Shown in pieces: positions 1 to 42,308 of a stretch of DNA of 42,308 bases. The position numbers and the translations under genes were made by a program. This DNA is from Beggiatoa sp. (GTDB lineage Bacteria > Pseudomonadota > Gammaproteobacteria > Beggiatoales > Beggiatoaceae). The notes beneath the pieces were generated by a model. It ran no database searches. It worked only from the letters and a program-made list of their open reading frames with translations, and was not told the origin of the DNA. Position 1 is the first letter of the stretch, and every line of letters starts with the position of its first letter. The stretch is taken from NCBI GenBank assembly GCA_003245895.1, contig QKBZ01000298.1, positions 1 to 42,308 on the forward strand. The letters run 5' to 3'.

Positions 1-304
1 TAATGTATTACTAAAATTGCAAACTAATTACGCATTAATATTTGTTGCAAAACAGGTTAATTTTTTTGCTAATATTTAATATGTAATATAAATAAGCTGA
101 AAAAGTGCATTATGCTAGGCGTTAAGATTGTTTAATTAAAAATTAAATTGTTTTGTATAGCCAACTTTAGCGTGATTTACGACGACTAGCTGCTTGAATT
201 CACAGTAAAAATGCTGAATATCCTCTGCAATAAACTAGGAAGTTTTCTTGCATACCTACGCTTATTCACCGAATACACAGTATTCCACTCATAGGAGCAG
301 GCTC
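1..304. other. A+T-rich leader region upstream of the first gene
   Basis: I see no coding region in this stretch, which is very rich in A and T. A loose sigma-70-like pair can be read as TTGCTA (66-71) and TATAAA (87-92), but the 15-base spacing is short, so this is only a candidate promoter. The clearest signal is the ribosome-binding site AGGAG at 293-297, seven bases before the ATG at 305. Confidence 0.4.
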
Positions 305-1351
305 ATGGATTTGTCTATGCACACTTTAAAACGTGCACAATACAAAGCAGTTGACACGTTTTTAGAGAATTTTTGGTTTTTAACGCCTGTGGCAGCAGAT
401 CGCATTGGCTATGGTCAGGGCTTATTGAACCAAATGCGACAACATCGCCACAAAAAGCTGCGACGTGACGTACACATTGCCTTACTCAATTTTTCACCCA
501 CTGGCCCTAAATTCGGCCCATTAACCGCATTTTGGATTAATGAAAATTGCCGCCGCTGCTCAGCTTCCGTTAATGAACGTATTGAAGAAGCAGACGTGAT
601 CTGGACCTATAGCCAAGACCCCATTGATCATGAAGAAGAGGATAAGTTGCTGGCCTGTTTAGAGCGGGCGCGACCAGATGTGCATGTGATTAATCATCCG
701 CATCGCTATAACGCTTATTACGAGCCAACCGTGTTTCAACGCTTAGCGGCTGCTGGCGTGAATGTGCCGCGCAGCCGGTTTACCCAGTCGGATGTTGGTC
801 ATATCGAAGTGGTTTATAAGTTAAAAGCACAGCAAGGTGGTTATAAAACCAAGGAAGTGTATAGCGGCGATAAACCGGATTTTAATGCCTTTGAATTCAT
901 CGACTCGCGTGATGATGAAGGTTTATACCGCCGTTACCGCAGTTATTACATTTTAGGCGCGTTACGGGCAGACGAATTGATGCGCACTGAGGATTGGGCT
1001 TCGTGTTGGAAAAACAAACCGAAGATGAGTTACACCTTTGAGATTCCTGAACTCGAAGCTAAGCAATTGCAATTAATTGCCAAGACGCTGGACTTACAAT
1101 TTTTTGCTGTGGATTATTTGCGCCGACGCGGTGATGAGCAGCCGTTTTTTACCGACATTAATATTTATCCGCATATCGTTTCATTTCGAGATCGGGCGCG
1201 GCATACTGGTAATTATGGCATTTGGCATAACTTTGAACTGCGCGAACGCTTGCAACTACCGGAACCAGGTGGAAAATCATTTGCGGAAGTATTTGATGAA
1301 GCGGTTTGGCATTTTGTGCGCAATGAACCTTATCGTCATATTCCACATTAA
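305..1351 (+). CDS. ATP-grasp-like protein of unknown substrate
   Basis: This 348-residue soluble protein has the layout of a RimK/glutathione-synthetase-like ATP-grasp enzyme. The centre reads NHPHRYNAYYEPTVFQRL followed by AAAGVNVPRSRF, like the lead-in where these enzymes bind nucleotide. A lysine segment (VYKLKAQQGGYKTKE) follows, and near the C-terminus VDYLRR...FFTDINIYPHI resembles the acidic/Asn metal-binding end. Such enzymes join a carboxylate to an amine or thiol using ATP; the substrate cannot be read here. I chose ATG 305 because AGGAG lies seven bases upstream; an in-frame TTG at 248 has no such site. It appears monocistronic, 156 bases before coaD. The fold assignment is by motif recognition only. 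Confidence 0.6.
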   Translation: MDLSMHTLKRAQYKAVDTFLENFWFLTPVAADRIGYGQGLLNQMRQHRHKKLRRDVHIALLNFSPTGPKFGPLTAFWINENCRRCSASVNERIEEADVIWTYSQDPIDHEEEDKLLACLERARPDVHVINHPHRYNAYYEPTVFQRLAAAGVNVPRSRFTQSDVGHIEVVYKLKAQQGGYKTKEVYSGDKPDFNAFEFIDSRDDEGLYRRYRSYYILGALRADELMRTEDWASCWKNKPKMSYTFEIPELEAKQLQLIAKTLDLQFFAVDYLRRRGDEQPFFTDINIYPHIVSFRDRARHTGNYGIWHNFELRERLQLPEPGGKSFAEVFDEAVWHFVRNEPYRHIPH

Positions 1352-1400
1352 AATGCCACGAATTAGCTGACATTAAGCCGCATTTCCCGTGCAAAACTTA

Positions 1401-1431
1401 TTGCGATGTGTCACAAGGGGTATGCTACACT
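1401..1431 (+). promoter_or_regulatory. Candidate promoter of coaD
   Basis: TTGCGA (1401-1406) can serve as a -35 box with TACACT (1426-1431, 19-base spacer) or TATGCT (1421-1426, 14-base spacer) as -10. Neither spacing is ideal. The site overlaps the left arm of an inverted repeat (1413-1480). Confidence 0.35.
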
Positions 1432-1480
1432 AGCGGCCTGACGATGCCTGTTTCACTATCAGCATCGTTATGCCCCTTGT
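1413..1480 (+). promoter_or_regulatory. Nested inverted repeats in the coaD leader
   Basis: Two stems are nested in the 5' leader. The outer arms are ACAAGGGG (1413-1420) and CCCCTTGT (1473-1480). The inner arms are ACGATGC (1441-1447) and GCATCGT (1462-1468). Both pairs are exact complements. The structure ends 27 bases before the coaD start, so it could act as a leader RNA structure or as an operator. It matches no riboswitch class I know. Confidence 0.45.
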
Positions 1481-1492
1481 TGTTATCATTAG

Positions 1493-1987
<495 letters not shown>

Positions 1988-2000
1988 AATAGGAAGTTGA

Positions 2001-2282
<282 letters not shown>

Positions 2283-2319
2283 ATTTAACGAAAAATTGCA
2301 AAAGAAATTGAGCAAATGC

Positions 2320-2349
2320 TTGCTGTGACTGCCTTTTATCGATTAGAAT
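2320..2349 (+). promoter_or_regulatory. Sigma-70 promoter of tRNA-Lys
   Basis: TTGCTG (2320-2325) and TAGAAT (2344-2349) are separated by 18 bases and place a start about seven bases before the mature tRNA at 2363. Confidence 0.55.
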
Positions 2350-2362
2350 GATTAACTTTTCG

Positions 2363-2438
<76 letters not shown>

Positions 2439-2453
2439 GAATTAGAAAATAAG

Positions 2454-2476
2454 CTCAGAAATCGCTGAGTTTTTTT
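2454..2476 (+). terminator. Rho-independent terminator after tRNA-Lys
   Basis: A short stem CTCAG (2454-2458) / CTGAG (2465-2469) is followed at once by seven T residues (2470-2476). Confidence 0.75.
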
Positions 2477-2523
2477 GTCTATTCATGTATATGCTTTTTG
2501 TTCCCGTCGGTTTTTTTCTCAGA

Positions 2524-2609
<86 letters not shown>

Positions 2610-2683
2610 TCTCTATCCCTCTGATTTCAATCCTGTACTGGACGGCAATGCATGAAGGCACTTTAATGAATAGAGGTTAAGGC

Positions 2684-4012
2684 ATGCAAGTGTCCATCGA
2701 ACAAACTAGCTCCTTAGAACGGCGTATGACCGTTGGAGTTCCAAAAGAACGTATTCAACAAGAAATCCAAACGCGCTTACAGTCTTTAGCACGCACTGCT
2801 AAATTAAATGGCTTTCGTCCAGGTAAAGTGCCTTTTCGTGTTGTACAGCAAAAATATGGTCGCCAAGTCCATTTAGAAGTGTTAGACGAAGTGGTCAGCA
2901 GCAGCTTGCAAGAAGCTTTCGAGCAAGAAAATATTAAACCTGCGGGTCGTCCTAGCATCGATTTCAACACCGATCTTAGCAAACTGAATGCAGATGAAGA
3001 TTTATCTTTCACTGCGGCGTTTGAAGTCTATCCCGAATTAACTGCGTTAAAAAGCGAAGGCTTAAGCATCACTAAACCGGTTGCGGAAGTGACTGATGCC
3101 GACGTTGACAACATGTTGCAAAAATTGCGCGAACAACGCCGCAATTGGACAACTGTTGAACGTGCAGCCACCGAAACCGATCAAGTGACTATCGATTTCG
3201 TAGGCACTATTGACGGCAATGCCTTTGACAATAACTCCATCAATGATATGCCGCTGGAATTACAACATGCTGATTCCGTGTTAGCTGGCTTAAAAGATGG
3301 TTTATTGGGCATCAGTGCCGGTGAAGAACGCAACTTATCGTTAGTATTCCCTGAACAGCATCAAAATCCTGAGTTAGCCGGTAAAGCGGTTGATTGCCAT
3401 ATCACTGCTAAAGCAGTGGCAGAAGCAACTTTACCTGAGTTAGATGACGAATTTGCGAAATCTTTAGGTGTTGAAAACGGCTCTTTAGACGAATTACGCC
3501 AAGATGTGCGTGAAAATATGGGTCGTGAGCTGTCTTATGCCTTGAAAAGTAAGATCAAAAAACGCACTTTAGATGCTTTAATCGAAGCAAATCCTATTGA
3601 ATTGCCAAAATCATTAGTTGAAAATGAAGTTGAACACTTAATTTCCAACATGAAGCAGCAATATCAATATCAAGGCCAAGAAGCAGCCGATATTGATGCT
3701 CAAGACCCAGAGTTGCAAAGCAGTGCGCAACGTCGGGTACACATGGGTTTGTTATTGAGTGAATTGATCAAAACGAATGAAATTCGGCCTTCGGCAGAAA
3801 AAGTTCGGGAAATGATTGAGACGATTGCCTCGACGTATGAACAACCGGAAGCGGTAGTGAATTACTACTACTCTGATCGCCAACGCTTAGCTGAAATCGA
3901 AGCAGTGGTATTAGAGGAAGAAGTCGTCGAGTGGTTATTAGGACGTGCTGACGTAACGGAAGAAAACTTTGATTTTGAAACGGTAATGCGTCAGCAAGAA
4001 ACTCAGGAATAA
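2684..4012 (+). CDS. tig: Trigger factor
   Basis: Trigger factor is the ribosome-bound chaperone that meets nascent chains at the exit tunnel and also has FKBP-type peptidyl-prolyl isomerase activity. The 442-residue length is typical. The N-terminal ribosome-docking domain contains [18 protein letters not shown], matching the conserved GFRxGKxP signature. An FKBP-like centre ([17 protein letters not shown] onwards) and a long helical C-terminal chaperone domain follow. Ten bases separate it from clpP, so the two are probably cotranscribed. The order tig-clpP-clpX-lon-hupB-ppiD is the classical gammaproteobacterial one. Confidence 0.97.
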
Positions 4013-4022
4013 GGCAACGCGC

Positions 4023-4670
4023 ATGAAGCACAGCAATCCCCCCGAGATTTACGCCGCAGGTGGCCTCGTGCCAATGGTGGTAGAACAATCCTCACGCGGT
4101 GAGCGAGCATATGACATTTATTCTCGATTATTAAAAGATCGAGTGATTTTTTTAGTGGGTCAAGTCGAAGACTACAGCGCTAATTTAATCATTGCTCAAT
4201 TACTTTTTTTAGAATCTGAAAATCCTGATAAGGATATTCATTTCTATATCAACTCTCCTGGTGGCGTAGTGACCGCAGGGCTTGCTATTTATGACACCAT
4301 GCAGTTTATTAAGCCAAATGTCAGTACTTTATGTATTGGTCAAGCGGCGAGCATGGGGGCGTTATTATTGGCGGGTGGTGAACCAGGTAAACGCTATTGC
4401 TTACCTCATTCACGGATGATGATTCACCAGCCATTAGGTGGCTTCCAAGGGCAAGCAACCGACATCGACATTCATGCACGCGAGATTTTACGTGTTCGTG
4501 AACGCTTGAATGCTATACTTGCCAAACATACGGGACAAACGCTGGATGCTATCCAGCACGACACCGAGCGTGATAATTTCATGTCAGCCGATGAAGCCGT
4601 CAAGTATGGGCTGGTTGACGCTGTCCTGACAAGCCGTCAGGTGGCTACGGAAGGGACAGAGCAGAAATAA
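4023..4670 (+). CDS. clpP: ATP-dependent Clp protease proteolytic subunit
   Basis: ClpP forms the 14-subunit serine protease chamber fed by ClpX or ClpA. All elements of the catalytic site are visible: the nucleophile Ser in [14 protein letters not shown], the His in [10 protein letters not shown], and an acidic residue in the following helix. The 215-residue length includes the short propeptide usual in proteobacteria. Translation probably initiates from AAGG eight bases before ATG 4023. The gene is followed by a perfect 12-bp hairpin before clpX. Confidence 0.97.
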
Positions 4671-4689
4671 AGAACGCTTCCCCGGCATT

Positions 4690-4717
4690 GGCATCAAATC
4701 CGCTTGGATTTGATGCC
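4690..4717 (+). terminator. Perfect 12-bp hairpin between clpP and clpX
   Basis: GGCATCAAATCC (4690-4701) and GGATTTGATGCC (4706-4717) are exact complements around a GCTT loop. No T-run follows, so it may attenuate or stabilise the transcript ends rather than be a classical intrinsic terminator. Confidence 0.55.
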
Positions 4718-4751
4718 TGTTGTACCAGTCTGTTAAACGAGGAGGCTTGCG

Positions 4752-6032
4752 ATGCCTGACGAAAGAAAAGGCAAATCTGGCAGCGATGACCGTTTGCTCT
4801 ACTGCTCTTTTTGCGGTAAAAGCCAACATGAAGTGCGTAAATTAATTGCTGGCCCATCGGTATTCATCTGTGATGAATGCGTTGAGTTATGTAACGATAT
4901 TATTCGCGAAGAAATTCAAGAAAACGCCAATACTAGCGGTCAGCGCCAACTGCCAACGCCCCAAGAAATTCATCAGCATTTAAATGAATACGTGGTAGGG
5001 CAAGAGTTTGCGAAAAAAATTCTCTCGGTTGCCGTTTATAATCATTACAAGCGTTTAGAAAGCAAACACAAACGCAATGATGTTGAGATTGCGAAAAGTA
5101 ACGTATTGTTAATTGGCCCTACTGGTAGTGGTAAAACCCTGCTGGCAGAGACTTTAGCACGCTTTTTAAATGTGCCTTTCACTATGGCGGATGCGACTAC
5201 GTTAACCGAAGCCGGTTACGTGGGGGAAGATGTTGAAAACATCATCCAAAAACTGTTACAAAAATGCGATTACGATGTCGAGAAAGCTCAAACCGGCATC
5301 ATTTATATTGATGAAATCGATAAAATTTCGCGCAAATCTGATAATCCGTCTATTACCCGTGACGTGTCTGGCGAAGGGGTACAACAAGCCTTATTAAAAT
5401 TAATAGAAGGCACTGTTGCCTCTGTACCACCGCAAGGTGGTCGTAAGCACCCACAACAAGAATTTTTGCAAGTGGATACCTCACACATGTTATTCATCTG
5501 TGGTGGTGCCTTTGCAGGCTTAGAAAAAGTGATTCGCGCCCGTTCAGAAAAAAGCGGTATTGGATTTTCAGCAGAGGTACGTGGTGCCACTGATAAACGC
5601 AGTATTTCTGAATTATTGCGTTCTGTAGAGCCTGAAGATTTAATTCAATACGGTTTAATTCCTGAATTTGTAGGCCGTTTACCTGTTGCTGCGACCTTGG
5701 CTGAATTAGATGAAAGCCAATTAGTCCAAATCCTAACCGAACCCCGCAATGCTTTAACCAAGCAGTATATGCGCTTGTTTGAGATGGAAGATGTTGAGCT
5801 GGAATTCCGCGAAGAAGCCTTGCGAGCGATTTCTCGTAAAGCGATTGAGCGCAATACCGGCGCCCGTGGTTTACGTTCGATCATGGAAAACGTGTTATTA
5901 GACACCATGTACGAACTGCCTTGCATGGAAAATGTCGCGAAAGTCATTGTTGATGAAGCGGTTATCGAAGGCAAGTCAAAACCATTGGTGTTATACAACA
6001 ATCCTGATAAACAGCGACTCGCTTCTGACTAA
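4752..6032 (+). CDS. clpX: ATP-dependent Clp protease ATP-binding subunit ClpX
   Basis: ClpX is the hexameric AAA+ unfoldase that recognises tagged substrates such as ssrA-tagged chains and threads them into ClpP. The N-terminal zinc domain shows the four cysteines (YCSFCGKS ... [10 protein letters not shown]). Further on are Walker A GPTGSGKT, the pore loop AGYVGEDV, Walker [10 protein letters not shown] and the ClpP-docking loop SGIGFSAEV. The 426-residue length is normal. An AGGAGG ribosome-binding site sits just upstream. It is bounded on both sides by strong hairpins. Confidence 0.98.
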
Positions 6033-6035
6033 GTC

Positions 6036-6074
6036 GGAAAATCAAGGCAAATCACGCGATTTGCCTTGATTTCC
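6036..6074 (+). terminator. Perfect 15-bp hairpin between clpX and lon
   Basis: AAATCAAGGCAAATC (6039-6053) and GATTTGCCTTGATTT (6058-6072) are exact complements with an ACGC loop. GG/CC extends the stem past a one-base bulge. It begins four bases after the clpX stop and is the natural terminator candidate, although no T-run follows the right arm. Confidence 0.6.
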
Positions 6075-6155
6075 GCGCTGATCAGCACTATGTACCGGCA
6101 AAACTATGACAAAAAGTTGTAGTCATGGTATCTGACTTTGCAAGAGGATAAAAAT

Positions 6156-8594
6156 ATGCCCTATGAAGACAAAACCTCTGACGTGATTGACGCGCCGCGA
6201 ATGGTTTTGCCGGTGCTGCCATTGCGCGATGTGGTGGTGTATCCCCACATGGTAATCCCTTTATTCGTCGGTCGTGAAAAGTCTATTCGCGCCCTCGAAA
6301 AAGCGATGGCTGAAGACAAACAAATTTTATTAATTGCGCAAAAAAATGCGGCTGAAGACGAGCCAGAGGTCAATGACATTCATCGGGTGGGCACGGTCTC
6401 CAGCATTTTACAATTATTAAAATTACCCGACGGCACCATTAAAGTGTTAGTTGAAGGCGGGCAACGCGCACGTATTCAAAACTTTTTATCACTGGATGAT
6501 TTGTTCACAGCGCAAGTCAGCCCATTACAAGAAGTGATTCCTGATGAGCGAGAAGTCGAAGTCTTATCGCGCTCTATCACCTCGCACTTTGATCAGTACA
6601 TCAAGCTGAACAAAAAAGTGCCACCTGAAATTTTAAGCTCTTTAGCCAATATCGATGAGTCTAGCCGTTTGGCAGACACCATCGCGGCACACATGGCGAT
6701 TAAAATCGAAGAGAAACAAAAGATTTTAGAAATCGTCGATGTGCGCGAACGCTTAGAGCACTTAATCGCCTTAATGGAATCTGAGATCGATTTATTACAA
6801 ATCGAAAAACGGATTCGCAAGCGCGTCAAAGGCCAAATGGAGAAAAGCCAGCGCGAATACTATCTGAATGAGCAGATGAAGGCGATTCAGAAAGAATTAG
6901 GCGAATTAGAAGATGTGCCGAATGAGATTGAAGAATTAACACGGCGCATTGAAGAAGCAGGCATGCCTAAAGACGCGAAGGTCAAGGCGACTGCTGAACT
7001 GAACAAGTTAAAAATGATGTCGCCAATGTCGGCAGAAGCCACTGTAGTGCGTAATTACATTGACGTGATGGTCAGTGTACCGTGGAAAAAACGCACGAAA
7101 GTGAGCCGCGACATGAGCAAAGCTGAGGCAGTGCTGGAAACGGATCACTACGGCTTAGAGAAAGTTAAAGAACGCATTTTAGAATATTTGGCAGTACAAC
7201 AACGGGTGAAGAAATTAAAAGGCCCTGTGTTGTGCTTAGTAGGGCCACCTGGGGTGGGTAAAACCTCTTTAGGTCAGTCTATTGCACGCGCCACTAACCG
7301 CAAATTTGTCCGTATGTCCTTAGGTGGCGTGCGTGATGAAGCAGAAATTCGTGGTCATCGTCGGACTTACATCGGCTCTATGCCGGGTAAAATCGTGCAG
7401 AACTTAAGCAAAGTGGGCACGCGCAATCCGCTGTTCTTATTAGATGAAGTCGATAAGATGGCTATGGATTTTCGTGGCGACCCGTCTTCTGCCTTGTTAG
7501 AAGTGTTAGACCCTGAGCAAAATCACACTTTCAACGATCATTACTTAGAAGTCGATTATGACTTATCAGAAGTAATGTTTGTGGCGACAGCCAATACCTT
7601 AAACATTCCGGCACCGTTATTAGACCGGATGGAAGTGATTCGCTTATCGGGCTATACCGAAGACGAAAAGATCAACATTGCCATGCACTATTTAGTGCCT
7701 AAGCAGATTAAAAATAACGGCTTGCGTGCCACCGAAATCAACATTGGTGAAACCGCAATTCGTGACATTATCCGCTTTTACACCCGCGAGGCAGGTGTGC
7801 GTAATTTAGAACGCGAAATTGCCAAGATGTGCCGTAAAGTAGTGAAAGACATTTTGCTGAAGAAAAATACCCATAAAGTGTCTATCAGCTCACGCAATAT
7901 TGAGAAATATTTAGGCGTGAAGCGTTTCCGTTACGGTCGTGCTGAAGAACAAGATCGGGTTGGTCAAGTGACTGGCTTGGCATGGACTGAAGTTGGTGGT
8001 GATTTATTAACCATCGAAGCGGCGATGATGCCTGGTAAAGGTAAATTATCGTATACCGGTCAATTAGGCGATGTGATGCAAGAGTCCATTCAAGCGGCGA
8101 TGAGCGTGGTGCGTAACCGTGCTAACGTGATCGGCATTGAAAGCGATTTTTATCAGAAATATGACCTGCATATCCACGTACCCGAAGGGGCAACGCCTAA
8201 AGATGGTCCAAGTGCTGGGGTCAGCATGTGCACGGCAATGGTATCGGTGTTAACCGGCATTCCAGTACGCGCCAGTGTAGCCATGACAGGTGAGATCACC
8301 TTACGTGGTGAAGTGTTGCCAATTGGTGGTTTAAAGGAAAAACTGCTGGCCGCTTTACGTGGTGGAATCCGCACGGTCTTGATTCCAGATGAAAATAAAC
8401 GCGATTTACAGGAAATTCCAGAGAATATTAAGAAAAATCTTGATATTAAGCCTGTTAAATGGATTGAAGAAGTATTAGCATTAGCCTTACAGCACATGCC
8501 GACCCCGCTGAATCAGCAGGATGAGCCTGAGCAAGAGAATATTGTGGATCAAAATGCTGAAGCTAATAAAGGCCAAGGCGTACAAACCCACTAG
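6156..8594 (+). CDS. lon: Lon protease
   Basis: Lon is the homo-hexameric ATP-dependent protease that degrades misfolded and regulatory proteins in the cytoplasm. The order is an N-terminal LonN substrate domain (starting [20 protein letters not shown]), a coiled helical stretch, an AAA+ module (Walker A GPPGVGKT, Walker [11 protein letters not shown]), and the protease with the catalytic Ser in [10 protein letters not shown] and Lys in [11 protein letters not shown] start at ATG 6156 because AGAGGA lies seven bases upstream; an in-frame TTG at 6138 gives six more residues. The result is 812 residues, a normal length. A heat-shock promoter is expected, but I cannot see a clear one. Confidence 0.97.
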
Positions 8595-8604
8595 AAAAGT
8601 TATC

Positions 8605-8628
8605 ATGCTACCGCAAACGTGGTAGCAT
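8605..8628 (+). terminator. Hairpin after lon
   Basis: ATGCTACC (8605-8612) pairs exactly with GGTAGCAT (8621-8628), 11 bases after the lon stop. No T-run follows. Confidence 0.5.
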
Positions 8629-8745
8629 ATAGGCACTTTCTGAAGTCTCTCTTGTAATGGCATCGGTTGTGCATATGCAGCAGGACAATGAGTAAATTGC
8701 CTTTTTGTGTTCTAACCATCCAATACCACGTCGAACGGGGGAAAA

Positions 8746-9018
8746 ATGAATAAATCAGAAATGATACAGGCAGTTGCTGAGGCGGCTAATATCTCCAAAG
8801 CACAAGCAGGGCACGCAGTAGACGCAGTCGTGGATTCAATCCGTGATGCTTTAGCCAAAGGCGACACCGTCACCTTAATTGGTTTTGGTACTTTTTCCGT
8901 GCGGGAGCGTTCAGAGCGCACTGGTCGTAATCCTCGCACTGGTGAAGAGATTAAAATTGAGGCAGCAAAAGTTCCAGTATTTAAACCTGGAAAAGCCTTG
9001 AAAGACTCAGTGAACTAA
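8746..9018 (+). CDS. hupB: DNA-binding protein HU (beta type)
   Basis: HU is a small dimeric histone-like protein that bends and compacts DNA in the nucleoid. The 90-residue length and the body ([20 protein letters not shown], the hydrophobic core [10 protein letters not shown], the DNA-embracing arm with RNPRTGEEI, and [12 protein letters not shown] at the end) are diagnostic. Its position after lon matches hupB of other gammaproteobacteria. A GGGG-rich stretch (ACGGGGGAAAA) precedes the ATG. A weak promoter can be read as TTGTAA (8652-8657) with TATGCA (8674-8679). Confidence 0.97.
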
Positions 9019-9043
9019 GTTATACTGTTTTCTTTGTTGTGCA

Positions 9044-9074
9044 GCAGTTGGTTTAAACAAATTAAACAAACTGC
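9044..9074 (+). terminator. Hairpin after hupB
   Basis: The arms at 9044-9056 and 9062-9074 pair at 12 of 13 positions around a five-base loop. It lies 25 bases after the hupB stop. No T-run follows directly, so its role as a terminator is inferred from position. Confidence 0.4.
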
Positions 9075-9102
9075 ATCAGTCACAAATCTTTCGTTTTGAT
9101 TA

Positions 9103-9124
9103 TGTGTCCAGAGCATCGGACACA
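9103..9124. repeat. Short inverted repeat
   Basis: TGTGTCC (9103-9109) and GGACACA (9118-9124) are exact complements around eight bases. It sits between hupB and the tRNA promoter and is followed by A residues, not T, so it is not an intrinsic terminator for the plus strand. Confidence 0.4.
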
Positions 9125-9137
9125 AAAAATTAAAAAA

Positions 9138-9179
9138 AAGATTTGCAAAATCTGAAAAGTTCTGTATAATGCAAATCTT
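9138..9179 (+). promoter_or_regulatory. tRNA-Val/tRNA-Asp promoter inside a 10-bp inverted repeat
   Basis: The promoter is near consensus: TTGCAA (9143-9148), a 16-base spacer, then TATAAT (9165-9170). Exact inverted arms AAGATTTGCA (9138-9147) and TGCAAATCTT (9170-9179) bracket it, overlapping the -35 box on one side and the end of the -10 box and the start point on the other. Transcription should begin near 9177, about 19 bases before tRNA-Val. Confidence 0.7.
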
Positions 9180-9195
9180 CAAGTCGAGAGACAAC

Positions 9196-9271
9196 GGGTG
9201 TTTAGCTCAGTTGGTAGAGCGTCGCCCTTACAAGGCGAATGTCGGGGGTTCAAGTCCCTCAACACCCACCA
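9196..9271 (+). tRNA. tRNA-Val (anticodon TAC)
   Basis: This is a 76-base cloverleaf with acceptor GGGTGTT / AACACCC, then A and an encoded CCA. The anticodon stem TCGCC/GGCGA encloses CTTACAA, giving anticodon TAC. The T arm is GGGGG-TTCAAGT-CCCTC with one G-T pair. It is cotranscribed with tRNA-Asp, 12 bases downstream. Confidence 0.95.
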
Positions 9272-9283
9272 AACCAGATTTTT

Positions 9284-9360
9284 GGAGCGGTAGTTCAGTT
9301 GGTTAGAATACCGGCCTGTCACGCCGGGGGTCGCGGGTTCGAGTCCCGTCCGCTCCGCCA
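9284..9360 (+). tRNA. tRNA-Asp (anticodon GTC)
   Basis: This is a 77-base cloverleaf with acceptor GGAGCGG / CCGCTCC, then G and an encoded CCA. The anticodon stem CCGGC/GCCGG encloses CTGTCAC, giving anticodon GTC, and the T arm is GCGGG-TTCGAGT-CCCGT. Confidence 0.95.
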
Positions 9361-9371
9361 GTTTTAAGTAT

Positions 9372-9406
9372 AAAAGCGCATCCTTTAATGAATGCGCTTT
9401 TTTTTT
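9372..9406 (+). terminator. Rho-independent terminator of the tRNA-Val/Asp operon
   Basis: The stem AAAAGCGCAT (9372-9381) / ATGCGCTTTT (9392-9401) runs directly into nine T residues in total. This is the best intrinsic terminator in the window. Confidence 0.88.
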
Positions 9407-9818
9407 GCGCGTCATTCGGTGACGCGTTATTATCCGTAGCTTGCGAGTGTTGTCTACAGCAGTCCGCGACGGAATACCCGCCCGCACTGCCACACACATG
9501 CTTTAACGGTTGTAGGTTGCATAAGCAAAGTCTCATGCGACGTTGTTGATGCACTGTCATTAAGTTAAGCGATTTTGTAGGTCGGATAAGGCTTTATCCG
9601 ACATCAGGGCTTTTGTTTTAGCCTCAAGACAGCCTCACCTAAATCCTTTCCCAGAGAGAGGACTTAAAGAGGACACGTTAATTTAATGGTCGTGCGTTGT
9701 TGATGGCGGATGACAGCTAACACCTTATTCGCCCTACGAAAATCATTTTATATATCTTGCAGCGTATCCACAGTGATAACTGCACAGGCCAGTTTTTCTA
9801 TCAATACAGGTTTTAACC
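9407..9818. repeat. Non-coding stretch with degraded GTAGG-type palindromes
   Basis: I see no gene here. A small palindrome CGCGTCA / TGACGCG (9408-9426) comes first. Three members of the dispersed palindromic repeat family follow. One begins with GTAGGTTGCATAAG at 9512. One is a clean hairpin at 9577-9604 (CGGATAA/TTATCCG). One is in reverse orientation and ends CGCCCTAC at 9737. Together they form an element opened by GTAGG and closed by CCTAC, as at 18217-18367 and 36014-36148. Confidence 0.6.
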
Positions 9819-11741
9819 ATGTTACAAAACATTCGTGATAATGCAAAAGGCTGGTTGGCTTGGGTAATTATTATCATTATCTGTGTTCCCTTTGCATTAT
9901 GGGGGATTAATGAATATTTAAGCCCTACCCAATCCGTGGCCGTTGCTGAAGTCAATGACGTTGAAATTTCACCTATGGAGTTTCGCCAAGCGTTCCAACA
10001 ACGACGCGCCCAATTGCGAGCGATGTTTAAAAATCCCAACATGGATTTATCGTTTATGGATGCGCAGTTGCGTCAAGATACCTTGAAGCAATTAATCAAC
10101 GAAGAATTATTGCTGCAAACAGCCTCCGAACACGATATGCGCATTGGTGATGCTTTACTGGCAACCCATATCCATAACTATCCTGTGTTTCAAAAAGATG
10201 GCGTTTTTGATCAAGCGCGTTATGAGCAAATGTTAGGTGCACAAGGCTATAGCCCACTGATGTTTGAAAGCCAAGTACGCCGCGATTTATTAAGCGCGCA
10301 ATTACGCAACGGCGTGTCGCAAACCGCATTTTTAACTGAGGCAGAAGCTCAACAAAATGCAGAACTGCAAAACCAAGAACGGCAAATCAGTTATTTAATC
10401 ATTTCTGCCAGTAAAGCGGCTTCAACAGTTGAGTTGACGAAAGAAGAGATTGAACAATATTACAATGACAACCTGAAACAATACGAAACGGATGAAAAAG
10501 TCAGTATTGAATATGTTGAATTGACCTTAGATGATTTGTTAGCCACACAAAGCGTTGATGAAGCGACTTTGCAGCAACAGTATCAAGAACGCCTTGCTAA
10601 CTACAGCACACCTGCTGAGTGGAAAGCACGTCATATCTTGATTGAGTTAGCTCCTGACGCAGATGCAGCCACCGCAGTAGAAGTCGAGCAAACAGCCAAA
10701 GCCGTGTATGAGCGTCTGCAAAACGGTGAAGATTTTTCTACTTTAGCGAAAGAATTTTCTGATGACCCATCAACGAAGGATGAGGGTGGCTTATTAGACT
10801 GGTTTGCCGCAGGCTCTGATCGTTATCCTGCTGCGATTACAGATACTGTTGCAGGCTTAGAAGAAGGTCAATTAAGTGAACCTGTGAAAGGGCAATATGG
10901 TTATCACATCATCCGTTTAGATGAGAAAAAACCAGAACTGGTGAAAAGCTTTGAAGAAGTGCGTGCTGAGTTAGAAACGGATTTAAAACGGGCAGCAGGC
11001 GAGTCAGAGTTTTATGGTCAAGCAGAACAATTTGCTAACTTAGCGTTTGAACATCCTGACAGCTTAGATACCTTAGCCAGTACTATGCAGTTAGAGAAGA
11101 AAACGACAGGCTTCTTTAACCGTTCAGGTTCACCTGATAATGAAGCCGATAGCGAAGTTTTATCAGATCGCAAGGTTGTAGATGCCGCGTTCAGCAATGC
11201 TGTGTTAAAAGATCATTTCAACAGCGAAGTGATTGAATTAGACAATGATCATGTGTTGGTGTTGCGGGTGTTAGAACACCAAGCGTCACAACCTAAAGTC
11301 TTGGCAGACGTGCAAACTGAAGTGGAAACTGCTTTAGTGGACAAACGCCAACAAGCCGCTGCCAAAGAATTAGCTGAAACCTTGTTAGCTGAAGTGAAAC
11401 AAGGTAAAGACCCTAATGCGTTAGCGACCGAGCATGAGTTGTCATGGGCACCTTCACAATGGATCAAACGCAATGCACAGTTAGAAGGCGAAGCAGTGTT
11501 GTCTAAAACCGCATTTGACTTAGCCTTACCTCAAGATGCAGCACAGGCAAGCTATCAAGAAGTAGCCTTAGGCAATGGTGATTATGCTTTATTAGCAGTG
11601 TTAGCCATGCGTGCTGAAGCAGGCGATGTGAGCGAACCTAAGCCAGCCGCCAATACCTTTGGTGATACTCAATTTAATGCAGTGGTTGCTACCTTAAAAG
11701 CAAATGCTGACATTAAAGTGTATGAGAAGAACATGGAATAA
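9819..11741 (+). CDS. ppiD: Membrane-anchored periplasmic chaperone / peptidyl-prolyl isomerase PpiD
   Basis: PpiD is anchored in the inner membrane and holds newly exported outer-membrane and periplasmic proteins near the Sec translocon. The 640-residue protein begins with a short cytoplasmic segment and one membrane helix (about residues 12-31, GWLAWVIIIIICVPFALWGI). A SurA-like N-terminal chaperone domain follows, then a single parvulin domain starting EWKARHILIEL, with FSTLAKEFSDDPST and GQYGYHIIRLDE. The end is a second helical chaperone part. Length and position after hupB fit the family. Confidence 0.94.
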   Translation: MLQNIRDNAKGWLAWVIIIIICVPFALWGINEYLSPTQSVAVAEVNDVEISPMEFRQAFQQRRAQLRAMFKNPNMDLSFMDAQLRQDTLKQLINEELLLQTASEHDMRIGDALLATHIHNYPVFQKDGVFDQARYEQMLGAQGYSPLMFESQVRRDLLSAQLRNGVSQTAFLTEAEAQQNAELQNQERQISYLIISASKAASTVELTKEEIEQYYNDNLKQYETDEKVSIEYVELTLDDLLATQSVDEATLQQQYQERLANYSTPAEWKARHILIELAPDADAATAVEVEQTAKAVYERLQNGEDFSTLAKEFSDDPSTKDEGGLLDWFAAGSDRYPAAITDTVAGLEEGQLSEPVKGQYGYHIIRLDEKKPELVKSFEEVRAELETDLKRAAGESEFYGQAEQFANLAFEHPDSLDTLASTMQLEKKTTGFFNRSGSPDNEADSEVLSDRKVVDAAFSNAVLKDHFNSEVIELDNDHVLVLRVLEHQASQPKVLADVQTEVETALVDKRQQAAAKELAETLLAEVKQGKDPNALATEHELSWAPSQWIKRNAQLEGEAVLSKTAFDLALPQDAAQASYQEVALGNGDYALLAVLAMRAEAGDVSEPKPAANTFGDTQFNAVVATLKANADIKVYEKNME

Positions 11742-11751
11742 TAAGCCATTA

Positions 11752-11783
11752 ACCGCTTGATGTACGTCTGTGCATCAAGCGGT
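11752..11783 (+). terminator. Hairpin after ppiD
   Basis: ACCGCTTGATG (11752-11762) pairs exactly with CATCAAGCGGT (11773-11783), 10 bases after the ppiD stop. No T-run follows. Confidence 0.55.
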
Positions 11784-11949
11784 GTCCTCGCTCCAGACGA
11801 TTTGTATCCGGCACTCGCCGCTTCTAATATTAATACCGTCAGTTTTGTTTCTGATGCGCCTCCCCTCTCTGTCTGATCTTGCTGCGCTTCAGAAAGCAGT
11901 TTAAAACCTCGTTAACACGACGTTAAACACAGCCTCAAAAGTACTCATT

Positions 11950-13983
11950 ATGACACCGAACCCTAGAAAAATTTTGGTCACTAGTGCCTTGCCTTATGCC
12001 AATGGCGCAATTCATATTGGACATTTAGTCGAGTATATTCAAACAGATATTTGGGTACGTTATCAAAAATTGCGTGGTCACGAATGTTATTATGTTTGCG
12101 CGGATGATGCCCACGGCACGCCCATCATGTTACGCGCCCAGCAAGAGCAGATTACCCCAGAACAGTTGATTGGACGTGTGTATCAAGAACACACCGCTGA
12201 TTTTTCTGGTTTTGCTATTCAATTTGATAATTATCACAGCACACATTCGCCTGAAAATCAGCATTTTGCCAATTTGATTTATCAGCGTTTAAACAGCAAA
12301 GGCTATATTTTACGCAAGCAAATTTCTCAAGCTTATGATCCCGTGAAACAAATGTTTTTACCGGATCGCTTTATTCGCGGTGAATGCCCTCGTTGCGGCG
12401 CAGCGGATCAATATGGCGACAGTTGCGAAGTATGCGGTGCGACTTATGCACCAACCGACTTGAAAAACCCTCGTTCTGCTTTGTCGGGTGCTACCCCAGA
12501 AGAGCGTGAATCTGAACATTTCTTTGTTAACTTGTCGGATTTCCAAGACATGTTAAGCACTTGGGCAAACCAAGGCGCGTTACAAGAAGAAGTGATTAAT
12601 AAGTTAAATGAATGGTTTGAAACCGGCTTGCAACCGTGGGATGTGTCCCGCGATGCACCGTATTTTGGTTTTGAAATTCCTGATCAGCCGAATAAATATT
12701 TTTACGTCTGGTTAGATGCGCCTATCGGCTACATGGCGAGTTTTAAAAATTTATGTGATAAAAAAGGGCTGGATTTTGATAGCTTCTGGGGTGCAGATAG
12801 CGACGCAGAGTTATATCACTTCATCGGCAAAGATATTATTTATTTCCATGCCTTGTTCTGGCCTGCGATGTTAACCGGTGCTGATTTCCGCAAACCGACC
12901 GCTTTATGTGTACACGGTTTCTTAACCGTGAACGGACAAAAAATGTCTAAATCACGCGGTACCTTTATCATGGCTCGCACTTATTTAGAGCATTTAAACC
13001 CTGAGTATTTGCGCTATTACTTCGCCGCGAAATTGAACGGCAAGGTAGAAGACATCGACTTAAGTCTGGAAGACTTCCAGAATCGGGTGAATGCGGATTT
13101 AGTGGGCAAAGTGGTCAATATTGCCAGTCGTTGCGCAGGTTTTATCACTAAGCGTTTTAACAGCCAATTAGCGGCGCAATTGCCTGACCCTGAGTTATAT
13201 CAACAATTCTTAGCCCGTGCGGATGCTATCGCCGAAGCTTACGAAGTGCGTGATTATGCGCGGGGTGTGCGCGAAATCATGGCTTTAGCAGACCGTGCTA
13301 ATCAGTATATTGATGAGTACAAGCCGTGGGTGTTAGCCAAAGAAGAAGGCAAAGACGCAGAGTTACAAGCCGTGTGTACTCAAGGTTTGAACTTATTCCG
13401 CGTCTTGCTGGGTTATTTAGCCCCTATCGTGCCGGTCATGGAGGAAAAAGTAGAGCAATTCTTTGCTTGTCCTTTAACGTGGGCACCAGAACCCTTGTTA
13501 GCGCACAACATCGAAAAATTCACCCCGTTAATGCAGCGTGTAGAGCGCAAAGACATCGATGCGATGATTGACGCTTCTAAAGACAGTTTAGCGGCAACAA
13601 TGCCTGCCCCTGAAGCAGCCAGTGCGCCAGCCGTGGCAATTGACCCTATTGCAGACACGATTGATTATGAATTGTTCAGCAAGGTCGATTTACGCATTGC
13701 TGAAATTGTCAATGCAGAGCATGTTGATAAGGCAAAAAAATTATTGCGCTTAACTTTAAATATTGGCGAAGACAAACCGCGCACTGTATTTGCAGGGATT
13801 AAAGAAGCTTACCAGCCTGAGGACTTAATCGGTCGTTTAACAGTGATGGTAGCGAATTTAGCACCGCGTCAAATGCCATTTGGCCTGTCAGAAGGCATGG
13901 TATTAGCCGCAGGGCCTGGTAAGAAAGATTTATGGATTCTCAGCCCTGATACCGGTGCACAAGCGGGTATGCGTGTAAAATAG
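11950..13983 (+). CDS. metG: Methionyl-tRNA synthetase
   Basis: MetG charges initiator and elongator tRNA-Met with methionine. The 677-residue protein shows the HIGH motif in [13 protein letters not shown], a zinc-binding connective peptide with four cysteines ([19 protein letters not shown]), and the KMSKS loop (GQKMSKSRG). A C-terminal OB-fold tRNA-binding domain (from about residue 570, [18 protein letters not shown]) aids dimerisation, as in the E. coli type. The start at ATG 11950 lacks a strong ribosome-binding site. A hairpin with a perfect 10-bp stem follows the stop codon. Confidence 0.97.
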
Positions 13984-13997
13984 CATTGAGCACGCGG

Positions 13998-14030
13998 AAG
14001 GACTGAACCTTAAGCAAGCATTCAGTCCTT
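13998..14030 (+). terminator. Hairpin after metG
   Basis: AAGGACTGAA (13998-14007) pairs exactly with TTCAGTCCTT (14021-14030). It begins 15 bases after the metG stop and argues against a TTG start at 14037 for the next gene. Confidence 0.6.
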
Positions 14031-14081
14031 CTTAAATTGCCCTTCTCTTCAATACAATACTTACTCTACGGAATTGCACGT

Positions 14082-14645
14082 ATGCGCAAAAAAATCGGTG
14101 TGCGAGCATTGCGCGCGGCTTTACAACAACATTCATCAGACCAGTTGATTGAAGAACTGATACAGCTTTATCAAAGCTTTCCGCTGGTGCAAGATTATTT
14201 CACTGCCAAGCTCAGTCCTGAGGCAGAGGCTGAGTTATTAGAAAAATATAAAAAGTTGATTCGGCAAGAATTTATGCCAAATGCCAAAAACGACTTACCC
14301 TCATTGACGCTCATTAATATTAAAAAAGCGATTAACGACTATAAGCGCATTTCCGACAACTTTGAGCATTTATTGCTGTTAATGCTGTATTTTGTCGAGC
14401 AAGGTGCCGATTTTATCCACACCTATGGCGATATTGACGAATATTTCTATGACAGCATGGAAGCGCAATATGAGTCGGCCTGTAAACTGGCAATACTACA
14501 CGGATTTGCTAATGATCCCGTGTGGCGCGAGCGGTTTTACCATTTGGTGAAAACGACTTCAGATATGGGTTATGGTTTCGGTGATACACTGGCGCATTTT
14601 TATCACCGCTACTTTCATGCTGGTGGCGAAGATACGGATAATTAG
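14082..14645 (+). CDS. Helical cytoplasmic protein, possibly DUF6155 family
   Basis: This 187-residue protein has no signal peptide or membrane helix and is predicted from its composition to be all-helical. Features include a basic N-terminus (MRKKIGVRALRAALQQHSS), a repeated-helix middle (LTLINIKKAINDYKRISDNF), and an acidic/aromatic part (GDIDEYFYDSMEAQYESAC). The pattern reminds me of DUF6155, whose function is unknown. I chose ATG 14082; an in-frame TTG at 14037 would overlap the zone just behind the metG hairpin. No motif for catalysis is visible. Confidence 0.6.
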   Translation: MRKKIGVRALRAALQQHSSDQLIEELIQLYQSFPLVQDYFTAKLSPEAEAELLEKYKKLIRQEFMPNAKNDLPSLTLINIKKAINDYKRISDNFEHLLLLMLYFVEQGADFIHTYGDIDEYFYDSMEAQYESACKLAILHGFANDPVWRERFYHLVKTTSDMGYGFGDTLAHFYHRYFHAGGEDTDN

Positions 14646-14653
14646 GCGTGTAG

Positions 14654-14745
14654 GGTCGTAGGTCGCATAAGCGGAGCGTCATGCGACATTAATACCGGAT
14701 GACGGCTCCGCGTTCGCGCCGCAAAAAGACACGGCGCAAACCTTA
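14654..14745. repeat. Dispersed palindromic repeats between convergent genes
   Basis: A 38-base copy (14654-14691) is identical to 36077-36114; its core GTAGGTCGCATAAG...ATGCGAC is an imperfect palindrome. The flank 14715-14740 (TCGCGCCGC...GGCGCAAACCTTA) resembles 27053-27087 downstream of the nitronate-monooxygenase-like gene. The site is tail-to-tail between two convergent genes, the usual home of REP-like elements. Confidence 0.7.
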
Positions 14746-14762
14746 TCGACATCTTGTCAGGC

Positions 14763-16868
14763 TTAATTCGCAGGAATAAATGTCAAACCCGTGCTTTCCG
14801 GCGCAGATAAAGTACCTACGGTTTTCACGTAGTTAATAAACGATTCTGCGTAATCAAAGAAGGTATCTGTGCGTTTATCTGCTGCCACTTGTGCAAATGC
14901 CAGATAACCATCACCACCTGCGGCCACGAATGAGTTAGTCCCCACGCGATAGGCTTTTGCCAAATCTAAAGCTTGCCATTCACCGCTGACAGCATCTAAC
15001 ACTTCTATCGCGCTCACACGCTCACCAGACGCTTGATTCATGTCGATGGTATAGCGAATGCCATAGCCATATGGGAAAGAGCCGCTAGAGCCGCCATTGT
15101 CAAAATGATTGGTTAACGCTTCTTCTAACACTTGTTTCACTTCACTGCCGGTCATTTCTAACAAGTAAATGGTGTTAGAAAAAGGCAATAAGGTGTATGC
15201 CGTTTCGACGGTGATCTCACCCGCAGGCACATCAATGCGCACGCCCCCAGCATTTTGAATCACCATGTCAGGGCTATAGTTACGGCTGGCCAATTGTTGA
15301 TAAAAGCCTTCAGACACTAAAGCAGCGATGATGCTACCGTTTGGCAATTCGGTGCCAGAACTGTGTGTACCTGGGATGCGGATATGTAATAAGTCTTCGC
15401 TAGCTTCACCAATCACTTGTTGAGATAAGGTATCCACTTGTTCCACATATTGCGCTAACACCGTTTCAATCTCTGCATCAGGCGTTACTGATTCCACATT
15501 AGGCTGTTGCGCAATGATTTGTGCTAACTGCTCATGTTTTTCAGCCGATACTTCAACCCGCGTGCCGGTTTCATCTGCTTGTAAAAAGTCATCGCCGATC
15601 ACTAAGGTTGGTTGACCGAAACACGATTGCACCACGCCGTTACCATCAAAATTGACCGTTAATTGACCCACCACATAGTTATATTGCCATGAGTGTGCGA
15701 TACAGACCGGTTCGTTACGTGGTGAATTAACAATGGTTGGATAATTGCCTTCTGAACTTAACCCCACTGCGGTGAAATCGCCTAACAAGGTGTGTGAATC
15801 ACCGCCTAAAATCACATCAATGCCTGCTACCTGCAACGCCATTGCTTGATCTTGGCTATAACCGTAATGGGTTAAATAAATGATTTTGTTAATGCCTTGT
15901 GCTTCTAACTCAGCAGTAATGGTTTGTGCAGTCGCCACTTCATCCGCAAAGCTTAAATCCTTGCCTGGTGATGAACTGACTAAGGTTTTTAAGGTGGTTA
16001 AGCCTACTAAGGCTATAGATTGCCCATCAACTTGCTGAATAATATACGGCTTAATCGGTTGGGTTAATTGGCTATCGTTTAAGGCTTCACTTTGTGAAAA
16101 ATCGACATTGGCACTGAGGGCTGGCACGTCTAAACGGTTTAAAAACTGTTGTAAGTTGACGTTACCGTCATCGAATTCGTGGTTGCCTAACACCATGGCA
16201 TCAAAGCCTAAAGCGTTCATTGCCGCTGCATCAGCTTCGCCTTTAAACAGCGAATAATATAAAGTGCCGACGATGGCATCACCGATATGCAAGGTTAAGG
16301 TATTGTCTAAGCTGGCGCGTAAGGCTTTAATTTTAGCCGCAACCCGTGCAAAACCGCCTAAACTCACGCGCGTGGTTTCACCGGCAAGCTTTAAGTCAAT
16401 GGTTTCAGGGATTAAATGCGAGTGGCTATCATTAATGTGCAATAAATTTAAGCTTAACGGCGCATTGCCTTCATTTAAACGCAGGTGTTGAAAATAACCG
16501 CCATTTGTATGCATTTCATCCAGAACTGTTTGCCATTGCGCATAATGCATACGCCCAAACACGTTTAGCTGCGGCATAGTTAACATTAAGTTATCCGCTT
16601 GCATGCTTAACTGTGTCTCACAAGCCGCTGCGACCGGTTCACAGCTTGCAGGGGTAATATTTCCAATATCCCAGAAAAACATATTTTCGTCAGATGTTTG
16701 CAGTAATAGTTCTACAGAAACGGCACCATCGCCCGTCGAAAAACACGGAATTTGAATATTAAAATTCGCTTCGACATAAGGGGCTTGGCAGTCTTCGGCC
16801 ATCACCGATGACATTGCCGTTAATAAGGCTAAGCCGGTCAAAACGCGGCTTGAGCAAGTTGCCAACAT
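14763..16868 (-). CDS. Exported 5'-nucleotidase / UshA-like metallophosphoesterase
   Basis: This 701-residue periplasmic enzyme should hydrolyse nucleotides or nucleotide sugars to nucleosides and phosphate. The signal peptide covers about residues 1-24 (ending SSVMA-ED). The calcineurin-like metal site starts at HINDSHSHL (Asp147, His149), then HIGDAIVG (Asp197), LGNHEFDDG (Asn229-His230), LTHYGYS and GGDSHTLLGD. The C-terminal nucleotide-binding domain has NAGGVRIDVPAG, LLPFSNTIYLLEMTG and FVAAGGDGYLAF. Between the signal peptide and the catalytic domain lies an extra module (about 25-137, four Cys) absent from classical UshA. GAGG lies upstream of ATG. It is transcribed divergently from the DUF2167 gene. 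Confidence 0.88.
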   Translation of the reverse strand: MLATCSSRVLTGLALLTAMSSVMAEDCQAPYVEANFNIQIPCFSTGDGAVSVELLLQTSDENMFFWDIGNITPASCEPVAAACETQLSMQADNLMLTMPQLNVFGRMHYAQWQTVLDEMHTNGGYFQHLRLNEGNAPLSLNLLHINDSHSHLIPETIDLKLAGETTRVSLGGFARVAAKIKALRASLDNTLTLHIGDAIVGTLYYSLFKGEADAAAMNALGFDAMVLGNHEFDDGNVNLQQFLNRLDVPALSANVDFSQSEALNDSQLTQPIKPYIIQQVDGQSIALVGLTTLKTLVSSSPGKDLSFADEVATAQTITAELEAQGINKIIYLTHYGYSQDQAMALQVAGIDVILGGDSHTLLGDFTAVGLSSEGNYPTIVNSPRNEPVCIAHSWQYNYVVGQLTVNFDGNGVVQSCFGQPTLVIGDDFLQADETGTRVEVSAEKHEQLAQIIAQQPNVESVTPDAEIETVLAQYVEQVDTLSQQVIGEASEDLLHIRIPGTHSSGTELPNGSIIAALVSEGFYQQLASRNYSPDMVIQNAGGVRIDVPAGEITVETAYTLLPFSNTIYLLEMTGSEVKQVLEEALTNHFDNGGSSGSFPYGYGIRYTIDMNQASGERVSAIEVLDAVSGEWQALDLAKAYRVGTNSFVAAGGDGYLAFAQVAADKRTDTFFDYAESFINYVKTVGTLSAPESTGLTFIPAN

Positions 16869-17227
16869 GATATTATCCTCATTGATGTGTTTGGGAAAGC
16901 TAAAGCGACCCCGTTATTTATCACATCAAGATGGCAACTGAATGACATAAAATGATTGAATTTATTCAGTATTTAAAACCTGTCAGTGTCTAATACTCGC
17001 TTGCTTCACCTTAGCCCTCTCTCGCAACTCACTCATCAATCAGCAATTTTTCCGAAATACAAATTGCACCCAAACGCAACATCTGTAATCATTGAGTTTG
17101 TATAACAGCATTGCTGGACTTTCTGCCATCAATCCCTTTTACCCACCGTAACTTGCGAACCGTTAAGCTTTTTCCGTTGTATAACGTGGCTTCTCCTGTT
17201 GCACCTCTAGCACACAAATAGGAAAAC
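16869..17227. other. Divergent intergenic region with the left copy of a 31-bp repeat
   Basis: This region separates the UshA-like gene from the DUF2167 gene and should carry promoters for both, but I cannot name convincing boxes. It holds the left copy (16947-16977) of an exact 31-bp direct repeat. No coding region is seen. Confidence 0.5.
16947..16977. repeat. 31-bp direct repeat, left copy
   Basis: These 31 bases are identical to 18426-18456 and in the same orientation. The core contains the short inverted pair TGAAT / ATTCA. Similarity extends a few bases further left (GAAT plus three partly matching bases) and stops sharply on the right. Confidence 0.9.
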
Positions 17228-18139
17228 ATGATGAAATACATCAACGTTTTTAAAGTCTTTTTACTCTGTCTTTCTTTGTTATCAATCCAAAATGTTCTCT
17301 CAGAAGAGCAAGCTTTAACATCTGAACAAGAACAGTATTTAGCTGAAATCAAGCAACTCTGGAATTCTCTAAACCGGCAGCACGGAGACATTGAGTTGCC
17401 TAATGGGGTTGCATCATTATCTGTTCCTGAAAGTTTCTATTACTTAAACCCAACTGATTCAGAAAAAGTATTGGTTGAAATCTGGGGCAATCCACCAGGT
17501 GCAGGCGCAGAAACACTCGGCATGTTATTCCCTTCTGATACCACACCGTTTGATGCAGAAGCTTGGGGTGTAACTATCGAGTATGAAGAAGACGGATATG
17601 TCTCCGATGATGATGCTGATGACATCAATTATGATGAATTATTGGTGCAAATGAAGGCAGAATCAGAAGAAGCCAGCAAACAACGGGTTGAATATGGCTA
17701 TGAAGCGATTGAATTAGTCGGTTGGGCATCAGAACCTTTTTATGATAAAACTTCACACAAATTACATTGGGCAAAAGAAATTAAGTTCGGCGACCAAGAA
17801 GTTAACACCTTAAATTACAATATTAGAGTGTTGGGTAGACAAGGGGTATTAGTCTTAAATTTCATCGCCGACATGAATCAAAAACCGTTGATTGATTCAA
17901 AATTAGATACTGTGCTCGCATTGGCTGAATTTAACCAAGGCTCTCGCTATGAAGATTTTGACCCAAGTATTGATAAAGTAGCCGCTTATGGCCTTGGCGC
18001 ACTGGTTGCTGGGAAAGTGATTGCAAAAACAGGCTTTTTTGCCTTAGCACTCGTTTTTCTCAAGAAATTTGGTGTGTTGTTGGTTGTGGGTATTGGGGCG
18101 TTATTTGGCAAATTATTTAAGCGTCGTAAGGCTGCATAA
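17228..18139 (+). CDS. DUF2167 family membrane protein
   Basis: This 303-residue protein has a signal peptide (about residues 1-25, ending NVLS-EE), a long extracytoplasmic domain and one or two membrane helices at the C-terminus, closed by the positive tail KLFKRRKAA. The extracytoplasmic part contains the family-like segments LPNGVASLSVPESFYYL, WGNPPGAGAETLGMLFPSD, VGWASEPFYDKTSHKLHWAK and LVLNFIADM. It is conserved in proteobacteria but its function is unknown. ATG 17228 is followed by a second ATG at 17231, better spaced from AGGA (17220-17223). It is flanked by exact 31-bp direct repeats. Confidence 0.85.
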   Translation: MMKYINVFKVFLLCLSLLSIQNVLSEEQALTSEQEQYLAEIKQLWNSLNRQHGDIELPNGVASLSVPESFYYLNPTDSEKVLVEIWGNPPGAGAETLGMLFPSDTTPFDAEAWGVTIEYEEDGYVSDDDADDINYDELLVQMKAESEEASKQRVEYGYEAIELVGWASEPFYDKTSHKLHWAKEIKFGDQEVNTLNYNIRVLGRQGVLVLNFIADMNQKPLIDSKLDTVLALAEFNQGSRYEDFDPSIDKVAAYGLGALVAGKVIAKTGFFALALVFLKKFGVLLVVGIGALFGKLFKRRKAA

Positions 18140-18216
18140 GGGCGATAAATCAGGTTTATGTGCTGATTTTAATAGCCATCGCCTAAATCCTCTCGTCTCT
18201 ACACAAGTCTAATCAC

Positions 18217-18367
18217 GTAGGGCGGATAAGGCGACAGCCGTCATCCGCCGCAAAAGCTAGAAATCTGTCTGAAATTAGCTAATATACGCTGCTTTTCAGA
18301 CAGAAAATTGAGCGATATACCGTATCCTAGCCATGTCGGATGACGGCTATCGCCTTATCCGACCTAC
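18217..18367. repeat. Nested palindromic (MITE-like) element
   Basis: The outer arms are a GTAGGGCGGATAAGGC... unit (18217-18249) and its reversed counterpart ending CGCCTTATCCGACCTAC (18367). Inside are exact inverted arms TCTGTCTGAAA (18264-18274) and TTTCAGACAGA (18294-18304). The 151-bp unit can therefore fold into one long cruciform-like structure. No transposase lies within or beside it. Confidence 0.7.
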
Positions 18368-18425
18368 AAGCGCGCTACCAAAAGACGCAACCCCAGCCTA
18401 CAGCGCACTACTAACACCGAATAAG

Positions 18426-18456
18426 ATAAAATGATTGAATTTATTCAGTATTTAAA
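18426..18456. repeat. 31-bp direct repeat, right copy
   Basis: Identical over 31 bases to 16947-16977, same strand, 1479 bp away start to start, with the DUF2167 gene and the nested palindrome between the two copies. Confidence 0.9.
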
Positions 18457-18638
18457 GCATATTGGCACATAGTGCTAGGCTTTATTTCCCTGATTAGAAA
18501 TCATATTCATGCCTGACTCACACAGACATTAACACTAGAATTCTCCCGCTTTCTGCACGAAAATAGTCTCTCTTGTAGAACTGTTTCACTCCGAGTCAGC
18601 CAGCCGATCTTTAGTCTTTATCCCGTACCGTACATGCT

Positions 18639-19952
18639 ATGACAACAACTATACAAAATGCGCGTTTGAGCAGCTTAACCGTTTTATTAGCGGTGTTACA
18701 GCAACATCAATCCCTAAACGATTGCCTTGCCCCCACATTAGATGACTTAGCCGACAGTCGCGACCGTGCTTTAAGCCAAGCCCTATGCTATGGCGTATTA
18801 AGACAACTGCCCTACTTGCGAGCCTTGTTAAAACCACTCTTGCGTAAACCGTTTAAAGAACGCGATCAAGATTTAGAAATTATTTTATTAATGGGCGTAT
18901 ACCAACTGCTATACACCCGCATCCCGCCACATGCAGCATTGGCAGAAACTGTGCAATTGACACGTGTTTTGAATAAACCGTGGGCAACTGCTTTAGTCAA
19001 CGGCGTATTGCGTAATTTCCAACGTCAACAAGACAAATTAACCGCACAAGTGGCAGAAAAAGGCGATGCGGTGTTGGCACATCCTGCATGGTGGTTAAAA
19101 AAATTGCGCAACGATTGGGGCAAATTAGCCCCCACGATAGCCCAAGCCAATAACGAACAAGCCCCGATGACGATACGGGTCAACGCACGTCATCATAGCC
19201 GTGAGACATATTTACCACAGTTAACTGCGCTTGGATTTGAGGCGATCCCGACCCCACATACCACTCATGGACTCACCTTAAGCACAGCAGTCGATGTACA
19301 ACAATTACCGGGTTTTGATGCTGGATGGGTCTCAGTACAAGACGGCGCGGCGCAATTAGCCGCACAAATACTAGATGTACCAGAGGGTTCGCGGGTATTA
19401 GACGCATGTGCCGCCCCTGGTGGGAAAACCGCGCATTTATTGGAGCGTTATCAACCTAGCGAATTAATCGCTATTGATTCGCAAGCTGAACGGGTAGAAA
19501 AAATCGTTGGGACTTTACAACGCTTGCACTTTTCCGCCACAATCTGTTGTGCAGATGCCAGTCGACCGGCAGACTGGTGGGATGGACAGACTTTTGATCG
19601 CATACTGTTGGACGTACCCTGTTCCGCCAGTGGCGTGATTCGTCGTCATCCTGATATTAAATACTTGCGCCAAGCAACTGATTTAAAAGCCTTGGCACAA
19701 CAGCAAGCCGCTTTGTTAAGCGCGATTTGGCCGTTATTAGCAAAGGGTGGCCGGTTACTTTATGTCACCTGTTCAGTATTCGCTGAGGAAAATCACTTGC
19801 AGTTACAAAACTTTTTACAACAGCATAGCGATGCCAGCGAAGCCAAATTGAACGTCAATTGGGGACACACCCTGCCGGTTGGTCGGCAGATTTTGCCCGG
19901 CGAAGATAATCTTGATGGTTTCTATTATGCCTGTCTGGTTAAAACAGTTTAG
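18639..19952 (+). CDS. rsmB: 16S rRNA (cytosine-967 C5) methyltransferase
   Basis: RsmB (Sun/Fmu) methylates C967 of 16S rRNA with S-adenosylmethionine. The 437-residue protein starts with a NusB-like RNA-binding domain (IPPHAALAETVQLTRVL, WATALVNGVLRNFQRQ). The Rossmann methyltransferase follows, with SAM site VLDACAAPGGKTAHLLE. The two conserved cysteines are in DVPCSASGVIRRHPDIK and YVTCSVFAEEN. The start is ATG 18639. It opens a tightly overlapped set with the DUF4390 gene, ntrY and ntrX, an arrangement I recall from other beta/gammaproteobacteria. Confidence 0.96.
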   Translation: MTTTIQNARLSSLTVLLAVLQQHQSLNDCLAPTLDDLADSRDRALSQALCYGVLRQLPYLRALLKPLLRKPFKERDQDLEIILLMGVYQLLYTRIPPHAALAETVQLTRVLNKPWATALVNGVLRNFQRQQDKLTAQVAEKGDAVLAHPAWWLKKLRNDWGKLAPTIAQANNEQAPMTIRVNARHHSRETYLPQLTALGFEAIPTPHTTHGLTLSTAVDVQQLPGFDAGWVSVQDGAAQLAAQILDVPEGSRVLDACAAPGGKTAHLLERYQPSELIAIDSQAERVEKIVGTLQRLHFSATICCADASRPADWWDGQTFDRILLDVPCSASGVIRRHPDIKYLRQATDLKALAQQQAALLSAIWPLLAKGGRLLYVTCSVFAEENHLQLQNFLQQHSDASEAKLNVNWGHTLPVGRQILPGEDNLDGFYYACLVKTV

Positions 19953-20535
19953 TCGTCTAACCCTTACAACCGGATTTTTATTTTTTCTCTGCTATTCAAT
20001 AAGTTGGGCAGATTTTTCCGTTCGCTATGCCCAAGCCCGTTTAGTAGATCACGTGTATTTACTGAATGCGAACTTAAACTACGATTTGACGGAAGCACCG
20101 ATTGAAGCACTGCACAACGGGGTGTCATTGACCTTTGTGCTGACGATTACGGTGCAACGCGAACGATGGTATTTTTTAGATGAAACCGTCGCCACGCTCA
20201 AACAACGTTATCAATTGACGTATAATTCATTAACGGATCAATATTTGTTGACGTATTTAAATACCGGCATTGCGGAAAGTTTTCCCTCACTAGAAGCCGT
20301 TTTGACAAAGCTTGGTACGTTAAAAGACTTTCCCTTATTGGACAGTCATTTAATTGAACCCTCTGAGACCTATTGGGTTTATTTACAAAATCGCTTGGAT
20401 ATAGAAGCCTTGCCCGCGCCATTGCGGCCTGTGGCCTATTTTTCTTCCCAATGGCGTTTAGTCAGTGATTGGTACTTATGCCCTCTGCAACCTCCTTCCT
20501 CCCCCGCAGTCTCCGAAGATGGCAAAGCTGGTTAG
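19915..20535 (+). CDS. Exported DUF4390 protein
   Basis: This protein of about 206 residues has a signal peptide (LTLTTGFLFFLCYSISWA-DF), then a beta-rich extracytoplasmic domain with VDHVYLLNANLNYDLTEAP, LHNGVSLTFVLTITVQRERW and SLTDQYLLTYLNTG, which fit the DUF4390 family. The family is typically found immediately before NtrY-type kinases, so a role in signal sensing is plausible but inferred. Two starts are possible, ATG 19915 (GAAG nine bases upstream) and ATG 19927. Either overlaps the end of rsmB, and the gene end overlaps ntrY by 58 bases, implying translational coupling. Confidence 0.82.
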   Translation: MVSIMPVWLKQFSRLTLTTGFLFFLCYSISWADFSVRYAQARLVDHVYLLNANLNYDLTEAPIEALHNGVSLTFVLTITVQRERWYFLDETVATLKQRYQLTYNSLTDQYLLTYLNTGIAESFPSLEAVLTKLGTLKDFPLLDSHLIEPSETYWVYLQNRLDIEALPAPLRPVAYFSSQWRLVSDWYLCPLQPPSSPAVSEDGKAG

Positions 20536-22859
20536 TTCTCGGCTTTGCGATTCTCTTATTCGGCACCTTACTGGCGACTTTATTGATGACCTCGGACGCG
20601 CTGCAAAGCTCAGCGCGTTTTGAGAATGTTTACACATGGCTGTTAGTGGTCAATGTGCTGGCCTTGCTCGCCTTGTTGATGCTGGTGGCGTTAAATTTAC
20701 GCCAGTTGATCTCGCAAGTGCGCCGTCGCCGCGTCGGTTCTCGTTTAAGTATGCGCATTGTCAGCTTGCTGGTGGTGTTATCCATCATGCCAGTGACCAT
20801 TGTTTATTATTTCGCGCTAGAGTTTATTAACCAGCGTTTAGACAGTTGGTTTGATGTCGAAATCGAGCAAGGCATGGAGTCAGCCTTAGATTTAAGTAAA
20901 GCGGCGATAGGGGCTTTGGTGCGCGAGTCTGTGCGCCAAATGGAGGCTGCCAGCCACGAATTAGCCTTATTAGATGAGGACATCAGTGCCTTGCATTTAG
21001 ATGGCTGGCGCGAGCGCATGGGGGCGTATGAACTGAATTTATTAACCACCAATGGCAAGGTGTTAATTGCCAGTATTGCCGACACCAACCAGCTTTTGCC
21101 CAGTCGCCCTAATGAAAATATTTTGCTTTATATGCGCAATAAACCGCGTTATGCCGGTTTTGAAGGCTTTGAGCAGCAAGTTGCTGATGCAAATAAGCCC
21201 GCGAGCAGTACAGAAGACGGTGAGGGCTATGACAGCGACAATGAACTAAGCAGTACGGTGAATAATCAATTCCGCGTGCGCGTGATTACCCGCATCACCC
21301 GACCCGATTTAAACCGCGCTGAGCAAGATTATTTGCTACATGGTGTGTTTACCTTTAGCGGGCGCATGAATGAGTTAGGGCAAACCTTAACCACTGTATT
21401 TGAAACTTACCGCAAACGGGCTTTTTTACATGAACCGCTTAAACTCAGTTTTACCCTTGTTTTGTCCTTGGTGTTATTGCTGAGTATTTTTAGTGCAATC
21501 TGGGTGGCCTTCTTCTCGGCTCGCCGCTTAGTCGCACCGCTAAGCGCCTTGGTAGAAGGTACACGGGCGGTGGCGCATGGTGATTACGACAAGCAGTTGC
21601 CGGTACGCCATTTCGATGAACTGGGCTTTTTAGTGCAGTCGTTTAACGACATGACACGCCGCATTGCTCGCGCTCGTGATGATGTTTGGCACAGTCAGCA
21701 ATTAGCAGAAAGCCAGCGCCGCTATTTAGAAACTGTGTTGGCGCGTTTATCATCGGGCGTGTTATCGCTAGATACGCACCATTGCTTACTGACCGCTAAT
21801 CCTGCGGCCTGCCAGATTTTAGGCATTCCTTTGGAACAGTCCTTAGGTCAGCATTTAGATCATTTGGCAGAGCAATACCCTGAATTGCAGGCGTTAGCTC
21901 AAGCCTTAAACCAACATTGTCAGCATCAAGCAGATGATTGGCGCGAAGAGGTGGTGTTATTTGGTAATAGCGGCCGCAAAGTGTTAATGTGTCGCGGCAC
22001 GCATTTACAGGGCAGCAGCGAAGTGGACAACTTAGCGGAAACTGCTAATGAAGCGCCAGAAACCTTGATTGCGGGTGGCTATGTTATCGTGTTTGATGAT
22101 GTCACCAACTTGATTCAAGCGCAGCGTGATGCGGCATGGAGTGAAGTGGCACGCCGTATGGCGCATGAGATTAAAAATCCATTAACGCCGATTCAGTTGT
22201 CTGCGGAACGCTTACGCCATAAATATCTAAAAAAGCTATCTGAAGAAGATGCCAGCGGTTTAGACCGACTCACCTACACTATTATTCAACAAGTTGAAGC
22301 GATGAAAGAGATCGTCAACGCGTTTTCAGACTATGCTAAAACGCCGACGATCAATAAACAGCCGGTACAACTCAGCACCTTAGTGCAAGAAGTGTTAGAG
22401 TTATATCAGCACAAAAACTTAGAAATTGTGTTCCATGCCGAACCCAATATACCGATTATTGCAGCCGATCCCGGCAAATTGCGGCAAATCCTGCATAACT
22501 TAACGAAAAATGCCTTGGAAGCAGGTTTAGAGTCAGGCCAAGAAACCGTACACTTGACCTTTCAACTCAGCCATTTAACCCAAGCCAGTTTTGAATGTGT
22601 AGAATTACGCATCCAAGACCAAGGGCCAGGCATTCCACCTGACATGCTGGATAAGCTATTTGAACCCTATGTCACAACCAAAACAAAAGGAACCGGCTTA
22701 GGGTTAGCGATTGTGAAGAAAATTATTGAGGAACACGGCGGCATGATTTGGTTAGAAAACCTACCAGAGACTGTTGGCGGTGCTTGCGCCGTTATTCGCC
22801 TGCCCACAACACATTTGGCACAAACGTCAACCTTACCGAAGACAGTTGAATCAACATGA
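20478..22859 (+). CDS. ntrY: NtrY-type sensor histidine kinase
   Basis: This 793-residue membrane kinase is expected to phosphorylate the adjacent NtrX. Three membrane helices lie near the N-terminus (WLVLGFAILLFGTLLATLL; LLVVNVLALLALLMLVAL; SLLVVLSIMPVTIVYYF). A periplasmic domain and a fourth helix (LVLSLVLLLSIFSAIWVAFF) lead into HAMP and PAS. The kinase core has the phospho-His motif MAHEIKNPLTPIQLSAERL, the N box NLTKNALEAG, and G boxes DQGPGIPP and GTGLGLAIVKK. All catalytic elements look intact. I start at ATG 20478, not the upstream TTG 20469. ATGA overlaps ntrX. Confidence 0.92.
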   Translation: MPSATSFLPRSLRRWQSWLVLGFAILLFGTLLATLLMTSDALQSSARFENVYTWLLVVNVLALLALLMLVALNLRQLISQVRRRRVGSRLSMRIVSLLVVLSIMPVTIVYYFALEFINQRLDSWFDVEIEQGMESALDLSKAAIGALVRESVRQMEAASHELALLDEDISALHLDGWRERMGAYELNLLTTNGKVLIASIADTNQLLPSRPNENILLYMRNKPRYAGFEGFEQQVADANKPASSTEDGEGYDSDNELSSTVNNQFRVRVITRITRPDLNRAEQDYLLHGVFTFSGRMNELGQTLTTVFETYRKRAFLHEPLKLSFTLVLSLVLLLSIFSAIWVAFFSARRLVAPLSALVEGTRAVAHGDYDKQLPVRHFDELGFLVQSFNDMTRRIARARDDVWHSQQLAESQRRYLETVLARLSSGVLSLDTHHCLLTANPAACQILGIPLEQSLGQHLDHLAEQYPELQALAQALNQHCQHQADDWREEVVLFGNSGRKVLMCRGTHLQGSSEVDNLAETANEAPETLIAGGYVIVFDDVTNLIQAQRDAAWSEVARRMAHEIKNPLTPIQLSAERLRHKYLKKLSEEDASGLDRLTYTIIQQVEAMKEIVNAFSDYAKTPTINKQPVQLSTLVQEVLELYQHKNLEIVFHAEPNIPIIAADPGKLRQILHNLTKNALEAGLESGQETVHLTFQLSHLTQASFECVELRIQDQGPGIPPDMLDKLFEPYVTTKTKGTGLGLAIVKKIIEEHGGMIWLENLPETVGGACAVIRLPTTHLAQTSTLPKTVEST

Positions 22860-24211
22860 GCACTAACGCCCATATTCTTGTTGTCGATGATGAACCCGAT
22901 ATTCGCGGTTTAATGAAAGAAATCTTAGAAGACGAAGGCTTTCAAGTCAGCACGGCAGAAAACGCCGAGACGGCGCGTCATCTTCGACGGGAACAGCGAC
23001 CTGATTTAATTTTATTGGACATTTGGATGCCGGATGTCGATGGCATCACTTTATTAAAAGAATGGTATGACAGCGGTTTAACCGATTGCCCTGTGATCAT
23101 GATGTCTGGGCATGGCACGGTGGAAACTGCCGTGGAAGCGACTAAATTAGGCGCTTATGATTTTATCGAAAAACCGTTGTCGATTTCTAAACTGTTGATT
23201 ACTTTAAAACGCGGTTTAGAAATGGCTTCCTTGCAGCGGGAAAACCAAGGCTTAAAAAAGCATGCCCCAGTGGTGGAACCACTGGGACACAGTGACTTAT
23301 TAAACCATTTACGCGAGCAAGTGAAACGCATTAATCAGCACAATACTGCGGTGTTGATTTGGGGCGAATCCGGCAGCGGTCGCACCTTGTTTGCGCGTTA
23401 TATTCACCAGCAAAGCCAGCGCCGCGACGGGCCTTTCGTCAATGTGCGGGTGGCAGGCATGAGTCCTGAAAATCAGGCGTTGGAATTATTCGGCGTAGAA
23501 GGCAGCCAAACCCCTGCCCGCTTAGAGCAAGCTAATCAAGGCACGCTGTATATTAAAGACATCGCCGATATGGATGACGCGGTGCAATCGCGCTTGTTAA
23601 ACAGCTTAGAAAATCAGTCGTTTTTGCGTAATGGCGGTTCGGAAACGATTCCGATCAATGTGCGCATTATCGCGGCAACTACGCATGATTTAGAACAAGC
23701 GGTAAACAGTGGGCGTTTGCGCGAAGATTTGTATTATTACCTCAACATCGTGCCGCTTTATATTCCGCCCTTGCGCGAACATTGCGAAGATGTGCCGGAG
23801 TTGCTGGATTTTTACGTGAATTTGTTTGTGAATCAGGAAAACCTGCCGTATCGCAAATTCAGCGTCGCCGCGCAAAATCGTTTACGCAATTACGGTTGGC
23901 CAGGCAATGTGCGCGAGTTGAAAAACTTAGTGCAGCGTTTGTTGATTTTAGGCAATGGCTTGTCGATTGAGTTAGAAGAAGTTGAGCCGATCTTAACCGC
24001 ACAACGTCCTAGCGCACATAAACATTCTTCCATTTACGACTTGCCTTTGCGCGAAGCTCGCGAACAGTTTGAACGGGCTTATTTAGAGCATCAATTGCAA
24101 GAAGTGGATGGTAATGTCAGCAAAGTGGCGAACCGTGTCGGCTTAGAGCGCACGCATTTGTATCGTAAATTGCGGGCGTTAGACATTGATCCTAAGCAAA
24201 CGAAAAAATAA
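22856..24211 (+). CDS. ntrX: NtrX-type response regulator with degenerate AAA+ domain
   Basis: This 451-residue partner of NtrY has a receiver (DDE at 11-13, phospho-acceptor Asp55, Lys107), an AAA+ domain (about 145-365) and a Fis-like HTH (about 405-445, NVSKVANRVGLERTHLYRKL). The AAA+ part is degraded. Walker A reads GESGSGRT with Arg176 replacing the invariant Lys. Walker B reads LYIKDI where LFLDEI is usual. The GAFTGA sigma-54 contact loop is missing: ELFGVEGSQ runs directly to ARLEQANQGT. It should therefore act by binding DNA or otherwise without driving sigma-54 by ATP hydrolysis. It overlaps ntrY by four bases (ATGA). Confidence 0.9.
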   Translation: MSTNAHILVVDDEPDIRGLMKEILEDEGFQVSTAENAETARHLRREQRPDLILLDIWMPDVDGITLLKEWYDSGLTDCPVIMMSGHGTVETAVEATKLGAYDFIEKPLSISKLLITLKRGLEMASLQRENQGLKKHAPVVEPLGHSDLLNHLREQVKRINQHNTAVLIWGESGSGRTLFARYIHQQSQRRDGPFVNVRVAGMSPENQALELFGVEGSQTPARLEQANQGTLYIKDIADMDDAVQSRLLNSLENQSFLRNGGSETIPINVRIIAATTHDLEQAVNSGRLREDLYYYLNIVPLYIPPLREHCEDVPELLDFYVNLFVNQENLPYRKFSVAAQNRLRNYGWPGNVRELKNLVQRLLILGNGLSIELEEVEPILTAQRPSAHKHSSIYDLPLREAREQFERAYLEHQLQEVDGNVSKVANRVGLERTHLYRKLRALDIDPKQTKK

Positions 24212-24219
24212 AGACCTTT

Positions 24220-24445
24220 GTAGGATGGGCTGACGCAGGAAGCCCATCAGTCGCGGCAAGCAAGCTCGCGATCTGAGTTCACTCGTTCCCATCGTCCCGA
24301 TGGGAATGCATGCTGTGTCGCTCCAGCGGCACGGATAGCAAGGTGAACTTACTTATAACCGCGACTCGCGCCGCTGGAGCGACGCGGTATGCATTCCCAC
24401 CAAAATGGTGGGAACGAGAAGTTCAACGACGGGCTTCCTACACAT
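24220..24445. repeat. Composite inverted-repeat (MITE-like) element between ntrX and trkA
   Basis: An outer GTAGGATGGGCT unit (24220-24231, itself a hairpin with AGCCCATC at 24241-24248) faces a reversed GGGCTTCCTAC near 24431-24441. Inside is a second palindrome from CTCGTTCCCA (24282) to TGGGAACGAG (24418), with matching GGGAATGCAT / ATGCATTCCC and CGCTCCAGCGG / CCGCTGGAGCG arms. No open reading frame of note lies in it. It fills nearly the whole gap between the genes. Confidence 0.75.
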
Positions 24446-24484
24446 CTTCCACTCGCTATTTCCGTGGGTTAACACCGCTACGCT

Positions 24485-25861
24485 ATGAAAATTATTATTT
24501 TAGGAGCAGGGCAAGTTGGTAGCTCACTGGCTAGCAATTTATCTGTTGAAGCCAATGACATCACCGTCATCGACCAAGATGTCGATTTATTGCAATCGCT
24601 GCAAGATCATTTGGACTTGCAAACCGTAGTCGGTCACGCCGCCCATCCTAACGTGTTGCGCAAAGCAGGGGCGGAAGATGCTGACATGATCATCGCCGTG
24701 ACCAATAGCGATGAAACCAACATGGTGGCCTGCCAAATCGCACACACGCTATACCAAACGCCGACTAAAATTGCACGGGTGCGCGAAGCCAACTATCTCA
24801 TTCACCGCGAAATTTTTGCCCCTGGCGCGTTGGCGATTGACATGATCATCAGTCCTGAACAGTTGGTGACGCATTATATTCAACGCTTGATTAATTACCC
24901 TGACGCGCTGCAAGTATTGGATTTCGCGGAAGGCAAAGTGCAGTTAGTCGCGGTGAAAGCCTTTTACGGCGGGCCATTAATCGGTCATGCACTGCGCACC
25001 ATAGAAGATTACATCCCCGGCGTAGAAACCCGCATCGCGGCCTTATTCAGACGCGGTAAAGCGATTATTCCTGAAGGCGATACCGTGATCGAAGCGGATG
25101 ACGAGGTATTCTTTATCGCTGCGACTAAGGATATTCGCACCGTGATGTCTGCCTTACGCGAGCTAGATCGCCCCATTAAACGCATTATGATTGCAGGTGG
25201 TGGTAATATCGGCATGCGTTTAGCAGAAACTTTAGAAAAGAAAAAATATCAGGTTAAATTAATCGAATACCGCCGCCACCGTACTGAAGAAATTTCCGAA
25301 TTTTTACATAAAACCATTATCTTACAAGGCAGTGCTGCGGACGAAGATTTATTACGCGAAGAAAATGTTGAAGAAACCGATATTTTCTGCGCCGTGACCA
25401 ATGATGATCAAATCAACATTTTGTCTGCCATGTTAGCGAAACGCATGGGGGCGCGTAAGGTGATGGCTTTGATCAACCGTGCCGCCTATGTGGATTTAGT
25501 GCAAAGTAGCACCATCGACATTGCGATTTCGCCACAACAAGCCACTATTGGTACTTTGCTTGCCCATGTGCGGCGGGGCGATGTAGTGGTGGTGCATTCC
25601 TTACGACGGGGTGCAGCGGAGGCGATTGAGGCGATTGCACACGGTGATAAACGTTCTTCCAAAGTTGTTGGGCGGCGTATTGATCAAATTCGCCTCCCCC
25701 CTGGCACGACCATTGGTGCAGTTGTGCGCGGTGATATGGTGTTAATGGCGCATCATGACACGGTGATTGAAGCCGAAGACCATGTGATTTTATTCCTTGT
25801 TGATAAACGCCGTATCAATGCAGTTGAGCGTTTATTCCAAGTCGGTGTAACCTTTTTATAA
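24485..25861 (+). CDS. trkA: Trk potassium uptake regulatory subunit TrkA
   Basis: TrkA is the cytoplasmic NAD(H)-binding ring that gates the TrkH/TrkG potassium channel. The 458-residue protein is the usual tandem duplication. The first Rossmann domain opens [16 protein letters not shown] and the second, [15 protein letters not shown], begins near residue 236. Each is followed by a TrkA-C domain, the last ending [18 protein letters not shown]. No channel gene is nearby. Placement behind rsmB-ntrYX is common in related bacteria. The ribosome-binding site is weak. The upstream inverted-repeat element probably separates its transcription from ntrX. Confidence 0.95.
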
Positions 25862-25899
25862 CAGACTGTCTAAGTTGTCCGGTCAAAGGAGAGTATGTC

Positions 25900-26970
25900 A
25901 TGTGGCCTAAAACAGCATTTATGCAACGACTTGGCTTAAACAGCCCACTGATTCAAGCCCCGATGGCTGGAGGGGCAACTACACCTGAATTAGTCGCGGC
26001 GGTGTCTAATGCCGGTGGCTTAGGTAGTTTTGCAGCCGGTTATTTAAACGCCCAACAAATCACCAGTGGTATTGCAGAAATCCATGCTTTAACAGATCGC
26101 CCGTTTGCGGTGAATTTGTTTATGCCGGAATACCCGTTTGCTTTGACAGAAAAAATCGAGCAAATTCAAGCCATCATGGAACCGTTTCGGCAAGAGTTGG
26201 GCATTGAAGCGGCGTGTCCTGTCAATCCACCGGATTTTACAGCACAAGTAGAAGCGGTGTTAGCCGCGCAAGTGCCGATCTTTAGTTTTACCTTTGGCTT
26301 GTTGTCGAATGAATTAGTACAACGCTTTAAAGCGCAAGACTGTTTGTTAATCGGCACCGCGACCAATGTACGCGAAGCTCTCGCCTTACAAACGATTGGC
26401 GTGGATTACATCGTGGCACAAGGCAGCGAAGCAGGCGGTCATCGTGGCACCTTCTCCGGTGATGTAGACAGCGGTTTAACAGGTACTATGGCTTTAGTGC
26501 CACAATTAACGGCTGCGTTAAATACCCCCGTTTTAGCAGCGGGTGGCATTATGAACGGCAAAGGCATTGTGGCTGCGTTGGCTTTAGGCGCGGAAGGCGT
26601 GCAAATGGGGACGGCATTTTTAAGCTGTGAGGAAAGCGGTATTCCTGAAAGCTATCGCCAAGCCTTGTTGGCGCAGGAAGGCGACGACACTGCATTGACC
26701 CGCGCTTTTTCAGGCAAATGGGCGCGCGGCATTCGCAATCGTTTTATGGTCGAAATGCGCACTGCTGAAGATGTTATTCCCGATTATCCAATTCAAAACG
26801 GTTTAACCCGCGATATTCGCCAAGCAGCCACCCAGCAAAGTCGCCCTGAATTTATGTCATTGTGGGCAGGTCAAGCAGTGGCTTTATCGCAAGCGTGTAC
26901 TGTGGCGGAATTGCTGGCGCGTTTAGAACAGGAAGTGTCTCAAGCGTTAAAACGTTTGAGCAAAATGTAA
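25900..26970 (+). CDS. Nitronate monooxygenase family flavoprotein
   Basis: This 356-residue FMN-dependent TIM-barrel enzyme resembles nitronate monooxygenase (formerly 2-nitropropane dioxygenase), which oxidises alkyl nitronates such as propionate 3-nitronate. Family segments include SPLIQAPMAGGATTPELVAAVSNAGGLG (the FMN-binding start), FTFGLLSN, IVAQGSEAGGHRGTF, VLAAGGIMNGKGI and GAEGVQMGTAFLSCEES. Family members also include enoyl-ACP-reductase-like enzymes, so the substrate is not certain. AAGGAG lies seven bases before ATG 25900. It reads as a single gene between two repeat-bearing gaps. Confidence 0.88.
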   Translation: MWPKTAFMQRLGLNSPLIQAPMAGGATTPELVAAVSNAGGLGSFAAGYLNAQQITSGIAEIHALTDRPFAVNLFMPEYPFALTEKIEQIQAIMEPFRQELGIEAACPVNPPDFTAQVEAVLAAQVPIFSFTFGLLSNELVQRFKAQDCLLIGTATNVREALALQTIGVDYIVAQGSEAGGHRGTFSGDVDSGLTGTMALVPQLTAALNTPVLAAGGIMNGKGIVAALALGAEGVQMGTAFLSCEESGIPESYRQALLAQEGDDTALTRAFSGKWARGIRNRFMVEMRTAEDVIPDYPIQNGLTRDIRQAATQQSRPEFMSLWAGQAVALSQACTVAELLARLEQEVSQALKRLSKM

Positions 26971-26972
26971 TC

Positions 26973-27090
26973 GTAGGATGGGCTAAGGTACGAAGCCCAT
27001 CAATCGCGGTAAACGAGGGGCTGTCCTTCGTCAGCCCATCAGCTTTTTCGCGCTCGCGCCGCTAACAGACGCGGCACAGACCTTACAACG
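26973..27090. repeat. GTAGGATGGGCT-type repeat with flank
   Basis: GTAGGATGGGCTAAGG (from 26973) with GAAGCCCATCA (to 27002) closely matches the unit at 24220-24250. The adjacent stretch around 27053-27087 resembles 14715-14740. The element lies after the nitronate-monooxygenase-like gene, before the CUB-like gene. Confidence 0.6.
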
Positions 27091-27121
27091 GAAAAAATCA
27101 GGCACAGGAGTAGTCACCCCC

Positions 27122-28222
27122 ATGAGCCGCCGTATCGGCACATCCATTTTGTTGTTTTGCTGCGCACTGTTGAGTGCTATTACTGCTCATGCTCAGCAAG
27201 CAGATCAGCAAACGCACTTTGAAACCAGCAAGCCGTATCAAGATAATCAGCAAATCACACAAACCTTGCAAATTACTGGCGCGGAAGAACTCACCGTGAC
27301 TGTGCAAGGGGTAACGGAAAAATGCTGTGATTATCTGCGGATTTTTGACAATGCTGGGCGGCAAGTGCGCGAATTTCGTGGCACGATTCGGGAGACATTT
27401 ACCGTCAAAGGCAATGCGATTAAAGTCTTTTTCTTTTCTGATGGGCGTACCACTGATCAAGGGGTGATAGTTGATATTGCTGAACGCTCGCTGGCGAGTA
27501 TTTTTCAACAACTGAAAGCAGATTTGCTCAGTGCCACCCGTATTATCATGGAAACCGGCACTCAGCCTGCATTTACAGAAATACAAAAGCAATTAAACAG
27601 CGTTAAAGCCTTATACACAGAGGCTAATCGCTCACAAGAAATCAATGTCATCATCATGCGCGTGACTTTGCAATTACAAGCCATTGCAAGGGTATATCGT
27701 GATATTGCCAGCAACCGCTTAACCTTGTTGCAGCAACATCAGCAGCAGTTTGAAAACATTGAAACCTTAAAAGAAGAGACGCAAAAGCGCATTCAGAAAT
27801 TAACGCAAAATAAGCAGCGTTATTTAAACCTATTCACCGAAACGCAACAAAAAATTAGCAGCGGTGTGGGTGATGTGGAAAAACAAAAATTACAGTTTTC
27901 GCTAGAAGGCTATAAAAACATCGCGCAGTCCATGCACGTACAGCAAAGCATTTGGGAAAGTTTCTACCGTGCGCAAGTTGAACTAGAAACCGCCTTAAAA
28001 GCCCATTCGCGCAAAATCGAGGTGTTACTCTATTTATTAGATATTAACGCTAAAATTTACGAACAAGCCGCTAACACTGCTTCATTGCGTCAAAGCACCA
28101 TGATCAATTTAAACGACATGATTAATTTAGAAGAATTCCGGCGCGTGATGAAAGACATTGCAGACAGTGAGCAAGTGTTGCAAGACTGGCTTGCTCGCAT
28201 TGAACAAACGAATTTTAAATAG
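27122..28222 (+). CDS. Exported protein with CUB-like domain and coiled coil
   Basis: I do not recognise this 366-residue protein as a named family. It has a signal peptide (residues 1-24, LLFCCALLSAITAHA-QQ). A beta-rich domain follows (about 40-120) with CCDYLRIFDNAGRQVREFRG and IKVFFFSDGRTTDQGVIVDI, which looks like a CUB fold (DYLxIYD ... FxSD ... GF). The remainder (about 125-366) is almost entirely helical with heptad character, for example LLQQHQQQFENIETLKEETQ, suggesting a long periplasmic coiled coil. AGGAG lies 11 bases upstream. The next gene, a membrane-anchored OmpA-domain protein, starts nine bases after its stop, so the two probably work together in the envelope. Confidence 0.75.
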   Translation: MSRRIGTSILLFCCALLSAITAHAQQADQQTHFETSKPYQDNQQITQTLQITGAEELTVTVQGVTEKCCDYLRIFDNAGRQVREFRGTIRETFTVKGNAIKVFFFSDGRTTDQGVIVDIAERSLASIFQQLKADLLSATRIIMETGTQPAFTEIQKQLNSVKALYTEANRSQEINVIIMRVTLQLQAIARVYRDIASNRLTLLQQHQQQFENIETLKEETQKRIQKLTQNKQRYLNLFTETQQKISSGVGDVEKQKLQFSLEGYKNIAQSMHVQQSIWESFYRAQVELETALKAHSRKIEVLLYLLDINAKIYEQAANTASLRQSTMINLNDMINLEEFRRVMKDIADSEQVLQDWLARIEQTNFK

Positions 28223-28231
28223 GTGTTCACT

Positions 28232-29443
28232 ATGGGCGGTCGGATACCCATTATGGTGGGGTTTGCGCTGATTATTTTCTCCATCAGCTTAGTGGTCTAT
28301 TGGCTATTAACAGGCAGTATCTTCGGCTTTTTTTCCAGCAAACCCGCTACGCCACAACCCGACACGCCACAAGCGGTTGCGACTAGCATGTCCTTAAGCT
28401 CGGGTACAGGTGAGCAGTTAACCACGCAACCTCAACAACAGCCACCACCCGTTGCTACCACTTCACTGCCCACCGTAACAGCGACACCTACACCGTTAAA
28501 CGTAACGCCAAAACCTGCTGCGCCGCCACCACCGCCGCCACCTGATGTGTTATGGAGTCGGCTCAACGAGCAAATTTATACTTTAGAAGATGCGCGGAAA
28601 ACTTTGGTCAACACTGTTGTGGAACGTTTGCCAGAAGAACAAAAGCAGCAACTGAAAACGGAAAAATTACCGAATTTAACCACAGAAAATACGGCTACCA
28701 CACTGGCGGCTACAACGAACAATACGCGCACGACAGCGACTGCCAAAACGCCAGAACCTGCACCGGAAAATACAATTTTGCAAGCGGTAACGTGGCAGCA
28801 AATGACACAGCAAATGATGGAGTTAGAGCAAAGCCGCCAACGCTTAATCAATGCAGTAGCTAAACAAGTCACCGCACTTAACCCTGACACAGTGCCGATT
28901 CAGCCGCTGACTTTTGAAACCGAAACCCAAACGACTACAGCCGACATGCCATTGACTGCGGCGGCGGAGACCGTGCAACCCTTATCAGCATTGAGTTTAT
29001 CTACCGGTAGTGGTGAGTTGTTAGACACTTATCAGTTACGCCCAGCGGATACGAATAATTTATTAAATAGTCGCACCAGCAGCTTAGGGTATGTGTTTAT
29101 TCTCAGTGATTTAGTGTTTGAAACGGATCAAGACCAATTGCAAGCAGGCACTTTGTATATGTTAGACCGCTTGGCAAAAGCCTTAAACGCGCTGCCGCAA
29201 CAAGATATTTTAATTGAAGGTCACACGGATGATCGCGGTAACTCTGACTATAACTTGCAGTTATCACAACGCCGCGCTGCTGCTGTCAAACAAGCCTTGT
29301 TAACACGCGGTGTGTCAGAGGCACGCATACAGGCGCGTGGTTATGGTGAGTTATTGCCGATTGCAGATAATCACAGCGAGGCGGGACGACTGAAAAACCG
29401 GCGGGTCGAGATCACCTTATTAACCACACCGTTAACAGATTGA
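28232..29443 (+). CDS. Inner-membrane-anchored OmpA-like peptidoglycan-binding protein
   Basis: This 403-residue protein has one N-terminal helix (about 7-26, IMVGFALIIFSISLVVYWLL). A Pro/Thr/Gln-rich linker with a run of seven prolines follows, then two similar helical segments (106-133 and 186-213), and an OmpA C-terminal domain (about 288-396). The OmpA signature is complete: IEGHTDDRGNSDYN, LSQRRAAAVKQAL, ARGYGELLPIADN, GRLKNRRVEI. Such domains bind peptidoglycan non-covalently, so the protein should span from inner membrane to wall, as in MotB-like or T6SS-like anchors, but no partner channel is present. I chose ATG 28232; AGG at 28221-28223 overlaps the previous stop. Confidence 0.85.
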   Translation: MGGRIPIMVGFALIIFSISLVVYWLLTGSIFGFFSSKPATPQPDTPQAVATSMSLSSGTGEQLTTQPQQQPPPVATTSLPTVTATPTPLNVTPKPAAPPPPPPPDVLWSRLNEQIYTLEDARKTLVNTVVERLPEEQKQQLKTEKLPNLTTENTATTLAATTNNTRTTATAKTPEPAPENTILQAVTWQQMTQQMMELEQSRQRLINAVAKQVTALNPDTVPIQPLTFETETQTTTADMPLTAAAETVQPLSALSLSTGSGELLDTYQLRPADTNNLLNSRTSSLGYVFILSDLVFETDQDQLQAGTLYMLDRLAKALNALPQQDILIEGHTDDRGNSDYNLQLSQRRAAAVKQALLTRGVSEARIQARGYGELLPIADNHSEAGRLKNRRVEITLLTTPLTD

Positions 29444-29463
29444 AGTAGGAGGCATGCAAGCGC

Positions 29464-30123
29464 ATGGATGTCAAAATTGCCGAATCATGGAAAAGCCGTT
29501 TAACCACTGAGTTTGAACAGCCTTATTTTGCTGATTTGGTGTCGTTTATTAAAGCTGAGCGGCAGCAGTACACTATTTATCCACCCGGCAGCTTGTATTT
29601 TAATGCCTTCGACAAATGCAGTTTTGACGATGTGAAAGTGGTGATGATTGGGCAAGACCCTTATCACGGCGCAGGGCAGGCCAATGGCTTATGTTTTTCC
29701 GTGAATGATGGCGTACCAACGCCGCCTTCTTTGAAAAATATTTTTAAAGAAATCGCCAGCGATTTAAATCAACCGATTCCCCCTTCTGGCAATTTAGAAC
29801 GTTGGGCAGAGCAAGGCGTGTTAATGCTGAATGCCATTTTAACCGTGCGTGCCAGTGAAGCGGCTTCACATCGCGGCAAAGGTTGGGAACGCTTTACTGA
29901 TGCGGTGATTCAGTTGATTGCAGAGGAGAAAAGCGGCGTGGTGTTTATGCTGTGGGGCAAATATGCGCAGGACAAAGGGCGCATTGTGGATCGCAGTAAA
30001 CATTGCGTGCTGACGGCGGGTCATCCTTCGCCTTTATCGGCGACGCGCTTTTTTGGCTGTCGCCATTTTAGTCAAGCGAATGCGTATTTAGTGAATCAGG
30101 GGCAAACGCCTATTGTGTGGTAA
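29464..30123 (+). CDS. ung: Uracil-DNA glycosylase (family 1)
   Basis: Ung removes uracil from DNA, starting base-excision repair. The 219-residue protein has the catalytic-water motif GQDPYHGAGQANGLCFSV with its general-base Asp, the uracil pocket LMLNAILTVR, and the minor-groove loop AGHPSPLSATRFFG with its catalytic His. AGGAGG (29447-29452) lies eleven bases before ATG 29464. It follows the OmpA-like gene by 20 bases and may share its transcript, though the functions look unrelated. Confidence 0.97.
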   Translation: MDVKIAESWKSRLTTEFEQPYFADLVSFIKAERQQYTIYPPGSLYFNAFDKCSFDDVKVVMIGQDPYHGAGQANGLCFSVNDGVPTPPSLKNIFKEIASDLNQPIPPSGNLERWAEQGVLMLNAILTVRASEAASHRGKGWERFTDAVIQLIAEEKSGVVFMLWGKYAQDKGRIVDRSKHCVLTAGHPSPLSATRFFGCRHFSQANAYLVNQGQTPIVW

Positions 30124-30136
30124 GAGCAGGGGCTAA

Positions 30137-30167
30137 CTCGTTCCCATTGCAAGACGAAGGGAACGAG
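30137..30167. repeat. Short solo copy of the CTCGTTCCC inverted repeat
   Basis: CTCGTTCCC (30137-30145) and GGGAACGAG (30159-30167) are exact complements. They match the outer arms of the element at 24282-24418, with only 13 bases between them here. It sits between the convergent ung and secreted-orphan genes. Confidence 0.65.
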
Positions 30168-30211
30168 AAAAAATTTAGTGTGTTATCGTGGAATAATAAT
30201 AAATACTACAC

Positions 30212-30823
30212 TTAAAAAAGTTTGAGATACCCATTAGTTGCTGGATAACTATAATAAAAAACAGCATTGTCTCTAAATAATGAAAATCGTTGTATACCTT
30301 CATATGAATAAAAAATAAAATTAATAAAAGTACCGTCTGAGCCGCAATGAAGTAAATTATCTTCACACTTAATGGGCGTTTCTAGTCCTGATGGATATGT
30401 ACTAGTGTTATCAGAAGCACGTAAAGATGCCGGTAATAAGGGATTTAGATAACCGCTATAGTTATAAGAACCAAGTCCTTGATCAATTGTAGTTATTTTT
30501 CCATAAAAGATTTTATCTGGGGCTGATAACTTTATGTTTTGCTCTGCTTCTTCTTTAGTAATATAGTCAATTGATGATAAAAGAGATAAATCTTCAGTTA
30601 AATCAATGATGGTAATTATATCATCATTAATATGAATGGAAAGTTTCCAAGATGGATTTGGAAATAAACCGTCTGTTGCATAAATTCCTGAAAGTGACTC
30701 AAGAGAAACTTGCTCTAAGTCAGGTATTTTTTGTATAGCATCTTCAGCATTAGCTAATAATGGTATTGTTATAACTGCTATAAGACCTAACTGTAGGTGT
30801 CTTATCTTTATAAAAGAAATCAT
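30212..30823 (-). CDS. Secreted protein of unknown function
   Basis: This orphan is 203 residues long. The signal peptide is clear if translation starts at ATG 30823: MISFIKIRHLQLGLIAVITI then PLLANA-ED. The mature part has segments such as LESLSGIYATDGLFPNPSW and LSIHINDDIITIIDL, beta-rich and with a Cys pair (IKCEDNLLHCG), so it may be a small periplasmic beta protein. I recognise no family. An earlier in-frame ATG at 30874 would place a charged extension before the signal and would run through one arm of a 17-bp inverted repeat, so the shorter form is preferred. A+T content is much higher than in neighbouring housekeeping genes. Confidence 0.6.
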   Translation of the reverse strand: MISFIKIRHLQLGLIAVITIPLLANAEDAIQKIPDLEQVSLESLSGIYATDGLFPNPSWKLSIHINDDIITIIDLTEDLSLLSSIDYITKEEAEQNIKLSAPDKIFYGKITTIDQGLGSYNYSGYLNPLLPASLRASDNTSTYPSGLETPIKCEDNLLHCGSDGTFINFIFYSYEGIQRFSLFRDNAVFYYSYPATNGYLKLF

Positions 30824-30844
30824 TTTATTTATCCATTGCTCACT

Positions 30845-30949
30845 AGCAATTCTCAATTTAAATTGGAAGGACATTCTATATTAATTTTAACAATAATTGT
30901 GCTTATCACATAACCATTCTAGCTGTATGGTCTTAAATTGAGAATTGCT
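30845..30949. repeat. 17-bp inverted repeat with embedded 12-bp palindrome
   Basis: AGCAATTCTCAATTTAA (30845-30861) and TTAAATTGAGAATTGCT (30933-30949) are exact complements 71 bases apart. The left arm overlaps a perfect palindrome CAATTTAAATTG (30854-30865). It occupies the divergent region between the secreted orphan and the methyltransferase gene. Confidence 0.75.
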
Positions 30950-30984
30950 GCTTAACTGCTCTAGCATCGGCAGTAGGGATGAAT

Positions 30985-31002
30985 ACTGTTATAATATACA
31001 GT
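30985..31002 (+). promoter_or_regulatory. Extended -10 promoter of the restriction-modification genes
   Basis: TGTTATAAT (30987-30995) is an extended -10 box; no good -35 is visible. The box lies inside a dyad, ACTGT (30985-30989) / ACAGT (30998-31002), so a repressor, possibly the methyltransferase itself, could block it. The start point would be near 31002, 34 bases before the gene. Confidence 0.55.
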
Positions 31003-31035
31003 GGTTACGCAACGTTTTAAGCTTAAGGTATTGTC

Positions 31036-32127
31036 ATGAGCGTTATGCAACTTAATTGCACTTCTTTGGATAATTACACTCCCTCTGTTGTCGAACTGTT
31101 TGCCGGTGCTGGTGGGCTTGCGCTTGGTTTGGAGTTGGCAGGATTTGAGACTAAAGTGGTGCTGGAAAACAATAAATGGGCTTGTGCAACTTTAAGAAAA
31201 AATCGGCCTGATTGGCATATTATCGAAGATGATGTGATTAAAATTGCTGACGCGGGTATTGCTAACTATATGCAATTAGATCAGCCAGTTGATTTGTTAT
31301 CAGGTGGCTATCCTTGCCAAGCGTTTAGTTATGCAGGCAAAAAATTAGGTTTAGAAGATACGAGAGGAACCTTGTTTTATAGCTTTGCTGAAATTTTAAA
31401 AGAATTACAGCCAAAAATGTTTTTAGCGGAAAATGTGAAAGGCTTAGTCAGTCATGATAAAGGCAGAACGCTAAAAACCATGCTAGATGTATTTGAGGAA
31501 GTGGGCTATCAGGTTAATTATAAAATTTTAAATGCACTTGATTATGAAGTTGCTCAGAAACGAGAGCGTATTGTGATTATTGGGGTGAGAAATGATATTC
31601 GCGCTAAAGTTGGTTTTGACTACACCTTTCCTAAACCCTTTAATCAAAAATTGACCTTACGTGATATTTTACAGAATGTGCCAACCTCATTAGGTGCAAA
31701 TTATAACGATAAGAAAAAAGCTATTTTTGCTTTAGTCCCTCAAGGCGGATGTTGGCGTGATTTGCCAGATGATGTGGCGCGAGAATATTTAGCAGGCAGT
31801 TATCATTTAGGCGGAGGTAAAACCGGTATTGCACGTCGCATGTCGTGGGATGAAGCAGGGTTAACTGTATTATGCTCACCCGCACAAAAGCAAACAGATC
31901 GTTGTCATCCTGATGAGTTAAGACCCTTTACCGTGCGCGAAAATGCCAGAATTCAATCTTTTCCAGATAGTTGGGAGTTTGTTGGCTCAGTGGCAGAGCA
32001 ATATAAACAAATCGGTAATGCGGTGCCGGTTAATTTAGCAAAACATATTGGCTTATCCATTAAACGATATTTAGCAGGAATACAGGCTGTTAGCAATGAA
32101 CGATTACAAACTGAGTTTCATTTCTAA
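31036..32127 (+). CDS. Type II DNA (cytosine-5) methyltransferase
   Basis: This 363-residue enzyme methylates C5 of cytosine within a specific site and protects host DNA from the partner endonuclease. All key motifs are in order: I (ELFAGAGGLALGLELAG), IV with the catalytic Cys (GGYPCQAFSYAG), VI (LAENVKGL), VIII (AQKRERIVIIGVR), IX (RPFTVRENARIQSFPD) and X (QIGNAVPVNLAKHIG). No N-terminal HTH is present. It overlaps the endonuclease gene by 32 bases. The genes are richer in A+T than those on either side, which suggests transfer. Confidence 0.93.
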   Translation: MSVMQLNCTSLDNYTPSVVELFAGAGGLALGLELAGFETKVVLENNKWACATLRKNRPDWHIIEDDVIKIADAGIANYMQLDQPVDLLSGGYPCQAFSYAGKKLGLEDTRGTLFYSFAEILKELQPKMFLAENVKGLVSHDKGRTLKTMLDVFEEVGYQVNYKILNALDYEVAQKRERIVIIGVRNDIRAKVGFDYTFPKPFNQKLTLRDILQNVPTSLGANYNDKKKAIFALVPQGGCWRDLPDDVAREYLAGSYHLGGGKTGIARRMSWDEAGLTVLCSPAQKQTDRCHPDELRPFTVRENARIQSFPDSWEFVGSVAEQYKQIGNAVPVNLAKHIGLSIKRYLAGIQAVSNERLQTEFHF

Positions 32128-32845
32128 TGAAAATTTATTCAAACATGTGCAAGATACCGTTTTAAAATATCGTTTCAAGATAAACTTAAAAGATTTTAAA
32201 CAAAATTTAGTTGACCCCATTAAATTAACGTTTGATCACCTTGTTTACCAAAAGACGCTAGATGTTTTGATTAATGATGAAATCATGCGTCAGATTGATA
32301 GATCAAATACCAACCATATCGGCTATTTTCATCAAAATATTTTTAATTATATAGGCGATGGCTGGTATGTGCCTGCTAAGGGTTTTGATATTGTTAACAA
32401 TCACTTAAATATTTTTGTGGAGATGAAGAATAAACATAACACAATGAATTCTTCTTCATCGCAAAAAACTTATATGAGAATGTTGCATGCAATTAATCAA
32501 GCTCCATCAGCACAGTGCTTTCTGGTCGAAGTGATTGCTAAAAATAGTCAAAATATTCCGTGGTCAGTTTCTTTAGACGGAGAATCAATCTCAGATGATC
32601 GCATTCGTCGTGTGTCTATCGATCAGTTTTATCATTTTGTAACAGGCGAGCATACTGCTTTTCAACAACTTTGTGCAGTGTTACCGATTGTCATTAAAGA
32701 TGTCGTCAACGCAATTGGACAAGAACTGATGCAGAGTTCTGTGTTGCAAGAATTAGCGGCGAGTTCGCCCAATATTTTACAAAGCCTCTACTTATTTTCT
32801 TTTGCAGAATATGAAGGTTTTGAACACTTTCAGCTTGCAGAATAA
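32096..32845 (+). CDS. Type II restriction endonuclease, Eco47II-like
   Basis: This 249-residue protein, encoded on the tail of the methyltransferase gene, is the natural cognate nuclease. The central segment GFDIVNNHLNIFVEMKNKHN followed by TMNSSSSQKTY resembles the Eco47II/SinI/Sau96I family, whose members cut GGNCC or GGWCC. Within it D-x(n)-E-x-K (FDIV...VEMKNK) could form the catalytic PD-(D/E)xK-type site. Family assignment is from memory, so recognition of GGNCC is an inference. The region is strongly A+T-rich; only 13 of 60 bases at 32161-32220 are G or C. Confidence 0.82.
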   Translation: MNDYKLSFISNENLFKHVQDTVLKYRFKINLKDFKQNLVDPIKLTFDHLVYQKTLDVLINDEIMRQIDRSNTNHIGYFHQNIFNYIGDGWYVPAKGFDIVNNHLNIFVEMKNKHNTMNSSSSQKTYMRMLHAINQAPSAQCFLVEVIAKNSQNIPWSVSLDGESISDDRIRRVSIDQFYHFVTGEHTAFQQLCAVLPIVIKDVVNAIGQELMQSSVLQELAASSPNILQSLYLFSFAEYEGFEHFQLAE

Positions 32846-32948
32846 CTCACAAAATCCACTTAACTTATCAGCACTTTACCCACTAAACACTTGCCAAACC
32901 CCCATCCGCAACAGTAGCATTATTCCCACTTAGCAAGTGTAAAGAAAT

Positions 32949-32964
32949 TGTGATTGCGCTCACT
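32949..32964 (+). promoter_or_regulatory. CRP-like binding site
   Basis: TGTGATTGCGCTCACT matches the CRP consensus TGTGA-N6-TCACA at nine of the ten conserved positions. It lies 53 bases before ATG 33017. A possible extended -10, TGTTATTTA (32974-32982), follows, but the spacing does not match the usual -41.5 or -61.5 class. Confidence 0.45.
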
Positions 32965-33016
32965 TAACACAACTGTTATTTAAACACTCTCGTTTATCTT
33001 CAAAGTGAGTACAACA

Positions 33017-33214
33017 ATGGCTGTAGAAACCGATGACACACAATATGTTCGGTGTCGCAAATGTAATGCCCGCGTCTCTCGAAAAGCAAAGCGTTGCAAA
33101 GCGTGCGGTTCTCGAATATCGCGCTGGACTGGGGTTAAAGACCTTGTATTGTTTGCAATTGCAGTGGCATTGTTATATACCGCGTATCAATACCGACATT
33201 TGATTATTGGTTAA
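33017..33214 (+). CDS. Small zinc-ribbon protein with a C-terminal membrane helix
   Basis: This 65-residue protein has a zinc ribbon made of CRKC and CKAC pairs (VRCRKCNARVSRKAKRCKAC) and one C-terminal helix (DLVLFAIAVALLYTAYQY), so the ribbon should face the cytoplasm on a tail anchor. No family name is recognised, and such zinc-ribbon/helix proteins are poorly characterised. ATG 33017 is preceded by AGTGAG at a suitable distance; the GTG at 33005 is less likely. It lies alone between the restriction genes and the glycosyltransferases, behind a CRP-like site. Confidence 0.75.
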   Translation: MAVETDDTQYVRCRKCNARVSRKAKRCKACGSRISRWTGVKDLVLFAIAVALLYTAYQYRHLIIG

Positions 33215-33353
33215 AAGCACATCGTCTCTCCATGTGTTAATTGCTCTGATAGGACTTAGAGCCGCTTTTTAGTGATAACCTCGGCTAAGGAAAGCTGAGG
33301 CAAAAACGCTAACAGTGAATTTTCGCATGGGGTATCAGCAAATGAGTTAAATC

Positions 33354-34163
33354 ATGCGGAAACTCTCTGTTTATATCATCGCTTATAATGAAATCGATAA
33401 AATTACCGCTGCCATTGAAAGCGTTTTATGGGCAGATGAAATTATCGTGGCGGATTCTGGTAGCACCGATGGCACTGCCGAACGCGCAGAGCAATTAGGC
33501 GCGAAAGTAGTGCAAATCCCCTTTCAAGGGTTTGGCGATTTGCGGAATCAAGCCGTTGCCGCGTGTCAACATGATTGGATTTTTAGCCTAGACAGTGACG
33601 AACGCTGCACGCCTGAAGTGCGCGACGAGATTTTGCACTGGCTGGCCTCAGACACCCCAGCACACGAGATTTTTTACGTGCCACGCCGTAACTTTTTTAT
33701 GGGGCACTGGATTCAACATTCCGGCTGGTATCCTAATTACCGCCAACCGCAGTTTTTTCACCGCGCTGCTTTGTCCTACGATACTGATCCCGTGCATGAG
33801 GGGTTTATTCAACACAGCAAACTGAGCATTGGTCACTTGCAACATGCTATCTGGCAAATGCCTTTTCGCAACTTAGAAGAAGTGGTGCACAAAGCCAATC
33901 GCTACTCCTCACTAGGCGTGGATAAAATTCGTCACAAAAAAGCCAGTATGGGCAAAGCCTTACGACATGGCATTTGGGCATTTATTAAGCATTATGTGTT
34001 TAAACGTGGTTTCTTAGATGGGTGGGCAGGTTTTGTCATTGCGCTCGGTAATTTTGAGGGGACTTTTTACCGATATGCTAAATTATATGAACAGCAACAG
34101 CAGTGGCAGCCCCCTAGCCAAGCCCCGATTACTCGTTCATCTTCAGCAGAGACTCGGCAATGA
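33354..34163 (+). CDS. Family 2 glycosyltransferase, WaaE/KdtX-like
   Basis: This 269-residue GT-A enzyme probably adds a sugar, such as glucose, to the LPS core or a related glycan on the cytoplasmic side. Its N-terminus LSVYIIAYNEIDKITAAIES and ADEIIVADSGSTDGTAERA bind the nucleotide sugar, and FSLDSDERC contains the metal-binding DxD. The C-terminal half (FLDGWAGFVIALGNFEGTFY) is typical of WaaE/KdtX-like proteins such as LgtF. It overlaps the next transferase gene by four bases (ATGA), so they are coupled. Confidence 0.88.
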   Translation: MRKLSVYIIAYNEIDKITAAIESVLWADEIIVADSGSTDGTAERAEQLGAKVVQIPFQGFGDLRNQAVAACQHDWIFSLDSDERCTPEVRDEILHWLASDTPAHEIFYVPRRNFFMGHWIQHSGWYPNYRQPQFFHRAALSYDTDPVHEGFIQHSKLSIGHLQHAIWQMPFRNLEEVVHKANRYSSLGVDKIRHKKASMGKALRHGIWAFIKHYVFKRGFLDGWAGFVIALGNFEGTFYRYAKLYEQQQQWQPPSQAPITRSSSAETRQ

Positions 34164-35008
34164 AACCTTATTTTATCAGTTTGATTGTCACCACTTATAA
34201 CCGCCCCGACGCATTGTTACGGGTATTGCAAGCCCTTGTCGCGCAAGACACTGCCAGTGCTTTTGAAGTCATTATTGCTGATGATGGCTCAGGTGCAGAA
34301 ACCGCGCAGTTGATTAAATCCCTACAGCCGACGATGCCTTATCCGTTGCGTCATTGCTGGCAAGAGGATCAAGGTTTTCGTGCTGCGAAATGCCGAAATC
34401 GTGCGGTTGCCTCAGCACATGGGGAATACCTGATTTTCCTAGACGGTGACTGTATTCCATTTCCTGATTTTGTTGAACGGCATGTACAATTGGCGGAATA
34501 TGGTTGGTTTGTTGCCGGTAATCGGGTGCTGTTAAGTCAGCAGCAAACCGAACACAGTTTAAAACAAACCCACTTGCCGACTGAGTGGACACGCATGCAA
34601 TGGTTGCAAGCACGCCGAGAAGGAGGCGTTAATCGTTTAATGCCGTTGTTACGTTTGCCCTTGTTAAATCCAATTCGCAAACTGACGGCTCAGCGTTGGC
34701 AAGGTGCGAAAACCTGTAATTTAGCGGTATGGTGTTCAGATTTTATCGCTATCAACGGTTTTGATGAAAATTATCAAGGCTGGGGGCATGAAGATGCTGA
34801 TTTAGTGACGCGCTTAATTCATGCTGGCGTGTTTCGTAAAAACGGCCATTTTGCCGTGCCAGTGCTGCACTTATGGCATCCCGCACAAGATCGCGCCTTG
34901 GCGCAAGATAATTTCGCCCGCTTACAACAACGGCAACAAAATTTACATTTCCGCGCTGAACGCGGCGTGTTGCAATATTTAAATAATTTACCGGAGCCAC
35001 CGCATTAA
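34160..35008 (+). CDS. Family 2 glycosyltransferase with C-terminal GT7-like domain
   Basis: This 282-residue protein begins FISLIVTTYNRPDALLRVL and shows VIIADDGSG, LIFLDGDCIPFPDFV (DxD equivalent) and a C-terminal INGFDENYQGWGHEDADLV block, which is the galactosyltransferase/chondroitin-synthase-like acceptor module. Products of this family are usually polymer or LPS-outer-core sugars, but donor and acceptor cannot be read. It is overlapped with the previous gene and separated by six bases from the next, so the three transferases form one operon. Confidence 0.9.
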   Translation: MKPYFISLIVTTYNRPDALLRVLQALVAQDTASAFEVIIADDGSGAETAQLIKSLQPTMPYPLRHCWQEDQGFRAAKCRNRAVASAHGEYLIFLDGDCIPFPDFVERHVQLAEYGWFVAGNRVLLSQQQTEHSLKQTHLPTEWTRMQWLQARREGGVNRLMPLLRLPLLNPIRKLTAQRWQGAKTCNLAVWCSDFIAINGFDENYQGWGHEDADLVTRLIHAGVFRKNGHFAVPVLHLWHPAQDRALAQDNFARLQQRQQNLHFRAERGVLQYLNNLPEPPH

Positions 35009-35014
35009 GCTCGC

Positions 35015-35998
35015 ATGTCCGACACGATCAGTATTATTGTTTTAAATTGGTGTAACTGGTCAGATACGCTCACCTGTTTAGACAGTCTTTTAGCCTTAAA
35101 CAGTCCTTTGCCAATCAAGCTGATTGTTTGTGACAACGCCTCGCCTAATGATTCCTTCCAGCAATTACAACACTGGGCGCAGCAACATTTTTCCGCTCAA
35201 GACTGCGCCATTTATAGCCAAGCACCTGCCCCACAAGCTGCGCACACTGTGCCCGCCTTTACGCTTATTCAAACCGGACAAAATTTAGGCTTTGCTGGTG
35301 GTAATAACATCGGTTTGTTATATGCGCTGACTGATCCCGAATGTCGCTATTTGTGGGTATTAAACAATGACACGATAGCCACACCAGATGCTTTAGCACA
35401 ATTGGTGCTCAGCGCAGAACAGCAGCCAGAGGTGGGTTTATGGGGCAGCACCTTGGTCGAAAGTCACGCGCCGCAGCAAGTGCAATGTGCAGGCGGTTGT
35501 CGTTATTATCCTTTGTTGACTATTTTTCGCCCCGTGTTAGGTGGGCAAACGCTTGAGCAAGTATTGCAACAAAATCCCGCCCAAGTGCATTTGGATTATG
35601 TGGCCGGTGCTTCGTTATTTTTCCGTGCCGCTGCCATGCGCCGTGTTGGCTTGTTAAATGAAATTTACTTCTTGTTCTACGAGGAGTTAGATTATTGCCA
35701 GCGCTTAAAACACGCGGGTTATCAGCTTGGCTGGTGTCGGGATAGCGTGGTGTATCACCAAGGCAGTGCCAGTGTCGGCAGTGTGCGTGAAGGAGATAAG
35801 GAGAAGTTAAAACGGGCGAATTATTACGAAAATTTAAGCACCTTAAAATACAGCGCAAATTTTCATGCTCGCTGGTTAATGTTAATTGCGCTTGCTCGTT
35901 TTAGTTTGAAATCCGCCGCGTTAGTCGTGTCTGGTCGCTGGTTTTTATTCCCGCCTTTGTTTGCAGCGTATCGAGATTTTTGGCATTGGTGGCGTTGA
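35015..35998 (+). CDS. Family 2 glycosyltransferase, rhamnosyltransferase-like
   Basis: This 327-residue GT2 enzyme has the start ISIIVLNWCNWSDTLTCLDS, LIVCDNASPNDS, the binding segment GQNLGFAGGNNIGL, the acidic motif WVLNNDT and the acceptor-side EELDYCQRLKHAGY. These resemble WbbL-type rhamnosyltransferases, although donor sugar is uncertain. A C-terminal basic/aromatic stretch could sit on the membrane. It is the third gene of the transferase operon, followed by a palindromic repeat before the convergent HAD-UbiA gene. Confidence 0.88.
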   Translation: MSDTISIIVLNWCNWSDTLTCLDSLLALNSPLPIKLIVCDNASPNDSFQQLQHWAQQHFSAQDCAIYSQAPAPQAAHTVPAFTLIQTGQNLGFAGGNNIGLLYALTDPECRYLWVLNNDTIATPDALAQLVLSAEQQPEVGLWGSTLVESHAPQQVQCAGGCRYYPLLTIFRPVLGGQTLEQVLQQNPAQVHLDYVAGASLFFRAAAMRRVGLLNEIYFLFYEELDYCQRLKHAGYQLGWCRDSVVYHQGSASVGSVREGDKEKLKRANYYENLSTLKYSANFHARWLMLIALARFSLKSAALVVSGRWFLFPPLFAAYRDFWHWWR

Positions 35999-36013
35999 GG
36001 TTGCACAATGGAC

Positions 36014-36148
36014 GTAGGGCGGATAAGGCGCAAGCCGTCATCCGCCATGAATGCACCATGAAGCATAAAAATGAACGGTCGTAGGTCGCATAAGCGGAGC
36101 GTCATGCGACATTATCGGCGGATGACGGCTACGCCTTATCCGCCCTAC
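36014..36148. repeat. Cluster of three palindromic repeats between convergent genes
   Basis: The units are GTAGGGCGGATAAGG...TCATCCGCC (36014-36046), GTAGGTCGCATAAG...CGACATT (36081-36113) and the reversed GGCGGATGACGG...CCGCCCTAC (36118-36148). The first and third are near inverted copies of each other. The middle one is part of a 38-base match to 14654-14691. The block sits exactly between two gene ends, as expected for REP/BIME-like DNA. Confidence 0.8.
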
Positions 36149-36151
36149 CGC

Positions 36152-37570
36152 TCACCCCGCCCATTTAGCCAACACCAACAATAACAAAGTCATCACACTC
36201 AAGCCCCAACTCACGCGGTCACTGAGCACAAATTGCACCGGATCATCGTGCATTTGCTGGCGATGTCCTAAGAACCACATGCGAGTTAAACCGTATAACC
36301 ACAGCGGACACAACAGCCACAGCCAGAAAGGGGATTGATAGACCGCACTTTTATCATCGCTGTGAATGTATAAAGCAAACACCAATATCGATAAATACGC
36401 GCTAATCGTGCCGAAGCTTAATACCATTGGTAAATCATCCGCTTGATAACCGCGATTTTTCACTAAAGCATTGGCTTGCAGTTGCGCCAGCTCAATATAG
36501 CGTTTTAAAAAGGCGAGGCTGATAAACAAAAACAGCGAGAATGCTAACAGCCAAGAAGTTGTTGCCACGCCAATCGCTAACCCACCCGCGAATAAACGGT
36601 GTGTGTATAAACCAGCTAACACGATCACATCTAGCACTAAACGCCGTTTTAGATAAAACGAATAAGACAATGTCAGTGCTAAATACAGCCATAAAATGCC
36701 AACGAATGACAGCGGCAAACAGCTTAGGGCCAAAATACTACTGCTCAGCACTAAACTGACGAAAATCGGTAAACCATGCTGAATCGGCAAAACACCGGCA
36801 GCAAAAGGGCGGTTTCTTTTAGTTGGATGTACGCGGTCGGCAGCTAAGTCTAATAAATCATTAATCACATACCCTGCTGAAGCCATCAGCGAGAAACACA
36901 GCGCGGCAATTAACAACAAGCCCCATTTTGACCAGAGCAAGGCATCGCCAGACAGTAACAAGGGCACGAATAACAGCGCGTTTTTTGACCATTGATGTGG
37001 ACGCAGTAGTTTAAACCATGCCTTCCATGTGACTTTTGCCGCAGGAAAAACCCTTGAAACAGAGTCTTGAAAGCGTTGTTGCAAGCCCTTCGCTGGCGCG
37101 ACTAAATAACGCTCTTTTGCTGCTTCCAATACCGGCACATCTGCCATTGAATCGCCCATATAAGCAAAATCGCCATAGACTAATTGCAAGCGATCCCGTT
37201 TGGTGCGACCTTTCAAGTTATATTGCAAATCACTGCCGATCACTTCATCAAACAGCCCTAAATGCTGTGCCACCGCTTCGGCAATGCGGTAATCCGCTGC
37301 GGTTGCCAGCACTAAACGGCGGCCTTGCTCATGTTGTTGCTGTAAAAAGTCCAGCACCTCAGTGCGATATGGCAAGGTTTCCACTGCTAACGGTGCATGG
37401 TCGCTAATACACGCTTTTAAATATTGTCGCCCTTTTAATAACCAAAATGGCAGCAAAAAGCATAGCCACGGGCGACGGCGTAATAATACAAATAGACTTT
37501 CCCATAAGGTGTCTGTGGCGATTAAAGTGCCATCTAAATCGACACATAAGGGTAATGCTTCAGTTTTCAT
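36152..37570 (-). CDS. HAD phosphatase - UbiA prenyltransferase fusion
   Basis: This 472-residue membrane protein combines a cytoplasmic HAD hydrolase (about 1-180: DLDGTLIATDT, ATAADYRIAEAV, YMGDSMADVPVLE) with a multi-helix UbiA prenyltransferase (about 185-472). The latter has the aspartate motif NDLLDLAADRVHPTKRNRP, close to decaprenyl-phosphate phosphoribosyltransferase, and YSFYLKRRLVLDVIVLA. The likely reaction is joining a phosphosugar such as PRPP to a lipid carrier, then dephosphorylation by the HAD part, making polyprenyl-phosphate-sugar donors for cell-surface glycans. It starts within the avtA stop (ATGA). Substrate is inferred. Confidence 0.83.
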   Translation of the reverse strand: MKTEALPLCVDLDGTLIATDTLWESLFVLLRRRPWLCFLLPFWLLKGRQYLKACISDHAPLAVETLPYRTEVLDFLQQQHEQGRRLVLATAADYRIAEAVAQHLGLFDEVIGSDLQYNLKGRTKRDRLQLVYGDFAYMGDSMADVPVLEAAKERYLVAPAKGLQQRFQDSVSRVFPAAKVTWKAWFKLLRPHQWSKNALLFVPLLLSGDALLWSKWGLLLIAALCFSLMASAGYVINDLLDLAADRVHPTKRNRPFAAGVLPIQHGLPIFVSLVLSSSILALSCLPLSFVGILWLYLALTLSYSFYLKRRLVLDVIVLAGLYTHRLFAGGLAIGVATTSWLLAFSLFLFISLAFLKRYIELAQLQANALVKNRGYQADDLPMVLSFGTISAYLSILVFALYIHSDDKSAVYQSPFWLWLLCPLWLYGLTRMWFLGHRQQMHDDPVQFVLSDRVSWGLSVMTLLLLVLAKWAG

Positions 37571-38835
37571 TTGCCGGAATAAGCCTCACGTACTGTGGCT
37601 GCAATGATTTCAATCCCTGCACGTACTGTCTCTGGCGGTTGTGCGTAACTCAGGCGAATGCACTGGTGACGGTGTGGAAAATCGGGATCAGCCAAACCGG
37701 GGAAGAAGTGATGGCCGGGCACAATTAACACGCCGCGTGCTTTTAAGCGTTCATATAACTGTTGGCTATTAATTGGCAAGCCTCTAAACCACATCCAGAG
37801 GAAAAACGCACCTTCTGCTTGGTGTAAAAAGTAATCTACATCAGCAAAGCATTCGTGTATCCACGCCACGGCTTGCATGGCTTTGCTGTGGTAATAAGGT
37901 TTAATCACATCACGGCTTAAGCACATGATTTCGCCACTTTGAATCATTTCTAACGCTAACACTGCGCCGAGACTGTTAGGCGCGAGGGTTAAAATCGCAC
38001 TGACGCTGGAAATGGCGTGAATGATTTCATCGCGGGCGATGATGATGCCGGTGCGCCCACCGGGTAAACCCAATTTAGACAGACTTAAGCACAACACAAT
38101 ATTGTCGTGCCACAGTGGTTGCGCATCAGTGAAAATGATGTTGGGGAACGGTGTGCCATACGCGCCGTCAACGATTAACGGGATATTGTGGGCTTGCGCT
38201 AATTGGTCTAATTGCGCCACTTCATCATCGGTTAACACGTTGCCGGTCGGGTTGGTGGGGCGAGAGATACAGATTGCGCCAATGTCATCGTTTAAGGTGG
38301 CTTTGACCGCCTCAAAATCGATGTGATATTTAAACATGTGCGCGTCGCCATATTCCACTGTTGGCGGGCAGGCAACAAAAAAGTCATCGGTTAAACCTAA
38401 GTCGCCATAGCCAATATATTCGGGGGCGAGGGGGAGTAATATTTTTTTGTGACTGCCATCGGCGAACTGTCCCGCGAATAAGTTAAACAGGACAAAAAAA
38501 GCAGATTGACTACCATTGGTTAAGGCAATGTTGCTCGGTTTTACATCCCAGCCAAATTGCTGATTTAAGAACGCGGCAAGCCCTTCGATAAAATCATGAT
38601 GACCTTGTGGGCTGTCATAATTACCGATCATGCGTTCAAATTCGCCATCGTTGCTTAAGATGTTTTCCATCCGAGCACGAAACCGAATTTCGACTTCGGG
38701 AATGCGACCAGGGTTGCCACCACCGAGCATGTGCATTTGCGTGCGCCCCGCCATCGCCGAGCCGAGGTCGTCCATTAAGTGCAAAATGCCAGAACTGAGG
38801 TTGGTATATTTTTGTCCAAAGCTTGAGAGTTTCAT
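37567..38835 (-). CDS. avtA: Valine-pyruvate aminotransferase
   Basis: AvtA is a PLP-dependent class I aminotransferase that interconverts valine and pyruvate with 2-oxoisovalerate and alanine. The 422-residue protein has the family start FGQKYTNLSSGILHLMDDLG, then MLGGGNPGRIPEVE, TNGSQSAFFVLFNLFAGQF, ISRPTNPTGNV, the cofactor Asp segment IVDGAYGTPFPNI and the Schiff-base Lys in SLSKLGLPGGRTGI. AGGAC lies six bases before ATG 38835. It overlaps the downstream HAD-UbiA gene by four bases, so both are coupled even though their roles seem unrelated. Confidence 0.93.
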   Translation of the reverse strand: MKLSSFGQKYTNLSSGILHLMDDLGSAMAGRTQMHMLGGGNPGRIPEVEIRFRARMENILSNDGEFERMIGNYDSPQGHHDFIEGLAAFLNQQFGWDVKPSNIALTNGSQSAFFVLFNLFAGQFADGSHKKILLPLAPEYIGYGDLGLTDDFFVACPPTVEYGDAHMFKYHIDFEAVKATLNDDIGAICISRPTNPTGNVLTDDEVAQLDQLAQAHNIPLIVDGAYGTPFPNIIFTDAQPLWHDNIVLCLSLSKLGLPGGRTGIIIARDEIIHAISSVSAILTLAPNSLGAVLALEMIQSGEIMCLSRDVIKPYYHSKAMQAVAWIHECFADVDYFLHQAEGAFFLWMWFRGLPINSQQLYERLKARGVLIVPGHHFFPGLADPDFPHRHQCIRLSYAQPPETVRAGIEIIAATVREAYSGK

Positions 38836-38941
38836 AGCGCGTCCTGTTTAGGGTCACGAAAAAAAAGCGTTATGATCGCGTATTTGTGGTGAGTTATACA
38901 AGCCGTTGAGTTATTTAGCGTCAGCAAAAAGAGGAAAAAAG

Positions 38942-39385
38942 ATGAGCATGTGTTATGGCTTTAACCGTCGCCAAGGTCAGCAAGTGATTAGCCTTGAGTA
39001 TGACTTTGCGGCAGTGGCGCAGTTTCATACCGCATTAAACGCGATTTGTAAGCGTTTGCAGGTGTTGCCATTTAAGGATTGGGTAGACGAAATGGCTTTA
39101 ACTTGTGAGTTTGACGAAGAAGGTTCAGATTTTTTTGAGCTTATGCAGAGTAATTATGCTCAGGGTGAACGGCCTTATTCTTTAGATTCAATGACGTGGG
39201 TGCCAGCGAAAGAGGCGTTAACGGCTGTGCAGGCGGTGGTGACGTTTCTTACTGAGCAGGCTGCGGAGTCTGGTTTAAACGCGGATGCGGTGGCGCGGGT
39301 GCAAGAGGAGTTGCTTGTATTGCAGCGGGAGTTGATGACGGCGGTGGAGTTGGGGCAGTTGGTGAATTTGGAGTGGTTGAGTTGA
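38942..39385 (+). CDS. Acidic orphan protein
   Basis: I do not recognise this 147-residue, acidic protein. There is no signal peptide or membrane helix. Visible segments are SLEYDFAAVAQFHTALNAIC, LTCEFDEEGSDFFELMQSNY, and a long C-terminal helix LNADAVARVQEELLVLQREL. I chose ATG 38942 because GAGG lies seven bases upstream; a TTG at 38906 and an ATG at 38948 are alternatives. It sits 29 bases before the toxin gene and might belong to the same transcript, but nothing shows a toxin-antitoxin role. Confidence 0.6.
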   Translation: MSMCYGFNRRQGQQVISLEYDFAAVAQFHTALNAICKRLQVLPFKDWVDEMALTCEFDEEGSDFFELMQSNYAQGERPYSLDSMTWVPAKEALTAVQAVVTFLTEQAAESGLNADAVARVQEELLVLQRELMTAVELGQLVNLEWLS

Positions 39386-39414
39386 TGATATTAAACTCTT
39401 AAGCGGAGGATGCA

Positions 39415-39690
39415 ATGGAGTTTGAATGGAATCCCCAAAAAGCGGACATCAATAAAAGCAAGCACGGTGTTTCTTTTGACGAAGCTTCCACTGTATTTGC
39501 CGATGTTTTATCGATAACTTATCCTGATCTTGATCACTCAGAGCAGGAAGAACGCTATATTATTATAGGAGCGTCAAATAAAAATAGGGTGCTTATCATT
39601 GCTCATGTATACCGTAATGATACCATCCGAATTATCAGTGCAAGACCTGCAACTAAACGGGAGCAAGCTTTTTATGAGTCTGGAAAATAG
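39415..39690 (+). CDS. brnT: BrnT-type ribonuclease toxin
   Basis: BrnT is the RelE-fold RNase of the type II BrnT-BrnA toxin-antitoxin pair; it slows growth by cutting RNA. The 91-residue length and the motifs FEWNPQKADINKSKHGVSF (family WDxxKxxxNxxKHGVxF), EASTVFAD, and the end IRIISARPATKREQAFYES are diagnostic. GCGGAGGA lies five bases before ATG 39415. The gene overlaps the antitoxin by 17 bases. Confidence 0.93.
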   Translation: MEFEWNPQKADINKSKHGVSFDEASTVFADVLSITYPDLDHSEQEERYIIIGASNKNRVLIIAHVYRNDTIRIISARPATKREQAFYESGK

Positions 39691-39901
39691 CGACGAATTA
39701 ACAGATGAATTACGAGAAGAATATGATTTTTCTCAAATGGCTGGAGGTGTGCGAGGCAAATATGCTGCACAATGCCAAAAAGGTACAAAGCTTGTCATGT
39801 TAGAACCTGATGTGGCAAAAGTATTCCCTGATGCAAAATCAGTTAACGAAGCTTTGCGTGCCTTAGCAAAAATTATCCAACAACATCATACAATTGCCTA
39901 A
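39674..39901 (+). CDS. Antitoxin partner of the BrnT-like toxin
   Basis: This 75-residue acidic protein overlaps the toxin gene end, and its segment EYDFSQMAGGVRGKYAAQ resembles antitoxins commonly found beside BrnT. The second half, MLEPDVAKVFPDAKSVNEA, is the family's conserved tail. It differs from classical ribbon-helix-helix BrnA in my memory, so I leave the gene symbol empty. A longer in-frame start at 39599 lies deep inside the toxin and is less likely; GGGAG precedes ATG 39674 by ten bases. Confidence 0.85.
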   Translation: MSLENSDELTDELREEYDFSQMAGGVRGKYAAQCQKGTKLVMLEPDVAKVFPDAKSVNEALRALAKIIQQHHTIA

Positions 39902-39929
39902 GCAAGCTGTGAAGCCAAATGCAAATTAA

Positions 39930-42167
39930 CTAAACACTCTTAGCCAACATCGCAATCCGTTTCTTCAACGCCTGATTCTGCACATGCAATTCATTATCCG
40001 TTGCCAGCAAGCGCTGCTGTAACTGGTAAATCGTTAAATGCGAGCGTACACGGGCCAACACTTCCTCAGATTGGAAAGGTTTCGTGATGTAATCTACTGC
40101 ACCGGCTTTAAAACCTTTTAACTTATTTTCTACTTCACTCAAGGCAGTGGTAAAAATAATGGGAATATGTGCTGTTTTGGGGTCTGCTTTGATGCGGCGA
40201 CAGACTTCAAAACCGTCCATATTGGGCATCATTACATCTAATAAAATAATATGCGGCTGGGCATAATTTAGCGTTTCTAATGCACCTTCGCCACTGTCAG
40301 CGATTAACACCTCAAACCCATTGTGTGACAACATCTCATACATCACAGTTAAATTAATATCGACATCATCTACCACTAACACCATCGGTGTTTGTTGTTG
40401 TGTCAGGCTTAAAATTTTACGGGTTTCTTGCACATAAATATTAGCAACTGTGTCTTCAGGATTCGTCGTAACCACTTGTTCAAAAAAGTATAATGCTTGC
40501 GGAAATTCCTCACGCTGAAAACAACTCATCGCTTGATCAAAAATATGCTGTGTCTTTTGCTTTAATAATTTTAATTCGGAGGGATCAGCATCATACACTT
40601 CATATACCGTGACCTCGGTCGATTTCCCTTTCACCGTGACCCGATCCACCATGCGAATACGGTATTGGCTAGGGTCTTGTAAACGCTGATAAGTATGCTC
40701 GGTGATTAATAACGGCACGCCATAGGTCTTCGTTAATGCTTCAATACGTGCAGATAAATTTACCGTGTCCCCAATAACGGTACTGTCCATGCGCGTTTGG
40801 CCGCCAATAATGCCCAGCATTAAAGAACCAGAATTTAAACCGATACCAACATGAATAGAAGGATAAGCAATAGCGGTTAATAAAATATTGTATTGCTCTA
40901 ATGCCTTTAACATATCAACCGCACACGATAAAGCATCATCAGCATTGGTAGGAAATAACACCATGATGGCATCGCCAATGTATTTATCGATTAAGCCTTG
41001 ATGCTTAACAATAATCGGCTCCATTTGCCCTAAATAATGATTCACATAATCAAAATTTTCTCGTGTTGATAACTGTTCAGAAATGCTAGTGAACCCCCGA
41101 ATATCTGAAAACAACACGGTCATTTCGCGTTCTGTTTGATCACCTAAGCTCGTTGTTAATACGCTTTCTTTACCCAGTAAATTTAAAAAGCCATTCGGCA
41201 CAAAGCGCTCATAAGCATTATTCAGTTCAACAATTTTTTGCGTGGCTTGTTTAATCGCGTAACGTAATTGGCGTGGTGCATTGAATAAGGTAAAGACTAA
41301 TAAAGCACCAAATAAGGCTAATGTTAAACCAATCGCCCATAACCATAAGGAGACCGGTGCTGCATGTGGCCAGCCTTGTGCGGGTAAACCTGCAAGCCGC
41401 CATGTACCACTGGGCAAGGTGACAGTTAACACAATAGGGGCTTTTAAAAACAGATCAGGACGACCAAAAAACACGCCACCGGCAGGACCTTGGCCATGTC
41501 GTCCCACTAAGGTGTACACCAATTTATTGGCATGTGTTGACGGTGAGTACAGTTCGGATAGTGGGTGCCCTGCTAATATTTCAATCCCTGCTTCACTCAG
41601 TAAGTGCTGGCGCGGAATAAACATGCTGAGCATGCCCCAAATTTGGGCAGGCCGGTCAGCAGTGGGGGGTGAAAAGATGGGTAAAAATAAAATAAAGTGT
41701 GCTTGCCGTTCGTCTTCAGTTGGCCCTGCGACCCATAGTGCTTGCTGTTGTAACGCTTGTTCAATGGTGTCCGTTTCACTGCGGGAGAGTTCAGGCAATG
41801 GCAGCGGATAAGCATGTGTAATGCGTTGATCACGGTATAAACGAATTTGACTGACTTCGTTTTCTTTGGTGAGCAAGTGATCAATAAACTGCTTAAATTC
41901 ATCGGCAGAGACTTGATAATCCATCACGTTAAAATAACTGGCGATAGCTTGCGCCAGTGATAAACGCTGGTGAATAGATTGTTCTAAGCGTAGTCGAATG
42001 CTGGTTAAACTTTCTGTGACACGGGTGCGGACATGTTGTTGATACCGATCTCGTTCAGCAACGTCAAAAATCCATGTGACAAACAGAATGGACATGGCTG
42101 TCATGATAGCCATAATCCAAGGGAGTTTCAGGTGCTTCTCAAGCGCTTTTAATCGCCGTTTGTTCAA
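39930..42167 (-). CDS. CHASE-domain adenylate cyclase with C-terminal receiver
   Basis: This 745-residue signalling protein has an N-terminal membrane helix (about 17-34), a CHASE-like sensor (about 50-200), a second helix (about 273-296), a class III cyclase (about 345-490) and a receiver (about 595-710). Cyclase residues visible are metal-binding Asp355 (LFSDIRGF) and Asp399 (YIGDAIM), with Lys395/Thr463 suggesting ATP, and Asn470/Arg474. The receiver has DD at 600-601, phospho-acceptor Asp644 (ILLDVMMP) and Lys696. It should make cAMP in response to an external and a phosphorylation signal. In-frame TAA lies just upstream, so the start is TTG 42167, or ATT. Confidence 0.9.
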   Translation of the reverse strand: MNKRRLKALEKHLKLPWIMAIMTAMSILFVTWIFDVAERDRYQQHVRTRVTESLTSIRLRLEQSIHQRLSLAQAIASYFNVMDYQVSADEFKQFIDHLLTKENEVSQIRLYRDQRITHAYPLPLPELSRSETDTIEQALQQQALWVAGPTEDERQAHFILFLPIFSPPTADRPAQIWGMLSMFIPRQHLLSEAGIEILAGHPLSELYSPSTHANKLVYTLVGRHGQGPAGGVFFGRPDLFLKAPIVLTVTLPSGTWRLAGLPAQGWPHAAPVSLWLWAIGLTLALFGALLVFTLFNAPRQLRYAIKQATQKIVELNNAYERFVPNGFLNLLGKESVLTTSLGDQTEREMTVLFSDIRGFTSISEQLSTRENFDYVNHYLGQMEPIIVKHQGLIDKYIGDAIMVLFPTNADDALSCAVDMLKALEQYNILLTAIAYPSIHVGIGLNSGSLMLGIIGGQTRMDSTVIGDTVNLSARIEALTKTYGVPLLITEHTYQRLQDPSQYRIRMVDRVTVKGKSTEVTVYEVYDADPSELKLLKQKTQHIFDQAMSCFQREEFPQALYFFEQVVTTNPEDTVANIYVQETRKILSLTQQQTPMVLVVDDVDINLTVMYEMLSHNGFEVLIADSGEGALETLNYAQPHIILLDVMMPNMDGFEVCRRIKADPKTAHIPIIFTTALSEVENKLKGFKAGAVDYITKPFQSEEVLARVRSHLTIYQLQQRLLATDNELHVQNQALKKRIAMLAKSV

Positions 42168-42249
42168 AATGCGTTAGCCGTCCAGTCAAATCATACAGAC
42201 ATTATATTTATTATCAGTGTTACGCCGTTTTTGTATGATGCAGTAATGT

Positions 42250-42308
42250 TTATAAGGTGTCTTGATCAATTTGCTGTTGTAACGCTTGATATAAACTATC
42301 AAAATGTT
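42250..42308 (-). CDS. Possible C-terminal end of a further minus-strand gene
   Basis: Reading the minus strand from the window edge gives HFDSLYQALQQQIDQDTL and a stop at 42250-42252, a plausible amphipathic protein end. Only 18 codons are visible, so this is a suggestion. If real, it lies 82 bases upstream of the cyclase and may be cotranscribed with it. Confidence 0.3.
   Translation of the reverse strand, partial: HFDSLYQALQQQIDQDTL

Follow-up and report, generated by a model that had tools for sequence, protein, structure and literature searches.

A conserved pair of an exported coiled-coil protein and a W-box membrane protein as a candidate envelope tether in Beggiatoaceae

Background

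Two neighbouring genes on a contig of Beggiatoa sp. raise the question of whether an exported CUB-like/coiled-coil protein (A) and a membrane protein with an OmpA domain (B) belong together as one envelope system and, if so, which of their parts form its core. The original prediction saw in them a coupled gene pair resembling a trans-envelope scaffold or anchor. If such a tether is real, it would represent an undescribed module of inner membrane, wall and coiled coil with a short testable binding motif (hereafter the W-box), a bacterial use of the CUB fold, which is known mainly from animals, and a compact candidate gene pair for the envelope genetics of the giant filamentous sulfur bacteria.

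Methods

The sequence originates from Beggiatoa sp. (GCA_003245895.1, contig QKBZ01000298.1, positions 1 to 42,308, forward strand), and the whole 42,308-nt stretch that was analysed is referred to as the window. The gene pair studied consists of A and B (27122-29443, + strand). The comparison set comprised 43 genomes of the family Beggiatoaceae together with samples of the class (369 genomes) and phylum (399 genomes). Orthologues of A were located by single-protein and profile searches, the query for the profile scan of genome contigs being a 10-row alignment of A, and a W-box profile was run against all 43 Beggiatoaceae genomes. A alone was modelled with AF2 from a 24-sequence alignment, while A together with the W-box region (the joint model) was built on a 20-row alignment of loci that have A and B in the same frame. 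These loci replaced joint alignments in which B had rows of its own, as MAFFT had placed the W-boxes over A there. The stop between the in-frame A and B is read as a residue in the joint model, which is a modelling device and implies no readthrough.

Domain architecture of the two proteins

Gene A (27122..28222, + strand) encodes 366 aa and has orthologues in 30/43 family genomes at 50% to 19% identity, and is thus a real gene rather than a chance ORF. Its sequence starts with a Sec-type signal peptide (residues 1-24, ending in AHA before QQ; 27122..27193, + strand), which appears as a low-confidence N-terminal helix in the AF2 model of A (mean pLDDT 86, 24 sequences). An all-beta domain is predicted at residues 32-121 (27215..27484, + strand; pLDDT >90, with the strands at 91-96), followed by a helical coiled-coil domain at residues 124-362 (27491..28207, + strand) with AF2 helices at 124-144, 148-170, 174-196, 199-246, 251-323, and 336-362. 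Y192, W278, and Y313 are invariant columns of this coiled coil in the family alignment.

When the all-beta domain was compared with the PDB by Foldseek, CUB domains ranked first (PCPE-1, Kremen, C1r CUB2, neuropilin, MASP-1), the top matches being mostly CUB with target-normalised TM up to 0.64-0.68. Both Pfam CUB models stayed under their gathering scores for A, i.e., CUB_M02D8_5_3rd (E 2.8e-6, 27.7 bits vs. 32) and CUB (E 0.07, 13.8 bits vs. 21.4), and matched 8-9/24 members of the A family. The two disulfides of canonical CUBs are absent from the sequence and family alignment of the domain, whose only cysteines, C68 and C69, are not conserved across the family. Partial conservation was found for E66 (14/24), D70 (21/24), and D107 (18/24), whose positions resemble those of the acidic residues in calcium-binding CUB domains. 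The predicted CUB fold is sound at fold level, and we name the domain CUB-like, not CUB, because it stays below the Pfam gathering cut-off and the canonical cysteines are missing. Similar CUB-like domains were seen in large proteins from relatives, together with Calx-beta and WD40 repeats (L063:8750-18949), with WD40, PDZ, and caspase domains (L064:5127-10166), or with a CHAP domain (L062:8426-10279), and one relative of A apparently carries two tandem CUB-like domains ahead of the coiled coil (L103:7147-8619, genome G009).

Gene B (28232..29443, + strand) encodes a membrane protein that crosses the bilayer once and carries two W-boxes and an OmpA domain. A single TAG parts it from A in the same reading frame (28220-28232), immediately followed by a GTG (28223) from which B would count 406 aa. 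The ATG at 28232 is likelier to be the start than this in-frame alternative, since a probable ribosome-binding site (AGGTG, 28221..28225, + strand) lies 6 nt upstream and serves it better; as the AGGTG overlaps the stop codon of A, translation of the two genes is probably coupled. Hydropathy (2.48 from residue 8) points to a transmembrane segment at about residues 8-32 (GTG numbering; 28244..28318, + strand), and a Pro/Thr/Ser-rich linker (residues 41-108, 28343..28546, + strand; 56% P/S/T) is disordered in AF2. The OmpA-type peptidoglycan-binding domain (residues 299-393, 29117..29401, + strand) was matched by Pfam at E 8.1e-21 (74.6 bits vs. a cut-off of 27.2), with a whole-genome match at the same coordinates. 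It contains D336 and R351 at the positions where OmpA domains are expected to contact the diaminopimelate of peptidoglycan, and is a putative peptidoglycan binder.

The anatomy given in the original prediction is borne out. The signal peptide and the AF2 helices at 124-362 agree with an exported protein with a long coiled coil, the beta-sandwich and the Foldseek matches with a CUB-like domain in it, and hydropathy, linker composition and the Pfam match with a single-pass B whose linker is rich in Pro/Thr and whose OmpA domain is complete. From the proposed check of the CUB assignment by profile and structure, the structural part stood (a predicted beta-sandwich with pLDDT >90 and CUB domains first in Foldseek), but the Pfam scores remained sub-gathering.

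Beyond the features named there, B contains a further conserved segment, the W-box, a short heptad-patterned helix motif (W..L...L..LE..R) present in all B relatives in one to three copies per membrane protein. The W is found in 38/38 copies and the E in 37/38, and the hydrophobic residues are heptad-spaced. W-box 1 (WSRLNEQIYTLEDAR, residues 111-125, 28553..28597, + strand) lies in a helix predicted at 107-133 in the joint model (pLDDT about 74-88), and W-box 2 (WQQMTQQMMELEQSR, residues 191-205, 28793..28837, + strand) in a helix at 191-219 (pLDDT about 88-93). The helix around W278 of A was considered as another W-box, for which hhalign gave no support.

Distribution and co-occurrence

Single-protein and profile searches found A in 30/43 Beggiatoaceae genomes, the named family members being Thioploca, Halobeggiatoa, Marithrix, and Thiomargarita; several nearly complete genomes of the family lack it. 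Outside Beggiatoaceae, one genome of another gammaproteobacterial family (locus L083) carries the coiled-coil part of A only. There the W-box protein precedes the A homologue in reversed order, and neither a CUB nor an OmpA domain is present. No other A matches were obtained from the 369 class and 399 phylum genomes beyond two weak coiled-coil matches (G195 and G708), and the one in G195 is a chemotaxis-receptor-like coiled coil and probably due to chance. In the samples searched, the A and W-box families are confined to Beggiatoaceae and one other gammaproteobacterium.

The W-box profile was positive in 24/43 family genomes, namely 24/30 with A and 0/13 without it, so that every W-box genome has A (24/24; Fisher p 7e-7, uncorrected for the kinship of the genomes, which inflates the test). 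G006, the one apparent and weak exception with W-boxes but no A, was found by the A profile to carry a divergent A. Six A-bearing genomes gave no W-box profile match, and one of these (G784) has a single-box membrane protein adjoining A. The A and W-box genes are adjacent in about 15/25 family genomes with both, in otherwise varied flanks, while in 10/25 they are separated by a long distance or lie on different contigs, each among other genes. As the co-occurrence persists in these ten genomes, it is not a product of linkage alone, and the recurrent adjacency in varied flanks together with the reversed order in L083 supports a functional link. Linked, unlinked and OmpA-adjacent states are interspersed on the tree of A, as expected with a fluid arrangement and a persistent functional link.

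Within the window, the genes neighbouring A and B encode a TrkA-like protein, a nitronate monooxygenase, and a uracil-DNA glycosylase. The TrkA-like regulator of potassium uptake that is encoded upstream of A (24485-25861) also lies beside A at locus L039 and in no other relative, and since it is common to these two only, it probably reflects synteny by descent. Further downstream, a 220-aa protein with no convincing Pfam match is encoded on the minus strand (30212-30874), followed by a restriction-modification pair (31036-32845) of a C5 cytosine methyltransferase and an Eco47II-type endonuclease (Pfam E 1.6e-87 and 3.1e-83). In another genome (L096:1535-2993, G031), a W-box protein adjoins a second coiled-coil protein, which by eye resembles the C-terminal half of A, has a membrane segment and lacks a CUB domain; the two may form a paralogous pair.

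Neighbourhood maps of the relatives contained no consistently linked channel, secretion or motor gene, in agreement with what had been noted for this locus. The gene pair is coupled in the sense that its members always co-occur and adjoin in about 15/25 genomes, but the strict neighbourhood does not hold in the other 10. The CUB-OmpA pairing gives way to another core. The coiled coil is retained in relatives, as is, in nearly all cases, the membrane anchor with W-boxes, while CUB is sometimes missing, and OmpA is fused, separate or absent across loci. As the L083 pair also lacks both domains, the conserved core, as read from these comparisons, is the coiled coil of A with membrane-anchored W-boxes.

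OmpA as an accessory part

Four genomes (those of the window, L039, L049, and L050) carry OmpA and the W-boxes in one protein, and the four fused domains form one clade in the tree (support 96/98), which indicates a single origin of the fusion. In seven genomes (L040, L042, L044, L047, L051, L053, L091), OmpA is a protein of its own, mostly lipoprotein-like at the N-terminus, whose gene comes directly after the W-box gene, with a DUF4398 protein in between in L040, L042, and L051. Fusion in four genomes and immediate downstream position in seven is a Rosetta-stone pattern that links OmpA to the A/W-box system. Beside the W-box gene of L048, L052, L055, L058, and L104, no OmpA was seen. In the adjacent OmpA copies of L042, L091, and L053, canonical residues are no longer present, and the OmpA-like partners at L042:12759-13532 and L091:10393-11154 are without the usual GHTD motif, which suggests lost peptidoglycan binding. 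Since OmpA is missing at many W-box loci and these copies are degenerate, peptidoglycan binding is dispensable, and OmpA is, by sequence comparison, an accessory part of the pair that was added by one fusion in a subset.

A candidate trans-periplasmic tether and its alternatives

On balance, we lean towards A and B forming a trans-periplasmic tether in which the W-boxes are docked on the coiled coil of A. B would be anchored in the inner membrane via its N-terminal helix, and in the orientation we favour, its disordered Pro/Thr-rich strand would project into the periplasm and position the W-boxes there. The two W-box helices, which span about 3.5 heptads apiece and are hydrophobic at the a/d positions, would then dock on the antiparallel coiled coil of A. 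A would thereby be held near the wall, leaving its CUB module free to bind a protein or a glycan, perhaps in a calcium-dependent manner. The OmpA domain fused to B would grip peptidoglycan in the clade of the window, and elsewhere a neighbouring OmpA lipoprotein, or none, would take this place. By their heptad spacing, the W-boxes read as short coiled-coil strands, for which the coiled coil of A is the obvious partner. The joint AF2 model predicts a confident helix for each W-box between disordered linkers, and in it the pLDDT of A residues 141-180 is 86-96 compared with 73-76 for A alone, a rise that may stem from the different alignments (24 vs. 20 rows); the model suggests docking on A. The scaffold or anchor proposed originally gains support, as a candidate role, from the anatomy, the co-conservation of the pair and the recurrent OmpA partner.

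Alternatively, A could be a secreted CUB-headed coiled-coil adhesin or sheath protein, with B as a periplasmic escort or assembly factor and no permanent tether. We consider this rather unlikely: A itself lacks a membrane anchor and same-type CUB-like domains occur in the large multi-domain proteins of relatives described above, but no secretion gene is linked, and the fusion of OmpA to B suggests a static anchor. To a similar degree, we doubt that A and B are structural components of a machinery for gliding or filament integrity in the multicellular Beggiatoaceae, e.g., an anchor for a surface-exposed apparatus. The idea is attractive, and what speaks for it is the distribution of A and W-boxes, nearly limited to a family of sulfur bacteria that form filaments and glide. 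A 2026 review counts Beggiatoa and Thioploca among the gliders (PMC13104615) and, in the passages found, describes no mechanism for either; our literature searches gave no gene-level account of how giant filamentous sulfur bacteria glide. However, none of the loci has a linked motor, pilus or slime gene, the pair is missing from several nearly complete family genomes, a relative is present in one genome outside the family, and family restriction is no evidence of function. Slightly more speculative still is a lineage-specific trans-envelope machine, in which tandem W-box helices would clamp the CUB-headed coiled coil and relay force or position among the inner membrane, the wall, and the cell surface for gliding or filament integrity. 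Finally, that two unrelated envelope genes are neighbours by chance is very improbable. The ten or so OmpA matches found in a whole-genome search of Beggiatoa sp. (the one in B among them) and the unlinked genes of ten relatives would fit this reading, but it is contradicted by an adjacency that recurs across many genomes in varied flanks, also outside the family, and by strict co-occurrence even in unlinked genomes.

Comparison with known systems

The tether that we favour shares parts with several known systems. The CUB-like domain of A is a predicted beta-sandwich with a D-Y-L and S-D-x(6)-G signature like the CUB domains (PF00431/PF23062) of C1r, MASP-1, and neuropilin, but differs from them in its sub-gathering Pfam score, the lack of canonical disulfide cysteines, and in being present as a single copy attached to a bacterial coiled coil. 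The Tol-Pal system with CpoB has a similar layout of a single-pass inner-membrane protein, a periplasmic coiled coil, and an OmpA-type peptidoglycan binder, whereas A/B have no TolQ/R-like gene adjacent and OmpA is either missing or part of the inner-membrane protein. The 24 members of the A family gave no match to the CpoB or TolA-binding trimerisation families (E 0.1, among 25 of 28 families listed), and B had no Pfam match besides its OmpA domain. No TolQ/TolR or MotA genes lie beside A/B, and the four MotA/ExbB matches of the genome are on other contigs. With no adjacent Tol motor genes and no CpoB homology among the families listed, the pair is no member of Tol-Pal-CpoB, nor, with no adjacent MotA gene, is it a flagellar-type stator anchor. 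MotB/MotY-type wall anchors likewise combine a membrane helix, a linker, and an OmpA domain; B differs in having no adjacent MotA/ExbB and in possessing W-boxes and a co-conserved exported coiled-coil partner. OmpA-family lipoproteins with DUF4398 resemble the OmpA partners in the split loci L040, L042, and L051, which are accompanied by DUF4398, and the genome of the window has a similar OmpA protein elsewhere (L002); in B, by contrast, OmpA is fused to a W-box membrane protein, with neither DUF4398 nor a lipobox. Our literature searches returned nothing on the A/B pair. The pair is conserved and, as far as searched, stands as an undescribed candidate envelope tether.
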